Positions 1-64,000 of a DNA stretch of 64,000 bases are shown piece by piece. Each line of letters begins with the position of its first letter. Within the stretch, counting starts at the first letter, position 1. Location of the stretch: assembly GCF_029581575.1 (NCBI RefSeq), contig NZ_CP089975.1, forward strand, positions 1,178,001 through 1,242,000, written 5' to 3'. The position numbers were made by a program, and so were the translations under genes. This DNA comes from Moraxella nasibovis. GTDB taxonomy: Bacteria; Pseudomonadota; Gammaproteobacteria; Pseudomonadales; Moraxellaceae. The notes beneath the pieces were generated by a model. The model had not been told where the DNA came from. It searched no databases and saw only the letters and a program-made list of their open reading frames with translations.

Positions 1-2
1 AG

Positions 3-47
3 GCGTGGATTCAAACAGACAAGCTGCGTCCTTATCCGAGCGAATAA
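3..47 (+). CDS. C-terminal end of an upstream gene (partial)
   Basis: The third frame is open from the window edge and ends AWIQTDKLRPYPSE followed by TAA at 45-47. A strong intrinsic terminator begins 15 bases later, which is what the end of a real transcription unit looks like. Only 14 residues are visible, too few to name a family. Product unknown. Confidence 0.5.
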   Translation, partial: AWIQTDKLRPYPSE

Positions 48-56
48 CCAAACCAA

Positions 57-503
57 ATGATTAAAACCCCAAGTTTTCGCTTGGGGTTTTGCAACACTTA
101 CAAGCAAAAATCATGCCATGAAAACATCGCCATCATCGCATCTGTTTGCATCATTTGCTTTATGATACTTTTAAGTAAATATGACACTTGGGGCATTTCC
201 GAAGGTCTGTGCATTTATCAAGACAGCTCCGTGGGTGTCATCCTAATGCTCACTGGCGTTTTGTTTTTAATCAACTGTTTGCCAATTTTAACAAACAAAA
301 ACAGGCTTGCTCACGCCATATTAATGTCAATTTCAATCGGTTTTTTCACATACTACCACCCTATTGTACATTACCATTTGGTCGGCTTGCTATTAAATCA
401 TACCAGTATTCAAGCAGAGCAACTTGGTCAAGCTGCGATGTGTGAATTACAAAGAATGAATGATCAAATTTTTATTGATCAGCAAAAAAATAAAGCTTAC
501 TAA
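57..503 (+). CDS. Hypothetical small membrane protein, start doubtful
   Basis: Not recognised. The 148-codon frame shows three hydrophobic stretches (about residues 23-41, 58-78 and 85-107) and a polar tail ending KNKAY, so it could be an integral inner-membrane protein. The first ATG has no ribosome binding site and lies six bases before the terminator hairpin of the previous gene, so it is unlikely to be the true start. The next in-frame ATG (162) would cut into the first hydrophobic segment. It lies upstream of pckG on the same strand. It may be a real gene with an unrecognised start, a remnant, or a chance frame. Confidence 0.4.
   Translation: MIKTPSFRLGFCNTYKQKSCHENIAIIASVCIICFMILLSKYDTWGISEGLCIYQDSSVGVILMLTGVLFLINCLPILTNKNRLAHAILMSISIGFFTYYHPIVHYHLVGLLLNHTSIQAEQLGQAAMCELQRMNDQIFIDQQKNKAY
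63..90 (+). terminator. Rho-independent terminator of the upstream gene
   Basis: An 11-bp perfect stem AAAACCCCAAG / CTTGGGGTTTT closes a TTTTCG loop and ends in a T run. It follows the stop codon at 45-47 closely. Its A/T ends could let it work on both strands. Confidence 0.85.
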
Positions 504-657
504 CTAAACATAAAAATAAAAAATGAATTTATTTATTTTAAAAATAATACTTATCATTTTGCCTCATTTATGCTTTAATATATCATTTTTTTGTAAAGGT
601 GGTATTTTCCACCATCAGAGCATGTCGCTCATTTCACTTGAAACTCGAGAAGTTATC

Positions 658-2490
658 ATGACCACAACGACTACTGCACCAGAATTTGTCCGTCATCAAG
701 CCCTGATTAACTGGGTGAATGACATCGCCAAATTAACTAAGCCTGCCAACATTGAATGGTGCGATGGCTCAGAAGAAGAATACGATCGCCTGATCAATCT
801 AATGATTGACAACGGCACCATGATCAAACTCAATCAAGAAAAACATCCAGATTCTTATCTAGCGTTCTCAGACCCATCAGATGTGGCTCGTGTCGAAGAC
901 CGTACTTTCATCTGCTCTGAACAAGAGATCGACGCAGGTGCAACCAACAACTGGAAAGCACCAGACGAGATGCGTGCCATCTTAAATGAAAAATTTGATG
1001 GCTGCATGGCAGGTCGCACCATGTATGTCGTGCCATTTAGCATGGGTCCATTAGGCAGCCACATTGCGCACATCGGTGTTGAAATCACCGACAGCCCTTA
1101 TGTGGTTGTCAGCATGCGCAAAATGGCTCGCATGGGTAAGGCAGTCTATGATGTGCTAGGCACAGATGGTGAATTTGTGCCGTGCGTGCATTCTGTGGGT
1201 GCGCCACTTGCCGAAGGTCAGTCTGATGTGGCATGGCCATGCAATGATGACAAATATATTGTCCACTTCCCAGAGACTCGTGAAATCTGGTCATACGGCT
1301 CAGGCTACGGTGGTAACGCCCTACTTGGTAAAAAATGCCTAGCACTGCGCATCGCATCTGTGATGGGTCGTGAGCAAGGCTGGCTTGCTGAGCATATGCT
1401 TATCCTAGGCGTCACCAACCCACAAGGCAAAAAGCACTACATCGCTGCTGCCTTCCCATCAGCGTGTGGCAAAACCAACTTCGCCATGCTCATTCCGCCA
1501 GCAGGCTATGAAGGCTGGAAAGTAGAAACCGTGGGCGATGACATCGCTTGGATCAAGCCATCAGCAGATGGTAAGCTATACGCCATCAACCCTGAGGCTG
1601 GTTTCTTTGGTGTAGCCCCTGGCACCAACACCAAAACCAACTCAAACTGCATGAGCACCCTAGGCTCAGATGTCATCTACACCAATGTCGCCGTGACCGA
1701 AGATGGCGAGGTATGGTGGGAAGGCAAAACCAAAGAAACTCCAGAAAATCTTATCAACTGGAAGCGTCAAAAACACGACGGTTCAGAAAAAGCTTCACAC
1801 GCCAACGCTCGCTTTACCGTATCAGCTGCTCAATGCCCGTCTATCGATCCACAATGGGAAAACCCAGAAGGTGTGCCGATCTCAGCATTCATCTTTGGTG
1901 GTCGCCGTGCTGACACCGTACCATTGGTTTCAGAGGCTTTTGATTGGGTGGATGGCGTGTATAAAGCTGCTACGATGGGCTCTGAGACGACTGCCGCTGC
2001 TACTGGCGCACAAGGCGTGGTACGCCGTGATCCGTTCGCCATGCTGCCTTTCGCTGGCTACAACATGGCAGACTACTTCACCAACTGGCTAGAAATGGGC
2101 GAAAAACTAGAAAAGCTCACCGCCGAACACGGCACTAAGATGCCAAAAATGTTCAAGGTGAACTGGTTCCGCCGTGATGAAAATGGCGACTTCGTATGGC
2201 CAGGCTTTGGTCAAAACATGCGTGTACTTGAATGGATCATCAACCGCTGCGATGGCACAGCCAATGCGGTTCACACACCGATCGGATTGGTACCGACCTA
2301 TGATGACATCAACTGGGCGGAGTCTGATTTTAGCAAGCAGCAGTTTGATCTGGTGACCAGCCAAGACAAAGACGCTTGGGTGAAAGAGCTGAACGACCAT
2401 AAAGATTTGTTTGAAAAATTGGGCGAGCGCATGCCACAAGCTTTGGTGGATCATCAAGCCACCCTACTTAACAATGTCATGGCTGGCTAA
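658..2490 (+). CDS. pckG: Phosphoenolpyruvate carboxykinase (GTP)
   Basis: Catalyses GTP-dependent decarboxylation and phosphorylation of oxaloacetate to phosphoenolpyruvate, the first committed step of gluconeogenesis, in the cytosol. The 610-residue length is normal for GTP-type enzymes and unlike the ATP type (about 540). The GTP-type P-loop with its reactive cysteine, PSACGKTN, is at residues 267-274, and [12 protein letters not shown] starts at 413. The frame is open 45 codons further upstream, but that part is hydrophobic, low in GC and unlike the family. The ATG at 658 opens [10 protein letters not shown] and has GAGAAG a few bases upstream. It is a single-gene unit closed by a terminator. 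With mqo, sdaA and the acyl-CoA dehydrogenases nearby it fits growth on organic acids rather than sugars. Confidence 0.95.
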
Positions 2491-2504
2491 TTCGTTCATT
2501 CACA

Positions 2505-2534
2505 AAAAACGCTCTGACCACTCAGGGCGTTTTT
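2505..2534 (+). terminator. Terminator after pckG
   Basis: Stem AAAAACGCTCTGA / TCAGGGCGTTTTT (one G-T wobble) around a four-base loop, with five T at the 3' end, 14 bases after the pckG stop. Confidence 0.85.
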
Positions 2535-2577
2535 ATTTATCCATGACAATTAACCTAGCATACACCCATCTCCAATC

Positions 2578-3579
2578 ATGTTTGAACTGACCTTTTTAGG
2601 CACATCAAGTGGCGTGCCGACCAAGCAGCGAAATGTCTCCGCCCTTGCCGTCTCACTATTGGGCGAGCAAGGCAGTGCTGGCAAAAACAGCCCGTGGATT
2701 TTGGTGGACTGCGGAGAAGCCACTCAGCATCAGCTACTGCACACCAAACTCAAACCCAGCACCCTAAAAGCGGTGTTGATCACGCACACGCACGGCGATC
2801 ACTGTTATGGGCTGGCAGGACTGCTTGCCTCCCTATCCATGCACGGTCGCACCGAACCTTTGACCATCATCGCACCACAGGCGATCCAGACCATTTTGGA
2901 TTTACTCATTCCCTTGACTGAGTTGCACCTAAATTATCCGCTTGATTTTGTGGCGATTGAGTCGCTTGGCGATGATGGGCATACGCTCAATTTGGCAGCT
3001 CACTGGCAGCTCAATATCCAAACCATACCTTTAAGCCATCGCTGTGCAAGTTTTGGGTTTTTGCTGAGCCAAACCCTGCAAAAGCACAAACTTAATATTG
3101 AAAATTTACAAAAATTTAGCATACCCAATCAAGCATGGAGCGACATCATACGCACCACCGATGAGCAGATGGATTTTGCCGATTTGGGCAGTTATCCGCT
3201 ATCATCTTTGCGGCACACCGTCCAAAAACACCAAAAAATCGTCATCGCAGGCGATAATGATACGCCAGAGCTGCTCGCTCACGCGGTGCAAGGGGCGGCA
3301 GCATTGGTGCATGAGGCGACCTATACTGATGAGATTCGCCAAAAGATTCTGGACAAAGGCATCATCAATCCTAAGCACAGCAGTGCTTTGCAGGTGGCAA
3401 CTTTTGCCCAAAAGATGAGTATGCCGATGTTGATTTTGACGCATTTTAGTGCCAGATTTGCCCTATTTGACGACCCTGACAGCTCCACGCCCAATATGGG
3501 GCATATCCGCCGTGAAGTGCGGTCGGTTTATGATGGACGACTGGTGCTGGCGACGGATTTTTTGACCGTAAAAGTTTGA
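2578..3579 (+). CDS. rnz: Ribonuclease Z (ElaC family)
   Basis: A metallo-beta-lactamase-fold endonuclease that removes the 3' trailer of tRNA precursors. The N-terminus MFELTFLGTSSGVPTKQRN is characteristic of RNase Z, and the zinc motif HTHGDH lies at residues 70-75. Later conserved pieces are GDNDTPELLAHAVQGAAALVHEATY and the LTHFSARF motif near the C-terminus. At 333 residues it is slightly longer than the usual 305-310, because of an insertion around residues 160-200. It follows the pckG terminator, so it is probably transcribed separately. Confidence 0.93.
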   Translation: MFELTFLGTSSGVPTKQRNVSALAVSLLGEQGSAGKNSPWILVDCGEATQHQLLHTKLKPSTLKAVLITHTHGDHCYGLAGLLASLSMHGRTEPLTIIAPQAIQTILDLLIPLTELHLNYPLDFVAIESLGDDGHTLNLAAHWQLNIQTIPLSHRCASFGFLLSQTLQKHKLNIENLQKFSIPNQAWSDIIRTTDEQMDFADLGSYPLSSLRHTVQKHQKIVIAGDNDTPELLAHAVQGAAALVHEATYTDEIRQKILDKGIINPKHSSALQVATFAQKMSMPMLILTHFSARFALFDDPDSSTPNMGHIRREVRSVYDGRLVLATDFLTVKV

Positions 3580-3679
3580 AAAATTAAAAATTCCACTTCG
3601 TTGAAGCGAGATTTTTTGGCAGTTTGTTTTTTAATTATAGCTAACGAATGGTAAAATTACCACAGAATGATGTGATGTC

Positions 3680-3766
3680 GTAGGTTGGGCTCTGCTTGCG
3701 CAAACCCAATAAATTCAATAGGTTGCGATAACAATGTTGGGTTACGCTGTCGCTAACCCAACCTAC
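3680..3766 (+). repeat. Dispersed inverted-terminal repeat, copy A
   Basis: An 87-base element with ends GTAGGTTGGG and CCCAACCTAC in inverted orientation. Its core contains CAAACCCAATAAATTCAAT and GGGTTACGCTGTCGCTAACCC. The same layout recurs at 11.56, 12.50, 12.6 and 54.4 kb, and in degenerate form at 58.8 kb. It lies between the converging rnz and aldehyde dehydrogenase genes and has no coding frame. Confidence 0.8.
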
Positions 3767-3811
3767 AAAAGTTGTATTACTTCATCAGTTCGGTAGGTAT
3801 AAACTTCCCAA

Positions 3812-5308
3812 TCAACGAACCACCCATACCGTCTTGGTTTGGCAATATTGCTCCAAGGCTTCAAGCCCGTTATCTCGTCCGCCAAAGCCCGACTGCTTGT
3901 AGCCCCCAAATGGCGTGGTGATGTCGCCTTCACTAAAGCCATTGATAGAAACCGTGCCTGCCTTGATGGCGTTGGCGACTTTTAAGGCACGACCCAGATT
4001 TTGGGTATAAAAAGACGCCGCCAAGCCATAATCGCTGTCGTTGGCAAGGGCGATGGCATCGTTGTCAACATCAAAAGTCGTAACCGCCAGCACAGGTCCA
4101 AAGACTTCTTGCTTAAACAAAGTCATCTGTGAATCCACTTCATCAAAAATGGTCGGCTCAACATACCAGCCGCTGCCAATATTGACCGAATGACCGCCCG
4201 TGATGAGCTTCGCCCCTTCGTTTTGGGCAGTTTTGATATGATTCATCACTTTATCAAAATGAGCTTGCTCAATCATCGGACCTAGGCTGACATTTTCATC
4301 TCGTGGATCGCCCAATTGCCACGCACCCAGTTTTTCGGTCAATTTGGCTAACAATTCGGCTTTTTTGCTGTGATGAACGAGCAGACGAGAACCGCAGCTA
4401 CAATTTTCGCTCATATTCCAAAACGCTGCCGCCAGCATATTGTCAATGGCATCATCGTCCAAAATCGCATCATCAAAGACAATTTGCGGACTTTTGCCAC
4501 CAAGCTCCAAGACGATTTCTTTTAGGTTGCTTTGGGCAGAATATTGCAAAAACAGCCGCCCAACTTCGGTTGAACCTGTAAAAGACACCACATCAATGTC
4601 AGGGTGTAGACCGATGGCTTGTCCGACCGTCTCGCCACGACCGCAGACCATTTGCAAAGCGGCTTTTGGCACACCTGCTTGATAGGCAAGCTCAATCATG
4701 CGATATGCCGACAGCGAAGTCAGTTCGGCAGGCTTGACGATGACGCTGTTACCCATGATTAAGGCAGGGGCGACTTTCCAAGCGAACATCTGGGCAGGGA
4801 AATTCCACGGCAGCACCGCACCGACCACGCCAATCGGCTCTTTGACCACCCAAGAAAAAGCGTCCGTGCCCGTGGGGGCGACTTTGCCAAATACCTTATC
4901 CACACTCTCAGCATACCAATTAAAAGTCTCAATGGTCGCTGGTAAATCCGTGTTCAAGCACTCGCTGATGGGCTTGCCTGCGTCAATGCAGTCTAGTGCC
5001 GAAAGTTCATCTTTGTGTGCTTCAAGCAGTCTTGCCCACGCTTGCATGATGCGTTTGCGTTCAGCGGGGTGCTTGTCTTTCCATTCGCCAGATTCAAAGC
5101 ACTCACGAGCCGCCTTGACAGCGACATCCACATCATCCGCCGTGCCGTCTGCAATTTGTCCAATGACGCTGTTGTCAATCGGCGTGGTATTATCTACGGT
5201 CTTGGCAGGCTTGCCGCCAACGATTAAATTACCTGCAAATAATTTGCCTTGTTTGGCAAGCTCAAAAACTTGCTGAACGCTTAATGGCGATGAGTTGGCT
5301 GTGGTCAT
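3812..5308 (-). CDS. NAD(P)-dependent aldehyde dehydrogenase (PuuC-like)
   Basis: Oxidises an aldehyde to the acid with NAD(P). The length of 498 residues is typical of the superfamily. Visible motifs are PWNFPAQM (168-175), FTGSTEVG (243-250), ELGGKSP with the general-base Glu268, and the catalytic Cys303 in ENCSCGSR (301-308). The sequence resembles the gamma-glutamyl-aminobutyraldehyde and betaine-aldehyde dehydrogenase group, but the substrate cannot be fixed from motifs. AAGGA lies at good distance before the ATG. It is monocistronic, separated from the upstream acyl-CoA dehydrogenase by a terminator at 5445-5470. No polyamine catabolic neighbours are present. Confidence 0.88.
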   Translation of the reverse strand: MTTANSSPLSVQQVFELAKQGKLFAGNLIVGGKPAKTVDNTTPIDNSVIGQIADGTADDVDVAVKAARECFESGEWKDKHPAERKRIMQAWARLLEAHKDELSALDCIDAGKPISECLNTDLPATIETFNWYAESVDKVFGKVAPTGTDAFSWVVKEPIGVVGAVLPWNFPAQMFAWKVAPALIMGNSVIVKPAELTSLSAYRMIELAYQAGVPKAALQMVCGRGETVGQAIGLHPDIDVVSFTGSTEVGRLFLQYSAQSNLKEIVLELGGKSPQIVFDDAILDDDAIDNMLAAAFWNMSENCSCGSRLLVHHSKKAELLAKLTEKLGAWQLGDPRDENVSLGPMIEQAHFDKVMNHIKTAQNEGAKLITGGHSVNIGSGWYVEPTIFDEVDSQMTLFKQEVFGPVLAVTTFDVDNDAIALANDSDYGLAASFYTQNLGRALKVANAIKAGTVSINGFSEGDITTPFGGYKQSGFGGRDNGLEALEQYCQTKTVWVVR

Positions 5309-5444
5309 AAAAATTCCTTTTGCTGATGGGTAAAGTGGTTGAATTTAGCGATTATAACACTTTGCCCAAGACAGCTGTTTTCCCAAAACAGAATAAAATT
5401 ATGCAAAAGATGAAAAATCCTTAACCACCAAAAATCAGCCATAA

Positions 5445-5470
5445 AAAAGACGGCTTATCAACCGTCTTTT
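5445..5470 (-). terminator. Terminator after the acyl-CoA dehydrogenase pair
   Basis: Stem AAAAGACGG / CCGTCTTTT around an eight-base loop, with A/T runs on both sides, 23 bases beyond the stop codon of the gene ending at 5493. Confidence 0.8.
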
Positions 5471-5492
5471 GTTTGGTAAAATCAGCAGCCCA

Positions 5493-7268
5493 TCAAGCAA
5501 AAAATTCATCATCAAATGCCATGATACTGCTCGAGCCTGCCTGTGCCATGTCAGCATGGGCGTATAATTTTGGCAAAATGCGTGCGGCAAAATAATCCGC
5601 CAATTTTAATCGCTCTTCATAAAACTCGCCCGTTTTGCCTCCACTTGCCTGCACGATGAGCAGATACATATAAGCATAGCACAGATAGCCCACCGCTTGC
5701 AGGTAATCTACGGCAGATGCATTGATGGCGTGCTGATCTGTCTTGGCAACTTGCAATAAATGCTCGCTCAGCGTGCGAATGCGGGCAGCCGCTTTTAGCA
5801 CAGCGTCTTTAATCGCATGATTTATTGTGCTGTCTTGGCACAGATTTTCCATTTCATCAAGCAAAGCAAACAGTGCCGCACCGCCATCTTTGACGACCTT
5901 ACGACCCAATAAATCCAGTGCCTGAATGCCGTTGGTGCCTTCATAAATCTGGCTAATGCGAGTATCACGGACAATTTGTTCCATACCCCACTCACGAATG
6001 TAGCCATGTCCGCCAAACACCTGCTGACAATCTACCGCCGCATTAAACGCCATGTCGGTCAAAAACGCCTTGGTAATCGGTGTTAAAAGCGCCACTTTTG
6101 CTTGGGCGGTCTTTTTGGCAGTGTCGTCATCGCTGAATTTGGCGACATCTAGCTCACGAGCCACATACATGGCAAAGGTGCGAGACGCTACGCTGTTGGT
6201 TTTAGCATTTAAAAGCATACGACGCACATCGCCAAAACCAATGATGGGGTCGGCGGCTTTCTCGGGATTTTTCACACCTGCATCATTGCGACCTTGCAAG
6301 CGATCTTGAGCATAGTTGCAGGCATTTTGATAAGCCAGTACACTCGCCCCCAAGCCCTGTAAACCCATCGTTACTCGCTCATAGTTCATCATGACAAACA
6401 TCGTGGCAAGACCAGTATTTTCCGCCCCCACCATATAGCCTTTGGCATTGTCAAAATTCATCACACAAGTTGCCGATGCTTTAATACCCATCTTGTGTTC
6501 AATAGAGCCTGCCGACACACTGTTACGCTCGCCCAACGAGCCATCAGCATTGACCAAAAACTTCGGCACGATGAACAAGGATATGCCCTTAGAGCCTGCT
6601 GGTGCGTTCGGCGTCTTGGCAAGCACCAAATGGACGATATTCTCCGCCAAATCATGCTCGCCGCCTGTGATGAAAATCTTCGTACCAGTAATGCTGTACG
6701 AGCCGTCATCATTTGGCACGGCGCGAGTCTTAATAATCCCCAAATCCGTGCCTGAGTGAGCTTCGGTCAGACACATCGTCCCAGACCACTCGCCTGTGTA
6801 GAGCTTGGGCAGATAAGTCTCTTTTTGCTCTTGGCTGCCACCTGCCAGCAGGCAAAGGCTCGCCCCCACGGTCAAATTTGGATACAACGCAAACGACTGA
6901 TTCGCCGAAAACATCATCTCTTCGGTCAGCATGGTCACCATCTTTGGCATGCCCTGACCGCCAAATTCGCTCGCCCCACCCAGACCAATCCAGCCCATCT
7001 CGCTATATGCTTGAAAGGCCTCTTGAAAACCTGTCGGGGTCGCCACCTTACCATCGCCAAGATATTTCGCCCCTTCTTCATCGCCAGATTGATTGAGTGG
7101 CAACAGCACATCACGGCTAAATTTTGCCATCTCTTCTAAAATCATATCGACGGTTTCGCTGTCCATGTGCGAAAGATTGGGTGTGTTTTGCCAAAATTGT
7201 GGGGCTTTAAACACTTCGTTGAGCGTAAAACGCATTTCATTAAGCGGTGCGGTATAAGTCAATGTCAT
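5493..7268 (-). CDS. Acyl-CoA dehydrogenase (about 590-residue FadE-like type)
   Basis: A flavoprotein that introduces the alpha-beta double bond into acyl-CoA in beta-oxidation. Key segments are MCLTEAHSGTDLG and KIFITGGEHDL (FAD and substrate region), FGGHGYIREWGMEQ, and IYEGTNGIQALDLLGRK, which holds the catalytic Glu. The 591-residue length includes the extra C-terminal domain of the long proteobacterial type. It is closely similar to the gene just upstream (7318-9141), which shares its start (YTAPL...MRF or MQF) and most motifs, so the two are a tandem duplication. AAGGA precedes the ATG. The 49-base gap suggests one operon. Chain-length preference cannot be read from sequence. Confidence 0.93.
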   Translation of the reverse strand: MTLTYTAPLNEMRFTLNEVFKAPQFWQNTPNLSHMDSETVDMILEEMAKFSRDVLLPLNQSGDEEGAKYLGDGKVATPTGFQEAFQAYSEMGWIGLGGASEFGGQGMPKMVTMLTEEMMFSANQSFALYPNLTVGASLCLLAGGSQEQKETYLPKLYTGEWSGTMCLTEAHSGTDLGIIKTRAVPNDDGSYSITGTKIFITGGEHDLAENIVHLVLAKTPNAPAGSKGISLFIVPKFLVNADGSLGERNSVSAGSIEHKMGIKASATCVMNFDNAKGYMVGAENTGLATMFVMMNYERVTMGLQGLGASVLAYQNACNYAQDRLQGRNDAGVKNPEKAADPIIGFGDVRRMLLNAKTNSVASRTFAMYVARELDVAKFSDDDTAKKTAQAKVALLTPITKAFLTDMAFNAAVDCQQVFGGHGYIREWGMEQIVRDTRISQIYEGTNGIQALDLLGRKVVKDGGAALFALLDEMENLCQDSTINHAIKDAVLKAAARIRTLSEHLLQVAKTDQHAINASAVDYLQAVGYLCYAYMYLLIVQASGGKTGEFYEERLKLADYFAARILPKLYAHADMAQAGSSSIMAFDDEFFA

Positions 7269-7317
7269 GATAAGTTCCTTTTAATAAGTAAATTTAATAA
7301 ATGAATTTAGCAAACCA

Positions 7318-9141
7318 TTAAAATGCAAATTGTTCAATGTCCATCGCCATTAAGGTCTCATGGCTGGCATTGATGCGTGCGACATGAACGGCATGGCGTG
7401 GCATGAGCTTGGCAAAATAAAACTGTGCAGTCTTAACTTTGGCATCATAAAAACCATATTCGCCATGCAAAGATTTGTCCGTATCAAGGCTTTGGTTCAT
7501 CTCATCAAGGCGAGCGTACGCAACCACTGCCATTCTCGCCCACAGATAGCCTAAGGTTACATAGCCACTAAAGAACAGATAATCCACCGCTGCCGCACCC
7601 ACCGCGTCTAGGTTTTGCGTGCCTTGCATACCGATGCGAGCGGTCAAATCGCCCCACTGTTTGTTGAGCTTGGCAAGGGTGCTGATCATCTGCCCCATGC
7701 GGTCGTCATCTTTGTGTTCTTGGCAGAATTTATGGATGATTTTGGTGAAGTTGGCAAGCATTTTACCTTGCGAGCCCAACACTTTTCTTGCCAACAAATC
7801 CAGCGACTGAATCTCGGTCGTCCCTTCATACAGGCAGGCAATGCGAGTGTCTCGGACATTTTGTTCCATGCCCCATTCGCTGATAAAACCATGACCGCCA
7901 TAGACTTGCACGCCCATATTGGCAGCCTCATAGCCTGTCTCGGTCAAAAACGCTTTGGCAATCGGTGTCAATAGCGACAGCATTTCATCGGCAAATTTCG
8001 CCTCTACGCCATCACCTTTTGCCACGATGTCGGCAAACTGCGACAAATAATACACCAAAGCACGACCACCTTCGCTAAACGCCTTTTGGGTCAAAAGCAT
8101 GTTGCGAACCGCTGGATGGTGGATGATGCTGTCGGCAGGCTTATTAGGCTCTTTAACGCCAGAAATGGCACGCATGGCGGTGCGGTCTTTGGCGTATTTT
8201 AATGAACCTTGGAAGGCAAATTCAGACGCCGCCAAGCCTTGAATTGCCGTACCGATACGAGCGACATTCATGAAAGTAAACATACAGTTTAGACCACGGT
8301 TTTTCGGTCCAATCAAATAGCCTGTCGCCCCATCAAAATTCATCACACAAGTTGCCGATGCCTTGATGCCCATCTTGTGTTCAATAGAACCGCAGACCAC
8401 ACCATTACGCTCTCCCAACGAGCCATCTGCATTGACGATAAATTTCGGCACGATGAACAAAGATATGCCTCTTGTGCCAGCAGGTGCATCAGGCAGGCGT
8501 GCCAGCACGATATGAATGATGTTTTCGGTCAAATCATGCTCGCCTGCACTGATGAAAATCTTTTGCCCTGTGATGCTGTACGATCCGTCATCATTTGGCA
8601 CGGCACGAGTCTTAATAATGCCAAGGTCTGAGCCTGCATGAGCCTCGGTCAGGCACATCGTCCCAGACCAAAGCCCTGTGTTCATCTTTTCAAGATAAGT
8701 GGCTTTTTGTTCGTCTGTACCGTGATGCTCGATGGTTTGGATTGCGCCGTGCGACAAACCTGGATACATGGCAAACGACCAGTTCGCCGTCCCCATGATT
8801 TCGCTGACTGCGCTAGACATGGAAGTCGGCAGACCCAGACCGCCATATTCAGGCTCGGCGTTTAAGGACGCAAAGCCAAGTTCACAATACTGCTCATACG
8901 CCTCTTTAAAGCCTGTGGGCGTGCTGACCTGCCCATCATCAAAGCGACAGCCCTCCAAGTCGCCTGTGCGGTTTAATGGCGACAACACCGACTGAGCAAA
9001 ATCCGCCGCTGCCTCTAAGTAGCTGTTAATCGTCTCGGTATCCAACTCACGATACTCTGCCATCTTGGCATAATGTGATTGGCTGTCCAATAGCTCGTGC
9101 ATGACAAATTGCATGTCTCTAAGTGGTGCGGTGTATTGCAT
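7318..9141 (-). CDS. Acyl-CoA dehydrogenase, paralogue of the downstream gene
   Basis: The second FadE-like acyl-CoA dehydrogenase, about 607 residues. It carries MCLTEAHAGSDLG, KIFISAGEHDL, YGGHGFISEWGMEQ and LYEGTTEIQSLDLLARK, matching the downstream copy motif by motif. An ATG four codons further out (9153) is possible, but GGAGAG lies at ideal distance from the ATG at 9141, which gives MQYTAPLRDMQF aligned to the start of the paralogue. As first gene of the operon it is driven from the 9142-9423 gap, which holds direct repeats that could be operator sites. The substrate range of the two enzymes has probably diverged, since core motifs are kept while the surrounding sequence differs. Confidence 0.93.
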   Translation of the reverse strand: MQYTAPLRDMQFVMHELLDSQSHYAKMAEYRELDTETINSYLEAAADFAQSVLSPLNRTGDLEGCRFDDGQVSTPTGFKEAYEQYCELGFASLNAEPEYGGLGLPTSMSSAVSEIMGTANWSFAMYPGLSHGAIQTIEHHGTDEQKATYLEKMNTGLWSGTMCLTEAHAGSDLGIIKTRAVPNDDGSYSITGQKIFISAGEHDLTENIIHIVLARLPDAPAGTRGISLFIVPKFIVNADGSLGERNGVVCGSIEHKMGIKASATCVMNFDGATGYLIGPKNRGLNCMFTFMNVARIGTAIQGLAASEFAFQGSLKYAKDRTAMRAISGVKEPNKPADSIIHHPAVRNMLLTQKAFSEGGRALVYYLSQFADIVAKGDGVEAKFADEMLSLLTPIAKAFLTETGYEAANMGVQVYGGHGFISEWGMEQNVRDTRIACLYEGTTEIQSLDLLARKVLGSQGKMLANFTKIIHKFCQEHKDDDRMGQMISTLAKLNKQWGDLTARIGMQGTQNLDAVGAAAVDYLFFSGYVTLGYLWARMAVVAYARLDEMNQSLDTDKSLHGEYGFYDAKVKTAQFYFAKLMPRHAVHVARINASHETLMAMDIEQFAF

Positions 9142-9184
9142 AATGCTCTCCATGATGAAATTATGGTTGAATGTGCATTAAAAA

Positions 9185-9228
9185 AACGATGTGTTGAAAC
9201 GATGCGTTAAAATTATCGTTAAAATTAT
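9185..9228. repeat. Tandem repeats in the promoter region of the acyl-CoA dehydrogenase operon
   Basis: Two adjoining imperfect copies of AACGATGYGTTRA (9185-9210) run into two perfect head-to-tail copies of CGTTAAAATTAT (9205-9216 and 9217-9228). They lie 44-87 bases upstream of the first dehydrogenase start and about 200 bases before truD. Placement suits a regulator binding site, but no regulator is identified. Confidence 0.5.
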
Positions 9229-9423
9229 AAAAAAACATTCAATCAAAAGATATGCCAAATTTAAAACAAAGCGCATTTGCCTGCAATATTTTCATGAGAC
9301 TGAGCAGTCATTTTAAGCGCTTGATAAGTCAATAATTTGACAAAATCTCCGCACGCCCACTTCATTGATTGAGAAATTTGTCAAATCATGCTTTAATAAG
9401 CATTTTTAGCCAAAAGACATGCC

Positions 9424-10500
9424 ATGCCCATCATCACTTCTGCCACCTTTAAAGACACGCCCACCGATTTTATCGTTCGTGAAAATTTAGACCTTGACTT
9501 TGACGGACAAGGCGAACATCTTTGGTTATATATTGAAAAAATAGGCATGAACACGGCATTTGTGGCACGCTTGCTTGCTGAATGGGCAGAAATTGGCGTG
9601 CGTGATGTTGGTTACTCTGGCTTAAAAGACCGCCATGCCCAGACTTTTCAATGGTTCAGCTTACGCCTACCTAATAAGACCGCTCCACAGATGGCGTTTG
9701 CCAAATTTGTGGCGGACAAGCTCCACACCAACGAAAGCATCGCCATCTTAGATGAGCATTGGCATGGCAGAAAATTGGGGCGTGGCACGCACAAATCCAA
9801 CCACTTTACCATCACCCTTCGCCATGTCATCGGCGACAAGACCGCCATTGATGAGAAGCTGACGCACATTCAGCAAGCTGGCGTACCCAATTATTTTGGT
9901 GAACAGCGATTTGGCAACGATGGCAATAACCTTGCCAAAGCCCAGTCGTTTTTTGAAAAGCTGCTCGCCAGCCCAAAACCTTACAAACCCCTAAAAAAAG
10001 ACCTAGAACGACACAGCCTGCTCATCTCGTCCGCTCGCAGTCATTTGTTTAATGAAATATTGGCACTGCGTGTGGCGGACGGCACTTGGGATCAGGCGGT
10101 GGCAGGCGATGTGTTCAATCTTGATGGCACAGGCTCTATTTTTACCGCAGACATTGACGAGACGATCACAGCTCGCCTAGCTAAGCATGACATTCACCCG
10201 ACCATCGCTTTATATGGCACAGGTGATAATAAAGCCAGTCAATCCGCCCTCGCCCTTGAAAACAGCGTCTTTGATGACAACAAAAATGCCACGCTGATTA
10301 AGGGCTTACAAAAAGTCAATGCCAAAATGCTCAGAAGAGCCACACGGCTGATGGTGCGTGATTTGTCTTGGCAATGGAAAGATGATGTACTGACATTATC
10401 CTTTGCTCTACCCAAGGGGACTTTTGCCACTGTGGTGCTGGGCGCTCTGATAGCACGCCTAGATGAGCCGTCTTATGCGGAGCGCTCGCACAAGTCATGA
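9424..10500 (+). CDS. truD: tRNA pseudouridine(13) synthase TruD
   Basis: Isomerises uridine 13 of tRNA(Glu) to pseudouridine. The signature GYSGLKDRHA is present, with catalytic Asp69. NYFGEQRFG and the RATRLMVRDLSW-type C-terminal segment also match the family. The 358 residues are the expected length. It is divergent from the acyl-CoA dehydrogenase operon. In many gammaproteobacteria truD lies with surE, pcm and ispF. Here it stands alone, followed by a separately promoted gene. Confidence 0.95.
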   Translation: MPIITSATFKDTPTDFIVRENLDLDFDGQGEHLWLYIEKIGMNTAFVARLLAEWAEIGVRDVGYSGLKDRHAQTFQWFSLRLPNKTAPQMAFAKFVADKLHTNESIAILDEHWHGRKLGRGTHKSNHFTITLRHVIGDKTAIDEKLTHIQQAGVPNYFGEQRFGNDGNNLAKAQSFFEKLLASPKPYKPLKKDLERHSLLISSARSHLFNEILALRVADGTWDQAVAGDVFNLDGTGSIFTADIDETITARLAKHDIHPTIALYGTGDNKASQSALALENSVFDDNKNATLIKGLQKVNAKMLRRATRLMVRDLSWQWKDDVLTLSFALPKGTFATVVLGALIARLDEPSYAERSHKS

Positions 10501-10581
10501 GCAGCTGACCAACTTGCAAGCCCTCTTATGCCTGATGTTTGGTTTTGCTTACCAAATGCCTACTTTTCATTAACATAAACT

Positions 10582-10590
10582 TGGTATAAT
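10582..10590 (+). promoter_or_regulatory. Extended -10 promoter for the D,D-carboxypeptidase gene
   Basis: TGGTATAAT is a perfect extended -10 element (TG-N-TATAAT). No good -35 is seen, as is usual for this class. It implies a leader of about 100 bases before the ATG at 10699. Confidence 0.55.
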
Positions 10591-10698
10591 GTGCGACCAA
10601 ATCCGCAGCAGCTGTGCAGTCGTCTCATATTTTGCACAGTGTTTCATGCTTTAAGCCCATCAATAGCTATTTAAATCAAGCAAGTCTTTTAATTTACC

Positions 10699-11505
10699 AT
10701 GATCAGCCAAACTAAGCTTTACGCCGCCCTAGTCGCCTTCCCTGCCATCACTTTGACCATGAATGCTCACGCCATCGACATTCAAGATGGCAAAGCCCTG
10801 ACCGTCAGCACGCAAACCAACGCCACCCCTGCCGCCAAGCCTTCAAGCGCTGATGCTGCCTTGGTGTCAGATGCTGCAGATGACGCCAATGCCTTAGAGC
10901 CTCGCACCAATGCCGCAGAGCCGCCCTCTATAGAGCCCAAGTCGCCTGTCTGCTCACCTGTGGCATTGGCGGTGGGCATTGAGCATTTTTCTTATGATGA
11001 GGCTTTCGCCGAGGATTTGGTGTGGAGTGGCTACGGCGACAAAAGGCATGAAAACAAGCTCATCCATAAAGATGTCAAGCAGCCTTTGCAGGATTTGGTA
11101 AAGGCTGCTGCCAAGGACAAAGTGGCGCTCTATCCTAGCTCTATGTTTCGCTCGGTGCGTGCCCAAGATGCCATCGTCAAGCGTAAGGTGCGCCAAAAAC
11201 AGTCGCCAAAGACCATCTATCACACTTCATCGCCAGCAGGATTTTCTGAGCATCATACAGGCTATGCGGTAGATTTTGCGCCGATCAATGCCAATTTTGC
11301 CAAAACCAAGGGCTATCAATGGCTTGTCAATAATGCCGAAAAATACGGCTGGCAACAGACCTTTACGCCAGAATTTTCGGCACAAACAGGTGTGTCAGAG
11401 GAATCTTGGCATTGGCGCTATGTGGGCGATGAGCGAGGACAGGCGCTATTTGCACCACGCAGCTGTCAGACGGAGGAAGTCTTGGAGTCGGAGTTAAGTG
11501 ATTGA
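10699..11505 (+). CDS. Secreted D-alanyl-D-alanine carboxypeptidase, peptidase M15 (VanY-like)
   Basis: A zinc peptidase predicted to trim the terminal D-Ala of peptidoglycan stem peptides in the periplasm. A signal peptide is clear, with hydrophobic residues 7-20 and MNAHA before the mature part. An Ala/Pro-rich linker covers about 35-85. The VanY/M15 signature SxHxxGxAxD is at 183-192 (His185, Asp192), and the second metal or catalytic part is EESWHWRY (Glu235, His238). The 268-residue length suits the family. There are no van or other resistance genes nearby, so a housekeeping wall-remodelling role is more likely than glycopeptide resistance. Confidence 0.88.
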   Translation: MISQTKLYAALVAFPAITLTMNAHAIDIQDGKALTVSTQTNATPAAKPSSADAALVSDAADDANALEPRTNAAEPPSIEPKSPVCSPVALAVGIEHFSYDEAFAEDLVWSGYGDKRHENKLIHKDVKQPLQDLVKAAAKDKVALYPSSMFRSVRAQDAIVKRKVRQKQSPKTIYHTSSPAGFSEHHTGYAVDFAPINANFAKTKGYQWLVNNAEKYGWQQTFTPEFSAQTGVSEESWHWRYVGDERGQALFAPRSCQTEEVLESELSD

Positions 11506-11539
11506 TTGGGAATGGCTTATCTTCCATTAAGGGAATTTA

Positions 11540-11652
11540 CTGACTTAATTGATTTAAAATCTCGCAGGTTAAGTTTGGGCGATAGCAATAGCCAACAAAT
11601 TCAATGAGTTATACCATAAATGCTGGGTTATGCTATCGCTAAATTAGTCTAC
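11540..11652 (+). repeat. Dispersed repeat, copy B with a longer left arm
   Basis: From CTGACTTAATTGATTTAAAA through the element core (CAACAAATTCAATGAGTTA, ATGCTGGGTTATGCTATCGC) this stretch is nearly identical to 12585-12699 over about 100 bases, with roughly five differences. The two copies are direct repeats bracketing the gene at 11674-12441. Confidence 0.8.
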
Positions 11653-11673
11653 AGTGATAAGTGAGCCTGCAGA

Positions 11674-12441
11674 CTAAACAACTCTCACAAAACTTGGTTT
11701 TTCAACATTCGGCATATTATCATAAGCTTTTAACAAAATCTGTTCAGGACTTAGTGGAGTATGATAATTTCCATACACAACTTTTAACCAAATGGCAGCA
11801 CGGTTATGTTGACCATAGCCCAACCAAGTACTTTCAAGATGTTTGATAAGTAATTTTTTACCAAGCTCAAGCATGGTTGCATCATCATATTGTGGGTTTA
11901 TTTTATTTTGACAAACTAAATAGCCATATTCTCTTGGTGTGATGGTTTTTCTATTAATACTAATATTTTTATTGCCATAATATCGTTCAAACTCATCAAT
12001 CCCTGCCTGATAGACTTGGGATTGGATACATAGCCCCATATAGTCATCCAAACAATAAGTTTTAAGCTGGTTTTTTTGGCACCATAGTTCATCCACATAA
12101 TAATCTGCATACCATCGTCTAGCTTGCTCCCAGTCAGTTAAACTATCTGTGCCAGTATGTAGCCATTTGGCTAGGGCAAGGCTTTCATACATGCAGTGTT
12201 GTCGAAATGCCATGCTCATCATTTTAAGCGTTTCTTTGTTGTCAATGGCTTCTTGTAGCCATGCGATACGACTGGGTAAAATGACTTCTGTTTCTTGTTT
12301 AAGACCTACCATCCAATGAGAAATCATCATGTTAATACTAGCTTCGGACATTGCCCCCATATTAAGATTTGGGTCGTATTCCATATTGACTAAAAAGTCA
12401 ATCATTGCATTTTGTCTTTTAAGTATTGGGTTAAATAGCAT
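11674..12441 (-). CDS. Hypothetical protein, repeat-bracketed accessory gene
   Basis: Not recognised. A 255-residue soluble protein with no signal peptide or membrane segment, rich in Trp, Tyr and Met, and predicted to be mostly helical. Notable segments are WEQARRWYADYYVDELW, YMGLCIQSQVYQAGIDEFERYYG and LESTWLGYGQHNRAAIWLKVVYG. AGAGG lies at good distance before the ATG, so it looks translated. It is flanked on both sides by near-identical direct repeats, and its neighbour is an Imm11/DUF1629-like gene. By context only, it could be another immunity-type or accessory protein. No toxin gene is present in the window to support that. Confidence 0.7.
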   Translation of the reverse strand: MLFNPILKRQNAMIDFLVNMEYDPNLNMGAMSEASINMMISHWMVGLKQETEVILPSRIAWLQEAIDNKETLKMMSMAFRQHCMYESLALAKWLHTGTDSLTDWEQARRWYADYYVDELWCQKNQLKTYCLDDYMGLCIQSQVYQAGIDEFERYYGNKNISINRKTITPREYGYLVCQNKINPQYDDATMLELGKKLLIKHLESTWLGYGQHNRAAIWLKVVYGNYHTPLSPEQILLKAYDNMPNVEKPSFVRVV

Positions 12442-12495
12442 TTTTTACCTCTTGTAATCTATGACGCTATTACGAGCATTGCCAGCCCCAACTCG

Positions 12496-12581
12496 GTAGG
12501 TTGGGTTGAGCTTGCGAAACCCAACAAATTCAATGAGTTACACCATAAATGCTGGGTTACGCTGTCGCTAACCCAGCCTAC
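12496..12581 (+). repeat. Dispersed repeat, copy C (best preserved)
   Basis: An 86-base element with inverted ends GTAGGTTGGGTT and AACCCAGCCTAC. Inside are an inner pair (GGTTGGGTT...AAACCCAAC) and a second pair (CTGGGTTACG...CGCTAACCCAG), so transcripts would fold into two hairpins. It is followed four bases later by copy D. Confidence 0.85.
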
Positions 12582-12584
12582 GAG

Positions 12585-12699
12585 CTGACCTAATTGATTT
12601 AAAATCTCGCAGGTTAAGTTTGGGTGATAGCAATAGCCAACAAATTCAATGAGTTACATCATAAATGCTGGGTTATGCTATCGCTAACCTAAGCTTACG
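12585..12699 (+). repeat. Dispersed repeat, copy D, tandem to copy C
   Basis: Nearly the same sequence as copy B (11540-11652), including the left arm CTGACCTAATTGATTTAAAA. It ends at GCTAACCTAAGCTTACGA just before the stop codon of the 12709 gene. Confidence 0.8.
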
Positions 12700-12708
12700 A
12701 GATAAGGA

Positions 12709-13302
12709 CTAGCTAATAAATACCGTTTCATCAAAAAAAGTTTTTCTAAAGCCAAAACCTTTTAACCCTGCATCAACTATTCGCTGTTTAAATTGTTCTG
12801 TGACATAAATGATTGCTGGGTTATCAGGCAGGACAAACATTAAATTATCACCAATTTCCTCTTCTCTAAAAACCCACTCTCTAATCAAATCAAAATAACC
12901 ACATCTCTCATCATCTTCAAACTCATTGATTGAGCCAACAGATTGCTCACGGTCGATACAGTCAATCACGGTATGAACCACCACCATATAATAGGGTTCG
13001 CTAGGTTTGTCTTCTAAGATGACAGGATATAAGGTGGCGTGTTTATCCCAAATGTCCGATAGAGCATCTACTGCTTTTTGACTGATTATGACCTGACTGG
13101 CTGATTGAATGCAATCAGCGACAATGCCTGGTTTTTTACGATTGCCAAGATACTGCTTTAAAACTGGTGTTTGCCACTCTTTTAATGATGGCAAGGGCTT
13201 GCCAAGTACAGGACTATACCAAGTAACCGCTGCATCATCCTCTTCTGTTTTTCCTATATACCCTGCATAATTCGAACTCGAATTTAACCATAGATAAATC
13301 AT
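12709..13302 (-). CDS. Imm11/DUF1629-like protein (putative immunity protein)
   Basis: A 197-residue soluble protein. The layout resembles the DUF1629 (Imm11, MXAN_0049-type) family: a variable N-terminal half, then VIISQKAVDALSDIW, a YPV...YYMVVVHTVIDCIDREQS strand block, and a C-terminal IIYVTEQFKQRIVDAGLKG followed by GFGFRKT. Members of that family are predicted immunity proteins of polymorphic toxin systems, but this rests on family knowledge. No cognate toxin, T6SS or contact-dependent inhibition gene is visible in 64 kb. It lies between repeat copy D and apaH and may be an orphan immunity gene. I recognised the family by pattern, not by a search. Confidence 0.6.
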   Translation of the reverse strand: MIYLWLNSSSNYAGYIGKTEEDDAAVTWYSPVLGKPLPSLKEWQTPVLKQYLGNRKKPGIVADCIQSASQVIISQKAVDALSDIWDKHATLYPVILEDKPSEPYYMVVVHTVIDCIDREQSVGSINEFEDDERCGYFDLIREWVFREEEIGDNLMFVLPDNPAIIYVTEQFKQRIVDAGLKGFGFRKTFFDETVFIS

Positions 13303-13441
13303 AATGATACTCCTATCGTGTTGATCGAATATTTAAGGGGGTGAATTTGTTTTCTAATAACTTATCCCGGATCATTTGCAATTTGGCAATTGCTTGTCTT
13401 TGTTTAAGCTCACCCCACTCATTTCCAATTTCTAAGCACAA

Positions 13442-13463
13442 AAAAGCCCAAAACTGGGCTTTT
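13442..13463 (-). terminator. Terminator immediately after apaH
   Basis: A perfect nine-base stem AAAAGCCCA / TGGGCTTTT around AAAC begins one base after the apaH stop codon. On the minus strand it ends in a T run. Confidence 0.85.
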
Positions 13464-13464
13464 A

Positions 13465-14304
13465 TCACGCCTGCAAGCGAATGACCGCCCCATCAGCCAG
13501 CCGATACGCCACCAGCTCACCGCCCCACACACAGCCACCGTCCAGCGATCGCACCTGCTCGCTTGCCACTTTTGCTTGTAATGCCGCCCAATGCCCAAAT
13601 AAAATTCGTCTTTGCCTTGGTACTTCCCACAAAAACCACGGACGAAATCCCTTTGGCATTTCATCCAGCAGACTTTCTTTAAAACTAAATTCTAGCACGC
13701 CATTTTTATCGCACAGACGCATTCTGGTCAGGTAGTTGGCGATGAGTCGTAGGCGTTTTGCACCGCTAAGATCTGCACGCCATTCTTCGGTTTTTTTGTT
13801 GTACAGCTTGGGCAGTAATTTATCCAGACTTGCCAAATCCGCACTCAGCGCCGTCTGTAATTCTTGGGCGTATTGATGCGCCTCATCAATCGACCAATTT
13901 GGCGGAATGCCTGCGTGCGTCAAAACCGTCCGCTCATCAGGAAACACAAGCAGTGGCTGAACACGAAGCCAGTTTAGCAATTCATCACAATCAGGGGCAT
14001 CAAAAATGGGCAAAGTCTTATCCTTGGGCTTTGGTGGCATGATACCACGCCACACCGCAATCAGCGTGATGTCGTGATTGCCAAGCACGGTGGTCAAAGC
14101 CCCCAAATCAGACAGTCGCTTGACTTCTCGCAAAGTCGCCAAAGAATCCTCGCCACGAGCCACGATGTCGCCAGCCAGCCAGATTTTGTCCTTAGTTTCA
14201 TCAAAATCCAGCTCATCCAGCAGGCGAGAAAATGCCCCAAAGCACCCTTGCAAATCGCCAATCACATATTGATGGCGATAGGTTTTTTGTGTATCTGTAT
14301 TCAT
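13465..14304 (-). CDS. apaH: Bis(5'-nucleosyl)-tetraphosphatase, symmetrical
   Basis: Hydrolyses Ap4A to two ADP. Members of this family can also remove caps (Np4) from RNA. The calcineurin-type metallophosphoesterase motifs appear in order: GDLQGC (about 17-22), GDIVARGEDS (about 45-54), and GNHD (about 75-78) followed by TLIAVWRG. His residues appear again in LTHAGIPP. The 279 residues match the usual length. It sits 38 bases downstream of ksgA on the same strand, the well-known ksgA-apaH association, but the apaG gene often between them is absent. Confidence 0.95.
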   Translation of the reverse strand: MNTDTQKTYRHQYVIGDLQGCFGAFSRLLDELDFDETKDKIWLAGDIVARGEDSLATLREVKRLSDLGALTTVLGNHDITLIAVWRGIMPPKPKDKTLPIFDAPDCDELLNWLRVQPLLVFPDERTVLTHAGIPPNWSIDEAHQYAQELQTALSADLASLDKLLPKLYNKKTEEWRADLSGAKRLRLIANYLTRMRLCDKNGVLEFSFKESLLDEMPKGFRPWFLWEVPRQRRILFGHWAALQAKVASEQVRSLDGGCVWGGELVAYRLADGAVIRLQA

Positions 14305-14342
14305 TTTGAGTGATTAAATCATCGTTTGGAAAAATTGGGCAA

Positions 14343-15191
14343 TTAGCCATTGACCTTGTCAAACGCCACATCAGACAGCCTGACAAAATCCGCCACCGAC
14401 AGCGTCTCTGGGCGTGCCTGCGGATTGATGTGGGCTTTGGCAAAATCGTCATCATCAAGGCTTGGCAAGATACTCACGCTTTTAAAAATCGCTCGCAAAG
14501 TTTTGCGTCTGTGGTTAAAAGTCTCACGCACGATGGTCGCAAACAGCGTCTCGTCTTTAGCGGTGATGGGTTTTTGCTGATAAGGAGTCAGGCGAAACAC
14601 CGCAGAAGTTACTTTTGGTGGTGGATTGAACGCCCCTTTTGGTACGGTCAAAAGATAATCCGCCATGCAATAATACTGCATGATGACCGACAATCGCCCG
14701 TATTCTTTGGTGCTAGGCTCGGCGGTAATCCGATCCACCACTTCCTTTTGCAGCATAAAATGCATATCAATAATGACATCGCTAAATTCAAGCAAGCGAA
14801 ACAAAATCGGCGTCGAAATGTTATAAGGCAAATTACCCACCACACGAAACGCCCCTTTGCCAATCTGCGTGGCAAGCGCCCGATAATCAATGTGCATGGC
14901 GTTGTCGTTGATGATGGTAAAATCAGGGTGGCTGTTCGCACCGATGTTGATTTTAAGCTGACTTGCCAAATCACGGTCAAGCTCAACGACCGTCATGCCA
15001 TCTACTTCCGCCAACAAAGGCTCGGTCAATGCCCCAAGCCCCGGTCCAATTTCCAATAAATTGTCGCCACGAGACAGGCGAACAGAATCAACAATCTGAC
15101 GAATGACGCTGGTGTCATGCAGAAAGTTTTGCCCAAAGCGTTTTCTTGGGGCGTGGCGTGCTTCTTGGGGGGATTTTGGAATGTGTCGCAT
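14343..15191 (-). CDS. rsmA: 16S rRNA (adenine1518/1519-N6)-dimethyltransferase
   Basis: KsgA/RsmA dimethylates two adjacent adenines in helix 45 of 16S rRNA during late small-subunit assembly. [11 protein letters not shown] near the N-terminus is the family hallmark. The SAM site is [15 protein letters not shown], and the catalytic NLPYNIS motif is followed by TPILFRLLE. The 282 residues fit. It is the first gene of the ksgA-apaH unit, and its start is supported by the conserved spacing to the FGQNFL motif. Confidence 0.96.
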
Positions 15192-15430
15192 GATTTTTTA
15201 ATGATAATGAATGAAAAATAACGCTCAATCATACCATGATTTGTGTCATTTTGCCATGAAAACCGATGGAAAGTAGGCTTATGCCAACCGAATGGAGCAA
15301 ACGGTATGATTTTTATCGCTTTGCAGGTTGGGGTGGGATTTGCCCGCCGTTTATGACATAAGTATTTGAATTTATTTTATTTTTTATCTTTGGTGGATAA
15401 TGGCTTAAAAATTGATGATGAAGCACGCCA

Positions 15431-15997
15431 TCATACACTTAGATGGTCATACAAAATGGTCGCTCCAATGCCAAACAGCACCAAACCACCCACAAACATG
15501 GCAATCTTACCAAATTTAAGCCCCAAGCGATTGCCCAAATACAGCCCCAAAGTCGCCATCACTGTGGTCGCAAGCCCAATCAAAAACGCCGCCAGATAAA
15601 TATTGACTTCCAAAAATGCCAGCGACACGCCCACCACCAACGAATCAATGCTCGTGGCAATGGCGGTAATGATCATCAAACCCAGTCCGCCTGCGTCCGT
15701 ATCGCCATCGGTCTCCACGCCGTCAGCAGACAGCGACTCACGGATAAAACGAATCGCCAAAAATGACAACAGCACAAACGCCACCCAATGATCCATCTGC
15801 GACAGCCAATCATTCACCGCATTGCCAAGTAGCCAGCCAACAATCGGAGCAACCCCTTCAATCACACCAAAGATTAAGCCTGCCTGAAACGCCTTGCTCA
15901 GACTGGCTTGTTTTTGGGTTGCCCCTTTGGCGATGGCACTGGCAAATGCGTCCATTGACATGCCAAAAGACAGGGCGACCAAAGAAACGATACTCAT
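15431..15997 (-). CDS. mntP: Putative manganese efflux pump MntP
   Basis: A 188-residue inner-membrane protein with six hydrophobic segments, forming two related halves as in MntP (formerly YebN). Conserved acidic motifs are ALSFGMSMDAFASAIAKG in helix 1 and TAIATSIDSLVVGVSLAF in the second half, each with the Asp that binds metal. It exports Mn(II) and protects against Mn excess. Some species place a yybP-ykoY riboswitch upstream, but I found no such conserved structure in the 160-base gap before it. Monocistronic. Confidence 0.93.
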   Translation of the reverse strand: MSIVSLVALSFGMSMDAFASAIAKGATQKQASLSKAFQAGLIFGVIEGVAPIVGWLLGNAVNDWLSQMDHWVAFVLLSFLAIRFIRESLSADGVETDGDTDAGGLGLMIITAIATSIDSLVVGVSLAFLEVNIYLAAFLIGLATTVMATLGLYLGNRLGLKFGKIAMFVGGLVLFGIGATILYDHLSV

Positions 15998-16159
15998 AAA
16001 TTGGCTCTTAATGGGTTTAAATTAGTGTAGGATTATTTTGCCAGTTTAATATGCTGATACCAAACAAATTGATCAAGTAATACAATTTTATAGCTACCGC
16101 AGCCCACCGTTTAAGGTTTTATACTCTTTTAACAAAGTTGATTAAAAGAATAAACTTGG

Positions 16160-16936
16160 TTAAAAGCGGTTTTTTAATTCACGCAAAGTGGCAAACACCG
16201 TCGCAGGCGAGCAATCCGCCAACTGACCAATGTCGGCAACACGGCTGGCTGTCTTTGGGTGATTGACTTGCAAAAACACATTGATTTGTCGCTCTTTTTC
16301 AAGCGTGGTTGGTAGCGAGCTTTTTCCATTGGCAAGTCGCTGAGTCGTCTGATCAATGGCTTGCTCAATCGCCCCTTTAAACCCATCGGCACACACCGAC
16401 AGCCCAAATTTAAGATTGCCCAGCGTATATTCATGGGCAGGATAAAACAGCGTCTGAGCAGGCAAAGTATCAAACCGCATCATACTCTCATAAAGCTCAT
16501 TCATCGTGCCAGTAAAAACACGCCCACAGCCGCCGCTAAACAGCGTATCGCCACAAAAAATGTGCGTACGCCCATCAAAATCGCACAAATACGACAAATG
16601 CGTGTCCGTATGCCCTGCCGTCCGCCACACTTTAAAGTCCAGCCCCATCAAGGCAAAGTCATCGCCTTCATCTACGCAACTGTCCGCCTGCACGCCATGC
16701 AAGCGATGAGCGATGATCTGCATGGCAGGATAAGCTGCCTTAATGTCTGCCACGCCGCCTGTGTGATCATCATGATGATGAGTGATGAGCATGGCGATGG
16801 GCGTCAGCTGATGTTCATTCAGATAATCCAGCACAGGCTCTGCTTCACCTGCATCAATAATGATCGCTTGATTGTCTTGGCTGATGACCCAAATATAATT
16901 ATCTTCAAAGGCTTTGATGGCGTGAATGCTTGGCAT
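16160..16936 (-). CDS. gloB: Hydroxyacylglutathione hydrolase (glyoxalase II)
   Basis: Splits S-D-lactoylglutathione into D-lactate and glutathione, the second step of methylglyoxal detoxification. The binuclear metal motif THHHDDHTGG is at about residues 52-61. Further ligands are in AGHTDTHLSY, FCGDTLFSGGCGRVFTG and YPAHEYTLGNLKF. The 258 residues and the C-terminal helical domain match glyoxalase II rather than a generic beta-lactamase-fold protein. It faces the same way as serC but is separated from it by a terminator. Confidence 0.95.
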   Translation of the reverse strand: MPSIHAIKAFEDNYIWVISQDNQAIIIDAGEAEPVLDYLNEHQLTPIAMLITHHHDDHTGGVADIKAAYPAMQIIAHRLHGVQADSCVDEGDDFALMGLDFKVWRTAGHTDTHLSYLCDFDGRTHIFCGDTLFSGGCGRVFTGTMNELYESMMRFDTLPAQTLFYPAHEYTLGNLKFGLSVCADGFKGAIEQAIDQTTQRLANGKSSLPTTLEKERQINVFLQVNHPKTASRVADIGQLADCSPATVFATLRELKNRF

Positions 16937-17033
16937 AATCTCCCCAAACGCATGATTATTTTTATGAAAAACGCTATTGTAAAGGTTTGTTCATGCCTTA
17001 GCAAGCCCAAAAAACCATTCAATCAGTCATAAA

Positions 17034-17068
17034 AAACCACGCACAAAATAAGGATTTTGGCGTGGTTT
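17034..17068 (-). terminator. Terminator after serC
   Basis: Stem AAACCACGC / GCGTGGTTT with a 17-base loop. The minus-strand product ends in a T run. It begins eight bases past the serC stop. Confidence 0.75.
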
Positions 17069-17075
17069 GCTTTTA

Positions 17076-18158
17076 TCAGCCGTGTTTTTGTTCAAAGGCT
17101 TTCATAAATTCGGTCAATGATTGCACTTGTTCTAGCGTGATGGCGTTATAAATGCTGGCACGCATACCGCCAACCACACGATGACCTTTTAGGTTGAGCA
17201 GTCCTGCTTTTTTGCTCTCATCCAAGAACAGCTTATCAAGCTCTGTATTTGCCAATTGGAATGGCACATTCATGATGGAGCGGTGTTTTGGATTGACCTT
17301 GTTGCTATAAAAATCACTCTCGTCAATCGTGCGGTATAGCAGTTCTGCTTTGGCTCGGTTGGTCTTAGCGATTGCTTCTACACCGCCATTATCCAGTAGC
17401 CATTCAAATACAAGTCCCGACAGATACCATGCATAAGTTGATGGCGTGTTAAGCATGCTGTCGTTTTCAAGCTGATTTTTGTAATTCATGATGTTTGGAC
17501 ACCATGCAGACGCCTGCTCTAACAAGTCCTTACGAATGATGACCAAAGTCAAGCCCGCAGGCCCGATGTTCTTTTGAGCACCTGCATAAATCACGCCAAA
17601 GTCATTGACATTGATAGGCTCAGACAAAATGCACGATGAAAAGTCCGCCACAATCGGTGCATTGACCTTTGGCGTTTCAAAAATCTGCACGCCGTGAATG
17701 GTCTCGTTTGGGCAATAGTGAAAATAGCTCGCCTGCTCGGATAATTGCCAAGTCTCCACAGCTGGCACATCCATACCATCGCCTGACGCCACCAGATTTA
17801 CCCTGCCCAAGCCCAAGGCTTCATAACGCTTGGCTTCTTTGTAGGCTTTTTCTGACCAAGTGCCAGTCGTCAAATAGTCTGCCGTACCACCATTTAATAA
17901 ATTCAAAGGAATGGCGGAAAATTGCAATGCCGCCCCACCCTGCAAAAACAGCACCGCATAGTCATCACCGATGTTCATCAGCTTGCGTAAATCCTGCTCC
18001 GCCTTCGTAGCGATTTCAATATAATCTGCACTGCGATGGCTGATTTCCATCACAGATGCCCCTGTGCCACGCCAGTTGAGCAGTTCGCTTTGGGCTTTTT
18101 CTAGGACGGCGGTCGGCATGGACGCAGGGCCTGCACAAAAGTTAGCAAGACGATTCAT
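17076..18158 (-). CDS. serC: Phosphoserine aminotransferase
   Basis: A PLP enzyme that converts 3-phosphohydroxypyruvate to phosphoserine, and in many bacteria also acts in pyridoxal phosphate synthesis. The N-terminus NFCAGPASMP is the family signature. The PLP lysine lies in IYAGAQKNIGPAGL. SMLNTPSTYAWYLSGLVFEW and the C-terminal HRVVGGMRASIYNAI complete the match. The frame is open further upstream, but AAGGA sits six bases before the ATG at 18158, which gives MNRLANFCAGP and 360 residues, the family length. Confidence 0.96.
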   Translation of the reverse strand: MNRLANFCAGPASMPTAVLEKAQSELLNWRGTGASVMEISHRSADYIEIATKAEQDLRKLMNIGDDYAVLFLQGGAALQFSAIPLNLLNGGTADYLTTGTWSEKAYKEAKRYEALGLGRVNLVASGDGMDVPAVETWQLSEQASYFHYCPNETIHGVQIFETPKVNAPIVADFSSCILSEPINVNDFGVIYAGAQKNIGPAGLTLVIIRKDLLEQASAWCPNIMNYKNQLENDSMLNTPSTYAWYLSGLVFEWLLDNGGVEAIAKTNRAKAELLYRTIDESDFYSNKVNPKHRSIMNVPFQLANTELDKLFLDESKKAGLLNLKGHRVVGGMRASIYNAITLEQVQSLTEFMKAFEQKHG

Positions 18159-18293
18159 AATCATTCCTTTTGGTTTGGTGGTTAGAAAAATTGATAAACG
18201 ATGGCGATATTGTAGCAGATTTTTGGTAAATTTGGTAAATTTGCTAAATTGACAACACACATCACTGACGACAAACGGACAATCTGCACGCCA

Positions 18294-19517
18294 TTAACGA
18301 CCGCCCTGCACAAATTGCCACACATGACCGCCCACCGCACGCCCCATCGCAAGGCACGCCGTTAAAAGATAACCGCCAGTCGGTGCGTCCCAGTCTAGCA
18401 TCTCGCCTGCGATGAACAGGTATGGATTGCTTTTGGATTGCAATTTGTCATTGACCGCTGAGAATTTCACACCGCCACCTGTACTGATGGCTTCATCTAT
18501 TGGACGAAAACCGTCAAATTCAATAGGTAATTTTTTAATAAAATCTGCCATTTTACAAAAATCCGACCAGTCGGTTTTATCGGTGCATTCTCTTAATAGG
18601 GCAATTTTTACTGCATCCAGTCCGATTTTTTTAAGACTGGTGTTGAGCGATTGTTTTTTGTTGCGGTTTAGGGCTTGGGTGATGTCATCTATGGATTTGG
18701 CAGGCAACAAATCCAAATAAAGACAAATCTTGCCATGATAATCAAGCGCATCTTTCATGGAGCGATTGAGCTTATAAATCAGCCCACTTTCCATGCCATA
18801 ATGACTGATGACGATGTCGCCATGCACGCATTCTTGACCAACCGTTGCCGTTACTCGTTTTAAGGCTTGTCCAAAAATTGACTGCATGAATGGCGACCAA
18901 GTACGCACAACGCCAACATTACTGGCATACAATGGCGTTATTTCATCAACACCGAACCACGCCTGCCACGCCCCATCACAGCCCAAACGGCGATACGAAC
19001 CACCGCCACACGCCAAAATGATGGCGGCAAACTTTTGGGAAAATTGCTCGGTCATGTCGCCATGCTTATCAAGCACCGCCAAGCTCAGCTCATTATCCAC
19101 CACGCCCAGACAGCGATGGCGATAATAAAACTCTGTGCCCTGCTGTTCTAAGCGGTGTAGCCACGCTCGTAGCAGACCTGACGCTTTCATCTGCACAGGA
19201 AAAATCCGCCCAGACGAGCCAACATAGCTGTCAATGCCAAGACCATTCATCCATGCACGAATGTCTGCGGCACTAAATTGCCGCACAAACTCAGCAAGCG
19301 GATCGGTTGGCGTGTAGCGAGTGATGAAAGTCGGTAGCGGCTCATCGTGCGAGATGTTCAAGCCTGTTTTGCCCGCCATCAAAATCTTGCGTCCAGCGGT
19401 GGGCATTTGTTCATAGACTTGCACAGGCACGCCACGAGATGACAACACTTCTGCCGCCATCAAGCCTGCCGCCCCAGCACCGATGATGGCGACGGTTTTA
19501 GGCTTGGGTGTCGTCAT
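18294..19517 (-). CDS. NAD(P)/FAD-dependent oxidoreductase, HI0933 (YhiN-like) family
   Basis: A flavoprotein of the HI0933 family with unknown substrate. An N-terminal Rossmann FAD site VAIIGAGAAGLMAAE starts near residue 9. AGRKILMAGKTGLNISH is the conserved flavin-proximal block, and the C-terminal STGGGVKFSAV and LFIAGEMLDWDAPTGGYLLTACLAMGRAVG are diagnostic. About 407 residues from the ATG at 19517; a TTG two codons earlier is also possible. The start overlaps the end of the upstream methyltransferase gene by 20 bases, which suggests translational coupling. Confidence 0.9.
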   Translation of the reverse strand: MTTPKPKTVAIIGAGAAGLMAAEVLSSRGVPVQVYEQMPTAGRKILMAGKTGLNISHDEPLPTFITRYTPTDPLAEFVRQFSAADIRAWMNGLGIDSYVGSSGRIFPVQMKASGLLRAWLHRLEQQGTEFYYRHRCLGVVDNELSLAVLDKHGDMTEQFSQKFAAIILACGGGSYRRLGCDGAWQAWFGVDEITPLYASNVGVVRTWSPFMQSIFGQALKRVTATVGQECVHGDIVISHYGMESGLIYKLNRSMKDALDYHGKICLYLDLLPAKSIDDITQALNRNKKQSLNTSLKKIGLDAVKIALLRECTDKTDWSDFCKMADFIKKLPIEFDGFRPIDEAISTGGGVKFSAVNDKLQSKSNPYLFIAGEMLDWDAPTGGYLLTACLAMGRAVGGHVWQFVQGGR

Positions 19518-20163
19518 GATCAAAACGAGTTTGGTAATAATTTGGCTTTAAAATCACCAGCTCTTGACACATCTCGCCACGAGCCAGATATTTGATCTCA
19601 AAATGCGTGCGTGCCGAGTCGCTGTCAATCTGCACTCGTTCATAAGGCAACAGCCACACCTCATCAAGCAGTTTTTGGGCTTCGTCAATGTACTCAGCGA
19701 TGTTGCTGGCGATGGTGATGGTCGCCCCTGCTTTCATGCGAGAAATCAAAAACTCAAAAAACGGCATATTCAGCCAACGCTGATTCTTATTGGCAGGCTC
19801 TGGATTGGGATACAAAATAAACACGCCGTCCAAAGAGTTTGGGGCGATGTGATGAGCAGTATAAGCGATGGCGTCCGCTTGAATGGCGGTCAAATTGTCC
19901 AAATTTTCAGCGCCTGCAAGCTTGGCAAATGCGTCAAATTTTTCGCTGGTGCGTTCAATGGCGATGAGATGTTTGTCAGCATTTTCTTTGGCGAACAAGA
20001 CAGCGTGCTTGCCTTTGCCTGCACCGATTTCCAAAAATAGCGGACGGTGCGTGCTGACGGTCGGTGCATTTTTTGGGGCAAGCAGTGCATCTTTACGAAA
20101 AATGCGTTCAAAATGATGGGATAAGTCTTGGGTGGGGAAATCTTGGGCTGATGAATGATTCAT
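19498..20163 (-). CDS. TrmB-like SAM-dependent methyltransferase (possible tRNA m7G46 methylase)
   Basis: A class I methyltransferase of 221 residues. LFLEIGAGKGKHAVLFA is SAM motif I and AIERTSEKFDAF is motif II, both TrmB-like. TrmB methylates G46 in the variable loop of tRNAs. The motif usually reading PDPWPKxRHxKRR is replaced here by YPNPEPANKNQRW, so basic residues thought to contact tRNA are not conserved. It may therefore be a TrmB paralogue with another substrate. It is divergent from rnhA-dnaQ and overlaps the flavoprotein gene downstream. Confidence 0.65.
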   Translation of the reverse strand: MNHSSAQDFPTQDLSHHFERIFRKDALLAPKNAPTVSTHRPLFLEIGAGKGKHAVLFAKENADKHLIAIERTSEKFDAFAKLAGAENLDNLTAIQADAIAYTAHHIAPNSLDGVFILYPNPEPANKNQRWLNMPFFEFLISRMKAGATITIASNIAEYIDEAQKLLDEVWLLPYERVQIDSDSARTHFEIKYLARGEMCQELVILKPNYYQTRFDHDDTQA

Positions 20164-20259
20164 GGTAGGCTTATGAAGGTTTTGGTGAATGAAAAGTTTT
20201 ATTATAGCAAATTCTTTACAAATTTTTGCAATAAAATCACGACTTTTTCTGCGCTAAAA

Positions 20260-20288
20260 CTGACAAAAACCCGATGATGATTTATAAT
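20260..20288 (+). promoter_or_regulatory. Sigma-70 promoter of the rnhA-dnaQ fusion gene
   Basis: CTGACA (20260-20265) and TATAAT (20283-20288) are separated by exactly 17 bases. The start codon follows 28 bases after the -10 box. Confidence 0.65.
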
Positions 20289-20316
20289 AACTGACTCATT
20301 TTAATGACAGATCAAC

Positions 20317-21684
20317 ATGACCGATTTTATCATCGCTTATACGGACGGCGCTTGCAAAGGTAATGGCAAAAAAGGCGCATCGGCAGGCGGTTTTGGTGCG
20401 CACATCATCTACCCAAATGGCGACATTTTGAACCTTTGGGGCGGCGAGAACGACACCACCAATAACCGCATGGAGCTGATGGGCGCCATCACCGCTTTAC
20501 AGCGCACGCCTGCACACACACCCATTCAAATCTGGACAGACTCAGGCTATGTCAAAGACGGCATCACCAAGTGGATACACGGCTGGAAAAAAAACGGCTG
20601 GCGCAAGGCGGACAAAAAGCCTGTGCTAAATGCCGAGCTTTGGCAAGCTTTGGATCTTCTGACCCAAGGGCGCAGCATTGACTGGCAATGGGTGAAAGGT
20701 CATGCAGGACACGCAGGCAATGAAATGGCGGATAAGCTTGCCAATCAAGGCGTGCGTGGTAAGGGTGAGACCTTCATCGCAAAAAATCCCAACCAAAACC
20801 ACAACCAAAACCACAATAACGATGGGCGGACACAGCCAGCTGACACATCGCCTTCTATGAGCCATCAACCACCCCAAAAGACCCAAAAAGCCATGACCGA
20901 CTCGACTTTTGCCATCAGCCCAAACGACAATCAAAACCCCACTTATGACGGTAACACTCGCCGCATCAATCCAGACTTTTGGGCAATCTTGCCTAAGCCT
21001 GTCAATCGTGGTCGCCCAAACCGACAGCTCATCATGGATACAGAGACCACAGGCTTTGACGATCAAGGCGGCGACCGCATTGTCGAGGTGGGTATCGTTG
21101 AGATGGTCGGGCGACGCTTTACAGGCAATAAGCTGCATGTCTATATCAACCCTGAAAAGGTGATGGATGATGAGGTCATCCGAGTGCATGGCATCAGCAA
21201 TGAGTTTTTGAGCGACAAGCCAAAGTTTGCCGAGGTGGCGGAGGCGGTTTATGAGTTCATGGTGGATAGTGAAATCATCGCTCACAACGCTTCGTTTGAT
21301 ATGCGCTTTTTGAACATGGAGTTTGCCAAGGCAGGCTTAGATGATTTTGCCGAGCGTGTGCAAGTCACCGACTCACTTGCCATCGCCAAAGAGCTGTATC
21401 CAGGGCAAAAAAACTCACTAGATGCGTTGGTACGCCGTCTGGATGTCGGCAAGCAAGACCGTACATTCCACGGGGCTTTGCTTGACTCAGAGATTTTGGC
21501 GGAGGTATATCTTGCCATGACGGGTGGTCAGATTGCCATGAATATGGATCACGCTGACGACCATGTTAGCGACACTTTGAGCGTGGGCGGCTTTGGCGGG
21601 CTTGCCGATCTGGCAGGATTATTAAAGACATCGGTCAGCGACAGCCATGCTGATCAGGCTTGGCGTGAGCAGGTGCTGTCATGA
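20317..21684 (+). CDS. Bifunctional RNase HI / DNA polymerase III epsilon (3'-5' exonuclease) fusion
   Basis: Two enzymes in one 455-residue chain. Residues 1-150 are RNase HI: YTDGACKGNGKKG (Asp10), Glu53, WTDSGYVKDGI (Asp75) and KGHAGHAGNEMAD (His129, Asp139), which removes RNA from RNA-DNA hybrids. Residues 150-235 are a polar low-complexity linker rich in Asn, Gln, His and Thr. Residues 236-455 are a DnaQ-type proofreading exonuclease with DTETTG (Asp241, Glu243), HNASFD (Asp328) and HGALLD (His385, Asp390). The linker is continuous in frame with no stop. In E. coli the two genes are adjacent but divergent. Fusions of this kind are annotated in Moraxellaceae. It overlaps nudC by four bases. 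Confidence 0.93.
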   Translation: MTDFIIAYTDGACKGNGKKGASAGGFGAHIIYPNGDILNLWGGENDTTNNRMELMGAITALQRTPAHTPIQIWTDSGYVKDGITKWIHGWKKNGWRKADKKPVLNAELWQALDLLTQGRSIDWQWVKGHAGHAGNEMADKLANQGVRGKGETFIAKNPNQNHNQNHNNDGRTQPADTSPSMSHQPPQKTQKAMTDSTFAISPNDNQNPTYDGNTRRINPDFWAILPKPVNRGRPNRQLIMDTETTGFDDQGGDRIVEVGIVEMVGRRFTGNKLHVYINPEKVMDDEVIRVHGISNEFLSDKPKFAEVAEAVYEFMVDSEIIAHNASFDMRFLNMEFAKAGLDDFAERVQVTDSLAIAKELYPGQKNSLDALVRRLDVGKQDRTFHGALLDSEILAEVYLAMTGGQIAMNMDHADDHVSDTLSVGGFGGLADLAGLLKTSVSDSHADQAWREQVLS

Positions 21685-22526
21685 GCGTGCGTTATTTTGT
21701 GGTGGATAAAGACCATCTGCTTTGTGATGAGCATGGCACGCCTGCACTCTTGACGGGCGGTATGGTTGATGGCGCCATTTGTCTTGGCTTTGGTGAGGTG
21801 CATGATGAGACACCGACCACATCGCCACACAATGATTTTGCCATCGACAAATCCGACGCCATCAAAGCAGGACTCATCATCGCTTATGGCGATAAATACG
21901 ACAGCACCACACTAAAATCGCTGTCATTTTTGCCTTATCGTCAAGTGATTGCTCATACAGATCTGAGCACTGCACACGCCATGAGCCGTGCTGTGCAGCT
22001 TGTGCTGTGGCGGCGAGATCATCGCTTTTGTTCTCGCTGCGGCGCTGCCACCACACCACACCGACATGAGCACGCCATGATGTGTGGTCATTGCCGTCAT
22101 CGTGCTTATCCACGAGTACAGCCTTGCGTCATCGTCGCCATCACTCGCATTCACCCCACCACCCAAAAAAGGCAAATCCTGCTCGCCCTGCATCAGCGTC
22201 ATAAAGACAGTGGTATGTATGGCTTGGTGGCAGGCTTTGTTGAGGCAGGCGAGTCGCTCGAGAGCGCTGTGCATCGTGAGGTGGCAGAAGAAGTGGGGCT
22301 TGGCGTGACCAACTTACGCTATGCAGGCTCTCAGCCTTGGCCTTATCCCACCAATCTCATGCTTGGTTTTATCGCCGATTATCAAAGCGGGGAGATTGTC
22401 GTGCAAGAAAATGAGTTGGCGGAGGCTAAGTTTTTTGATGTCGATCAGCTCCCCCACATACCCAAGCCCAGCACCATCGCCCATGCACTCATTGAGCAGG
22501 TCGTCAGCCTGCCTGTGAGCAATTAA
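21681..22526 (+). CDS. nudC: NAD(+) diphosphatase (NudC-type Nudix hydrolase)
   Basis: Hydrolyses NADH or NAD to NMN(H) and AMP; the family also removes NAD caps from RNA. Four cysteines (117, 120, 135, 138) form the zinc ribbon. The Nudix box starts at GFVEAGE (about 185-191) and ends at REVAEEVG (199-206). SQPWPYPTNLM immediately after is the NudC signature. 281 residues. It is translationally coupled to rnhA-dnaQ through an ATGA overlap, so it is co-expressed with a replication/RNA-processing protein. Confidence 0.93.
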   Translation: MSVRYFVVDKDHLLCDEHGTPALLTGGMVDGAICLGFGEVHDETPTTSPHNDFAIDKSDAIKAGLIIAYGDKYDSTTLKSLSFLPYRQVIAHTDLSTAHAMSRAVQLVLWRRDHRFCSRCGAATTPHRHEHAMMCGHCRHRAYPRVQPCVIVAITRIHPTTQKRQILLALHQRHKDSGMYGLVAGFVEAGESLESAVHREVAEEVGLGVTNLRYAGSQPWPYPTNLMLGFIADYQSGEIVVQENELAEAKFFDVDQLPHIPKPSTIAHALIEQVVSLPVSN

Positions 22527-22562
22527 CCTTTGAATATATTAAAATTTAAAAAAGCCCAAGCC

Positions 22563-23399
22563 ATGACCACCGCCAGACTTGACCACCTTCCTGTATTATT
22601 TAGCCCCTTGCAGTTGGAGGGGCTGCCACAGCCTGCACGCATTCAAATCGCTCAGATTGACGAGGTCTTGCCGCAAACTCAGTGCGGACTTTGCGGACAT
22701 CATGACGGCTGTCTGCCATACGCACACGGCATTGTCATGAATGGCGAGCCACCAAATCTGTGCGTCCCTGGTGGGCAGGCGGTTACCGACCAGATCACAA
22801 GCCTTCTAAACACTCCCCATCATACAGCCGCACCCAGCAAATGGCGCACCGACAGCGCCACTTTGCGCCCCATCGAGGCGCGTGCCGTCATCCGTGAGGA
22901 CGATTGCATTGGCTGCACCAAGTGCATTCCTGCCTGCCCTGTTGATGCCATCATCGGCACCGCCAAGCACATGCACAGCATCATCAGCGAGCTATGTACA
23001 GGCTGCGAGCTGTGCCTTGCGCCCTGCCCTGTGGACTGCATTGATCTGGTGGCGCATCCACGAGTGCTGAGCGATGCCGAGCGCCAGACAACCCAAAACC
23101 ACCTACGGCGCCGCTATCATCAGCATCTCAACCGTGTTGAAAGCAGCATCAAACAAGGCGCAAAACCTGTCGTCAGCACGGTCGAGTCTGCGATGGCAAA
23201 TGTCATCACCCAAGAGACTGTCATCAGCATCGATGAGCAGGCTGCCAAAAATGCCATCGCTGCCGCCAAGCTTCGCACCCAAATCAAAAAACTCAATAAA
23301 CAGCTGTCTGTCCGAGATGATGATAATGTCCGTGCTAAGTTATTACAGCTTAGCACGCAATTACAAGCGCTAGAAAGCCATCAAAAATCCCTAAAGTAA
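22563..23399 (+). CDS. RnfB-like electron-transport iron-sulfur protein
   Basis: A soluble 278-residue protein with a Fes-type cluster motif (Cys41, 44, 50, 67) and two ferredoxin 4Fe-4S motifs (Cys115, 118, 121, 125 and 145, 148, 151, 155). This order is that of RnfB, but the N-terminal membrane anchor is missing and no rnfACDGE genes are nearby, so it is an orphan electron carrier. The C-terminal 80 residues are a charged helical extension. A TTG at 22530 is a possible longer start; the ATG at 22563 gives MTTARLDHLP. It follows nudC in the same orientation, 36 bases on. Confidence 0.85.
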   Translation: MTTARLDHLPVLFSPLQLEGLPQPARIQIAQIDEVLPQTQCGLCGHHDGCLPYAHGIVMNGEPPNLCVPGGQAVTDQITSLLNTPHHTAAPSKWRTDSATLRPIEARAVIREDDCIGCTKCIPACPVDAIIGTAKHMHSIISELCTGCELCLAPCPVDCIDLVAHPRVLSDAERQTTQNHLRRRYHQHLNRVESSIKQGAKPVVSTVESAMANVITQETVISIDEQAAKNAIAAAKLRTQIKKLNKQLSVRDDDNVRAKLLQLSTQLQALESHQKSLK

Positions 23400-23470
23400 A
23401 ACCCTTAAAATGACAGAAAAACCCTAAAATCACCCAAGATTTTTAGTGACATCACAAAGAAAGAACCATC

Positions 23471-24742
23471 ATGAGCCAAACAGCCCACGAACACGCCGAT
23501 CTCATCAGACGACTTGAAGAAAGCCACTTCATATTTCCTCAGGCGCCCAAGCTCATCACCGATGCCGTCAAAGCTGAGCCTTTATCGCCGATGGATAAGA
23601 TTATGCTGCGTGCGCACAAAATCGACAGCAACGGCAAAATCAAAGACGCCCTACTCACCGCCAAATCTTATCACAAAGGCTCGATACGCTTGATTTATGC
23701 AGGCTATTTTTTGTTTGGTTTGGTTGGGGTGTTGGCGCTTCTTAGCACGCAGATGGTGAATTTCTTTTATGTACTGGTGGCACTTTTGGGGTGGCATACC
23801 GTATCGCTTTTATGGTGGCTGATTGGGCTTTTTCGTCAAGATTCTTTGTCGTTTTTTGGCAGTATTTTTGAAGGCATCGCCGTCAAAAAGCCGCTCGTGC
23901 ATCGGCTCATCGGTGCAGGGGATGATGCCGCCTTACAGCACGCGCTAAGTTTACAGCAAGACATTCATCGCCCTATCAAACGCTGGCATCTAAACAAGAT
24001 CATGCATGGCGCCTGGCTGTCATCACTTTTGGGTACTTTGCTTGCGCTTTTGGGGTTGTTTTTATTTCGCCGTTATGATTTTGCTTGGGAATCCACCCTG
24101 CTTACAGACGCACATTTTTTAAATCTCATGCAAATTTTTGGCGCCCTGCCCCATGCACTGGGCTTTGATTTGCCAAACCGTGAACTGCCCATCAGCGTCC
24201 AAAATGCACGATTTGCATGGCTCATCATGCTGTCTGTGACCCTTTATGGGCTGCTACCCAGACTTTTGGCTTTTGTGGTTTGCGCGTTGAAATCTAAGAC
24301 GACATTCTCCATTGACCCAAAACAGCCGTATTATGCCAATTTGATTCGTCAGTTTAGCCAAAGCATCATCGACCAAGACGACTACACGCCAAGCACAAAG
24401 CCTGCGCCGTCTTTTGACATCACTGGCAAATCCTTTGTTTCAGCGGCATTAGAACGCCCTGTGCAGCTTGACTTGGGCGCATTGAATGTCGTGCATGACT
24501 TTGGTGTGGTCGATGATAAAGCAAGTCTTGACAAGCTCATCCACACCGCCAAAGCCGCAGACGCCATGATCTGCCTGATGGTCGATGTGCATATTTTACC
24601 CGACCGTGGCGTGATGCGCAAAGTGGCAAATCTTGCTCATGCAGGCATGGTGGTAAGACTTGCTCACGCTGATGGCGCTCAAAATGATCACAGACTGCTT
24701 TGGCAAAGCAAGCTTGATGAGCTTGGCGTCATGGTGATTTAA
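23471..24742 (+). CDS. DUF2868 family membrane protein
   Basis: Function unknown. The 423-residue protein has a charged N-terminal 80 residues, a pair of membrane helices at about 75-125, a further pair around 178-200 and 250-272, and a C-terminal soluble domain. FRRYDFAWESTLLTD and the following ALPHALGFDLP are typical of DUF2868. In pseudomonads this gene is usually next to a DUF3482 GTPase gene, but none is present here. AGAAAGAACC precedes the ATG. It converges on exbD. Confidence 0.75.
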   Translation: MSQTAHEHADLIRRLEESHFIFPQAPKLITDAVKAEPLSPMDKIMLRAHKIDSNGKIKDALLTAKSYHKGSIRLIYAGYFLFGLVGVLALLSTQMVNFFYVLVALLGWHTVSLLWWLIGLFRQDSLSFFGSIFEGIAVKKPLVHRLIGAGDDAALQHALSLQQDIHRPIKRWHLNKIMHGAWLSSLLGTLLALLGLFLFRRYDFAWESTLLTDAHFLNLMQIFGALPHALGFDLPNRELPISVQNARFAWLIMLSVTLYGLLPRLLAFVVCALKSKTTFSIDPKQPYYANLIRQFSQSIIDQDDYTPSTKPAPSFDITGKSFVSAALERPVQLDLGALNVVHDFGVVDDKASLDKLIHTAKAADAMICLMVDVHILPDRGVMRKVANLAHAGMVVRLAHADGAQNDHRLLWQSKLDELGVMVI

Positions 24743-24874
24743 ATCGTGCGTTTTAAATGCAGGCTAACTTTTCTAATTTGTCCAGTCGTCTTGACGGAGT
24801 GGCAACATCATCGTTGGTGATTTAAAATCACGCATGAGTTGATGAGCTGTCAATCGCTTTTTACAAGCCGACAA

Positions 24875-24906
24875 AAAATAAGCCCTGTCTTAACAAGGCT
24901 TATTTT
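24875..24906 (-). terminator. Terminator after exbD
   Basis: A perfect ten-base stem AAAATAAGCC / GGCTTATTTT around a 12-base loop, reaching to two bases before the exbD stop codon. It may also serve the converging DUF2868 gene. Confidence 0.8.
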
Positions 24907-24907
24907 A

Positions 24908-25309
24908 TTATTCGTTCACAAACGCAATCTTTGACAACCCTGCCGTACTGGCGGTGGCAAGCACTTGGGCGACCATGTCGTATTTGCCTTCACGGTCGGC
25001 ACGCAGATGCACCTGCGGGTCTTTGCCCTGTGCCACTTGCTCGGCAAATCGACGCTGCAATTCATTAAGGTCAATCTTTTCGCTGTCCCAATAAATCTCG
25101 CCCTGACTGTCAATGCTCACTTGTAGCACCTCAGGCGGCTGTTCATTGACGCTGGCGGTGGTCTTTGGCAAATCCAGTGGCACGGTCGGATTAAGTACCG
25201 TCGCCGTCACCAAAAAGATGATCATCAGCACCAGCATGATGTCGATGAGCGGAATGAGATTCATCTCATTCATGCCGTTGTCGTCATTATTGCCCAATTC
25301 AAAAGCCAT
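24908..25309 (-). CDS. exbD: Biopolymer transport protein ExbD
   Basis: The 133-residue partner of ExbB in the proton-driven motor that energises TonB. It has one N-terminal membrane helix (MNLIPLIDIMLVLMIIFLVTATV), with the essential Asp in LIDIMLVLMI, and a periplasmic domain ending in ATASTAGLSKIAFVNE. It is the last gene of the tonB-exbB-exbD operon, 11 bases after exbB. Confidence 0.93.
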   Translation of the reverse strand: MAFELGNNDDNGMNEMNLIPLIDIMLVLMIIFLVTATVLNPTVPLDLPKTTASVNEQPPEVLQVSIDSQGEIYWDSEKIDLNELQRRFAEQVAQGKDPQVHLRADREGKYDMVAQVLATASTAGLSKIAFVNE

Positions 25310-25320
25310 AAAAGCGCTCC

Positions 25321-25875
25321 TTATCGTGCTGTTTCGGCAAGGATTTGGTGAGCTGTGTCATTGGCGACATGGATCGCACGCTTGTTCATGCGAGTAGCGA
25401 TGTTATAAAACACCACCGCAGGAATCGCCACCGCCAAGCCCAGACCTGTCATGATGAGCGCCTCGCCCACAGGACCTGCCACCTGTGCCAGACCTGCTTG
25501 TCCGCTTTTCGCCACGCTATGCAGTGCATGAAAAATGCCCCACACCGTGCCAAACAGTCCGATGAATGGTGCGATCGATGCAGTCGTGCCTAGGATTGGC
25601 AAGCCTTTTTCCATTTCAAAGCGGTAGCGGGCGATGTTTTGGAGTAGCTTTTGCTCGACGACCATTTTCTTTTGGCTAAAATCCAGACCGCTAAGCTCAC
25701 TTGACGAACCCGAGACAGACTGTCTTAGACCATCACCAATGCTGCCAGCCAATTTGCATGACTGTGCCACACGCATGATACCCACCACCCAAGAGACGAT
25801 GGATAAAGCGAACAAAATAAAAAACAAGGTTTTACTAACTGCGTCAGTATGACTCCAGTAAAATGCAAAATCCAT
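25321..25875 (-). CDS. exbB: Biopolymer transport protein ExbB (MotA/TolQ/ExbB family)
   Basis: An inner-membrane proton-channel subunit, 184 residues with three membrane spans. The conserved MotA/TolQ/ExbB block GLFGTVWGIFHAL lies in the middle, followed by VGEALIMTGLGLAVAIPAVVFYN. It is shorter than E. coli ExbB (244), lacking the N-terminal extension, as in many species where ExbB and TonB form their own operon. AGAGG precedes the ATG. It lies between tonB and exbD, so it serves TonB rather than Tol. Confidence 0.93.
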   Translation of the reverse strand: MDFAFYWSHTDAVSKTLFFILFALSIVSWVVGIMRVAQSCKLAGSIGDGLRQSVSGSSSELSGLDFSQKKMVVEQKLLQNIARYRFEMEKGLPILGTTASIAPFIGLFGTVWGIFHALHSVAKSGQAGLAQVAGPVGEALIMTGLGLAVAIPAVVFYNIATRMNKRAIHVANDTAHQILAETAR

Positions 25876-25920
25876 AATATTTCCTCTTACATAAGGTAAA
25901 ATTCTTTTTCAATCAAGCAA

Positions 25921-26979
25921 TTAATTAATGGTAAAATTCATTGGCAAAGTTACCTTACCACGCACAGGATTGCCCTGCTCATCTTTAAATGGGTTAAACG
26001 ACGCTGCCCTAATTGCTTTGGTAATCTGACTGTCCACATTTTTACCCAAGCCAGTATTGACACCAGTTGCACTGGTAATTCTACCCTTTTCATTGATTTC
26101 CAAATGAACGGTAAATGAGATGGTTTGAACCTTGGCATCTTCAACATCGACTTTGCTGAAGTTGGGTTTGTTACGCCAGCTAGCATTGGCTTTGGCAGCA
26201 GAGATGGTGATGTCGCCAATTTTGTTGCCTGTGCCACGACCACCACCCTGATCTTTTGTGTTATTGCTTGTATTTTTTGCTTTGCCAGCTGCGGCAGCTT
26301 CTGCTTCTGCCTTTGCAAGAGCAGCAGCCTCCGCTTCAGCTCTGGCTTTGGCAGCAGCCTCAGCCTTCGCCTTTGCGCGAGCGTCGGCTTCCGCTTGCGC
26401 AGCGGCTTTTGCTTTGGCATCTGCCTCCGCTTTTAATCTTGCTTCGGCGGCAGCTTTTTCTTGTTTTTTCTTTTCAGCTTCTGCCCTTTGCTCAGCTTCC
26501 CATCTTGCCTGTGCTTCAGCTTGCTGTTTTGCTAAGATTTCAGCTTGTTGATTGGCTTCTTGTTGATTTTTTTGTGGTGTTGTCTCGGCTGTGGCAGGGG
26601 TTTTCTGCTGTTGTTTGGTTTGGTTTGGTTCTGGTATTTTTGGTGTTGTTTGCTTGATTTTTTGGGGTGGCTCTTTGGCTGGCTCAACTTTTGGTTTGGC
26701 AGCTGCTGGGCGTGGGTCAGGATTGACCTCGGTTTTTGGTGCGATGATGGGTTTAATGGGTTGTGGCGTTTGAATAACTTCATCTACCACTTGTTCGATT
26801 TCGATTTCTTTGATAGGTTCAATAATCTCTACCGTGATTGGCGGCGTGATTTTTAATGGCTTTAATTCAGGCATCTGCATATTCGCCACGCCAAAGCCCG
26901 CCAAGCCATGCAGCGCCACTGCCACGCCCACTGCCAATGCCTTGATGTGATTATTAGAAGTGAAATTTACATCGCTCAT
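25921..26979 (-). CDS. tonB: Energy-transducing protein TonB
   Basis: Links the ExbB-ExbD motor to outer-membrane receptors for iron chelates and other ligands. After a short cytoplasmic tail there is one membrane anchor (about residues 12-32), then a Pro/Lys/Gln-rich segment (about 45-140), a long Ala-Glu-Lys helical repeat (about 145-240), and the C-terminal TonB domain ending GKVTLPMNFTIN. The 352 residues are longer than E. coli TonB because of the AEAKAKAEA-type repeat, which resembles TolA. The exbB and exbD neighbours favour TonB. A GTG three codons earlier is an alternative start. Fur-like sites lie upstream. Confidence 0.88.
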   Translation of the reverse strand: MSDVNFTSNNHIKALAVGVAVALHGLAGFGVANMQMPELKPLKITPPITVEIIEPIKEIEIEQVVDEVIQTPQPIKPIIAPKTEVNPDPRPAAAKPKVEPAKEPPQKIKQTTPKIPEPNQTKQQQKTPATAETTPQKNQQEANQQAEILAKQQAEAQARWEAEQRAEAEKKKQEKAAAEARLKAEADAKAKAAAQAEADARAKAKAEAAAKARAEAEAAALAKAEAEAAAAGKAKNTSNNTKDQGGGRGTGNKIGDITISAAKANASWRNKPNFSKVDVEDAKVQTISFTVHLEINEKGRITSATGVNTGLGKNVDSQITKAIRAASFNPFKDEQGNPVRGKVTLPMNFTIN

Positions 26980-27019
26980 GATGGTCACTGCCCGCTATTT
27001 TTGCCATAATAAACAAAAC

Positions 27020-27041
27020 GATAACTATTCACAATAGTATC
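27020..27041 (-). promoter_or_regulatory. Candidate operator (imperfect palindrome) upstream of tonB
   Basis: GATAACTATT and AATAGTATC form an inverted repeat around CAC, about 40 bases before the tonB start. Its GATA...TATC ends resemble a Fur box half-site layout. This is inferred from pattern and gene context. Confidence 0.4.
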
Positions 27042-27112
27042 TGAACAAATTTTTTAGCAATTTTTACCGAATGCAAATGGTTTTAGCTATTAAAACTAAA
27101 CCCCTATTATAA

Positions 27113-27131
27113 CATAATGATAATAATTTAC
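27113..27131. promoter_or_regulatory. Candidate Fur box upstream of tonB
   Basis: CATAATGATAATAATTTAC matches most positions of the classical 19-base Fur consensus, including an unbroken ATAATGATAAT. It lies about 135 bases upstream of tonB, in the gap between tonB and leuB. Iron repression of tonB-exbBD by Fur is common. Confidence 0.5.
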
Positions 27132-27153
27132 AAATAAAAATTTGCCATAAAAA

Positions 27154-27178
27154 CAGGACTTAGCCATGCCAAGTCCTG
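27154..27178 (-). terminator. Terminator after leuB
   Basis: Stem CAGGACTT / AAGTCCTG with two further G-C pairs inside. The minus-strand product ends in TTTTT. It starts 20 bases beyond the leuB stop. Confidence 0.8.
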
Positions 27179-27197
27179 CTCTTTTAATGTCATCAAA

Positions 27198-28265
27198 TCA
27201 CAGCTTTGCCAGCACCGCATCACCCATTTCACTACAACTCACAAGTGTCGTGCCATCTTCATAAATGTCCGCCGTGCGTAGTCCGTCCGCCAGCACCGCT
27301 TGTACGGCATTTTCTACTTGCTTGGCACGGGTTTCGTCATTTAGGCTATACCGCAAAAGCATTGCCAACGACAAAATGGTTGCCAATGGGTTCGCCTTAT
27401 TTTGCCCTGCGATATCAGGCGCAGAGCCGTGCGATGGCTCGTACAAACCCTTACCATTTTCATCAAGGCTTGCCGACGGGAGCATGCCGATAGAACCTGT
27501 CAGCATTGACGCTTGGTCGGACAAAATATCGCCAAAGATATTTCCTGTCGCCACCACATCAAATTGCTTGGGGGCTTTAACCAGTTGCATAGCACAATTA
27601 TCCACATACATATGGCTAAGCTCGACATCTGGATAGTCTTTTGCCACTTCATTAAAAATTTCTTTCCAAAGTTCAGTCGTTTCTAATACATTGGCTTTAT
27701 CCACCGAACACAATTTTTTATTTCGTTTTTGAGCAGATTCAAATGACACTTTGGCAATACGGCGAATTTCACTCTCGCTATATCGCATGGTATTAAAGCC
27801 TTCACGCTCGCCTTTATCGTTGGTAATAATGCCACGAGGCTCGCCAAAATAAATATCGCCCGTTAATTCACGCACGATTAAAATATCCAGTCCTGCTACC
27901 ACCTCACTTTTTAAAGTGGACGCATTGGCAAGCTCTTTATACAAAATGGCAGGGCGTAAATTGGCAAATAAATTTAAATCTTTACGAATTGCCAACAGCC
28001 CCCGTTCTGGGCGTAATGGACGCTCTAAATTGTCATATTGCGGACTGCCTACCGCCCCCAATAATACCGCATCGGCTTTGCGGACGATTTCTTGGGTTTC
28101 GGCTGGATATGGCACACCATAAGCATCATAGGCTTCTCCGCCCAATTTGGCATATTCATAGCTTGCCTGTAAGCCATTTTGGATAAGTTTATCCAATACT
28201 TTAACCGCTTGGGCGACAATTTCAGGTCCAATACCATCGCCATTTAGGATTGCAATGTGTTTCAT
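27198..28265 (-). CDS. leuB: 3-isopropylmalate dehydrogenase
   Basis: Oxidatively decarboxylates 3-isopropylmalate to 2-oxoisocaproate, the third step of leucine synthesis. The N-terminus [17 protein letters not shown] is standard, [14 protein letters not shown] is the substrate loop, [16 protein letters not shown] contains the metal-binding Asp region, and [20 protein letters not shown] is the NAD site. 355 residues. AAGGA precedes the ATG. It is the last gene of the interrupted leu cluster and ends at a terminator. Confidence 0.97.
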
Positions 28266-28289
28266 AAATATTCCTTAATTTAAATCAAT

Positions 28290-28586
28290 TTAACCAAAAG
28301 TAATTGCATATTGCAAATGACAATTTTCTTTTTTAAATTTTTCAAAGGCTTGGCGATACCAATTTGGGTCATTGGCGGATAATCCATAATCTTCATAAAT
28401 TTCCACCCCAAAGAATTCGCCATCTAAAAATGGTTCAATGCCCCAAATGTTAATATTTTTCTGTTCTGCACGATTAAGAACAATTTCAAAATCGCTTTCA
28501 GAAACATAAATAATACTTGGCACATCAAAACCATTATTTAAATTGGTTAAACCTTCAAATAAATAATTTGCAATATTAAAAGTCAT
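28290..28586 (-). CDS. Hypothetical protein between leuD and leuB
   Basis: Not recognised. A 98-residue acidic soluble protein without signal peptide. It starts one base after the leuD stop and ends 24 bases before leuB, so it must be co-transcribed with them. Notable segments are VPSIIYVSESDFEIVLNRAEQ and FFGVEIYEDYGLSANDPNWYRQAF. Base composition is AT-rich like the rest of the cluster. Nothing shows a role in leucine synthesis; it may be a passenger. Confidence 0.7.
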   Translation of the reverse strand: MTFNIANYLFEGLTNLNNGFDVPSIIYVSESDFEIVLNRAEQKNINIWGIEPFLDGEFFGVEIYEDYGLSANDPNWYRQAFEKFKKENCHLQYAITFG

Positions 28587-28587
28587 A

Positions 28588-29238
28588 TTAAGCTGTCAAC
28601 TCTCTAAACACCCAAGGTCTCTCCGCACGGGCTTTTTCCTCAAAGGCTTTAATAGCATCGGCATTTTGCAAAGTCAAACCAATATCGTCCAAGCCATTTA
28701 ATAAACAATGTTTACGAAATGCGTCCACTTCAAAAGTATATTCTTTGCCACTTGGCGAAATCACCTTTTGATTTTCTAAATCCACGGTTAATTGATAGCC
28801 GACATTATCAAAACATTCTTTAAATAACTCATCAACTTCGCTTTCAGAAAGAATGACAGGAAGCATACCGTTTTTAAAACAGTTATTAAAGAAAATATCC
28901 GCAAAACTTGGGGCAATCACGGTACGAAAACCGTATTCATTTAATGCCCAAGGGGCGTGTTCACGGCTAGAACCACAGCCAAAATTGGTACGAGCAAGCA
29001 AAATCGTTGCCCCTTGATAGCGTTCTTGATTTAACACAAAATCAGTATTTTTTGGGCGTTTTGAAATGTCTTGCCCCAGAAAGCCCTCGTCCAAATAACG
29101 CAATTCGTCAAATAAATTATCGCCAAAGCCTGTGCGTTTAATGGATTTTAAAAACTGCTTAGGGATAATCAAATCCGTATCCACATTGGCACGGTCTAGG
29201 GGGGCAACAATGCCGATTTCGGTGGTGTATTGTTTCAT
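28588..29238 (-). CDS. leuD: 3-isopropylmalate dehydratase small subunit
   Basis: Forms isopropylmalate isomerase with LeuC and converts 2- to 3-isopropylmalate. [23 protein letters not shown] at the N-terminus and [31 protein letters not shown] in the middle are the family hallmarks. 216 residues. Unlike the usual adjacent leuC-leuD arrangement, about 1.6 kb of other genes separates it from leuC here. Confidence 0.97.
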
Positions 29239-29262
29239 AATATTTGCCTTTTAATTAAAATC

Positions 29263-29796
29263 TTACCAATGATAATAAGCCGTCAAACTTGCTGTTGCCA
29301 ATACCTTGCCATTTAAATTAAAGCCGAGTACCGCAGGGCTAATGGTATTTGGTAAATCCAGCATTTCATTTAGAGCATATAGGGTAAAAATATAACGGTG
29401 CGGTTTATCGCCCTGCGGGGGAAATGCCCCAATAAAGCCGTCAAGAGAAGCATCATTTTTTAATTCCAAAATGCCATTGCCAAACTCATTGGATTTGCCT
29501 TTTGGTAATTCATTCCAATCGGCTGGAATATTAAACGCATTCCAATGCCAAAAACCACAGCCTGTTGGGGCGTCAGGGTCGTACATTGTTAGCACAAAAC
29601 TTTTGGTATCTTTTGGAGCGTTTTGCCATTTAAGGTTTGGGCTTATGTTATTGCCTGCATACCCCCAAATATTGGCGACATAATCATTAGACAGTGTACT
29701 GTTTGGGGCAATCTCATCGCACGATAAAGTCATTTCGCCTTGTGGTTGGGCGGGCTGGCGGACTTCTAAATAGGGGTTTTGGGCTAAATCATTCAT
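29263..29796 (-). CDS. YbhB/YbcL-type PEBP (Raf kinase inhibitor-like) protein
   Basis: A cytosolic phosphatidylethanolamine-binding-protein fold of unknown role in bacteria. The ligand-pocket motif MYDPDAPTGCGFWHWNAFNIP and the HRYIFTLYALNEMLDLP block are diagnostic. 177 residues. AAGG precedes the ATG. It lies in the leu cluster, 24 bases before leuD, probably as a co-transcribed passenger. Confidence 0.88.
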   Translation of the reverse strand: MNDLAQNPYLEVRQPAQPQGEMTLSCDEIAPNSTLSNDYVANIWGYAGNNISPNLKWQNAPKDTKSFVLTMYDPDAPTGCGFWHWNAFNIPADWNELPKGKSNEFGNGILELKNDASLDGFIGAFPPQGDKPHRYIFTLYALNEMLDLPNTISPAVLGFNLNGKVLATASLTAYYHW

Positions 29797-29909
29797 AAAA
29801 TTTTCCTTTTAACAATTAAATTCATCAATTTCTATGGGGTCGGCGATTAGGGTTGTGATAAGCTCGGAATAATTCAGCATTTAAAATCATACAAGTTTTA
29901 ATGAAAAGT

Positions 29910-30299
29910 TTACCAAACACAATGTTTATAATGTTTAGTCAAGTTTTCATCTTTGCTGATTAAAACGCTGTTATCTAGCATTGCGTGAGCGACAATTAAA
30001 CGGTCAAACGCATCACGGGTAAAATCACAAGTTAAAGCAACATTGACAATATCTAGCCAATTCTTTTGGCAAATATTTAAATGCAAAACTTGCTTTAATG
30101 AATTTATCACTTGGTCAGGCGGAGCATTTACTCGCTTTTTATCGTAAAGATACTGCAATTCCAATTTAACCATTGGCGAAATTAGCAAATAATTATGCTG
30201 TAATATTTGCAACACCTGGTTTGAAAATTTATGCAGTTCTTTGGCATAAAGCCAAACCACTGCGTGCGTATCCAAATAAATACTATCGTGGGAAATCAA
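29910..30299 (-). CDS. PIN-domain toxin (VapC-like)
   Basis: A predicted ribonuclease toxin of a type II toxin-antitoxin system, 129 residues. PIN acidic residues are visible as YLDTHAVVW (Asp10), the Glu in VKLELQYLY (about 44), and FTRDAFDRLIVAHAMLDNSVLISKDENL with the third and fourth acidic positions. Its start overlaps the antitoxin gene by 17 bases, the usual coupling. It is embedded in the leu cluster, which is an unusual place. The substrate RNA cannot be predicted. Confidence 0.85.
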   Translation of the reverse strand: MISHDSIYLDTHAVVWLYAKELHKFSNQVLQILQHNYLLISPMVKLELQYLYDKKRVNAPPDQVINSLKQVLHLNICQKNWLDIVNVALTCDFTRDAFDRLIVAHAMLDNSVLISKDENLTKHYKHCVW

Positions 30300-30498
30300 G
30301 ATTTAATTCCTTTTCCCAATTTAAATTTACCAAGTCATCAGAATTACCATTCACATAATTTGGGTGAGCGGTTAATTTGGATAAATCATTTAACGGTTTT
30401 TTTGCAATTGATTTTTGTAATTGCTCAATGATTTGCATTTGATGACTAGCATCTAATTGCTGTGCCATTGTAACAATTTGGGCAACTGTAACAGGCAT
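30283..30498 (-). CDS. Antitoxin of the PIN-domain toxin (VapB-like)
   Basis: A 71-residue protein encoded directly upstream of and overlapping the PIN toxin gene. The N-terminal half (VAQIVTMAQQLDASHQMQIIEQLQKSI) is helical and could dimerise. The C-terminal part, NLNWEKELNLDFPR, could wrap the toxin. It has no clear AbrB or ribbon-helix-helix signature, so DNA-binding type is uncertain. Assigned by position. AGGAG precedes the ATG. Confidence 0.75.
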   Translation of the reverse strand: MPVTVAQIVTMAQQLDASHQMQIIEQLQKSIAKKPLNDLSKLTAHPNYVNGNSDDLVNLNWEKELNLDFPR

Positions 30499-30557
30499 CG
30501 CTTACTCCTTTTATTTAATTGAGATTTTGTGAATTTAAAATATTTTACCAATACTAA

Positions 30558-30884
30558 TCAAGTCCACATTGTCCAACGCACATCAATTAGGCGTTTTAGC
30601 ATTTCATTTTCCAATTCATTATTTTCCCAATTTGGTAAATTTTTAACTTCTTCACTATTGTATTTTTGCCACCAATCATATAAAAACAACATTTCTTGTT
30701 TGGCAAGTTTACGATTTTCATCTTCTTCCCAATCAATAAAATCTTCAATATCTTTATTGATAAAGCTGGTTTCTTCGTGAATAAAATTAACGAGCAGTTG
30801 AAAACAGGCGTGCAATAACACGCCGTCTTTATCATACCATTCTTGATTGAGCGTATCAATCTTTAAAAGGTTGCTCGGTTTCAA
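30558..30884 (-). CDS. Hypothetical protein directly after leuC
   Basis: Not recognised. 108 acidic residues with many Trp and Glu, including EWYDKDGVLLHACFQLLVNFIHEE. The WxDxDxxLLHAxFQLLVxFxExE layout resembles small proteins I have seen in phage and accessory loci, without a known function. The start is a TTG immediately after the leuC stop (TAA TTG), with GGTGG upstream inside leuC, indicating coupled translation. No ATG lies near. Confidence 0.65.
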   Translation of the reverse strand: MKPSNLLKIDTLNQEWYDKDGVLLHACFQLLVNFIHEETSFINKDIEDFIDWEEDENRKLAKQEMLFLYDWWQKYNSEEVKNLPNWENNELENEMLKRLIDVRWTMWT

Positions 30885-32321
30885 TTACGCCACCGTTCTG
30901 ACATCCACAAAATGCCCATAAATCGCCGCCGCTGCTGCCATTGCAGGGCTAACCAAGTGCGTGCGACCGCCATTACCTTGACGACCTTCAAAGTTACGGT
31001 TTGATGTACTGGCACAATGCTCGCCTGATTGCAGTTTATCGGCATTCATCGCAAGGCACATTGAGCAACCTGGTTCACGCCATTCAAAACCTGCGTCCAA
31101 GAAAATCTTGTCCAAACCTTCTCGTTCAGCTTGTTTTTTAACCTGTCCAGAACCTGCCACTACCATTGCTTGCTTGATGGTTGGAGCGACTTTTTTGCCC
31201 TTGGCGATGGCTGCCGCCTCACGCAAATCTTCAATACGAGAGTTGGTACAAGAACCAATAAAAACTCGATCAAGGGTAATGTCAGACAATGATTGACCTG
31301 CCGTCAAGCCCATATATTGATAGGCACGCGTCCAGTCATTTTTTTGCACATCGTCGCGCGCCATATCAAGTGTTGGCACATTGGCGGACACAGGAATGAC
31401 CATTTCAGGCGAAGTTCCCCACGAAATTTGTGGTTCAATTTCATCACCATTTAGCACCACCACCGCATCAAAATGAGCGTCATCATCAGAATGCAAAGTG
31501 TTCCAATAGGCAACGGCTTTATCCCAGTTCTCGCCTGTCGGAGCATACGGACGACCTTTGACATAGTCAATGGTCTTGTCATCAACCGCCACAAGCCCCA
31601 CCCTTGCACCGCCTTCAATCGCCATATTGCAGACGGTCATACGCCCTTCAATGGACATATCACGGAACACTTGTCCACCAAATTCAATGGCATAGCCCGT
31701 CCCACCTGCCGTGCCGATTTTGCCAATAATCGCCAAAATCACATCTTTGGGCGTAACGCCTTTGCCAAGTTTGCCGTCCACACGCACGAGCATATTTTTC
31801 ATTTTCTTTTGCACAAGGCATTGCGTGGCAAGCACGTGTTCTACTTCACTGGTGCCAATGCCGTGAGCCAAACAGCCCAAAGCCCCATGCGTGGCGGTAT
31901 GACTGTCGCCACACACCACCGTCATACCTGGTAAAGTCAGCCCCTGCTCAGGCCCAACAACGTGGACAATGCCTTGACGCTCGTCATTGATGCCAAATTG
32001 CACGACATTAAAGGTTTTGCAGTTGTCGTCCAAAGTTTTGACTTGAATGCGAGAAGTGTCGTCTTCAATGCCCGAAATGCCCTCTGAACGCTCCTTTGTG
32101 GAAGTCGGCACATTGTGGTCAGGTGTGGCGATGTTCGCCGACAGTCGCCAAGGGTTACGCCCGGCAAGTTGCAGACCTTCAAAGGCTTGCGGGCTGGTGA
32201 CTTCATGCAATAATTGACGGTCAATATAAATAAGCGATGAACCATCATCACGCTGTTTAACCAAATGGTCGTCCCAAAGTTTGTCGTAAAGGGTTTTGCC
32301 AGTTGTTTGAGTGCCTGCCAT
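30885..32321 (-). CDS. leuC: 3-isopropylmalate dehydratase large subunit
   Basis: An aconitase-family 4Fe-4S enzyme, the partner of Leu[44 protein letters not shown] and [13 protein letters not shown] hold the three cluster cysteines. 478 residues. It is the first gene of the cluster, divergent from a LysR regulator, with an extended -10 and a dyad upstream. Confidence 0.97.
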
Positions 32322-32375
32322 TATAATTCTCCGCTGTTTAAAATTAACTTAAATGGTCTGGGTAAAATTTTCATC

Positions 32376-32384
32376 ATTATATCA
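32376..32384 (-). promoter_or_regulatory. Extended -10 promoter of leuC
   Basis: On the minus strand this reads TGATATAAT, a perfect extended -10. It would start transcription about 50 bases before leuC. The dyad at 32393-32420 covers the matching -35 region. Confidence 0.55.
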
Positions 32385-32392
32385 TAAAATTT

Positions 32393-32420
32393 TGATAAAA
32401 ATAGTTTATAATTTTTATCA
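32393..32420. promoter_or_regulatory. Perfect dyad between leuC and the LysR gene
   Basis: Ten-base arms TGATAAAAAT and ATTTTTATCA are exact inverted repeats with an eight-base spacer. Position (over the leuC -35 region, in the leuC-lysR divergent gap) and type (AT-rich dyad containing T-N11-A spacings) suit a LysR-family operator. Confidence 0.6.
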
Positions 32421-32571
32421 CTTAGAAAAACGATTGGTAATAAATAAAAATGCAGCCAAACCTTTTTTCATGGGATTATTTTGTAACAATAAATAAAAAA
32501 ATAAAATATTTATTTATTTCCAAACTTTTTTTTATTAAAATAAGCAACATTCAATTTTATGGAAATGACTT

Positions 32572-33444
32572 ATGAACACCATCAATCTCACGACTTTCGC
32601 CACGGTCATGCAGACTGGCAGCATTTCTGGTGCGGCTGAAAAGCTGTTCATCACTCAGCCTGCGGTAAGTAAGCGCATCAAAAACCTAGAAAGTGAGTTT
32701 GGCGTGACGCTATTTGACACGGTCGGTCGAGGCATCATCGCCACCCCTGCGGCACATGAGCTGCTGCCCTATGCCAAAAAATGGCTTGATGATTATGAAT
32801 CTTGCCGTGCAAGCTTGCAGCACTCCAAAGAGACCGCCAGCGGCAAGCTTGTCATCGGCACCAGTCATCACATCGGCTTGCACCATCTCGCCCCAGTGCT
32901 AAAGCGCTTTATCCAGACTTATCCTGCGGTGCAGCTTGAAGTGCAATTCATGGACTCAGAAGAGGCGCATAAAGCGGTGCTTGATGGCGATGTCAGCTTG
33001 GCGTTTTTAACCCTGCCGCCCACTTATGATTTGCGTCTAAATTATCACACGCTATGGAGCGATCCTTTGTACTTTGTGACAGGGACATTAAGCTCACTGG
33101 CTCAAAAAAACAATGTCACCCTGCTCCAACTGGCGCATCACCCTGCCATCTTACCTGCGGCGAATACCTTCACGAGTCAAATTACACTTGCCGAATTTAA
33201 CCGCCACAATCTGCGCCCCTACGCCACCATGACCACCAACCCTTTGGAGTCCATCAGAATGCTTGTTTCCATTGGGCTGGGCTGGTCGGTGCTGCCTGAG
33301 ACATTGATCAATCAAGATTTGGTGAAAATCGACATGGCAGAAGATTTTGAGCTGCAAAGACATCTGGGCGTAGTTGTCAATCCAAACCTCACACGCTCAG
33401 CCAGCACGCAAGCCTTGATGGACATGCTGTCTATCGCAGAATGA
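32572..33444 (+). CDS. LysR-family transcriptional regulator (probable leu regulator)
   Basis: 290 residues. The N-terminal winged helix-turn-helix is plain: FATVMQTGSISGAAEKLFITQPAVSKRIKNLESEFGVTLFDTVGRG (about residues 9-54). A substrate-binding co-inducer domain follows from about 90. It is divergent from leuC with a perfect dyad between them, the usual arrangement when a LysR protein controls its neighbour and itself. The ligand is unknown; a leucine-pathway intermediate is a reasonable guess. Confidence 0.9.
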   Translation: MNTINLTTFATVMQTGSISGAAEKLFITQPAVSKRIKNLESEFGVTLFDTVGRGIIATPAAHELLPYAKKWLDDYESCRASLQHSKETASGKLVIGTSHHIGLHHLAPVLKRFIQTYPAVQLEVQFMDSEEAHKAVLDGDVSLAFLTLPPTYDLRLNYHTLWSDPLYFVTGTLSSLAQKNNVTLLQLAHHPAILPAANTFTSQITLAEFNRHNLRPYATMTTNPLESIRMLVSIGLGWSVLPETLINQDLVKIDMAEDFELQRHLGVVVNPNLTRSASTQALMDMLSIAE

Positions 33445-33496
33445 CGATGAGCGGGCAAGGACTGCGCCCCCTTGCCCAAAAATTACCGCAAGGTCA

Positions 33497-34123
33497 TCAA
33501 AAGCCCGACAGCTGTTTTAAGGCGGCTTTTAATAATGCAGAGGTATTGATCTCTTCTAAGTCAACTTGGGCTTTTTTGATGGCAGATTGCGCCTCTTTTT
33601 CCTTATAACCCAGCCCAATCAAAGCACTTTCCACCTCGGCGATGGCGTGCATTTGGTTGCTTTGGCTGACATTGGTATCAAAAAACTCGCCCTGTCCGCC
33701 AAACTCCACCATGCTGCCGAACTCGCCAAGCTTGCCTTTAAGCTCTATGATGAGTCGTTGGGCGGTTTTTTTGCCAATGCCTGGAATGCGCACCAAAGCA
33801 GAATCATCTTCTTGCTCTACCGCACGCTTAAGCTCGCTGGCGGACAATGCAGAGAGCATGGCAAGTGCCATTTTTGCGCCCACGCCATTAATTTTGATGA
33901 GTTTTCTAAACACATCACGGTCTTGTTTGTCGACAAAGCCATACAAAAGCTGTGCATCTTCTCGCACATGCAGGTGCGTATGAATCAACACTTCGCCATT
34001 TAATGACAACTGACAAAAGGCAGGAATGGGCAATTCAATCTCATAGCCCACACCACTTGCCGTCATCACACACGCCATCGGTGCATTGAGCTGACACACC
34101 AAGCCTTTAACCATTCCAATCAT
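33497..34123 (-). CDS. ruvA: Holliday junction branch migration protein RuvA
   Basis: Binds the four-way junction and loads the RuvB motor. 208 residues from the ATG at 34123 (MIGMVKGLVCQL), which has GGGAG at good spacing; the upstream extension lacks family similarity. Helix-hairpin-helix segments are LIKINGVGAKMALAMLSAL and LVRIPGIGKKTAQRLIIELKGKL. The C-terminal domain ALIGLGYKEKEAQSAI contacts RuvB. ruvB and ruvC are not in the window. Confidence 0.96.
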   Translation of the reverse strand: MIGMVKGLVCQLNAPMACVMTASGVGYEIELPIPAFCQLSLNGEVLIHTHLHVREDAQLLYGFVDKQDRDVFRKLIKINGVGAKMALAMLSALSASELKRAVEQEDDSALVRIPGIGKKTAQRLIIELKGKLGEFGSMVEFGGQGEFFDTNVSQSNQMHAIAEVESALIGLGYKEKEAQSAIKKAQVDLEEINTSALLKAALKQLSGF

Positions 34124-34175
34124 TTCACACTCCCAATTCTTACCACGCCACCACAGAACAATAACAACCACAAAA

Positions 34176-34201
34176 TAAGGGCGTAAACTCTTACGCCCTT
34201 A
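34176..34201 (-). terminator. Terminator after fba
   Basis: A perfect 11-base stem TAAGGGCGTAA / TTACGCCCTTA with loop ACTC. On the minus strand it is followed by a short T-containing stretch. It also separates fba from ruvA. Confidence 0.75.
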
Positions 34202-34217
34202 TGTCATTAGCAATGAA

Positions 34218-35255
34218 TTATTTGTAATATTCTACCATTTTTTCAAGTGAAATTGGGCGAATCTTACTGGCATTACCTGCCGCACCGAAAGCTTCATAAC
34301 GAGCCACGCAGATCTCTTCCATCGCTTTCATCGATGCCGCCAGATATTTGCGTGGGTCAAATTCTGCTGGATGGTCATTTAAGAATTTACGGATCGCACC
34401 CGTGCTTGCCAAACGCAAATCGGTGTCAATGTTAATCTTGCGCACGCCGTGCTTGATGGCATCAACCAGCTGCTCAACTGGCACACCATAAGTTTCGCCG
34501 ATTTGACCGCCGTTTTCGTTGATGATTTGTAGCCATTCTTGTGGCACAGAGCTTGAGCCGTGCATCACAAGGTGCGTGTTTGGCAAAGCTTCATGAATCT
34601 CTTTAATGCGGTCGATTGCTAGAATGTCGCCAGTAGGCGGACGAGTGAATTTGTACGCACCGTGCGAAGTACCCACCGCAATGGCGAGTGCATCGACATT
34701 GGTATCAGCGACAAACTGGCGAGCTTCTTCCACCGAAGTCAAAAGCTGGCTGTGATCTAGCACGCCTTCTGCACCCACACCATCTTCTTCGCCTGCCATG
34801 CCAGTCTCAAGACTGCCCAAACAGCCGATTTCGCCTTCAACAGACACGCCACAAGCATGCGCCATTTTGACGACTTCACGAGTCACTGACACATTGTAGT
34901 CGTAGTCGGCTGGCGTTTTGCCGTCTTCTTTTAAAGAGCCGTCCATCATTACCGAGCTAAAGCCAAGCTGGATTGAGCGCTGGCAAACGGCTGGGCTGGT
35001 GCCGTGGTCTTGGTGCATGACGACAGGAATGTGCGGCCACTCTTCAATGGCTGACAAAATCAAATGACGCAAAAAGGGCGCGCCTGCGTACTTTCTTGCG
35101 CCTGCCGATGCTTGTACGATCACAGGCGAATCGGTCTTGTCTGCTGCCATCATGATGGCACGCATTTGTTCTAGGTTATTGACATTAAATGCAGGTAAAC
35201 CATAAGCATGCTCGCCTGCGTGGTCAAGTAGCTGACGAAGTGATACTAATGCCAT
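34218..35255 (-). CDS. fba: Fructose-bisphosphate aldolase, class II
   Basis: Reversibly joins glyceraldehyde-3-phosphate and dihydroxyacetone phosphate; in this organism probably gluconeogenic. Zinc-site segments are [28 protein letters not shown] and [32 protein letters not shown] and [23 protein letters not shown] complete the match. 345 residues. An extended -10 (TGTTATAAT) lies about 50 bases upstream. pgk is two genes further upstream on the same strand. Confidence 0.96.
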
Positions 35256-35307
35256 AAAAAAGCTCCTAAATGCTCGTTATAAAGTTATAAATAAATACCT
35301 TTGGAGG

Positions 35308-35316
35308 ATTATAACA
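35308..35316 (-). promoter_or_regulatory. Extended -10 promoter of fba
   Basis: The minus strand reads TGTTATAAT, TG-N-TATAAT, 53-61 bases before the fba start. Confidence 0.5.
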
Positions 35317-35359
35317 AAAATTTAAGAATTTATCAGCATAAATCCGATAAATTCATCAA

Positions 35360-35388
35360 AAAAGCCCGACAAAATCTTGCGGGCTTTT
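35360..35388 (-). terminator. Terminator after the small lipoprotein gene
   Basis: A nine-base stem AAAAGCCCG / CGGGCTTTT around an 11-base loop, ending in a T run on the minus strand, 20 bases beyond the stop codon at 35408. Confidence 0.8.
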
Positions 35389-35407
35389 GGGTGAGTGTAC
35401 CATAGAA

Positions 35408-35716
35408 TCAGTACTTTTGCTCTTCAGGCACTTGAGATTCGGCGCTGTTTGGGTTGGTGGCGGCATCTGCTCTGGCACCCACTTCTTTGGCAACCTCAGA
35501 AGTCGTATCGGCGGCTGCTTGCACGGCATTTTTGGTAGTTTCAGCAGCACTTTGAGCGGCTGACTCTGCCTCTTTGGCGACTTGACTGGTATTGGCTGCG
35601 ATGTCAGTCTTAGCGGCTTCCACAGTTTCACTAGCCTTATCTTTAGTTTGTTGGCTGCACGCCGACAAAACAGCCAAAATGCCAATGGTAGATGCGGCGA
35701 TGAGTAGTTTTTTCAT
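35408..35716 (-). CDS. Small helical lipoprotein
   Basis: About 102 residues. A type II signal peptide MKKLLIAASTIGILAVLSAC ends in the lipobox LSAC. The rest is one long, charged, Ala-rich amphipathic helix with repeated pieces such as VAKEAESAAQSAAETTKNAVQAAADTT, like LEA or entericidin-type stress proteins. Function unknown. The ATG at 35716 has GAGAG upstream; a TTG five codons earlier is less likely. It lies between pgk and fba as a separate short unit. Confidence 0.8.
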   Translation of the reverse strand: MKKLLIAASTIGILAVLSACSQQTKDKASETVEAAKTDIAANTSQVAKEAESAAQSAAETTKNAVQAAADTTSEVAKEVGARADAATNPNSAESQVPEEQKY

Positions 35717-35778
35717 AATGACAGCTCTCAAATTTTAATCTTATACGGTCTTATACGACCTATAACCATTTGCTAATC

Positions 35779-35818
35779 GCACAAAATGGATGTAGCGCAT
35801 CGCCCATCCATTTTGTGC
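35779..35818. repeat. Perfect 14-bp inverted repeat downstream of pgk
   Basis: GCACAAAATGGATG and CATCCATTTTGTGC are exact inverted copies with a 12-base loop TAGCGCATCGCC. The hairpin has no T tract on either side, so it is not a standard intrinsic terminator. It may be a REP-like element or a processing or termination site after pgk. Confidence 0.6.
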
Positions 35819-35908
35819 TTAATTGCTATTAGTTTAGCTTTGTCAATGAAAATTTACAAGACCTAATCTAAAAAATGCAACAAAATTTAACAAAATAGTT
35901 TGAATGAG

Positions 35909-37114
35909 TTAGGCATTTGCGTCATCAAGCGCCTTGATGGCGGGCAATACCTTGCCTTCAACAAATTCCAAGAACGCCCCGCCGCCTGTCGATAGATAGC
36001 TGACATCATCCGCCACGCCATATTTGTCGATGGCAGCCAAGGTATCACCGCCACCTGCAATGCTAAATCCTGCGCTGTCTTTGACCGCCTTTGACAAAAT
36101 CTCGGTGCCTGTGCCAAATTTATCCACCTCAAACACGCCCACAGGACCATTCCAAAGGATCGTTTTGGCAGCCTTGATGGCGTCAGCAATCTGATGGGCG
36201 CTGTCTTCTGCGACATCCAAGATCATCTCGTCATCAGCGATGTCATTGACCGATTTGACGATGGCATCGGCGTTTTCAAGCGAGCCTAAGAAATCATCGA
36301 AGTTGATTTGAGATTTTTTGGCGACGACGACCTCGCTTGGTAGCAAGATATTGGTTTTTTGCATGATGGTTTTGGCGGTGTCGATGAGATCAGGCTCATA
36401 AAGTGACGCACCGACATTCACGCCTGTCGCTGCCAAGAAAGTATTGGCAATGCCGCCGCCCACCACGATGCTGTCGCAAAGATTGGCAAGGCTTAATAGC
36501 ACATCAAGCTTGGTTGAGACCTTCGAGCCACCCACGATGGCAAGTACTGGCGCCTCAGGATTATCCAGTGCACGAGACAAAGCATCAAGCTCATCCGCCA
36601 ACAGATTGCCAGCGCACACCGATTTGCCCTGTTGAGCGGCGGCACGAATCACACCCTCAGTCGATGCTTGCGCTCGGTGCGCCGTGCCAAAAGCATCCAT
36701 CACAAACACATCGCACAGATCGGCGTATTGCTCGGACAATTCGGCTGAATTTTTCTTCTCACCTTGGTTAAAGCGCACATTTTCAAGCAGTACGACCTCG
36801 CCTGCTTTGGCATCAACGCCATTATCAAGGTAATCTTTAGAAAAATGCACCGTACAGCCCAACGCTTTTGCCAAATAATCAGCAATCGGCGCCAATGAAT
36901 ATTTCTCCTCAGGCTCGCCTTCGGTCGGACGACCCAAATGCGAGCAGACGATGACCGCCGCACCTTGGCTGAGCGCATCTTTAATGGTAGGCAAAGCCGC
37001 TTGCAATCGCACATCGCTGGTGATGACGCCGTCCTTGATCGGCACATTCAAATCCTCACGGATCAGTACACGCTTTCCTGATAAATCCAGATCTTTCATG
37101 GCTAAGATTGTCAT
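35909..37114 (-). CDS. pgk: Phosphoglycerate kinase
   Basis: Interconverts 1,3-bisphosphoglycerate and 3-phosphoglycerate with [20 protein letters not shown] is at the N-terminus, and [63 protein letters not shown] and [12 protein letters not shown] follow in the expected order. 401 residues. AGAGGGTG precedes the ATG. In many gammaproteobacteria epd-pgk-fba is an operon; here a small lipoprotein gene and terminators lie between pgk and fba. Confidence 0.97.
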
Positions 37115-37430
37115 TTTTTCACCCTCTTATTAAAGATTAAACTTGATTCAAAATTCAATGAACAATTAAATTAAAACTGTCAAATCCAAACATTAAATGA
37201 GTTTTATTATAAACAAAACAAAAGAATTAGGCAACCTCTGCCAAGCCACTCATGCAGGCGGCAGTCAGCCATAAAATTATCAAGGCAATATAACAAATAA
37301 CAATATAATAAACCAAACTCATCTGCATCGTTAGTTTTTTGTAACTTTACAATGTAATGACGTCCAAACTATGGCGTTTTGCTATTGAATGGATTATACT
37401 GAGCGCTCATTCTAACCAAATAGGTACTTA

Positions 37431-37808
37431 ATGCGAAATTATATCGGTGCTTTATTATTGACTGCCATTGCAGCACAAGCCGCCCACGCCAACACCACTG
37501 CCTCTTACTATGCGGATAAATTCAACGGTCGTAAGACAGCAAGCGGGGAAGTTTTTAGCAATCAAGGCATGACCTGCGCCTTAAATAACTACGCCCTAGG
37601 CACTCATGTTGAAGTGACGAATGTCAAAACAGGACAATCCATCATTTGCAAAGTCAATGACCGCATCGGTAAAAAAGGTCGTATTGATTTGAGCAAAAAA
37701 GCTTTCTCGCAGCTTGCGCCCTTATCACAGGGTCTGGCGAAGGTGAGTGTACAGCCTGTCAGCAAACAAAAAGCAGATGAAAAAATCAGCTTGGCTTATA
37801 GCGAATAA
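37431..37808 (+). CDS. RlpA-like secreted double-psi beta-barrel protein
   Basis: A 125-residue exported protein with a cleavable signal peptide (MRNYIGALLLTAIAAQAAHA). The mature part begins ASYYADKFNGRKTASGEVF, matching the RlpA start, followed by MTCALNNYALGTHVEVTNVKTGQS and VNDRIGKKGRIDLSKKAFSQLAPLSQGLAKVSVQ. The usual NDRGP of the catalytic loop reads NDRIGK here. There is no C-terminal SPOR domain, so it is a minimal RlpA-like protein. Peptidoglycan cleavage is possible but not certain. Confidence 0.83.
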   Translation: MRNYIGALLLTAIAAQAAHANTTASYYADKFNGRKTASGEVFSNQGMTCALNNYALGTHVEVTNVKTGQSIICKVNDRIGKKGRIDLSKKAFSQLAPLSQGLAKVSVQPVSKQKADEKISLAYSE

Positions 37809-37834
37809 ACTATCAGCAAAAAAGCCAAACAAAT

Positions 37835-37866
37835 AAAAAGCCCTAACAATGAAGTTGGGGCTTTTT
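37835..37866 (+). terminator. Terminator after the RlpA-like gene
   Basis: Stem AAAAAGCCCTAAC / GTTGGGGCTTTTT around AATGAA, ending in a T run, 26 bases after the stop codon. Confidence 0.8.
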
Positions 37867-38004
37867 AGTGATTGCCTCCAATTAATTTGACGCCGCCTAC
37901 AATAGTAGAAATTAAATAATGTCGTTGAGCCAACGAAACCCACAGATAACTGATATTATCGTGCATCATAATCTACAATCACCACAAGGCATTTGTGAAT
38001 TTTA

Positions 38005-38013
38005 TGGTATAAT
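38005..38013 (+). promoter_or_regulatory. Extended -10 promoter of the MipA/OmpV-like gene
   Basis: TGGTATAAT, identical to the element before the D,D-carboxypeptidase gene, 33 bases before the start at 38047. Confidence 0.55.
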
Positions 38014-38046
38014 AGCAAATACTTTACACCAACATTCAAAAATACT

Positions 38047-38802
38047 ATGAACAAGACTTATTTTTTAATGGCGGCTGTTGGCGCGCTGTCTGTACAAGCC
38101 CATGCCGAACGCCTACCTGTTGATACAACTGCCCAGCTCAAACTAGGCTTAAACCTCAGTCATTCCAATGACGCTTACAAATCCGACAGTGCTTTGGCGG
38201 TTGCGCCACACGGTTTTTATGACAATCATCGCTGGTACATTGAAGGCGGTGAAGCAGGATATTATCCCTATAAAGACAATCAGCATCACGCCCGCCTTGG
38301 CATCGCTTATGATGGCACATCGTTTGACCCTGATGACGCGCATTTGGACATCAAGGGCTTAGATGAGCGCAAAGCCTCTGTCATGGCGCATGCCAGCTAT
38401 ATGTATGTCAGCCCCATTGGCGGATTTAAGGCAAAAATCGCCACCGACGCCCTGTCTCGTCATGACGGTACAGTCGTCACTTTGTCGCACATCAGCCGCT
38501 TTAAAAAAGATAAATTCACCATTTATCCATCATTTGGCGTGGCGTGGCAAGACAAGCACTACAACAACTACTACTACGGCGTATCGGCTGGCGAAAGCGT
38601 GCGCACAGGCGTGTCAGAATATAAAGCAGGCGACGGCATCAGCCCTTTTGCCTCGGTAATGGTTAATTATGACATGAACGACCGCATCTCTGTATTTGCC
38701 AATCAGCGCATCGAATGGCTGTCATCAGCCCAAAAAGACAGCCCAATGACCGATGATAAACTTGCCAGTACGACACGACTTGGGGTAAGTTATCAGTTTT
38801 GA
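38047..38802 (+). CDS. MipA/OmpV family outer-membrane protein
   Basis: 251 residues with a signal peptide (cleavage after VQAHA), then alternating aromatic and polar residues typical of a small beta-barrel, ending in the outer-membrane C-terminal signature GVSYQF. The middle segment ALSRHDGTVVTLSH and WQDKHYNNYYYGVSAGES...AGDGISPF match MipA/OmpV proteins, which include the MltA-interacting scaffold MipA. Ligand or partner unknown; a lytic transglycosylase partner would be consistent with the family. Confidence 0.82.
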   Translation: MNKTYFLMAAVGALSVQAHAERLPVDTTAQLKLGLNLSHSNDAYKSDSALAVAPHGFYDNHRWYIEGGEAGYYPYKDNQHHARLGIAYDGTSFDPDDAHLDIKGLDERKASVMAHASYMYVSPIGGFKAKIATDALSRHDGTVVTLSHISRFKKDKFTIYPSFGVAWQDKHYNNYYYGVSAGESVRTGVSEYKAGDGISPFASVMVNYDMNDRISVFANQRIEWLSSAQKDSPMTDDKLASTTRLGVSYQF

Positions 38803-38810
38803 TAAAAAAA

Positions 38811-38833
38811 TCCGCTGACAACTCATCAGCGGA
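38811..38833 (+). terminator. Terminator between the converging MipA/OmpV-like and YghU-like genes
   Basis: Stem TCCGCTGA / TCAGCGGA with a seven-base loop, A run on the left and CTTTTT on the right, so it can act in both directions. Confidence 0.8.
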
Positions 38834-38840
38834 CTTTTTA

Positions 38841-39641
38841 TTATTTAATCGGACTTAGCACAAGGCTCTCGGCACGCTGTACCGCAGGACGCTCGGCAAT
38901 GTGTCTTGCCCAGCGCTGCACCTCTGGGTAGTCATCAACGCTCAAAAACTTAGCCGCATCATAGTCATCACCGACATACAATTTGCCCAGCACCAGCCAG
39001 CCATACCACGGATAAATCGCCATGTCTGCTACGGTGTATTCATCGCAGGCGATGTAGCTGCGGTGCGCCAAGTGTTGATTCAGCACATCCAGCTGACGCT
39101 TGGTTTCCATCGTATAGCGATTGATGGCATACTCGATCGGCTCTGGCGCATAAGCATAAAAATGCCCAAATCCCCCGCCAACAAAAGGCGCAGACCCCAT
39201 CTGCCACATGAGCCAAGACAGCGTTTTGGCGTTTTTGGCGGTATCTGTTGGCAAAAATTTGTGATATTTTTGCGCAAGATGCAACAAAATCGCCCCACTT
39301 TCAAAGACATTGACAGGCGCATCACCAGTGTGATCCACCAGCGCAGGAATCTTAGAATTTGGATTGATCGTCACAAAGTCTGAGCCAAACTGATCGCCCG
39401 CCATGATGTCAATTTTATAAGCATCAAAATCAAGCAGCCCTTCTGCTTTTAATTCCTCCAAGATGATGTTGACCTTGACACCATTTGGGGTGTTTAGGCT
39501 GTACAGCTGATAGGGTTTGTCGCCTTGGGGCAGTCCAAGTTCGTGGCGTGCGCCTGCGGTTGGGCGGTTGGTGCTGCCAAATTTACCGCCCATATTAACG
39601 GCGTTGATGCCCCAGACTTTAGGTGGTGTGTATTTGCTCAT
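38841..39641 (-). CDS. yghU: YghU-like glutathione transferase / disulfide-bond oxidoreductase
   Basis: 266 residues of the Nu-class GST group. YTPPKVWGINAVNMGGKFGSTNRPTAGARHE is the YghU-type N-terminal extension, then a thioredoxin-like domain with the glutathione site (SLNTPNGVKVNIILEEL, NPNSKIPALVDH, FESGAILLHLAQKY) and an alpha-helical C-terminal domain. Such enzymes reduce disulfides and hydroperoxides with two bound glutathiones. The family is usually about 285 residues, so this one is slightly short at the C-terminus. Confidence 0.88.
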   Translation of the reverse strand: MSKYTPPKVWGINAVNMGGKFGSTNRPTAGARHELGLPQGDKPYQLYSLNTPNGVKVNIILEELKAEGLLDFDAYKIDIMAGDQFGSDFVTINPNSKIPALVDHTGDAPVNVFESGAILLHLAQKYHKFLPTDTAKNAKTLSWLMWQMGSAPFVGGGFGHFYAYAPEPIEYAINRYTMETKRQLDVLNQHLAHRSYIACDEYTVADMAIYPWYGWLVLGKLYVGDDYDAAKFLSVDDYPEVQRWARHIAERPAVQRAESLVLSPIK

Positions 39642-39739
39642 AATATCACTTGTTGAGTTGGTTAAAAAAATTAGGTATAGTAGGTACAGAATTTATAATT
39701 ACATTATGTATATTTAGTAAATACAATTCTTACAAAAAA

Positions 39740-40213
39740 TCATTTTAATCGTCGACAATCACCCGTAAAGCCATCTGTAAAGCGATAGCGGTGCTTGTCC
39801 TTGCCATCAAATTCAAGATGGTGCCAGTTATTTTCTTGAAAGCTTGCAAGTACAGTGCTTTGTATTGCTGCGGTGGTGGCATCGTCCATTTTTACCAAGC
39901 CATTTGGCGTAAATTCATAAAATTCGTAGAAATCCATACTCATCTGGCTCATGTGCAACTCATCGCCCTTTAACTGCCAACGATAACGAGATGCAAGCAA
40001 GGCAAGCGATGCATAAGAATTTTCTTGCATGATGGTTTCAGAAAACTCTTCTGCCGTACCATCAGCATGGTAACGCAATAAGCCCGGCTGTTGATAGCCC
40101 TCATCTTTTGCCTGACACAGCCAATCGCCCACCAAATCCTCACGGGTAAAGTTCGCCGCATCAGCTGGCAGTACAGACAAGGATAGCATCAAAGGCAATA
40201 GTAATTTTTTCAT
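39740..40213 (-). CDS. Secreted hypothetical protein, paralogue of the upstream gene
   Basis: About 157 residues from MKKLLLPLML with a clear signal peptide ending ADAA. The mature part starts NFTREDLVGDWLCQAKDEG and ends TGDCRRLK. The FxxxDLVGxWxC opening, an HADGT or RADGT turn and a C-terminal Cys are shared with the next gene upstream, so the two are tandem paralogues. One Cys near each end may form a disulfide. Function unknown. ATG at 40213 chosen because the signal peptide begins there. Confidence 0.75.
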   Translation of the reverse strand: MKKLLLPLMLSLSVLPADAANFTREDLVGDWLCQAKDEGYQQPGLLRYHADGTAEEFSETIMQENSYASLALLASRYRWQLKGDELHMSQMSMDFYEFYEFTPNGLVKMDDATTAAIQSTVLASFQENNWHHLEFDGKDKHRYRFTDGFTGDCRRLK

Positions 40214-40240
40214 GATTGATTCCGTATTTAAAAACACCTT

Positions 40241-40780
40241 TTAGCCGTCAAGCCTTGTGCAGTATTGCCGATCTGCTGACATGAAATCCTCGCCAACATC
40301 CGCCCAAGTGTAAGTATTTTTGTCAATAAATTTAATATGAGCTGGTAACTCATCCGTCATTACCGCTTCAATTTCTGCACGCCCATAAATCGTTTGCAGC
40401 AGCACAAAAGCATCTTTTGACACACCCATGCTTTGCTCATCATAATTTGGCACATCCACTTTATAATGACGAATGATGGTGTCATATGAAGTCATGACAT
40501 CATCGTCAAGTCGCCATTTTGCCAAAGCATGAACCTGATCAATTTGATAAAACTCAAAATCTTCATCATCCAGATACATGGTGGAATTTTCGCTTTGTGT
40601 GCCATCAGCACGGGTTTCCACGACAGATTCGCTGCGAAATTTTAGCTCTGGGTCGTCTGTGTGACAGCGCCATTTGCCAACCAAATCATCTTTGGCAAAA
40701 GGTATGTCAGCATGAGCAATACCACCCAAACAAAGAATAGCCAATAGTGAAATTTGATAACAACCTGTATTAAACCGCAT
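40241..40780 (-). CDS. Secreted hypothetical protein, tandem paralogue
   Basis: 179 residues with a signal peptide (cleavage near AHA-DIP). The mature part starts IPFAKDDLVGKWRCHTDDP and ends DRQYCTRLDG, matching the downstream paralogue in opening motif, ADGT turn and terminal Cys. GGGCGG precedes the ATG. It is the first gene of a two-gene unit, with a gap of 27 bases to the start of the second. Not assigned to any family. Confidence 0.75.
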   Translation of the reverse strand: MRFNTGCYQISLLAILCLGGIAHADIPFAKDDLVGKWRCHTDDPELKFRSESVVETRADGTQSENSTMYLDDEDFEFYQIDQVHALAKWRLDDDVMTSYDTIIRHYKVDVPNYDEQSMGVSKDAFVLLQTIYGRAEIEAVMTDELPAHIKFIDKNTYTWADVGEDFMSADRQYCTRLDG

Positions 40781-40876
40781 TAAACCGCCCTATTTTTAAG
40801 CCTCATTGACATGGATGAATGCACTATTAGCGTTCAGTATAGCCAAGTTGCTGGGATTTTACAATGATTTGACAAT

Positions 40877-40907
40877 AAAAAAGACGGCTTATTTCACCGT
40901 CTTTTTT
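40877..40907 (-). terminator. Terminator after aceEF
   Basis: An 11-base stem AAAAAAGACGG / CCGTCTTTTTT around a nine-base loop, 25 bases beyond the aceF stop. Confidence 0.85.
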
Positions 40908-40932
40908 GTGTGATTTTGTTGTGATTATTGGA

Positions 40933-42618
40933 TTACAACAAAATCTTGCGTGGATCAGCAAGCAGCTTGGCAATATAGCGGGTAAAAACGGCAGCATCGG
41001 CACCGTTGATGGTGCGGTGGTCGTATGACAGCGACAACGGCAACATCAAGCGTGGCTCAAACTCTTTACCATTCCAGCGTGGCTGATAGGTCGATTCAGA
41101 GATACCCAAAATCGCCACTTGCGGGTGATTGACCAGCGGCGTGAAGTAAGTACCGCCCATATTGCCCTGCGATGAGATGGTGAATGACGCACCTTGTAGC
41201 TCTTTGGCAGTCAGTTTCTTATCACGGGCTTTTTTGGCAAGTTCGCCAATCTCAATGGCAAGCTGACGAATGCCTTTGGCTTGAGCATCACGAATCACAG
41301 GCACGATCAAACCGTCATCGGTCGCAACCGCAATGCCCATATGCACCGATTTACGGATGATCATTTGGGTGTTGTCGTCAGAAACATGGCTGTTGAATTT
41401 CGGGTGCTGAGTCAGTGCATACGCCACCGCCTTGACGATGAATGCCAAGATGGTCAAGCCAATGCCTTGAGCCTTAAATTCGCCCTTCAATTCATTACGC
41501 ATCGCTTCGGTATCGGTAATGTCCGCTAGGTCAAACTGCGTTACCTGTGGCAATAGCGTATTTAGGTTCAGTTGTGGAATTGATACTTTTTGTAGGCGTG
41601 TCAAATCCACCGTCTCAATCTCGCCCCAGATTTCTTTATTGCTCATGTCTGGCAATGGTGGCAAGCTGATCGCCGAACCTGCATTGGTGCTTGGTGCAGC
41701 TTTTGGTGCAGCCGCCACCCCTGTCATGACAGATTTGACATAGCCAAATAAGTCTTCTTTTAGGATACGACCGTGCGCCGCTGTGCCTGTGACGGCGCCG
41801 ATGTCCACACCCAATTCACGAGCCAACTTACGCACGGCAGGACCCGCATGGACATTGCGTGCTTTTTCATTGACGATGTTTTCTGGCAATTTGTTGCCTT
41901 GTGCCAAGCTTTGAGCTTGTGGTTTGGCAGCTTGTGGCTCTGCTTTGGTTTCAACTTTCGCTTCGCCCTTTTGCTCAGCTTTTTGCTCAGTTTTGACAGG
42001 CTCGCTCGCTGCCGATGGTGCCGCACCTGCACCTGCGATGGTGATGAAGGCCTGACCATTCGACACGCTGTCGCCTGCTTTTAGCAAAATCGCCTCTACC
42101 ACACCGCCAACTGGCGCTGGCACTTCCACCGACGCTTTGTCAGACTCTACCAAAAGTAGCGGCTGACCTTCTTCGACGCTGTCGCCAACATTGACCATCA
42201 GCTCAGCGACCTCAGCACTGTCCACGCCCAGATCAGGCAGGTTGTAAGTTTGGCTGCCTGTGTTGGCAGACGCAGCTTGCGTTTGAGCACTTTGGTCTTC
42301 TGACTTGCTTTCTTCTGGTTTATTTTCTTCGGCTTTGACTTCTTGAACCGCTTGGGCAGGCTCAGACTTGGCATCATCAGAAGCGCCTGCATCTGCCGCC
42401 TCGACGCTCATCAAAACACTGCCTTCACTCACACTGTCGCCCACATTGATGGCGATGGCGGTGACTTTTCCAGAGACTGGCGACGGTATTTCTACCGACG
42501 CTTTGTCAGACTCGACCAAGACGATGTTGTCATTTTCGCTGATGACATCGCCAACTTTGACCATAATCTCGGCGACTTCGGCGCTGTCCACACCCAAATC
42601 GGGGGCTTTGATTTCCAT
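40933..42618 (-). CDS. aceF: Pyruvate dehydrogenase E2, dihydrolipoamide acetyltransferase
   Basis: The core of the pyruvate dehydrogenase complex, about 561 residues. Two lipoyl domains, each with the ESDKASVE motif (lysine near 39 and again near 160), are joined by Ala/Glu/Lys/Gln-rich linkers. Then come an E1/E3-binding domain (AGPAVRKLARELGVDIGAVTGTAAHGRILKEDL) and the acyltransferase domain ending SYDHRTINGADAAVFTRYIAKLLADPRKILL. The active-site motif reads HRTING rather than HxxxDG, a change also known in Pseudomonas AceF. The second of two adjacent ATGs lies six bases after AGGAG and is preferred. Lipoyl dehydrogenase is not in the window. Confidence 0.95.
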   Translation of the reverse strand: MEIKAPDLGVDSAEVAEIMVKVGDVISENDNIVLVESDKASVEIPSPVSGKVTAIAINVGDSVSEGSVLMSVEAADAGASDDAKSEPAQAVQEVKAEENKPEESKSEDQSAQTQAASANTGSQTYNLPDLGVDSAEVAELMVNVGDSVEEGQPLLLVESDKASVEVPAPVGGVVEAILLKAGDSVSNGQAFITIAGAGAAPSAASEPVKTEQKAEQKGEAKVETKAEPQAAKPQAQSLAQGNKLPENIVNEKARNVHAGPAVRKLARELGVDIGAVTGTAAHGRILKEDLFGYVKSVMTGVAAAPKAAPSTNAGSAISLPPLPDMSNKEIWGEIETVDLTRLQKVSIPQLNLNTLLPQVTQFDLADITDTEAMRNELKGEFKAQGIGLTILAFIVKAVAYALTQHPKFNSHVSDDNTQMIIRKSVHMGIAVATDDGLIVPVIRDAQAKGIRQLAIEIGELAKKARDKKLTAKELQGASFTISSQGNMGGTYFTPLVNHPQVAILGISESTYQPRWNGKEFEPRLMLPLSLSYDHRTINGADAAVFTRYIAKLLADPRKILL

Positions 42619-42643
42619 CATATTCTCCTATTATTTGGGTTAT

Positions 42644-45472
42644 TTATTTGCTTGATTCTTGAATGTGGCTGTCATTGAGCAATGCCGCATCAGCCTTATC
42701 TTCGCTGCGACCTTCTTGGTCGATGGCATCATCACTTTCTTCAATCAGCTCAGGCACAGGTTTTGGTGCTTGAGTGACTTTCGGTGCTGGCGCATCTGGG
42801 AAGAAGTCATACTGTGGCTGTGGCTGCCATGCTGGTGGCTGATCGGCATCAATTTCAAAGCTGTTGATGGCATCTTGCACCAAGCGCACATCGATCTCGC
42901 CCTCATCGGCAAGTTTTTTCAAGGTAGCGACCACGATGTGCTCAGCATTGACATTAAAGAAACTGCGCAGCTTAGCACGGCTGTCCGAACGACCAAAGCC
43001 ATCAGTACCTAGCGTTACATATGGGCGTGCGTCTGGTAGCCAGCCACGGATCTGCTCTGAGTAGTTACGCATGTAGTCGGTGGCAGCCACGACGATGCCT
43101 TTGTGCGGTGCCAACTGCTGAGTGACCCACGGCGTCTTTTGCTCGGCGGTTGGGTGTAGGCGGTTGTAGTCATCGCACGCCATGCCGTCACGAGTCAGCT
43201 CGTTAAAGCTTGTCACGCTCCACACATTGGCGCTGATGCCAAACTCATCTTTTAAGATGCGCGCAGCTTTTTGAACTTCACGCAAAATCACGCCAGAGCC
43301 AAGCAGCTGCACTTGGCTTGCGCCGTTGTCTTCTAGTAGGTACATACCACGCTTGATGCCTTCTTCTACGCCCTCTGGCATGGCAGCGTGCTCGTAGTTT
43401 TCATTCATCAAGGTGATGTAGTAATACACTCGTTCGCCCTCGCCATACATGCGGCGCAGACCGTCGTGCATGACGACTGCAAGCTCGTAGCCATAGCATG
43501 GATCGTAGGTGACACAGTTTGGTACGGTGCCAAATAAGATGTGGCTGTGACCGTCTTGGTGCTGCAAGCCTTCACCGTTTAGTGTCGTACGACCTGCTGT
43601 CGCACCGAACAAGAAACCTTGTGCTTGGCAGTCGCCCGCCGCCCACGCCAAGTCACCGATGCGCTGGAAGCCAAACATTGAGTAATAGATGTACATCGGA
43701 ATCATCGGCAAGGCGTTCACAGAGTAACTGGTTGCCAGCGCAATCCACGCACTCATCGCCCCTGCCTCGTTGATGCCCTCTTCTAGCATGTGACCATCTT
43801 TTGCCTCACGGTAGCCCATGAGAGCCTCAGCATCTTCGGCGACATAGTTTTGACCTGCTGATGAATAAATGCCCAGCTGACGGAACATGCCTTCTAGACC
43901 AAAGGTACGCGCCTCGTCTGGTACGATTGGCACGACAAATTTATTCAGTGATTTGTCTTTTAATAGTGCTGACAACAGACGCACAAAGACCATCGTCGTT
44001 GATTGCTCTTTGCCTTTTGAGCCTTGCAGCACTTGATCAAAAATAGACAGCTCAGGAATCGGCAGCGGAATGTGACCGCTACGACGAGATGGCAAGTGAC
44101 CACCCAATGACTCACGACGACCCATCAAATATTTGTACTCAGGGCTGTCCTCGCTTGGGCGATAAAATGGCAAGTCTTTGAGCTGCTCATCCGTCAATGG
44201 CAAATCAAAACGATCACGGAAATATTTCAAGCCGCTTTCGTCAATTTTCTTGATTTGGTGCGCTTTGTTCACCGATTGGATTTGGTTTGACAGACCATAG
44301 CCTTTAACCGTCTTAACAAGGATAACCGTTGGCTGACCCTTGGTTTTCATCGCCTCGGCATAAGCAGCATAGACTTTCTTAGGATCGTGACCGCCACGGT
44401 TTAGGTGCATGATCTCTTCGTCGGTCAAGTCTTTTGCCATCTCTTCAAGCTCTGGATATTTACCAAAGAACTCTTTACGCACAAAAGCACCATCACGAGC
44501 GGTGTACAGCTGATATTCACCATCCACCACTTCTTCCATGCGTTTTTTTAAGGCGCCAGAGGTGTCTTTGGCAAGTAGGCTGTCCCAGTGATCGCCCCAG
44601 ATGACTTTAATGACACGCCAGCCTGCACCACGGAATACCGATTCTAGCTCTTGTATGATTTTACCATTACCACGCACAGGACCGTCTAGGCGTTGTAAGT
44701 TACAGTTGATGACCCAGATAAGATTATCCAGCTTTTCACGACCTGCCATCGAGATGGCGCCCAAGCTTTCTGGCTCGTCCGTCTCGCCATCACCCAAGAA
44801 CGCCCACACTTTACGGTCTTCGTCTTTGATCAGACCACGGTTGGTCAGGTATTTTTGGTTACGGGCTTGGTAGATTGACATCAATGGACCAAGACCCATT
44901 GAGACGGTTGGAAATTGCCAATAATCAGGCATCAAATATGGGTGCGGATAGCTCGACAGACCCTTGCCATCGACTTCACGGCGGAAATTCACCAGCTGCT
45001 CTTCGGTCAGACGACCTTCAAGAAACGAGCGTGCGTACATGCCCGGCGCACCATGACCTTGATAATAAATCATGTCGCCACCGTGGTTTTCGCTCGGTGC
45101 ACGCCAAAAATGGTTAAAACCCGTCTCATAAAGGGTCGCACTCGATGCAAAAGTCGCCAAATGCCCGCCCAAATCATCGCTGTTTTGGTTGGCACGCATG
45201 ACCATGGCAAGCGCATTATAGCGAATCAAGGCACGCAATTTGCGCTCCATGAACAAATCGCCCGGATAAGTGGGCTCATCTTCGACAGGAATGGTGTTGA
45301 TGTAGGCGGTATCTAGGCGGTTGAATGGCAGCCCCTCTTGCACAGCCATATTGTACAGTGATTTTAATAAAAATTGCGCACGATCTTTGTCGGCGTTTTT
45401 GATGACCGATTCAAAAGCATCGAGCCACTCTTGGGTTTCGATGTGATCGGGATCTTTATAGTAAGTTGTCAT
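42644..45472 (-). CDS. aceE: Pyruvate dehydrogenase E1 component, homodimeric
   Basis: Decarboxylates pyruvate with thiamine diphosphate and acetylates E2. 942 residues. The ThDP motif runs from FLGDGETDEPESLGAI to NLIWVINCN. Further matches are HGAPGMYARSFLEGRL near the N-terminus and NEAGAMSAWIALATSYS with RIGDLAWAAGDCQAQGFL in the middle. The C-terminus carries an extra acidic tail after DFFPDAPAPKV of about 45 residues, not needed for catalysis. It is the first gene of aceEF and has a leader of up to 200 bases with a striking palindrome upstream. Confidence 0.97.
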   Translation of the reverse strand: MTTYYKDPDHIETQEWLDAFESVIKNADKDRAQFLLKSLYNMAVQEGLPFNRLDTAYINTIPVEDEPTYPGDLFMERKLRALIRYNALAMVMRANQNSDDLGGHLATFASSATLYETGFNHFWRAPSENHGGDMIYYQGHGAPGMYARSFLEGRLTEEQLVNFRREVDGKGLSSYPHPYLMPDYWQFPTVSMGLGPLMSIYQARNQKYLTNRGLIKDEDRKVWAFLGDGETDEPESLGAISMAGREKLDNLIWVINCNLQRLDGPVRGNGKIIQELESVFRGAGWRVIKVIWGDHWDSLLAKDTSGALKKRMEEVVDGEYQLYTARDGAFVRKEFFGKYPELEEMAKDLTDEEIMHLNRGGHDPKKVYAAYAEAMKTKGQPTVILVKTVKGYGLSNQIQSVNKAHQIKKIDESGLKYFRDRFDLPLTDEQLKDLPFYRPSEDSPEYKYLMGRRESLGGHLPSRRSGHIPLPIPELSIFDQVLQGSKGKEQSTTMVFVRLLSALLKDKSLNKFVVPIVPDEARTFGLEGMFRQLGIYSSAGQNYVAEDAEALMGYREAKDGHMLEEGINEAGAMSAWIALATSYSVNALPMIPMYIYYSMFGFQRIGDLAWAAGDCQAQGFLFGATAGRTTLNGEGLQHQDGHSHILFGTVPNCVTYDPCYGYELAVVMHDGLRRMYGEGERVYYYITLMNENYEHAAMPEGVEEGIKRGMYLLEDNGASQVQLLGSGVILREVQKAARILKDEFGISANVWSVTSFNELTRDGMACDDYNRLHPTAEQKTPWVTQQLAPHKGIVVAATDYMRNYSEQIRGWLPDARPYVTLGTDGFGRSDSRAKLRSFFNVNAEHIVVATLKKLADEGEIDVRLVQDAINSFEIDADQPPAWQPQPQYDFFPDAPAPKVTQAPKPVPELIEESDDAIDQEGRSEDKADAALLNDSHIQESSK

Positions 45473-45679
45473 AAAGTTATCCTAGTTGAAGTTTTGCCAA
45501 AATTGGCGACGAAATAAAAGGTGCTGCCAAACTGCCACGCTTTGATGACAAATGGCACGGCTGTGCACTTTAAATACCTACCGAGTATTATAAAGGCTTT
45601 TTTGCAAAATGTTTATTGCTTTTAGAAAATACCAAAATTATGACTATTTTTTAAAAAAATACTCTTTGCAAATCAGCCT

Positions 45680-45688
45680 ATTATAGCA
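45680..45688 (-). promoter_or_regulatory. Extended -10 promoter upstream of aceE
   Basis: The minus strand reads TGCTATAAT, an extended -10. A second TATAAT lies nearer the gene (45588-45593 on the minus strand). The -35 region of the first falls in the palindrome at 45701-45727. Confidence 0.5.
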
Positions 45689-45700
45689 CATTTTTTGATT

Positions 45701-45727
45701 TTTAAATAAGAATTATCCTTATTTAAA
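45701..45727. promoter_or_regulatory. Palindromic candidate operator upstream of aceE
   Basis: Perfect ten-base arms TTTAAATAAG / CTTATTTAAA with spacer AATTATC. It overlaps the -35 position of the extended -10 promoter at 45680-45688, so a bound protein would block it. The inner AATAAGAATTATC resembles the motifs near bfr and bfd. Confidence 0.55.
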
Positions 45728-45747
45728 AGATTTTTTTCAAACAAAAA

Positions 45748-45771
45748 CCGACAAGCAGTAACACTTGTCGG
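45748..45771 (-). terminator. Terminator after the second bacterioferritin gene
   Basis: Stem CCGACAAG / CTTGTCGG with an eight-base loop, followed by a T-rich stretch on the minus strand, 19 bases beyond the stop at 45790. Confidence 0.75.
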
Positions 45772-45789
45772 CGTTTGGCAATCATCGTA

Positions 45790-46266
45790 TTATTCATCGC
45801 CCACTTGCGATTGAATGTAGTTTTGAATGCCGATGGATTCGATTTTTTCTTGCTGAGTTTCTAGCCAGTCAATGTACTCTTCGTTGCCGTCTTTGAGCTT
45901 GGTCAAAATTTCACGAGAGACAAAATCTCGCTTTTGTTCGCACAAAGCAATGGCATCGAGCAAGACATCGTGCTTGCGCTCCTCTAGTTTTAGGTCGCAA
46001 GACAAAATCTCCTCTACGGTTTCACCAATCAACAGCTTGCCCAACTCTTGTAGATTTGGCAAGCCTTCAAGCAGCAAAATACGCTCAATCAGCTCATCAG
46101 ACCATTTCATCTCTTGGATAGACTGCTTATAAAATGCGTCATTGAGCTCTTCGACGCCCCAGTTTTTGACAATGCGTGCGTGCAAAAAATATTGGTTGAT
46201 GGCAATCAATGACTGACCAAGTACGGCGTTTAACGCACGGATGACTTCTTTATCGCCTTTCATCAT
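45790..46266 (-). CDS. bfr: Bacterioferritin, heme-binding type subunit
   Basis: 158 residues aligning end to end with E. coli Bfr (MKGD...VI..LN.VLG opening, [41 protein letters not shown] end). The heme ligand Met52 is kept in QEMKW. By my alignment, ferroxidase residues are lost: Glu18 is Ser, His54 is Trp, Glu94 is Asp and His130 is Tyr. This subunit should bind heme but not oxidise iron on its own. It lies 33 bases after the other bfr gene, which has the opposite pattern, so the two probably form mixed 24-mers as in Neisseria. Confidence 0.93.
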
Positions 46267-46299
46267 TTATCCCCTTAATTATTCAGATTGACCATCAGA

Positions 46300-46794
46300 T
46301 CAGTGAGCAGCGCCGACCATATTTGGCTCGGCAGTTTGACTTTGTAGGTAGTTTTGCAGACCCATCAAGTCAATCAGGCGAAGCTGTTTTTCTAGCCAAT
46401 GAGCGTGGTCTTGCTCGGTATCTTCTAGCTGGCTAACCAGCATATCACGAGTGACATAGTCACGCTCTGCTTCGCACAAAGCAATGCCTTCTTTAAGGTG
46501 TTCTTGTACCGCATATTCTAGGTCAAGATCGCTTTTTAGCATGGCTGGCACATCAGCGCCGATGTTGATCTCGCCCACTTGCATGTTTGGCGTACCGCCC
46601 AGCATGATGATGCGGTTGATGATTAGGCGTGCGTGCAGCGTTTCGTCTTCCATCTCATGATAGATGCGGTCGTGCAATTTGCCCAGCTCCCACTCAGCGT
46701 ACATTTGTGAGTGAATGAAATACTGATCACGCGCGCCAAGCTCACCTGCCAGTAGGAAATTTAGATAATCAATGACTTTTTGAGATGATTTCAT
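46300..46794 (-). CDS. bfr: Bacterioferritin, ferroxidase-type subunit
   Basis: About 164 residues. All diiron ferroxidase positions are kept by alignment with E. coli Bfr: Glu18 (GEL), Tyr25 (QYF), Glu51 and His54 (DETLH), Glu94 (LKEGI), Glu127 and His130. The heme ligand Met52 is replaced by Thr. It should therefore oxidise and store iron, leaving heme-mediated reduction to the partner subunit encoded next. The ATG at 46794 (MKSSQKVIDYLN) has GGAG six bases upstream; the longer frame adds 16 unrelated residues. First gene of the bfr pair. Confidence 0.93.
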   Translation of the reverse strand: MKSSQKVIDYLNFLLAGELGARDQYFIHSQMYAEWELGKLHDRIYHEMEDETLHARLIINRIIMLGGTPNMQVGEINIGADVPAMLKSDLDLEYAVQEHLKEGIALCEAERDYVTRDMLVSQLEDTEQDHAHWLEKQLRLIDLMGLQNYLQSQTAEPNMVGAAH

Positions 46795-47140
46795 GGACAG
46801 CTCCAACTTTGTGTAAAAATGACGATTGGCAAACTTCACCAATCCAGATGGAGATATATTAACACAAAAACGACAAAAGTCACGGCAAGTTTTGTATCGC
46901 TAACGAACTGATAACGAAATGCAATCTGCGAATGGGTCTTAAATTGAGAAAAGCTATGAATTAGCGCAAAGGGATTAACAAAAGAAAGTGATTCTTAATC
47001 AATTATATGTAACTAATTGATTTTATTGGTAATTTATATAAAGCAATGGATTGCAAAAGCAAGTATGTATCATTTGCAAGATGATTTTTTAAATTTTTGT
47101 TTGATTAAATTGTTAATCAATATTGATTGACAGCATCAAT

Positions 47141-47157
47141 CAATAAGAATGATTGTC
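47141..47157. promoter_or_regulatory. Fur-like site between bfd and the bfr pair
   Basis: CAATAAGAATGATTGTC resembles a Fur box on either strand (reverse GACAATCATTCTTATTG). It lies about 350 bases upstream of the first bfr start. The 46.8-47.2 kb gap otherwise shows only AT-rich sequence with short TTAATCAAT and ATTGATTGA-type inverted repeats. Confidence 0.4.
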
Positions 47158-47222
47158 AGGTGCGCAAGGTGTGCTGGTAATCAGTAACAATCAAGCAACA
47201 CATCTGATCGTCAAGCAGCCAT

Positions 47223-47417
47223 TTAGCTTGCCATCACATCAATCGCCACAAAGTTGGCTTGATGTTCATCGATCAAATCCTGCACCATCGGCACGCAGCA
47301 GCCACAGCAAGTGCCTACCGACAGGCAATCTTGCAAACCTTTCATGCCGTCTACGCCTTGCTGCAAAGCAGTCTTGATCTGGGTGTCTTTGACATCGTGG
47401 CAGATACATACATACAT
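47223..47417 (-). CDS. bfd: Bacterioferritin-associated ferredoxin
   Basis: A 64-residue 2Fe-2S protein with MYVCICHDV at the start (Cys4, Cys6) and GTCCGCC later (Cys38, Cys41), the BFD-type C-X-C...C-X2-C pattern. Bfd reduces the heme of bacterioferritin and releases stored iron. It lies upstream of the bfr pair on the same strand. In other bacteria bfd is strongly induced by iron starvation, and a Fur-like site lies upstream. Confidence 0.92.
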   Translation of the reverse strand: MYVCICHDVKDTQIKTALQQGVDGMKGLQDCLSVGTCCGCCVPMVQDLIDEHQANFVAIDVMAS

Positions 47418-47498
47418 GACTCATCTCCTGTACACGCTGATTGCATGGCAAAAAACTCGCTATTCATCAATCAGCCGAATTTAGCGCTTACTATAACA

Positions 47499-47516
47499 GC
47501 AATAATTCTTATTTGC
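47499..47516. promoter_or_regulatory. Fur-like site upstream of bfd
   Basis: GCAATAATTCTTATTTGC (reverse GCAAATAAGAATTATTGC) is a near-palindrome with the AATAAGAATTATT core typical of bfd-associated Fur boxes. It lies about 80-100 bases before the bfd start and about 210 bases before sdaA. Confidence 0.5.
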
Positions 47517-47687
47517 AACACTTTTTGAGAATTTTTCTTATTTGATAAGGAAAATAAATAACAATCTGCTTAATGATTAAGAAAACCAAACATTCCTGAG
47601 TAAACCAGTCGGATATGATTCTTGGTGCGGTTTTATTTTTAAAATATCCTTAAATTTTCACCAAGATGATAAAAAAGGTCGATTTTG

Positions 47688-47696
47688 TGGCATAAT
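47688..47696 (+). promoter_or_regulatory. Extended -10 promoter of sdaA
   Basis: TGGCATAAT lies 31 bases before the sdaA start. It is one base from the TGGTATAAT element seen before two other genes in this window. Confidence 0.5.
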
Positions 47697-47726
47697 ACGC
47701 AATAATGAATAACAAAAGGAATGTTC

Positions 47727-49139
47727 ATGATCAGTGTTTTTGATTTATTTAAAATTGGCATCGGTCCATCAAGCTCACACACGGTAGGTCCGATGGTGGC
47801 AGCGAACCGCTTTTTGGCACTGCTTGGCGACAAGGTGCATCAAGTGGTGCGAGTGCGTATTGATTTGTATGGCTCACTGTCCGCCACTGGCAAGGGTCAT
47901 GCCACCGATACGGCGACGATATTGGGCTTGCTTGGGCACACTCCACGCACCATCGACACCACAAAAACCGACGAATACCTAGCACCTGCACTACAAGAAG
48001 GTCGCATGAAGTTGGGCGGTGTGCAAGACATTGAATTTAACTATGATCAAGACATCGTATGGTATGACGAGGTGACTTTGCCTTTTCACCCAAATGGCAT
48101 GACGCTAAACGCCGTGCTTAACGATGGCGAGACGATCAGCCAGACTTATTATTCAGTGGGTGGCGGCTTTGTCATGGATAGCCAAGAAATCAATGCCGAA
48201 GCGACGGCTGATAATACTCATGACTTCCCCTATCCTTTTACGCTGGCGTCTGAATTGTCCGCCATCTGCGAGGCAAAGTCTTTAAACATCGCCGAGCTGA
48301 TGCTAGTCAATGAAACTGCCATTCGCAGCGAAGAGGAAGTCAAAGACTATCTGACCGAAGTCTGGGAGGTCATGCAGGCGTGCGTCACCCAAGGGTGTAA
48401 GACTGACGGTATTTTGCCCGGCGGCTTAAATGTCAAACGCCGTGCCAAAGCCCTGTATGACCAGCTTTCCAAAGAATACGGCAAATCATCAGACGGCGGA
48501 CTGCTTGCGATGGACTGGGTGGATTTGTACGCCCTTGCGGTCAATGAAGAAAATGCCGCTGGTGGTAAAGTCGTCACCGCCCCGACCAACGGTGCGGCAG
48601 GCATCATTCCTGCGGTTTTGCATTATTATCGTGGTTTTATTCCGTCATTTAGCTATCAAGGCGTGCGAGAATTTTTGCTTGTCGCTGGGGCGGTGGGTGC
48701 ACTCATCAAGCAAAATGCATCCATCTCTGGGGCGGAAGTCGGCTGTCAAGGCGAGGTTGGCTCAGCGTGTGCGATGGCAGCGGCAGGTCTGGCTCATGTC
48801 ATGGGTGGTAGTGTGGCGCAGTGCCTAAATGCTGCCGAGATTGGGCTTGAGCATAATTTGGGCTTAACCTGTGATCCGATTGCAGGATTGGTGCAAGTGC
48901 CTTGCATTGAGCGAAATGCGATGGCGTCGGTCAAGGCGATCAACGCTGCCCGTCTTGCCTTGCGTGGCGATGGCTCGCACCATGTGTCGCTGGATAAGGC
49001 GATTTTGACGATGAAAGAGACTGGGCGAGACATGATGGATAAATACAAAGAAACCGCTCGTGGCGGACTTGCCATCTATGCGGACAATCGCATTCCCACA
49101 GCCAGTGTGGGCGTGGTGGTTGGATTTAGCCAGTGCTAG
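47727..49139 (+). CDS. sdaA: L-serine ammonia-lyase, iron-sulfur dependent
   Basis: Deaminates L-serine to pyruvate. 470 residues, the single-chain type with the beta domain first (SVFDLFKIGIGPSSSHTVGPM) and the catalytic alpha domain after about 180. Cysteines in GCQGEVGSACAMAAAGL and CDPIAGLVQVPCIERN hold the 4Fe-4S cluster. AAGGA lies six bases before the ATG at 47727; an upstream in-frame start adds only two residues. The product feeds the pyruvate dehydrogenase complex encoded nearby. Confidence 0.95.
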   Translation: MISVFDLFKIGIGPSSSHTVGPMVAANRFLALLGDKVHQVVRVRIDLYGSLSATGKGHATDTATILGLLGHTPRTIDTTKTDEYLAPALQEGRMKLGGVQDIEFNYDQDIVWYDEVTLPFHPNGMTLNAVLNDGETISQTYYSVGGGFVMDSQEINAEATADNTHDFPYPFTLASELSAICEAKSLNIAELMLVNETAIRSEEEVKDYLTEVWEVMQACVTQGCKTDGILPGGLNVKRRAKALYDQLSKEYGKSSDGGLLAMDWVDLYALAVNEENAAGGKVVTAPTNGAAGIIPAVLHYYRGFIPSFSYQGVREFLLVAGAVGALIKQNASISGAEVGCQGEVGSACAMAAAGLAHVMGGSVAQCLNAAEIGLEHNLGLTCDPIAGLVQVPCIERNAMASVKAINAARLALRGDGSHHVSLDKAILTMKETGRDMMDKYKETARGGLAIYADNRIPTASVGVVVGFSQC

Positions 49140-49185
49140 CATCCTAAAATACGACTTTACATTAAATACAAACACCGCCTTAACA

Positions 49186-49216
49186 AAAAAAGAGCAATAT
49201 TACATTGCTCTTTTTT
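49186..49216. terminator. Bidirectional terminator between sdaA and mqo
   Basis: A 13-base stem AAAAAAGAGCAAT / ATTGCTCTTTTTT around a five-base loop, placed between the converging stop codons. Confidence 0.88.
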
Positions 49217-49240
49217 ATGGCTTATATGCGTCAAGTGCGC

Positions 49241-50950
49241 TTATGCGGCAGGTTTTTGAGTATTTGGCTCAACCACGATCACCGGCTTTTTGGCATCCGG
49301 TGATGGCGTAAACTTCGTCGGTGATGGCACAGTGACTGCGTCTTTTGGCGGAGGCAGCGTGTTGTTCTTTGAGGTATAAACCAAACCCAAAGTACGGCTG
49401 GTCTCGGTACGCACTTGGTCTAGCAGTAACGGATCTTTTGCCAAATCTTGCCCATAAGATGGGATGATTTGCGCCAGTTTGCCATTCCACTTGCCTGCCA
49501 CTTCTTGCGGGAATGCCTTGCTCAGTAGTTCAAGCATCATATAAGGCGAGGTAGAGGCACCTGGAGACGCACCGAGCAGTGCGCTGACAGACGCATCTTC
49601 TGAAACAAAAATCTCTGTACCAAACTGCAATTTGGTCGGCTCATTTGGCAAAGTCTTGATGATTTGCACACGCTGACCGCCTTGCGCCTCTGTCCAGTCT
49701 TCCCATTTGGCATCTGGGTAGTATTTTTGTAGCTCGGCTAGTTTTTGTTGGTCAGACAGCGACACTTGGCTGATCAGATATTTCACCAGATCCAAATTTT
49801 CAAGACCTGATTTTGCCATCGGAATGGCGTTATCTTTGGTGGCTGCTGCCATCAAGTCGGTTTGCGAGCCGTTTTTCAAGAATTTATTAGAATAAGTGGC
49901 AAACGGTCCAAACAGCACATATTTTTTGCCATCGATATAGCGAGTGTCAATATGCGGCACAGACATCGGCGGCGCACCAAGCTCAGCACGACCATAGACT
50001 TTGGCAGTGTGTGCATTGACAATCTCAGGCTTGTCTGTCATCAAGAACAGACCGCCCACAGGGAAACCTGCATAATATTTGCTCTCTGGCAAGCCAGTCA
50101 TTTGTAGCAGTTTGATTGCTGCACCGCCAGCACCGATGAACACATGACGAGCTTTGGTGTGCGTGGTTGTGCCGTCTTTTAAGTTTTTGACACTCACCGT
50201 CCAAGTGTTGTCATCATTACGGCTGATACCAGTAACTTCTGAGCTGACTGACAGCTTGAAGTTTTGGTTTTTGTTCAGGTGATCGACAAGCTGGGTGGTG
50301 ATTGCCCCATAATTGACATCTGTACCAATGTCCATGCGAGTGGCGGCAATCTTTTGAGCCTCATCACGACCTTGCATGACAAGCGGTGCCCAGCTGCCCA
50401 CCACAGCTTTATCTTCGGTATAAACCATGTCGCTAAACAGTGGTGACTGAATCATCGCTTGATGACGGCGTTTTAGAAAATCAACGCTGTCGCCCCACAC
50501 GAAAGCAATGTGCGGCACTGGATTGATGAAAGTGGTTGGCTCGCCCAAAGCGCCTGCTTTGACTTGGTGCGACCAAAATTGCTTAGAGACTTCAAACTGA
50601 GCTGCGATTTTCTCGGCACGCTCAATAGAAATGCTGCCGTCTTTTTCTTCGGCGGTGTAGTTCATTTCCATAAAGCCTGAATGCCCCGTGCCAGCATTGT
50701 TCAGACCATTTGAGCTTTCTTGAGCCACTTGATCTAAGCGCTCATACATACGCACTTGCCAATCTGGCTCAAGTTCGGTCAAATAAGTACCCAGCGTGGC
50801 AGACATGATACCACCGCCGATCAACACGACATCAACCGTCTCGCCATCAGCATTCACCGCTTTTGACGCGACAGGACGATATAAAAAAGCGAGAATGGCG
50901 ACCAAAATGATCGCAAGCAAAATCGCTACCGTAATGAGGATTTTTTTCAT
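49241..50950 (-). CDS. mqo: Malate:quinone oxidoreductase
   Basis: An FAD enzyme oxidising malate to oxaloacetate with transfer of electrons to quinone, in the TCA cycle. 569 residues. An N-terminal membrane anchor ([24 protein letters not shown]) precedes the Rossmann FAD site [18 protein letters not shown], so the enzyme is tethered rather than peripheral. [53 protein letters not shown] and the later block around [15 protein letters not shown] match Mqo. The ATG at 50950 is preferred over a TTG two codons earlier. It provides oxaloacetate for pckG. Confidence 0.95.
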
Positions 50951-51013
50951 AAACAAACCTAAATGATGAGTGGCCTTGGTCTCCTAGCCTTCAAGCATCA
51001 GGCAATCTTAGCC

Positions 51014-51045
51014 ACAAAAAAAGACTTGACCTTCTAAGTCAAGTC
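51014..51045 (-). terminator. Terminator after the small lipoprotein gene at 51.2 kb
   Basis: Stem GACTTGAC / GTCAAGTC with a seven-base loop and seven T on the minus strand. It lies upstream of mqo and about 110 bases beyond the 51156 gene. Confidence 0.8.
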
Positions 51046-51155
51046 CATAAACTAAAAAATCAGGGGCGCTATTATAAAGCAAATCTATCAAAAAGTCTTA
51101 ACTTTATTGCCCCATTCTGACGCAATGTGACAAAAATACAACAACCAAAAGCAAA

Positions 51156-51395
51156 TCAGTCGTCTTTTTTGTCTTTTTTGTCTTTTTTGCTGTCGCCTGG
51201 CACCACAGCACGCACCACGGCAGCCGTGCCTTTTGCCACGCCTTTGGTGGTCTTGTAGGCAACTTTGACAGGCGTGGTGACGATTTTATGCACGCAACCT
51301 GTCAGCACCAAGCTGCCTAACAATACCGCAACAATCATGATGTTTTTCTTGGCAAAAGTCGCCAAAATGCGATGAAAACCAGTGATGAAAGTCAT
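51156..51395 (-). CDS. Small lipoprotein with a Lys/Asp-rich tail
   Basis: 79 residues. A signal segment NIMIVAVLLGSLVLTGC ends in lipobox LTGC (Cys34). The mature part is only about 45 residues: VHKIVTTPVKVAYKTTKGVAKGTAAVVRAV, then a tail of KKD repeats. The VHKIVTTPVKV piece resembles a small lipoprotein family annotated in Acinetobacter relatives (NF038104-like, from memory). Function unknown. The start at 51395 supplies basic residues before the hydrophobic segment. Confidence 0.78.
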   Translation of the reverse strand: MTFITGFHRILATFAKKNIMIVAVLLGSLVLTGCVHKIVTTPVKVAYKTTKGVAKGTAAVVRAVVPGDSKKDKKDKKDD

Positions 51396-51444
51396 AAAAA
51401 CCCCAATGAATAAAAAAATAAATCAACAATGGATAACGATGCAA

Positions 51445-52659
51445 TCAGCTGCGATAATCGGCATTGATACTGACATATTCATGCGACAAATCGCAAGTAT
51501 ATACAGTGTCCGTACAGTCGCCCTGCCCCAAGTCAATCAGCACCGTAATTTCAGGGCGACTCATGACCGCCTGCCCCATCTCTTCGGTGTAGCCGTCCGC
51601 CAAACCGCCACGCTGACAAATCAGTACTTCGTCCAAAGACACATTCACTTGCGTCTGATCAATGGCAACGCCAGCATAGCCCACCGCTGCCAAGATGCGC
51701 CCCCAGTTTGGATCAGATGCAAAAAACGCCGTCTTAACCAATGGCGAATGCGCCACCGCATAAGCAACTTTGGTACAGTCTTCGGTAGACTTCCCGCCTT
51801 TGACCGTCACCGTGATGAATTTGCTCGCCCCTTCGCCATCACGCACGATGAGCTGAGCGATGGTCAACATGACTTCTTTGATGGCTTGATACACCGCTTG
51901 ATAATGCGGATGCGTGTCGCTGTCAATCAGCTCGCCCGCCTTGCCAGTGGCGATCAGCGTACAGCAGTCATTGGTAGAAGTATCGCCATCAATGGTGATG
52001 CGGTTGAAACTTTGGTTGGTCAAATCGCTTAGGATGGTTTGTAATAAGCCTTGCTCAATGTGAGCGTCTGTCGCCACAAAGCCAAGCATGGTCGCCATGT
52101 TTGGGCGAATCATGCCTGCGCCTTTACTAATGCCAGTTATCGTATAAGTCGTGCCATCAACGGTGGTCTGGACGCTGTGTCCTTTTGGTGTGGTGTCGGT
52201 AGTCATGATGGCGTGAGCGGCATTTAGCCAGTTATCCGCCTGCAAATCCGCCAAAGCACCGTCCAGCCCTGCAATGATACGCTCGCTGGGCAATGTCTCG
52301 CCAATCACGCCAGTAGAATACGGCAAAACCTGCTCAGTCTTAACGCCTACTTTTTGTGCAAGTGCCTGACAAGTGGCATAGGCTCGATCCAAGCCGTCCT
52401 GCCCTGTGGCGGCATTGGCATTGCCAGTATTGATCAGTAGATGGCGTGGGCTGTCTGCCACAATGTGCTGACGAAGTAGCTGTACAGGGGCGGCAGCAAA
52501 GCCATTTTGGGTGGTGACGACCGCAGTATTCGCCCCTTCGGCAATTTCAAATACCGTCAAATCACGGCGATTTTCGTAGCGGACGGCGGCTTGAGTAATG
52601 CCAATTTTTACGCCATCAATCGGCAACAATGGCACCAAAGTTACATTTCCAACTGGCAT
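51445..52659 (-). CDS. argJ: Glutamate N-acetyltransferase / amino-acid acetyltransferase ArgJ
   Basis: Transfers acetyl from N-acetylornithine to glutamate in the cyclic arginine pathway. The protein cuts itself between Ala189 and Thr190 in NMATMLGF to expose the catalytic threonine. Other conserved parts are [45 protein letters not shown] and [16 protein letters not shown]. 404 residues. AAGGTG precedes the ATG. Whether it also makes N-acetylglutamate from acetyl-CoA cannot be told from sequence. Confidence 0.96.
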
Positions 52660-53030
52660 AAAGCACCTTTTTTTTTGTCAATTTATCATGACATCTTAAA
52701 ACTCTATCGCTTTAAGATTATTTTTAAAATTTTTTTAGACAGTCTTTACAAAACAGATGCCAGCAGCCATATCGATCACACGCAGGCATCTTTTGGCATA
52801 ATTTACCACAAAACACTCATAAAATAAACGCACAATGAATGAAAAACCACCCAAACCTTCACCACCGCCCATCACAATAAATCAACACAGCCATGACAAT
52901 CAAAATACTTTCATAACTATTTCATAACCATTGGATATATATAGCATGAATAAAATTCATCATTATTGTGATGGCATTTCTTACGCTTTTGTTTTAGTAT
53001 GTGAATTTTTATGAATCCTTTGGTGAATTT

Positions 53031-54284
53031 ATGACTGATTTATCACACATCGGCACAAGCAAAAAGCTAGATTGGAAGGCATTTGGACCCGGTATTTTGA
53101 TGGCATCGGCGGCGATCGGTGGTTCGCACTTGATTTCATCGACGCAAGCAGGCGCACTGTACGGCTGGCAGCTGGCAATCATGATCATTCTTGCCAACCT
53201 GTTCAAATACCCATTTTATCGCTTTGGCACGGAGTATGCGTACAGCACTGGCAACAGCCTAGTTGCAGGCTACGCCAAAAAATCAAGAGTCTATCTGTGG
53301 GTGTTTTTCATTCTGTGCATCATCTCAGGCATCATCAGCACAGGCGCGGTGTCTTTATTGTGCGCCGTGATCTTAGGTCACATGCTGCCATTGGAGATGA
53401 GTACCATGACGCTGTCTGCCATCGTCATGATTTCATCTTGGGTTTTGTTGATCGCAGGTCACTATAAAGCACTGGACAACATCACCAAATGGATCATCGC
53501 AGCCCTTACCATCGCCACCATCATCGCTGTATTCATCGCAGCTGGCAAGCCTTCGGTAGTCACCCCTGACTTCATCGAAGCCTCACCTTGGAATCTGGCA
53601 GCACTTGGCTTTATCATCGCTTTGATGGGGTGGATGCCAGCACCGCTTGAATTTTCGGCCATCACCTCAGTCTGGACCGCCAAAAAAATCAAAACCGACC
53701 ACACCAGCCGCTATCAAGGCATGATTGATTTTAATGTGGGCTACTTGGTGTCAGCCGTGCTGGCGCTGTTCTTTTTGGCGCTTGGCGTGTTCGTACAGTA
53801 TGGCTCAGGACAAGAAATCGCCATGCAAGGCGGTGCTTATGTCGGTCAGCTCATCGAAATGTACACACAGACCATCGGCTCATGGTCAAAGCTGCTTGTG
53901 ACTTTCGTGGCATTCTTGTGTATGTTTGGCACAGTAATCACCTGCATGGACGGCTACGGACGCACCAACGCCGAAAGCCAATCTTTGATCAAATCTGGCA
54001 CCACCGAGTTTACCGAAAACTATGTCAAGCTGTGGACGACTTTTACTGGTGTGTGCGCTTATATCTTGATCGCATTTTTCCTAGGACAAATGGCAGCACT
54101 GCTTAAATTTGCCATGATCAGTGCCTTTGTGACCGCACCGATTTTTGCTTATTTGAACTACTCACTCATCAAATCCGAAGGCCAATTAACCAGCTTTATG
54201 AAATACTTTGCCATCGCAGGCATCATTTTCCTAAGTGGCTTTTCGGTGCTGTTTTTGTTGCAGTTTTTTAAGATCATCGGTTAA
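53031..54284 (+). CDS. Nramp-family divalent metal transporter (divergent)
   Basis: A 417-residue integral inner-membrane protein with about eleven hydrophobic spans. FGPGILMASAAIGGSHLISSTQAGALYGW occupies the place of the Nramp helix-1 DPGN motif, which is not intact here (GPGI), and APLEFSAITSVWTAKK lies in the helix-6 region where Nramps carry MPH. Metal-binding Asp and Met residues are therefore altered, so the substrate may not be Mn or Fe. GGTGA precedes the ATG at 53031; a GTG at 53001 is an alternative. It is divergent from argJ with 371 bases between, where I see AT-rich sequence but no clear element. Confidence 0.82.
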   Translation: MTDLSHIGTSKKLDWKAFGPGILMASAAIGGSHLISSTQAGALYGWQLAIMIILANLFKYPFYRFGTEYAYSTGNSLVAGYAKKSRVYLWVFFILCIISGIISTGAVSLLCAVILGHMLPLEMSTMTLSAIVMISSWVLLIAGHYKALDNITKWIIAALTIATIIAVFIAAGKPSVVTPDFIEASPWNLAALGFIIALMGWMPAPLEFSAITSVWTAKKIKTDHTSRYQGMIDFNVGYLVSAVLALFFLALGVFVQYGSGQEIAMQGGAYVGQLIEMYTQTIGSWSKLLVTFVAFLCMFGTVITCMDGYGRTNAESQSLIKSGTTEFTENYVKLWTTFTGVCAYILIAFFLGQMAALLKFAMISAFVTAPIFAYLNYSLIKSEGQLTSFMKYFAIAGIIFLSGFSVLFLLQFFKIIG

Positions 54285-54315
54285 GCATTCAGTCTTAAAT
54301 GAAAGCTTAAAAATA

Positions 54316-54347
54316 AAAATAAACCTGTCATCTGACAGGTTTATTTT
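54316..54347 (+). terminator. Terminator after the Nramp-family gene
   Basis: A long stem AAAATAAACCTGTCA / TGACAGGTTTATTTT, ending in a T run, 32 bases beyond the stop codon. Confidence 0.88.
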
Positions 54348-54404
54348 TTGGTTTTGAAAATACTCCAACCGAATGGCAAAATTGCTACAAAATCGTACGG
54401 TCAT

Positions 54405-54479
54405 GTAAGGTGGGACTAGCCTGTCGTTTTGATGCAACTTATTGATTTCGTTGGGTTTCGCTCCCAAACCCAACCTTGT
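54405..54479 (-). repeat. Dispersed repeat, copy E, next to the IS110 element
   Basis: In reverse orientation this matches the family: an AGGTTGGGTT-type end, GCGAAACCCAACGAAATCAATAAGTT in the middle, and CCCACCTTAC at the other end. It stops within a few bases of the hairpin-rich IS110 leader. Confidence 0.7.
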
Positions 54480-54480
54480 A

Positions 54481-54684
54481 TCTCACCACCAAGACTAGCT
54501 ATCTTGGTGATGGCATGGTAGATTATACCATCACCCTAAGTTACTTGGTAGTTTCTACCCAACCTGAGTACTTTGATGCTGTCTCGTAGATTAAACCCAA
54601 GTAGCTTTCTTATCATCGTACAATCTGAATGGTATCCAAGCGCTTGATTGATTTTCAATCATGACGCTGAATGAACAAGGCTAG
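54481..54684 (+). ncRNA. Candidate IS110 bridge RNA / left-end non-coding region
   Basis: About 200 non-coding bases before the transposase hold several hairpins: CACCAAGA/TCTTGGTG (54487-54509), the alternative GGTGATGG/CCATCACC (54506-54535) enclosing a 14-base loop, GGTAG/CTACC (54547-54559) inside a larger bulged stem, and TGATTGA/TCAATCA (54645-54661). IS110-group elements are known to encode a bridge RNA in the non-coding end upstream of the recombinase, pairing with target and donor DNA. Only about 75 bases separate the transposase from the next gene, so the RNA should be 5'. Its limits are not established. Confidence 0.5.
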
Positions 54685-55692
54685 ATGACAATGACTTATT
54701 ATGTTGGTATTGATGTTAGCAAGCACAAGCTGGATGTGGCTTGGCTTAAAGAGTTAAGTACAATGAAAGTCAAAACCAAAGTCTTTAATAATCACTTTGA
54801 TGACTTTGAACACATCATTCATTGGCTTAAAACCAATCTTGGTGCAAGTGTCAGCTTTAACGACATTCATCTTATTATGGAAGCCACAGGGGTATATCAC
54901 GAACCTTTGGCGTATTATTTACACGATTTAGGCTTTAAAGTCTCTATCATCAATCCTGCCTTTGTCAAACACTATGCGGACAGTTTAGGCGTAAGACAAA
55001 AGACAGATAAAAAAGACAGTATTGTCCTTGCCAGATATGGCAGAGCCACCCACCCTGATGCTTGGATTGCCCCAAGTATTGAAGCTCGTCATTTAAAGTC
55101 TTTGCTTTCTCGTCTTGATGCTCTAAATGAAGACTTACAGCGAGAAGAAAACCGCAAAGAAAAAGCAGAAGTGGCAGACACAACCCCCATTGTTAAACAA
55201 TCCATTGACGAGATGATTGTGGCATTAAAATTGGCAATCAGCAAATTAAACGATGACATTGACACTCATATCAACAACCACCCCAAACTTAAAGAAGAGC
55301 AAACACTCTTACAAAGCATCAAAGGAGTGGGACAGGTGGTGTCAAGACAAATGCTTAGTTTGTTTAATACCAAACAATTTAACAATGCCAAACAAGTCTC
55401 TGCTTTTTTAGGGTTGATTCCCAAACAACAAGAATCAGGATTGTTTAAAGGCAGATCAAGACTTGCCAAAACAGGCAATGCTCAATTAAGAGCTAAGCTG
55501 TATATGGCAGCAGTCGTTGCCACCAAGTACAATCCAGACATTAAAGACCAATACGAACGCTTACAACAAAATGGCAAATGCAAAATGCAAGCTTTATGTG
55601 CTTGTATGCGTAAATTGGTGCAAATCTGCTTTGGTGTGATCAAACACCAAACTCCCTACACCCCACAAGTTAGGATAGATAATATGGCTTGA
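54685..55692 (+). mobile_element. IS110-family element, DEDD transposase gene
   Basis: A complete 335-residue transposase. The N-terminal DEDD RuvC-like domain has YYVGIDVSKHKLDVAW, LIMEATGVYHEPLAYYL and RQKTDKKDSIVLARYG. The C-terminal Transposase_20 domain has SIKGVGQVVSRQMLSL and KQQESGLFKGRSRLAKTGNAQLRAKLYMAA, where the Ser of ESG corresponds to the catalytic serine of IS110 recombinases. No frameshift, so it may be active. IS110 elements lack clear inverted ends, and I could not fix the boundaries. It was inserted in the intergenic space between the Nramp gene and the converging degS gene. Confidence 0.92.
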
Positions 55693-55765
55693 CAAGGGGT
55701 GGGGAGAGATGGTATCTACGCTCAGAACGAATTTTGTGGTAGTTTTAAAGTTGTTTGGGTATAAA

Positions 55766-56938
55766 TCAGCGGCTGCGGCTGGGTCTTTCACCCAGTGTCA
55801 CGCTCAGAGTCAAAGGCTTGCCATCTCGCAGGATTTGCGCCTCCAAGGTGGTGTTTGGGGCGTGCTTGGCGATGATGCCTGTCAGCGTATTGGCGGTGTC
55901 GGTGGGTACGCCATTAAGACTTACGATGACATCACCCGCCTGAATGCCTGCTTGGGCGGCAGGCGTGCCTTCCCAGACCTGAGACACCAGCACGCCTTGG
56001 CTGGATTCTAGGCTGATGGGATTATTTGCCGTCTGAGCGATGCCCACTCCAAGCCAGCCACGGCTGACCTTGCCGTTTGTGATGAGTGCATTCATGACCT
56101 GCTCGATGATGCTGGTCGGAATGGCAAAGCCAATGCCCATCGAGCCGCCCGAGCGTGAATAAATGACCGTGTTAATGCCAATCAAAGCACCATCAGCATC
56201 GACCAGCGCGCCGCCTGAGTTGCCAGGGTTGATGGCGGCGTCAGTTTGGATAAAGTCCTCAAAGCTGCTCACCCCAAGCCCTGCTCGCCCTGTGGCAGAG
56301 ATGATGCCTTGGGTGACAGTCTGCCCCACGCCAAAGGGGTTGCCAATGGCGAGCGCCACATCACCCACGCTGATGGGCTGACTGCGAAAAGCAAGCGGCT
56401 CTAAGTCGTCCAGCTCCACCTTAATCACCGCCAAATCACTGTCCTCATCACTGCCCACCACCTTGGCACGGGTCTTTCTGCCATCGCTGAGTGCCACGAT
56501 GATCTCATCGGCCTGGCTGACGACATGAGCATTGGTGACAATATAGCCATCTTTTGAGACGATCACGCCTGAGCCAAGGTTTGCGCCCTGCTGCGCACTT
56601 TGCCCGCCATAATAACGCTCAAAAAGCTCTCTTAAAGCAGGGTCATCCATATAAGGATGCTTGATGGTCTGCGTGGTGTAGATATTGACCACAGATTTGG
56701 CGGCACGCGCCACCGCCTCTTTATACGAGCTGACGACAGGCGCTGATGTTGTGGGCGGTTCGGCGGTGGGCGGTGTCCACGCTTGGCTTTGAGTGACAGG
56801 CTCGCTCACCTCTTTGGCAGGCGTGTGCTGAAAAAACATCCAATACAAAGCCGCCGCCAACACTGCTGCGATGAGCCACGGCAAAATCACCCAAAAGCTG
56901 GCGCCTTTTTGACTGGTAAATCTGGCAAGCTGATTCAT
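55766..56938 (-). CDS. degS: Membrane-anchored serine protease, DegS/AlgW type (HtrA family)
   Basis: A periplasmic trypsin-like protease with one PDZ domain, 390 residues. One N-terminal membrane anchor (about 15-35) is followed by a Pro/Thr linker, then the catalytic triad His138 (TNAHVV), Asp168 (SDLAVI) and Ser241 (NPGNSGGAL), and a single PDZ domain from about 300 to the end. The anchor and single PDZ match DegS/AlgW, which cut the anti-sigma factor RseA/MucA on envelope stress, rather than the two-PDZ DegP. The IS110 gene ends 73 bases beyond its stop codon. Confidence 0.92.
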   Translation of the reverse strand: MNQLARFTSQKGASFWVILPWLIAAVLAAALYWMFFQHTPAKEVSEPVTQSQAWTPPTAEPPTTSAPVVSSYKEAVARAAKSVVNIYTTQTIKHPYMDDPALRELFERYYGGQSAQQGANLGSGVIVSKDGYIVTNAHVVSQADEIIVALSDGRKTRAKVVGSDEDSDLAVIKVELDDLEPLAFRSQPISVGDVALAIGNPFGVGQTVTQGIISATGRAGLGVSSFEDFIQTDAAINPGNSGGALVDADGALIGINTVIYSRSGGSMGIGFAIPTSIIEQVMNALITNGKVSRGWLGVGIAQTANNPISLESSQGVLVSQVWEGTPAAQAGIQAGDVIVSLNGVPTDTANTLTGIIAKHAPNTTLEAQILRDGKPLTLSVTLGERPSRSR

Positions 56939-57237
56939 GTTCGATCCTTAAAAATAACAACTCTCAGACGAATGAAAGTTCGGCTGATTATATGATACAG
57001 CACCAATATTGGGGCAGTTTTGCAAGGATAAAGTGATTGATGGTATTTTTTTATCAAATCTGACCGAGCGCTTACAAGTTTTGCGCAAGTCTATATCAGT
57101 TTGCACAAATGACAAAAAGTCGTTAAAATGCCACTTTATATGATCAAGTTAATACGATCACAACGCCGCCTGCTTTGCACTGGGCGGATTTGGCGTATGA
57201 TTTTAAACCCCTTTTTATTTTTAAATTAAGGCACACC

Positions 57238-57999
57238 ATGACTACGATTCACCCAGCCCAACTGGCTCAATTTTGTGACGACTATTTATCCGCCAGCGAA
57301 TTTGACGACTATTGCCCAAACGGGCTGCAAGTCGATGCAGACACCCCCATCACCAAAATCATCACTGGCGTCACTGCTTGCCAAGCGCTGATCGATGCCG
57401 CCATCGCTGAAAAAGCCCAAGCCATCGTCGTGCATCATGGCTACTTTTGGAAAGGCGAGCCTTCGCCGTTGGTCGGCATGAAAGGTCGTCGTGTGCGCAC
57501 GCTCATGCAGCATGGCATCTCGCTCATCGCTTATCATCTGCCACTCGACGCCCACCCCACCATCGGCAATAACGCCCTACTTGCCCAAGGCCTAGATCTG
57601 CACATCGAAGGTGCGCTGCACCCCCATCAAAAACACCCTGTGGGCAACATCGCCACCTGCTCGCCCATCAGCCCTGCTAAGCTTGCCCAAAAAATCAGCG
57701 ACAAACTTGGGCGAGCACCGCTACACATCGCCAGCGGTAAAGAAACCCTAACCAAAATCGCCTTGTGCACTGGTGGCGCTCAGGACATGATCGAGCAAGC
57801 CGCCAAGATGGGCTGCGATGCGTTCATCTCAGGTGAAATCTCAGAGCGCACCACGCACGCTGCCCGTGAGCTTGGGCTGGACTACTTTGCCGCAGGTCAT
57901 CACGCCACCGAACGCTATGGCGCGCGTGCCTTGGGTGAGGTCTTGGCGGCGCATTTTGGCATCGAGGTGAAATTTGTGGACATTGATAATCCTGCTTGA
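57238..57999 (+). CDS. NIF3-like dinuclear metal-centre protein (YbgI family)
   Basis: About 253 residues. The YbgI/NIF3 family forms toroidal hexamers with a two-metal site. Metal-site pieces are VVHHGYFWKGE, IAYHLPLDAHP and the C-terminal GHHATERYGARALG. CPNGLQVD near the start and ISGEISERTTHAARE also match. Activity is uncertain; GTP cyclohydrolase and hydrolase roles have been proposed for relatives. The ATG at 57238 has AAGG upstream, and the further upstream part of the frame lacks similarity. Confidence 0.92.
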   Translation: MTTIHPAQLAQFCDDYLSASEFDDYCPNGLQVDADTPITKIITGVTACQALIDAAIAEKAQAIVVHHGYFWKGEPSPLVGMKGRRVRTLMQHGISLIAYHLPLDAHPTIGNNALLAQGLDLHIEGALHPHQKHPVGNIATCSPISPAKLAQKISDKLGRAPLHIASGKETLTKIALCTGGAQDMIEQAAKMGCDAFISGEISERTTHAARELGLDYFAAGHHATERYGARALGEVLAAHFGIEVKFVDIDNPA

Positions 58000-58067
58000 T
58001 TGACCGAAAATGCACTCTGACCCATGCTCATTTTGGCAAATATAGTAGGCTTACAGGAAAATAATCC

Positions 58068-58378
58068 ATGAAACAAGCTCATGCATCACGGTATCGTGAT
58101 TTGATGGCATTAAGATTAAAAGTCTTTTTTTTATGCCGCTTGCGCTACTCATATTTGCCGCATTTTTGATCAATATGGGAGTGCATATTGTGATCGTGAC
58201 GGCTATGGTGGCAGGCTGTCTGTATTTTGCAATGTTTTATTTTCTAAGCAAAAACATCTGTCCTTGGTGCAAGGGATGCTTTTTTAGTTTTAGTGGATTG
58301 CATGATCAGAAGCTTGCCAATGTCATTTTCGCCAAAAAATGTCAGCACTGCGGCAAGCCTAATGCAGAGGATTTATAG
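58068..58378 (+). CDS. Membrane zinc-ribbon protein, reading frame broken at a T8 tract
   Basis: The frame from the ATG at 58068 (AGGAAA upstream) reads MKQAHASRYRDLMALRLKVFF and then meets eight T (58125-58132), after which it ends early (TGA about 58166). The frame that continues, open from the ATG at 58133, encodes two hydrophobic spans and a zinc ribbon ICPWCKGCFF...KKCQHCGKPN. One extra T (T9) or two fewer (T6) would join the parts into a protein of about 103 residues. The joined protein aligns along its whole length with the gene at 58458-58767. Function unknown. If not joined, the 81-residue part from 58133 could be translated alone, though it lacks a clear ribosome site. Confidence 0.7.
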
Positions 58379-58457
58379 GTGGTGTGGGTATGGGTGGATG
58401 ACGAACAACCCACCCTAGATGGCGTAAGTGTTGGATTTGTTGGTTTCTAGACAAGGC

Positions 58458-58767
58458 TTAATCTGGTTTGCCACAGTTGATGCATTTGGTTTGGGTAAAT
58501 ATGTTAAAGCTAATGTCTCGTGAACCATCTTTTTTATTCAAAAAGAATGAGTTTTTACAAAATGGGCATATGTTGATTTTTCTAAACCAAGCATCTATCA
58601 AGCCAGCTATAATTACACCAACCATAACTATCATTATTGGATTTGTGATATTAAAAAAAACCAATAATAGAGAAGTGGATAGCTAAGCTAATCGGTGGAG
58701 ATACAAAAAATATTGTATTTTTTCTAGATATGAGTTTATTGTATGCTAGTTTTGTTTCTGCTTCCAT
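58458..58767 (-). CDS. Paralogous membrane zinc-ribbon protein, also broken at a T8 tract
   Basis: The minus-strand frame starts at 58767 with AGAGGAAAG upstream and reads MEAETKLAYNKLISRKNTIFF...HFSIIGFF, then stops in TAA directly after eight T (complement of A8 at 58653-58660). With one T fewer (T7) it continues as NITNPIMIVMVGVIIAG...INICPFCKNSFF...TKCINCGKPD, giving about 102 residues. Shared features with the converging 58068 gene are Y-x-x-L near the start, FF before the first span, ICPxCKxxFF, KCxxCGKP and similar length. The downstream part alone is 68 residues. Confidence 0.7.
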
Positions 58768-58828
58768 CTCTTTCTTTCCTCTTCTTCTTTCTTGCGTTTA
58801 TAACCACCATCTTCAAAAACATCAGCAT

Positions 58829-58905
58829 GTAGATTGGACTGAGAACAACCCAACCATCCACCCCCAACCCATTGAATTTATTAAGTTTTATAAAACCCAA
58901 TCCAC
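58829..58905. repeat. Degenerate copy F of the dispersed repeat
   Basis: Ends GTAGATTGG and CCAATCCAC are inverted, and the middle holds CCCATTGAATTTATTAAGTTTT, the family core in reverse. Less conserved than copies A to E. Confidence 0.5.
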
Positions 58906-58922
58906 AGGCTGATATATCAGCA

Positions 58923-58952
58923 AAAAACCACACGAAATGCCGTGTGGTTTTT
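58923..58952 (-). terminator. Terminator after the MltD-like gene
   Basis: A 12-base stem AAAAACCACACG / CGTGTGGTTTTT with loop AAATGC, 13 bases beyond the stop codon at 58965. Confidence 0.88.
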
Positions 58953-58964
58953 ATTGTGCCATGA

Positions 58965-61805
58965 TTATTTGTTTGGCACTGTCAGGGTCTGCCCAATGCG
59001 AAGGTTGGCATTGGTTTCCAGATTATTCATCTTTGCCAGTTCATCGACGCTAATGCCATAGCGGCGAGCCAAAGAGATGAGACCATCGCCAGACTTGACA
59101 CGATAGGTGGTGGTCAGCTTAGGCAGCTTGATGGTCTGACCTTGGCGCAGCTGAGCATTGGTAGCAAGCCCGTTGAGCTTGGCAAGGTCTGCCAAAGATA
59201 CGCCATGCTTTCTGGCAAGCTGCGTTAGGTTATCGCCACTTTGCACGGTGTAGTTTTCAGTCGCTGTTGAGTTGGTCGCTGCCGTAGTGCTGGCAGTGCT
59301 TGTGCGTGTAGGCGCTTGATTTGTGCGTGCAGGCGCTTGGGCTGGCTCGGCTTTGGCGGCTGGTGCTGCCGTCTTGGTGCCAGCAGCAGGAATGGTGATG
59401 GTCGTGCCAAGCAGTAGGTTGGCGGTGCGAGTCAGATTGTTTGCCGCTGCAAGCTCATCGATGCTGATGCCGTGTCTTGATGCCACGGAAGTCAAGCTGT
59501 CGCCTGCCTTGACGGTGTATTTGACTGGCTGATTATTAAGCTTACGAGTGACGGCTGTGCTTGTGGCTGGTACTTTGATGGTTCGCCCTGCGATGAGATT
59601 TGCATTTGCCGAGAAGTCGTTCAAAGCAGCGATGGCAGCAGGCGTCACTCCCAGACTGTTTGCGATGCCTGTTAGAGTGTCGCCCGCTTTGACGGTGTAA
59701 TTGGATGTATTTGCCGCAGCAGCACTGTCTGTACGCTGAGTATTGGTCGTGCGTGCAGAGGTGGTGCTGGCGGTATTTGTCGATGCACTGGCAGATGCTT
59801 TGGCGACTGGGACTTTTAGGCTTTGACCGATGAACAGCCCTTGGGTCGGCTCAATATTATTTAAGGCTGCCAATTCTTGAATGCTGATCTCATGTCTGCG
59901 AGCCAGCATGGTCAAGCTCTCCCCTACTTGCACTCTGTGCGTGGTGGTCTTGATGGCAGGTGCGCTGGTGGTTCTGGTGGGGGCGGCTGCCGTCTGAGTA
60001 GGCTGAGGCTGAACAGGCTGAGCCTTGACTTTGCCCGGAACGAGCCACAGCTTTTGTCCACGCTGTACATAGGCATTGGTTGCAAGGTTGTTGTAGCTTG
60101 CCAACTGACTGACCGTCAGACCATTCGCTGCGGCGATGCCCGTTAAGGTATCGCCTGCCTTGACAGTGTAGCTTTCAGGTTTTGATACAGGCTTTGGCGC
60201 TGGGGTCTGTGCTGCACGGGCAGGCGTGCTGACGACTGGCGCAGGCTCAGGCACGGCAGGCATCGGGGTTGGCATGGTGTAGTCCACGCTTGGAGCGGGC
60301 TGAGTCTGGCTAGGTACTGGCGCAGAAGTCTGGGCAGCACTGGTATTCGATGGGCCTGTGTAGCTGAGCGTCTTAGTCTGACCACGAGATTCCAAAACCG
60401 ACTGGGCGGTTTGTAAGGCATCTAGCTGAATGTTGCCATCATTAGGGTTGACCGCTTGCACCACTTCGTTGGTGCTCGACTGAATCTGAGCGGCAATGAA
60501 ATTGCGCTCTTCTTGGGTGATCGCAGGCTCTTGGACGATGGTGTTGTATGAGGTGACCTGTGCGATGGTCGTCGGCAGTGTGTTTGACTGCATCAGCTCT
60601 CTTTGTGAGCTGGCGTTGGTCTGCACACCAGACTTTGGCAAGACATATTGCGTGGTCTGCGCAGGTGCAGTGGCAATAAAATCGCCGCCGTAGCCATAGC
60701 CTGTCAGTGCTGAGATTCGCTCATCCACAGAGGCGGTTAGGCTGTCAGGAATGACGATGCGGTTTGGACCTGCTGTATCGACGACAAAATTTGTCAAAGC
60801 AGGGTTGAGCAGACGCAGCTCATCAAAAGGCACGCCTGTCACAGAGGCGATCTCTTGTAGGCTCACACCATAATTGGCAGGTACGGTTCTAAAATGCGAA
60901 TGGTTGGCGATGGCAGGCAAATTGACACCATAGCTTGATGGCGAAGCGACAATCTGGGAAACGGCAATGAATCTAGGTACATAGTTCATCGTCTCGGTCG
61001 GCAGCTTTAATGACCAATAATCGGTCGGTAGCCCTGCCGCCTCATTTGCCTTGATGGCACGAGACACACGACCCGGACCTGCATTATACGCCGCAAGTGC
61101 CAGCTCCCATGAGCCAAACTGATTATAAAGACTGGTCAAAAAGTCATAAGCTGCTCGGGTGGACTCAATGACATCACGGCGACCGTCATATGTTGCGCTT
61201 TGATTTAGTCCATAAATACGACCTGTACTTGGAATGAACTGCCAAAGACCTGCGGCAGCGGCATTTGAAGTAGCAGAAGGATCATAGGAGCTTTCGATGA
61301 TTGGCAGTAACGCAAGCTCAGTCGGAATGCCTCGTCTTTCGGCCTCTGTCACGGTGTGATGCAGATAACGAGACGCACGAGCCGTCAGGCGATCCAAATA
61401 GCTTTGGCGGCTATAAAACCATGACTTTTGCGCCTCGATGCGTGCATTGTAGGTGTCGCCCATGCGGTAGCCACGGCGGATTCTGTCCCATAGGTTGCCA
61501 TAGCGCTGCACACTCAGTGCATCTCCCTCCACCATGCTCATGTCGGTGGCTTGTAAAAGCCCTTCCAATTCATCGAGCATCGCCTCATCTAAGACGCCAG
61601 CGTAGCCTGACTGCTGCGTGGCAGGCGTGGTGCGCTGTACGGTAGGCGTGACTGTGCCAGTCGGCGTGGTTCTTGGTGTACTGCTACACGCCGCCAGCAC
61701 ACACGCCGACACCGCCAAGGCAAGTGGTTTCATCAGTCTAATTTTTTCGGTGGCGGGATGAGTTGTTGTCGTGATAAGGTCGCTTTTTGGCGCTAAATGT
61801 GGCAT
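58965..61805 (-). CDS. mltD: MltD-like membrane-bound lytic transglycosylase with six LysM domains
   Basis: About 946 residues. A lipoprotein signal ends at VLAAC (Cys40). The SLT domain (about 145-260) has the catalytic Glu171 in LPIIESSYDPSATSN, then AAGLWQFIPSTGRIYGL and ALAAYNAGPGRVSRAI. It cleaves glycan strands to anhydro-muropeptides. From residue 544 to the end there are six LysM domains (each opening Y/HxVxxGDxLxxxA), separated by Thr/Ala/Pro-rich linkers. MltD proteins often have two or three LysM domains, so the array is expanded. AAAGGG lies seven bases before the ATG at 61805. An ATG at 61733 (MKPLALAV) directly at the signal peptide is an alternative start. Confidence 0.92.
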   Translation of the reverse strand: MPHLAPKSDLITTTTHPATEKIRLMKPLALAVSACVLAACSSTPRTTPTGTVTPTVQRTTPATQQSGYAGVLDEAMLDELEGLLQATDMSMVEGDALSVQRYGNLWDRIRRGYRMGDTYNARIEAQKSWFYSRQSYLDRLTARASRYLHHTVTEAERRGIPTELALLPIIESSYDPSATSNAAAAGLWQFIPSTGRIYGLNQSATYDGRRDVIESTRAAYDFLTSLYNQFGSWELALAAYNAGPGRVSRAIKANEAAGLPTDYWSLKLPTETMNYVPRFIAVSQIVASPSSYGVNLPAIANHSHFRTVPANYGVSLQEIASVTGVPFDELRLLNPALTNFVVDTAGPNRIVIPDSLTASVDERISALTGYGYGGDFIATAPAQTTQYVLPKSGVQTNASSQRELMQSNTLPTTIAQVTSYNTIVQEPAITQEERNFIAAQIQSSTNEVVQAVNPNDGNIQLDALQTAQSVLESRGQTKTLSYTGPSNTSAAQTSAPVPSQTQPAPSVDYTMPTPMPAVPEPAPVVSTPARAAQTPAPKPVSKPESYTVKAGDTLTGIAAANGLTVSQLASYNNLATNAYVQRGQKLWLVPGKVKAQPVQPQPTQTAAAPTRTTSAPAIKTTTHRVQVGESLTMLARRHEISIQELAALNNIEPTQGLFIGQSLKVPVAKASASASTNTASTTSARTTNTQRTDSAAAANTSNYTVKAGDTLTGIANSLGVTPAAIAALNDFSANANLIAGRTIKVPATSTAVTRKLNNQPVKYTVKAGDSLTSVASRHGISIDELAAANNLTRTANLLLGTTITIPAAGTKTAAPAAKAEPAQAPARTNQAPTRTSTASTTAATNSTATENYTVQSGDNLTQLARKHGVSLADLAKLNGLATNAQLRQGQTIKLPKLTTTYRVKSGDGLISLARRYGISVDELAKMNNLETNANLRIGQTLTVPNK

Positions 61806-61994
61806 GATGAAACCCTTTATACCTATAAATAAAAAATAAATCAAAAAAGCTACGCAATCATTATTCAAAAATTAAAAATCATTGCTAAAAATTGTCAAAA
61901 TGCTCAGCCTAAGATACTGGCATCGGCAATGGCTTATAATGCCTTATTTTTCATGGATTATCAACCGTCAAAGTGAATTTTTACCCACAAAAAA

Positions 61995-62044
61995 GCCGTC
62001 GGTCATGCTTATTTTACAAAACACAACCGACGGCAAACATTGCG
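61995..62044 (-). terminator. Terminator after the NTF2-like secreted protein gene
   Basis: Stem GCCGTCGGT / ACCGACGGC with a 32-base loop. The minus-strand end runs into TTTTTT. The rest of the 318-base gap upstream of the MltD-like gene shows only AT-rich sequence. Confidence 0.65.
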
Positions 62045-62123
62045 CAAAATTTTGGTGAGACTTAGGATAATTTCTCAGTCATTGTTGATTTTGACTACTT
62101 TTGGCTTAGCTGACATTAGTAGC

Positions 62124-62681
62124 TTAGTTAATGACGACTTGCGCCGACGATCTGAGTAGCACCGTACTTGCGCCAGACTCAGTCAGGGTGACTTTGGAAG
62201 TGGTCACCAGTCGCACAGGTTTGCCATCTTCCGTCCAAGTCTCAGTCGTCACAACCTGCGCACGAGCCTGACCACCAACAATCACGACATCACTGATGCG
62301 AATGTCGTAGCGATAATTCTTTGATTTTGCCCAGCTTTTTTGTAAATATTGCAAATAAGCGTTTTTACTCAGGTCGGCAGAATTACCATTGCGAGTCATT
62401 TTGATGATGGCATCGTCCGAGATGAGACGAGAGATTTGCCCAATGTTTTGGCTGTTGGCGGCTTGATTCATGGCGGCGGCATAAGCTTGTACAGACGACT
62501 CGCCGATGGCATAAGCTGGCGTACTGATGAAAGGCGATGCGCCAAGCGCCAAAGCCAAACCCAGCCCCACAGAATGCGACAAAGGCTTGCCAGTCAGTTT
62601 GCCTGCGGCACCGATGGCAGCAGTCAAAGCACCGACCATCATGCCTTTTTTGATGAGATGTTTTTTGTTATGTTGAGTCAT
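62124..62681 (-). CDS. Secreted NTF2-like protein of unknown function
   Basis: 185 residues. The N-terminal 58 residues form a long, basic then hydrophobic export signal ending ISTPAYA. The mature part (ESSVQAYAAAMNQAANSQNIGQISRLISDDAIIKM...) has the helix-then-sheet pattern of small NTF2-like domains with WTEDGKPVRLVTTSKVTL strands. No catalytic residues are evident. It lies between the MltD-like gene and the DUF21-CBS gene on the same strand but has its own terminator. Confidence 0.75.
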   Translation of the reverse strand: MTQHNKKHLIKKGMMVGALTAAIGAAGKLTGKPLSHSVGLGLALALGASPFISTPAYAIGESSVQAYAAAMNQAANSQNIGQISRLISDDAIIKMTRNGNSADLSKNAYLQYLQKSWAKSKNYRYDIRISDVVIVGGQARAQVVTTETWTEDGKPVRLVTTSKVTLTESGASTVLLRSSAQVVIN

Positions 62682-62883
62682 GATAAACCCTTTTTGTCTT
62701 GATCCGTGGATCGTGTGTGTTGGTTAATTAAGACGAATTTGAAATTTAAAACACCAAATCGTCTTAGCATTTAGCCTAAATCCTAAATGTAGCATAGCAA
62801 AACGATTTTAAACAATCATGGCTAAATGTAACAAATTGTTGCAATTTTGGGAGAATCCTGTACCAGACGCAGCGAGTTCGCCA

Positions 62884-64000
62884 TTAAGATTCCACTTGTT
62901 CAAGCTTGGCACCGATGCGATCCATGCGTCTGTCCATCAGCTGTCTTGCCAAAGTCTGCATGTCATCAACACGGTCAAATTCATCGACGATTTCAAGACC
63001 AAGTAAAGTCTCCAAGACATCTTCAAGACTCACCAAACCCTTCACCTCGCCAAACTCACCCACCGCCAAGGCAATATGAATGCGCTGTTTTAGCATCATG
63101 TCAAGCAAATCAAACAACTTCATCTTAGCAAACACAAAGGGAATGTCACGGCGAAATTTGCTCAAAGGCGTGTGAATGTCTTGGTTTGCCTTGGCGATGA
63201 GCAGGTCGGATTTGAGCACAAAGCCTGTGGCATTATCCAAGTCTTCATTAAAAATCGGAAAGCGAGAAAACGGCAGCTTTGGCAAATTGGCAAACACATC
63301 GCCCACCGTCATCTTTTCATCAAATGCCATCATCACCGAACGGGGCGTGACGATGTCCTCGACATTGATCATGCTAAGCGCCAGAGAGTTTTTGATGATG
63401 CGTGTTTCAAGCTCGCTCATCTGTCCCAAGCTTTCACCTTGATTGGCAAGGGCGATGAACTCATGGCGGCTGAAAGTCGATTCGGTGTTGCCACGAGTTA
63501 AAAGACGAGAGATTTTCTCCGCCACCCAAACGATCGGCATGAGTGTGATATTGATAAAGCGCACATAATACGCCACTGGCATGGCAAAGCGGCGCCAGTA
63601 GGTTGTGCCCAGCGTCTTTGGAATGATCTCTGTACCAATCAAAATCACCAAAGTCATCACTGCACTAAACACCCCAAACCAAGCACTACCAAAGACGATG
63701 GTCGCCTGAGCGCCCGCACCCAGCGAGCCTAGCGTGTGAGCGATGGTGTTTAAGGTTAAGATGGATGAGATGGACTTTTCGATGTTGTTGATTTTGACAT
63801 TTTCTAGCAAAGTGGCGGCTTTTGGGTTGTCCTCTTTGAGCGTATCGACATACGATGGCGTCATGGTCAAAAGCGTCGCCTCCGACACCGAACAGATGAA
63901 CGAAAAAACCAAAGACAGCGAAATAAAAAAAACAAGCAGTGCAATGTTGGTTGCGGTCGGGGCGGTGTCATTAGCCAGTGCGGCAGAAGACAAAGAGATG
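62884..64000 (-). CDS. DUF21-CBS domain membrane protein (CorC/CNNM-like), 5' end outside the window
   Basis: The frame is open to the right edge, so the N-terminus is missing; the first in-window start would be a TTG at 63993. An N-terminal DUF21 domain has about four spans (VFSFICSVSEATLLTMTP, ILTLNTIAHTLGSLGAGA, VLIGTEIIPKTLGTTY) and is followed by a CBS pair starting NVEDIVTPRSVMMAFDE and ending LVSLEDVLETLLGLEIVDEFD. The C-terminal CorC/HlyC domain of longer relatives is absent. Such proteins are linked to Mg or Co export, though many are unassigned. Confidence 0.88.
   Translation of the reverse strand, partial: ISLSSAALANDTAPTATNIALLVFFISLSLVFSFICSVSEATLLTMTPSYVDTLKEDNPKAATLLENVKINNIEKSISSILTLNTIAHTLGSLGAGAQATIVFGSAWFGVFSAVMTLVILIGTEIIPKTLGTTYWRRFAMPVAYYVRFINITLMPIVWVAEKISRLLTRGNTESTFSRHEFIALANQGESLGQMSELETRIIKNSLALSMINVEDIVTPRSVMMAFDEKMTVGDVFANLPKLPFSRFPIFNEDLDNATGFVLKSDLLIAKANQDIHTPLSKFRRDIPFVFAKMKLFDLLDMMLKQRIHIALAVGEFGEVKGLVSLEDVLETLLGLEIVDEFDRVDDMQTLARQLMDRRMDRIGAKLEQVES

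What the first reader, a model, noticed from the sequence alone, without database searches (positions are those of the whole stretch)
58068..58767. Two converging paralogous membrane zinc-ribbon genes, each split at a T8 tract
Both genes have a well-placed ribosome site and a plausible N-terminus, run into eight T, and lose frame; both have an intact remainder in another frame. Restored by T9 (or T6) in one and T7 in the other, the two proteins (about 102 residues each) align over their full length: Y-x-x-L, FF, two hydrophobic spans, ICPxCKxxFF and KCxxCGKP. The tracts are at different points in the two genes, so the break is not one inherited mutation. This fits slipped-strand phase variation, or transcriptional slippage giving mixed products. 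Either would make this a small two-gene switchable membrane system of unknown role. The large genes elsewhere in the window are intact, which argues against a high indel error rate, but homopolymer error remains possible.
Basis: partly seen in the sequence, partly recalled or inferred. Interest (0 to 1): 0.75.

Follow-up and report, generated by a model that had tools for sequence, protein, structure and literature searches.

The report
Frameshifted orphan toxin-immunity gene pair
Two small neighbouring Moraxella genes, each out of frame at a run of eight Ts, look like stranded and probably decaying copies of a family that protects bacteria against toxins delivered by their neighbours, rather than a dedicated on/off switch.

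Summary
Two converging paralogous genes (58068-58378 +, 58767-58458 -) each lose frame in a T8 tract and have an open remainder. They belong to a family of about 105-residue proteins with two hydrophobic spans and a four-cysteine ribbon, found in 25 of 348 family genomes. In five genomes the family gene lies directly behind the same toxin C-terminus: two CdiA-type (PT-VENN), two Rhs-type by eye, one truncated tail. I therefore read it as an unlisted CdiI/RhsI-type immunity family. The window pair are orphans: no such toxin is found in this genome. Of 32 copies classed by eye, unlinked ones are broken in 15 of 27, toxin-linked ones in 0 of 5 (Fisher 0.031). Lesions differ in place and kind, in-frame stops included. 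Tract density in 14 intact ORFs is what codon usage predicts (23 observed, 22.8 expected for runs of 7 or more). This fits decay of orphan immunity genes better than evolved phase variation. A close M. oblonga ortholog is intact. Assembly error and phase variation remain open, because neither reads nor other isolates could be seen.

The parts
58068..58169 (+). N-terminal piece of the + gene (33-aa ORF, ATG start), running into the T8 tract
   Evidence: N-terminus of the family type (R-Y-x-x-L-M) by eye, compare
58125..58132 (+). T8 tract where the + gene loses frame
58133..58378 (+). Remainder of the + gene (81 aa): hydrophobic stretch, ICPWC, KCQHCGKP; has its own ATG directly after the tract
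   Evidence: own-genome and genus matches
58651..58767 (-). N-terminal piece of the - gene (38-aa ORF, ATG at 58767)
   Evidence: 69% identical to the M. oblonga N-terminus over 39 residues
58653..58660 (-). T8 tract (A8 on +) where the - gene loses frame; the homologous tract in M. oblonga differs by one in length and is in frame
58458..58664 (-). Remainder of the - gene (68 aa): second hydrophobic span, ICPFC, KCINCGKP
   Evidence: 61% identical to M. oblonga; DNA of the gene region 80% identical over 327 bp

Best explanation
The two genes are orphan copies of a CdiI/RhsI-type immunity family: small proteins with both ends predicted in the cytoplasm, a two-span membrane hairpin and a C-terminal four-cysteine ribbon. 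The cognate toxin is a glycine-rich C-terminal domain carried by CdiA or Rhs proteins; I infer that the immunity protein blocks it at the inner membrane. In this genome the cognate toxin was not found, so selection to keep the copies is probably weak. Each has independently lost frame at a T run that arises from Phe codons in an AT-rich membrane gene. A third copy next to dnaE is still intact. Shown: family, gene order with the toxin in five genomes, orphan status here, more broken copies among orphans, no excess of tracts. Inferred: the immunity function, the membrane site of action, and that the frame loss is decay.
For: Toxin link: in G004 and G020 the gene overlaps the 3' end of an ORF with a PT-VENN domain above its Pfam cut-off. 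G397 and G236 have a Rhs core (by eye) followed by a homologous toxin end and then the family gene. G027 has a toxin tail, behind a transposase-like ORF, overlapping it by 4 bp. All five distinct strong toxin matches in the fetched loci have the family match starting 9-36 nt after the toxin match. G236 was found toxin-first and its family gene seen afterwards. Orphans: no toxin match in G000. 15 of 27 unlinked copies broken against 0 of 5 linked (one-sided Fisher 0.031; 0.052 without three uncertain ones). Runs of 7 or more: 23 observed, 22.8 expected; 8 or more: 9 observed, 7.5 expected in 14 intact ORFs. The - gene against M. oblonga has dN/dS 0.28: a constrained protein gene over most of that divergence. 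Published orphan cdiI genes exist beside CDI loci (passages of PMC3150448; PMC6336857).
Against: No immunity test exists here. Only 5 of the 32 copies classed are toxin-linked, and only one pair (G236) was found toxin-first; the rows of the second toxin profile came from pairs found through the family gene, so the 5 of 5 is partly circular. A sixth, weak toxin match (G366, E 0.008) has no family gene behind it. None of the 13 copies in genus g15 has a toxin match. Similar-looking proteins in other families of the order sit in fixed places without toxins. Both window genes keep both pieces free of further stops, and dN/dS shows constraint, so the lesions are recent or the genes still work. 12 of 27 orphans are intact. 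Copies are not phylogenetically independent and were classed by eye. The window genome's sequencing method is unknown. Pfam's RHS model matches G397 only at E 0.046 and G236 not at all.
Confidence: 0.6

Rival explanations
1. Homopolymer length error in the assembly: both genes are really intact orphan immunity genes.
For: Both lesions sit in 8-nt runs; both pieces are otherwise free of stops, and the - gene is constrained. The genome is a single contig of unknown sequencing method.
Against: In the 117 kb of this genome that I examined, three other 8-nt runs lie inside open frames: 20587 and 63925 in the window, and one in the intact third copy (L030:10918). Related genomes, several of them multi-contig drafts, carry broken copies too, some by in-frame stops.
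Confidence: 0.18
2. Slipped-strand phase variation of membrane immunity proteins: cells in a population switch immunity on and off at T tracts.
For: 7 of 15 broken copies are broken at an A or T run of 6-8. G006 and G007 differ by one T in the same tract, one in frame and one not. In M. catarrhalis short A or T tracts vary between strains or are listed as candidates, e.g. poly-A in the uspA2H ORF and T7-9 upstream of an arginase gene (passages of PMC7302503).
Against: Tracts are at different places in most members and not above codon expectation; 8 of 15 lesions are not at such runs. The five toxin-linked copies, where loss would be costly, are intact. A repeat of the usual contingency kind in this genome is a 17.8-copy tetranucleotide.
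Confidence: 0.13
3. The genes are expressed despite the frame break: by transcriptional or ribosomal slippage on the tract, or, for the + gene, by starting at the ATG at 58133 just after the tract.
For: An ATG directly follows the + tract and leaves the hydrophobic part and the ribbon intact; both remainders are free of stops.
Against: By eye no clear ribosome site precedes 58133, and the - gene has no comparable start that keeps both spans. The 12 intact unlinked and 5 linked homologs include the N-terminal part.
Confidence: 0.07

Closest known systems
Orphan cdiI / rhsI immunity genes of CDI and Rhs systems (PMC3150448 and PMC6336857; passages seen)
   Same: Small gene directly behind a CdiA or Rhs toxin end in other genomes; stranded copies without their toxin; by eye in module arrays in G021, G130 and G311.
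   Different: The window copies lie about 316 kb from the own CDI-type locus and are out of frame; the family has a predicted membrane hairpin plus zinc ribbon and no Pfam or NCBIfam model above cut-off.
Membrane-acting CDI toxin/immunity pairs such as CdiA-CT/CdiI of E. coli EC93 (pore-forming toxin: passages of PMC9086364; membrane nature of that CdiI recalled)
   Same: Membrane-located small immunity protein, by inference.
   Different: No sequence link shown; toxin activity here is unknown; predicted cytoplasmic four-cysteine ribbon.
Simple-sequence contingency loci of Moraxella catarrhalis (uspA1, modM, mid/hag; PMC7302503, passages)
   Same: Length-variable repeat tract in or near a reading frame; A/T tracts occasionally among them.
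   Different: Here the tracts are only eight long, at different positions in most members and at the density expected from codons.

Membership tests
CdiI/RhsI-type immunity protein | Encoded directly downstream of a CdiA-CT or Rhs-CT toxin domain, same strand | tested here: inconclusive
   Met for the family in 5 of 5 strong toxin matches in fetched loci (one weak match, G366, has none). Not met for the two window copies themselves, which are orphans, nor for 25 other copies.
CdiI/RhsI-type immunity protein | Delivery-protein features at the toxin: PT-VENN or Rhs core | tested here: met
   PF04829 in G004 and G020 above cut-off. Rhs core seen by eye in G397 and G236; Pfam RHS only E 0.046 in G397, none in G236. 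G027 has only a tail.
CdiI/RhsI-type immunity protein | Binds and neutralises the cognate toxin specifically | not testable with these tools
   No experiment known to me; none run.
Simple-sequence contingency (phase-variable) gene | Tract conserved in position among orthologs | tested here: not met
   By eye, lesions and tracts lie at different codons in different members. Exceptions: the T tract shared with M. oblonga at the - gene, and the tract shared by G006 and G007.
Simple-sequence contingency (phase-variable) gene | More or longer tracts than codon usage gives | tested here: not met
   14 intact ORFs, 1000 codon shuffles: 23 against 22.8 (7 or more), 9 against 7.5 (8 or more), P 0.52 and 0.28. 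G236 and G397 were not in this set.
Simple-sequence contingency (phase-variable) gene | Length polymorphism within a culture or between isolates | not testable with these tools
   One genome per species held; no reads.
Zinc-ribbon protein | Two CxxC pairs conserved | tested here: met
   C67, C70, C95, C98 invariant in 15 aligned sequences. Metal binding itself not tested; no Pfam zinc-ribbon model passes its cut-off.

The most novel reading that the evidence does not exclude
Moraxellaceae keep a scattered set of orphan membrane immunity genes against CdiA/Rhs toxins that flip in and out of frame at naturally slippery Phe (T) tracts, so that a population hedges between cost and protection: phase-variable immunity without attack.
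Probability: 0.12. Interest if true: 0.7.

Novelty: new member of a known kind. Interest (0 to 1): 0.4.

Why it matters
It assigns a testable role to an unlisted two-span, four-cysteine membrane protein family shared between CdiA and Rhs toxin systems, names its likely toxin partner, and gives an example of immunity genes that seem to decay once the toxin is gone. It also shows that a striking double frameshift can be expected from AT-rich membrane genes under relaxed selection, a caution for calling phase variation from one genome.

Tried and rejected
Pfam, NCBIfam and solved-structure searches with the window pieces, intact homologs and toxin ends gave no model above cut-off for them except PT-VENN; other hits above cut-off belong to neighbouring genes. 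tblastn of M. oblonga's protein against plasmids and phages: no match; of G397's toxin end and family protein against plasmids: no match. Toxin profile in 369 class genomes: 0 matches, which the tool itself calls uninformative without a known positive in the set. In 6 genomes of G397's family: 1, G397 itself. AlphaFold2 of the single M. oblonga protein: mean pLDDT 56, three helices, too poor for a fold search, so none was run. (order, 390 genomes) matched 18 genomes: G000, G015, G141 and 15 others. Of the 15 only G397 entered my counts; I looked at the surroundings of all 15 but did not class the rest; several sit in a fixed neighbourhood without a toxin and may be a different family. Two weak matches (G014, G042) were dropped as probable chance, by eye. 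Literature: the searches showed no paper on a two-span zinc-ribbon CdiI/RhsI family; I saw listings and abstract beginnings, and passages of four papers. The one hit (PMC12419801) was not opened.

Full report
What is there. They converge between a NIF3-family gene (57175-57999) and a large LysM-like gene on the other strand (58965-61868; name by eye). The GC of the two genes is 39.9% and 30.3%, against 46.8% for the window, which suggests acquired DNA (inference). The genome (G000) is one contig of 2,227,058 bases.

The family. A profile from six intact members matches 25 of 348 family genomes, the own one included, in 5 of 16 genera. Fifteen aligned members share C67, P68, C70, F74, F75, C95, C98. 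Hydropathy of three intact members shows hydrophobic stretches for two spans before the ribbon. Lysine/arginine at the N-terminus and after span 2 suggest both ends inside (inference). The own genome has a third, intact copy at C1:1170671-1170997 beside dnaE. M. oblonga has an intact ortholog of the - gene. DNA is 80% identical over 327 bp, reaching about 20 bp upstream of the start, and dN/dS over 100 codons is 0.28 (0.43 before and 0.22 after the tract).

What the family does. In G004 and G020 the gene starts inside the 3' end or at the stop codon of an ORF with a PT-VENN pretoxin domain. The two toxin ends are 50% identical. In G397 (another bacterial family) a Rhs core, by eye, is followed by a homologous toxin end, and the family gene begins in a 4-bp overlap. 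In G236, found with the toxin profile, a Rhs core plus toxin end with one in-frame stop is followed by an intact family gene. In G027 a transposase-like ORF precedes a toxin tail that overlaps the family gene by 4 bp. The second toxin search gave 5 of 348 genomes at E 0.01: G004, G020, G027, G236 and, weakly (0.008), G366. In the fetched loci the five strong ones (these four and G397) have the family match 9-36 nt on; G366 has none. The same toxin and the same partner behind two delivery proteins is what an exchangeable toxin/immunity module predicts. By eye the G021, G130 and G311 copies sit among CdiA-like fragments and small genes, like orphan arrays (Pfam found no domain in the G021 fragment). 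Neutralisation is not shown.

Orphans. No toxin match exists in G000. G000 does have a CDI-type locus at C1:1552500-1562768: a TPS-domain protein of 2655 aa and a ShlB-type transporter, about 316 kb from the window pair. I classed 32 copies by eye from printed frames and ORF lists: 29 places, G015, G236 and G397. Toxin-linked: 0 of 5 broken. Not linked: 15 of 27 broken (window two, G002, G007, G008, G010, G015, G137, G139, G204, G207, G222, G237, and both G311 copies). Seven of the 15 break at an A or T run of 6-8. The rest have in-frame stops (G015, G204, G207), other indels (G002, G010, G137), or are remnants or altered (G222, G311b). One-sided Fisher is 0.031, or 0.052 without G137, G222 and G311b. 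Twelve unlinked copies are intact, eight of them among the 13 in genus g15, so decay is not universal. Orphan immunity genes can be useful: orphan CdiI of E. coli EC93 is made and protects (passages of PMC3150448).

Switch or decay. If tracts were selected as switches, intact members should hold more or longer runs than their codons give. They do not: 53 against 53.2 for 6 or more, 23 against 22.8 for 7 or more, 9 against 7.5 for 8 or more, over 14 intact ORFs and 1000 synonymous shuffles (G236 and G397 were not included, and the shuffle keeps each gene's own codon set, so it tests arrangement only). The same genome carries 17.8 copies of GTTG next to an N6/N4 methylase gene, the usual kind of contingency repeat; modM of M. 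catarrhalis has CAAC repeats (PMC7302503 passages). Against this, A/T tracts of 7-9 are listed as varying in M. catarrhalis (same passages), and G006 and G007 differ by one T in the same tract. Phase variation is therefore unlikely, not excluded. Assembly error is likewise not excluded. Against it stand three other 8-nt runs inside open frames in the 117 kb of this genome examined (20587, 63925, L030:10918) and broken copies in other assemblies.

Verdict. Real observation; most likely an orphan, recently frame-broken pair of CdiI/RhsI-type immunity genes. The family itself, without a Pfam or NCBIfam model in my searches, is the more useful finding.

Noticed in passing
L043:4956-5026 (G000:C1 about 1564956-1565026): 17.8 perfect copies of GTTG next to an N6/N4 DNA methylase gene (L043:3144-4718, -): a likely true phase-variable mod locus, outside the window.
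   Followed up: partly
G000:C1:1549922-1562768 (L042, L043): CDI-type locus: TPS-domain CdiA-like gene (2655 aa), ShlB-type transporter, and upstream on the other strand small genes including a barstar-like immunity gene.
   Followed up: partly
L033:9865-10638 (G006): Two family copies fused head to tail in one 257-aa open frame, a double-domain version.
   Followed up: no
L087:1-1326 (G622): Two repeats of a short similar toxin-like tail (GGFVLYP...) around two different small cysteine-ribbon membrane genes; by eye an orphan module array.
   Followed up: no
window 54685-55692: IS110-family transposase gene a few kb from the pair.
   Followed up: no
L088, L089, L090, L092, L095 and others (order-level hits): Two-span cysteine-ribbon proteins in fixed neighbourhoods without toxins; perhaps a separate chromosomal family with a similar build.
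   Followed up: no
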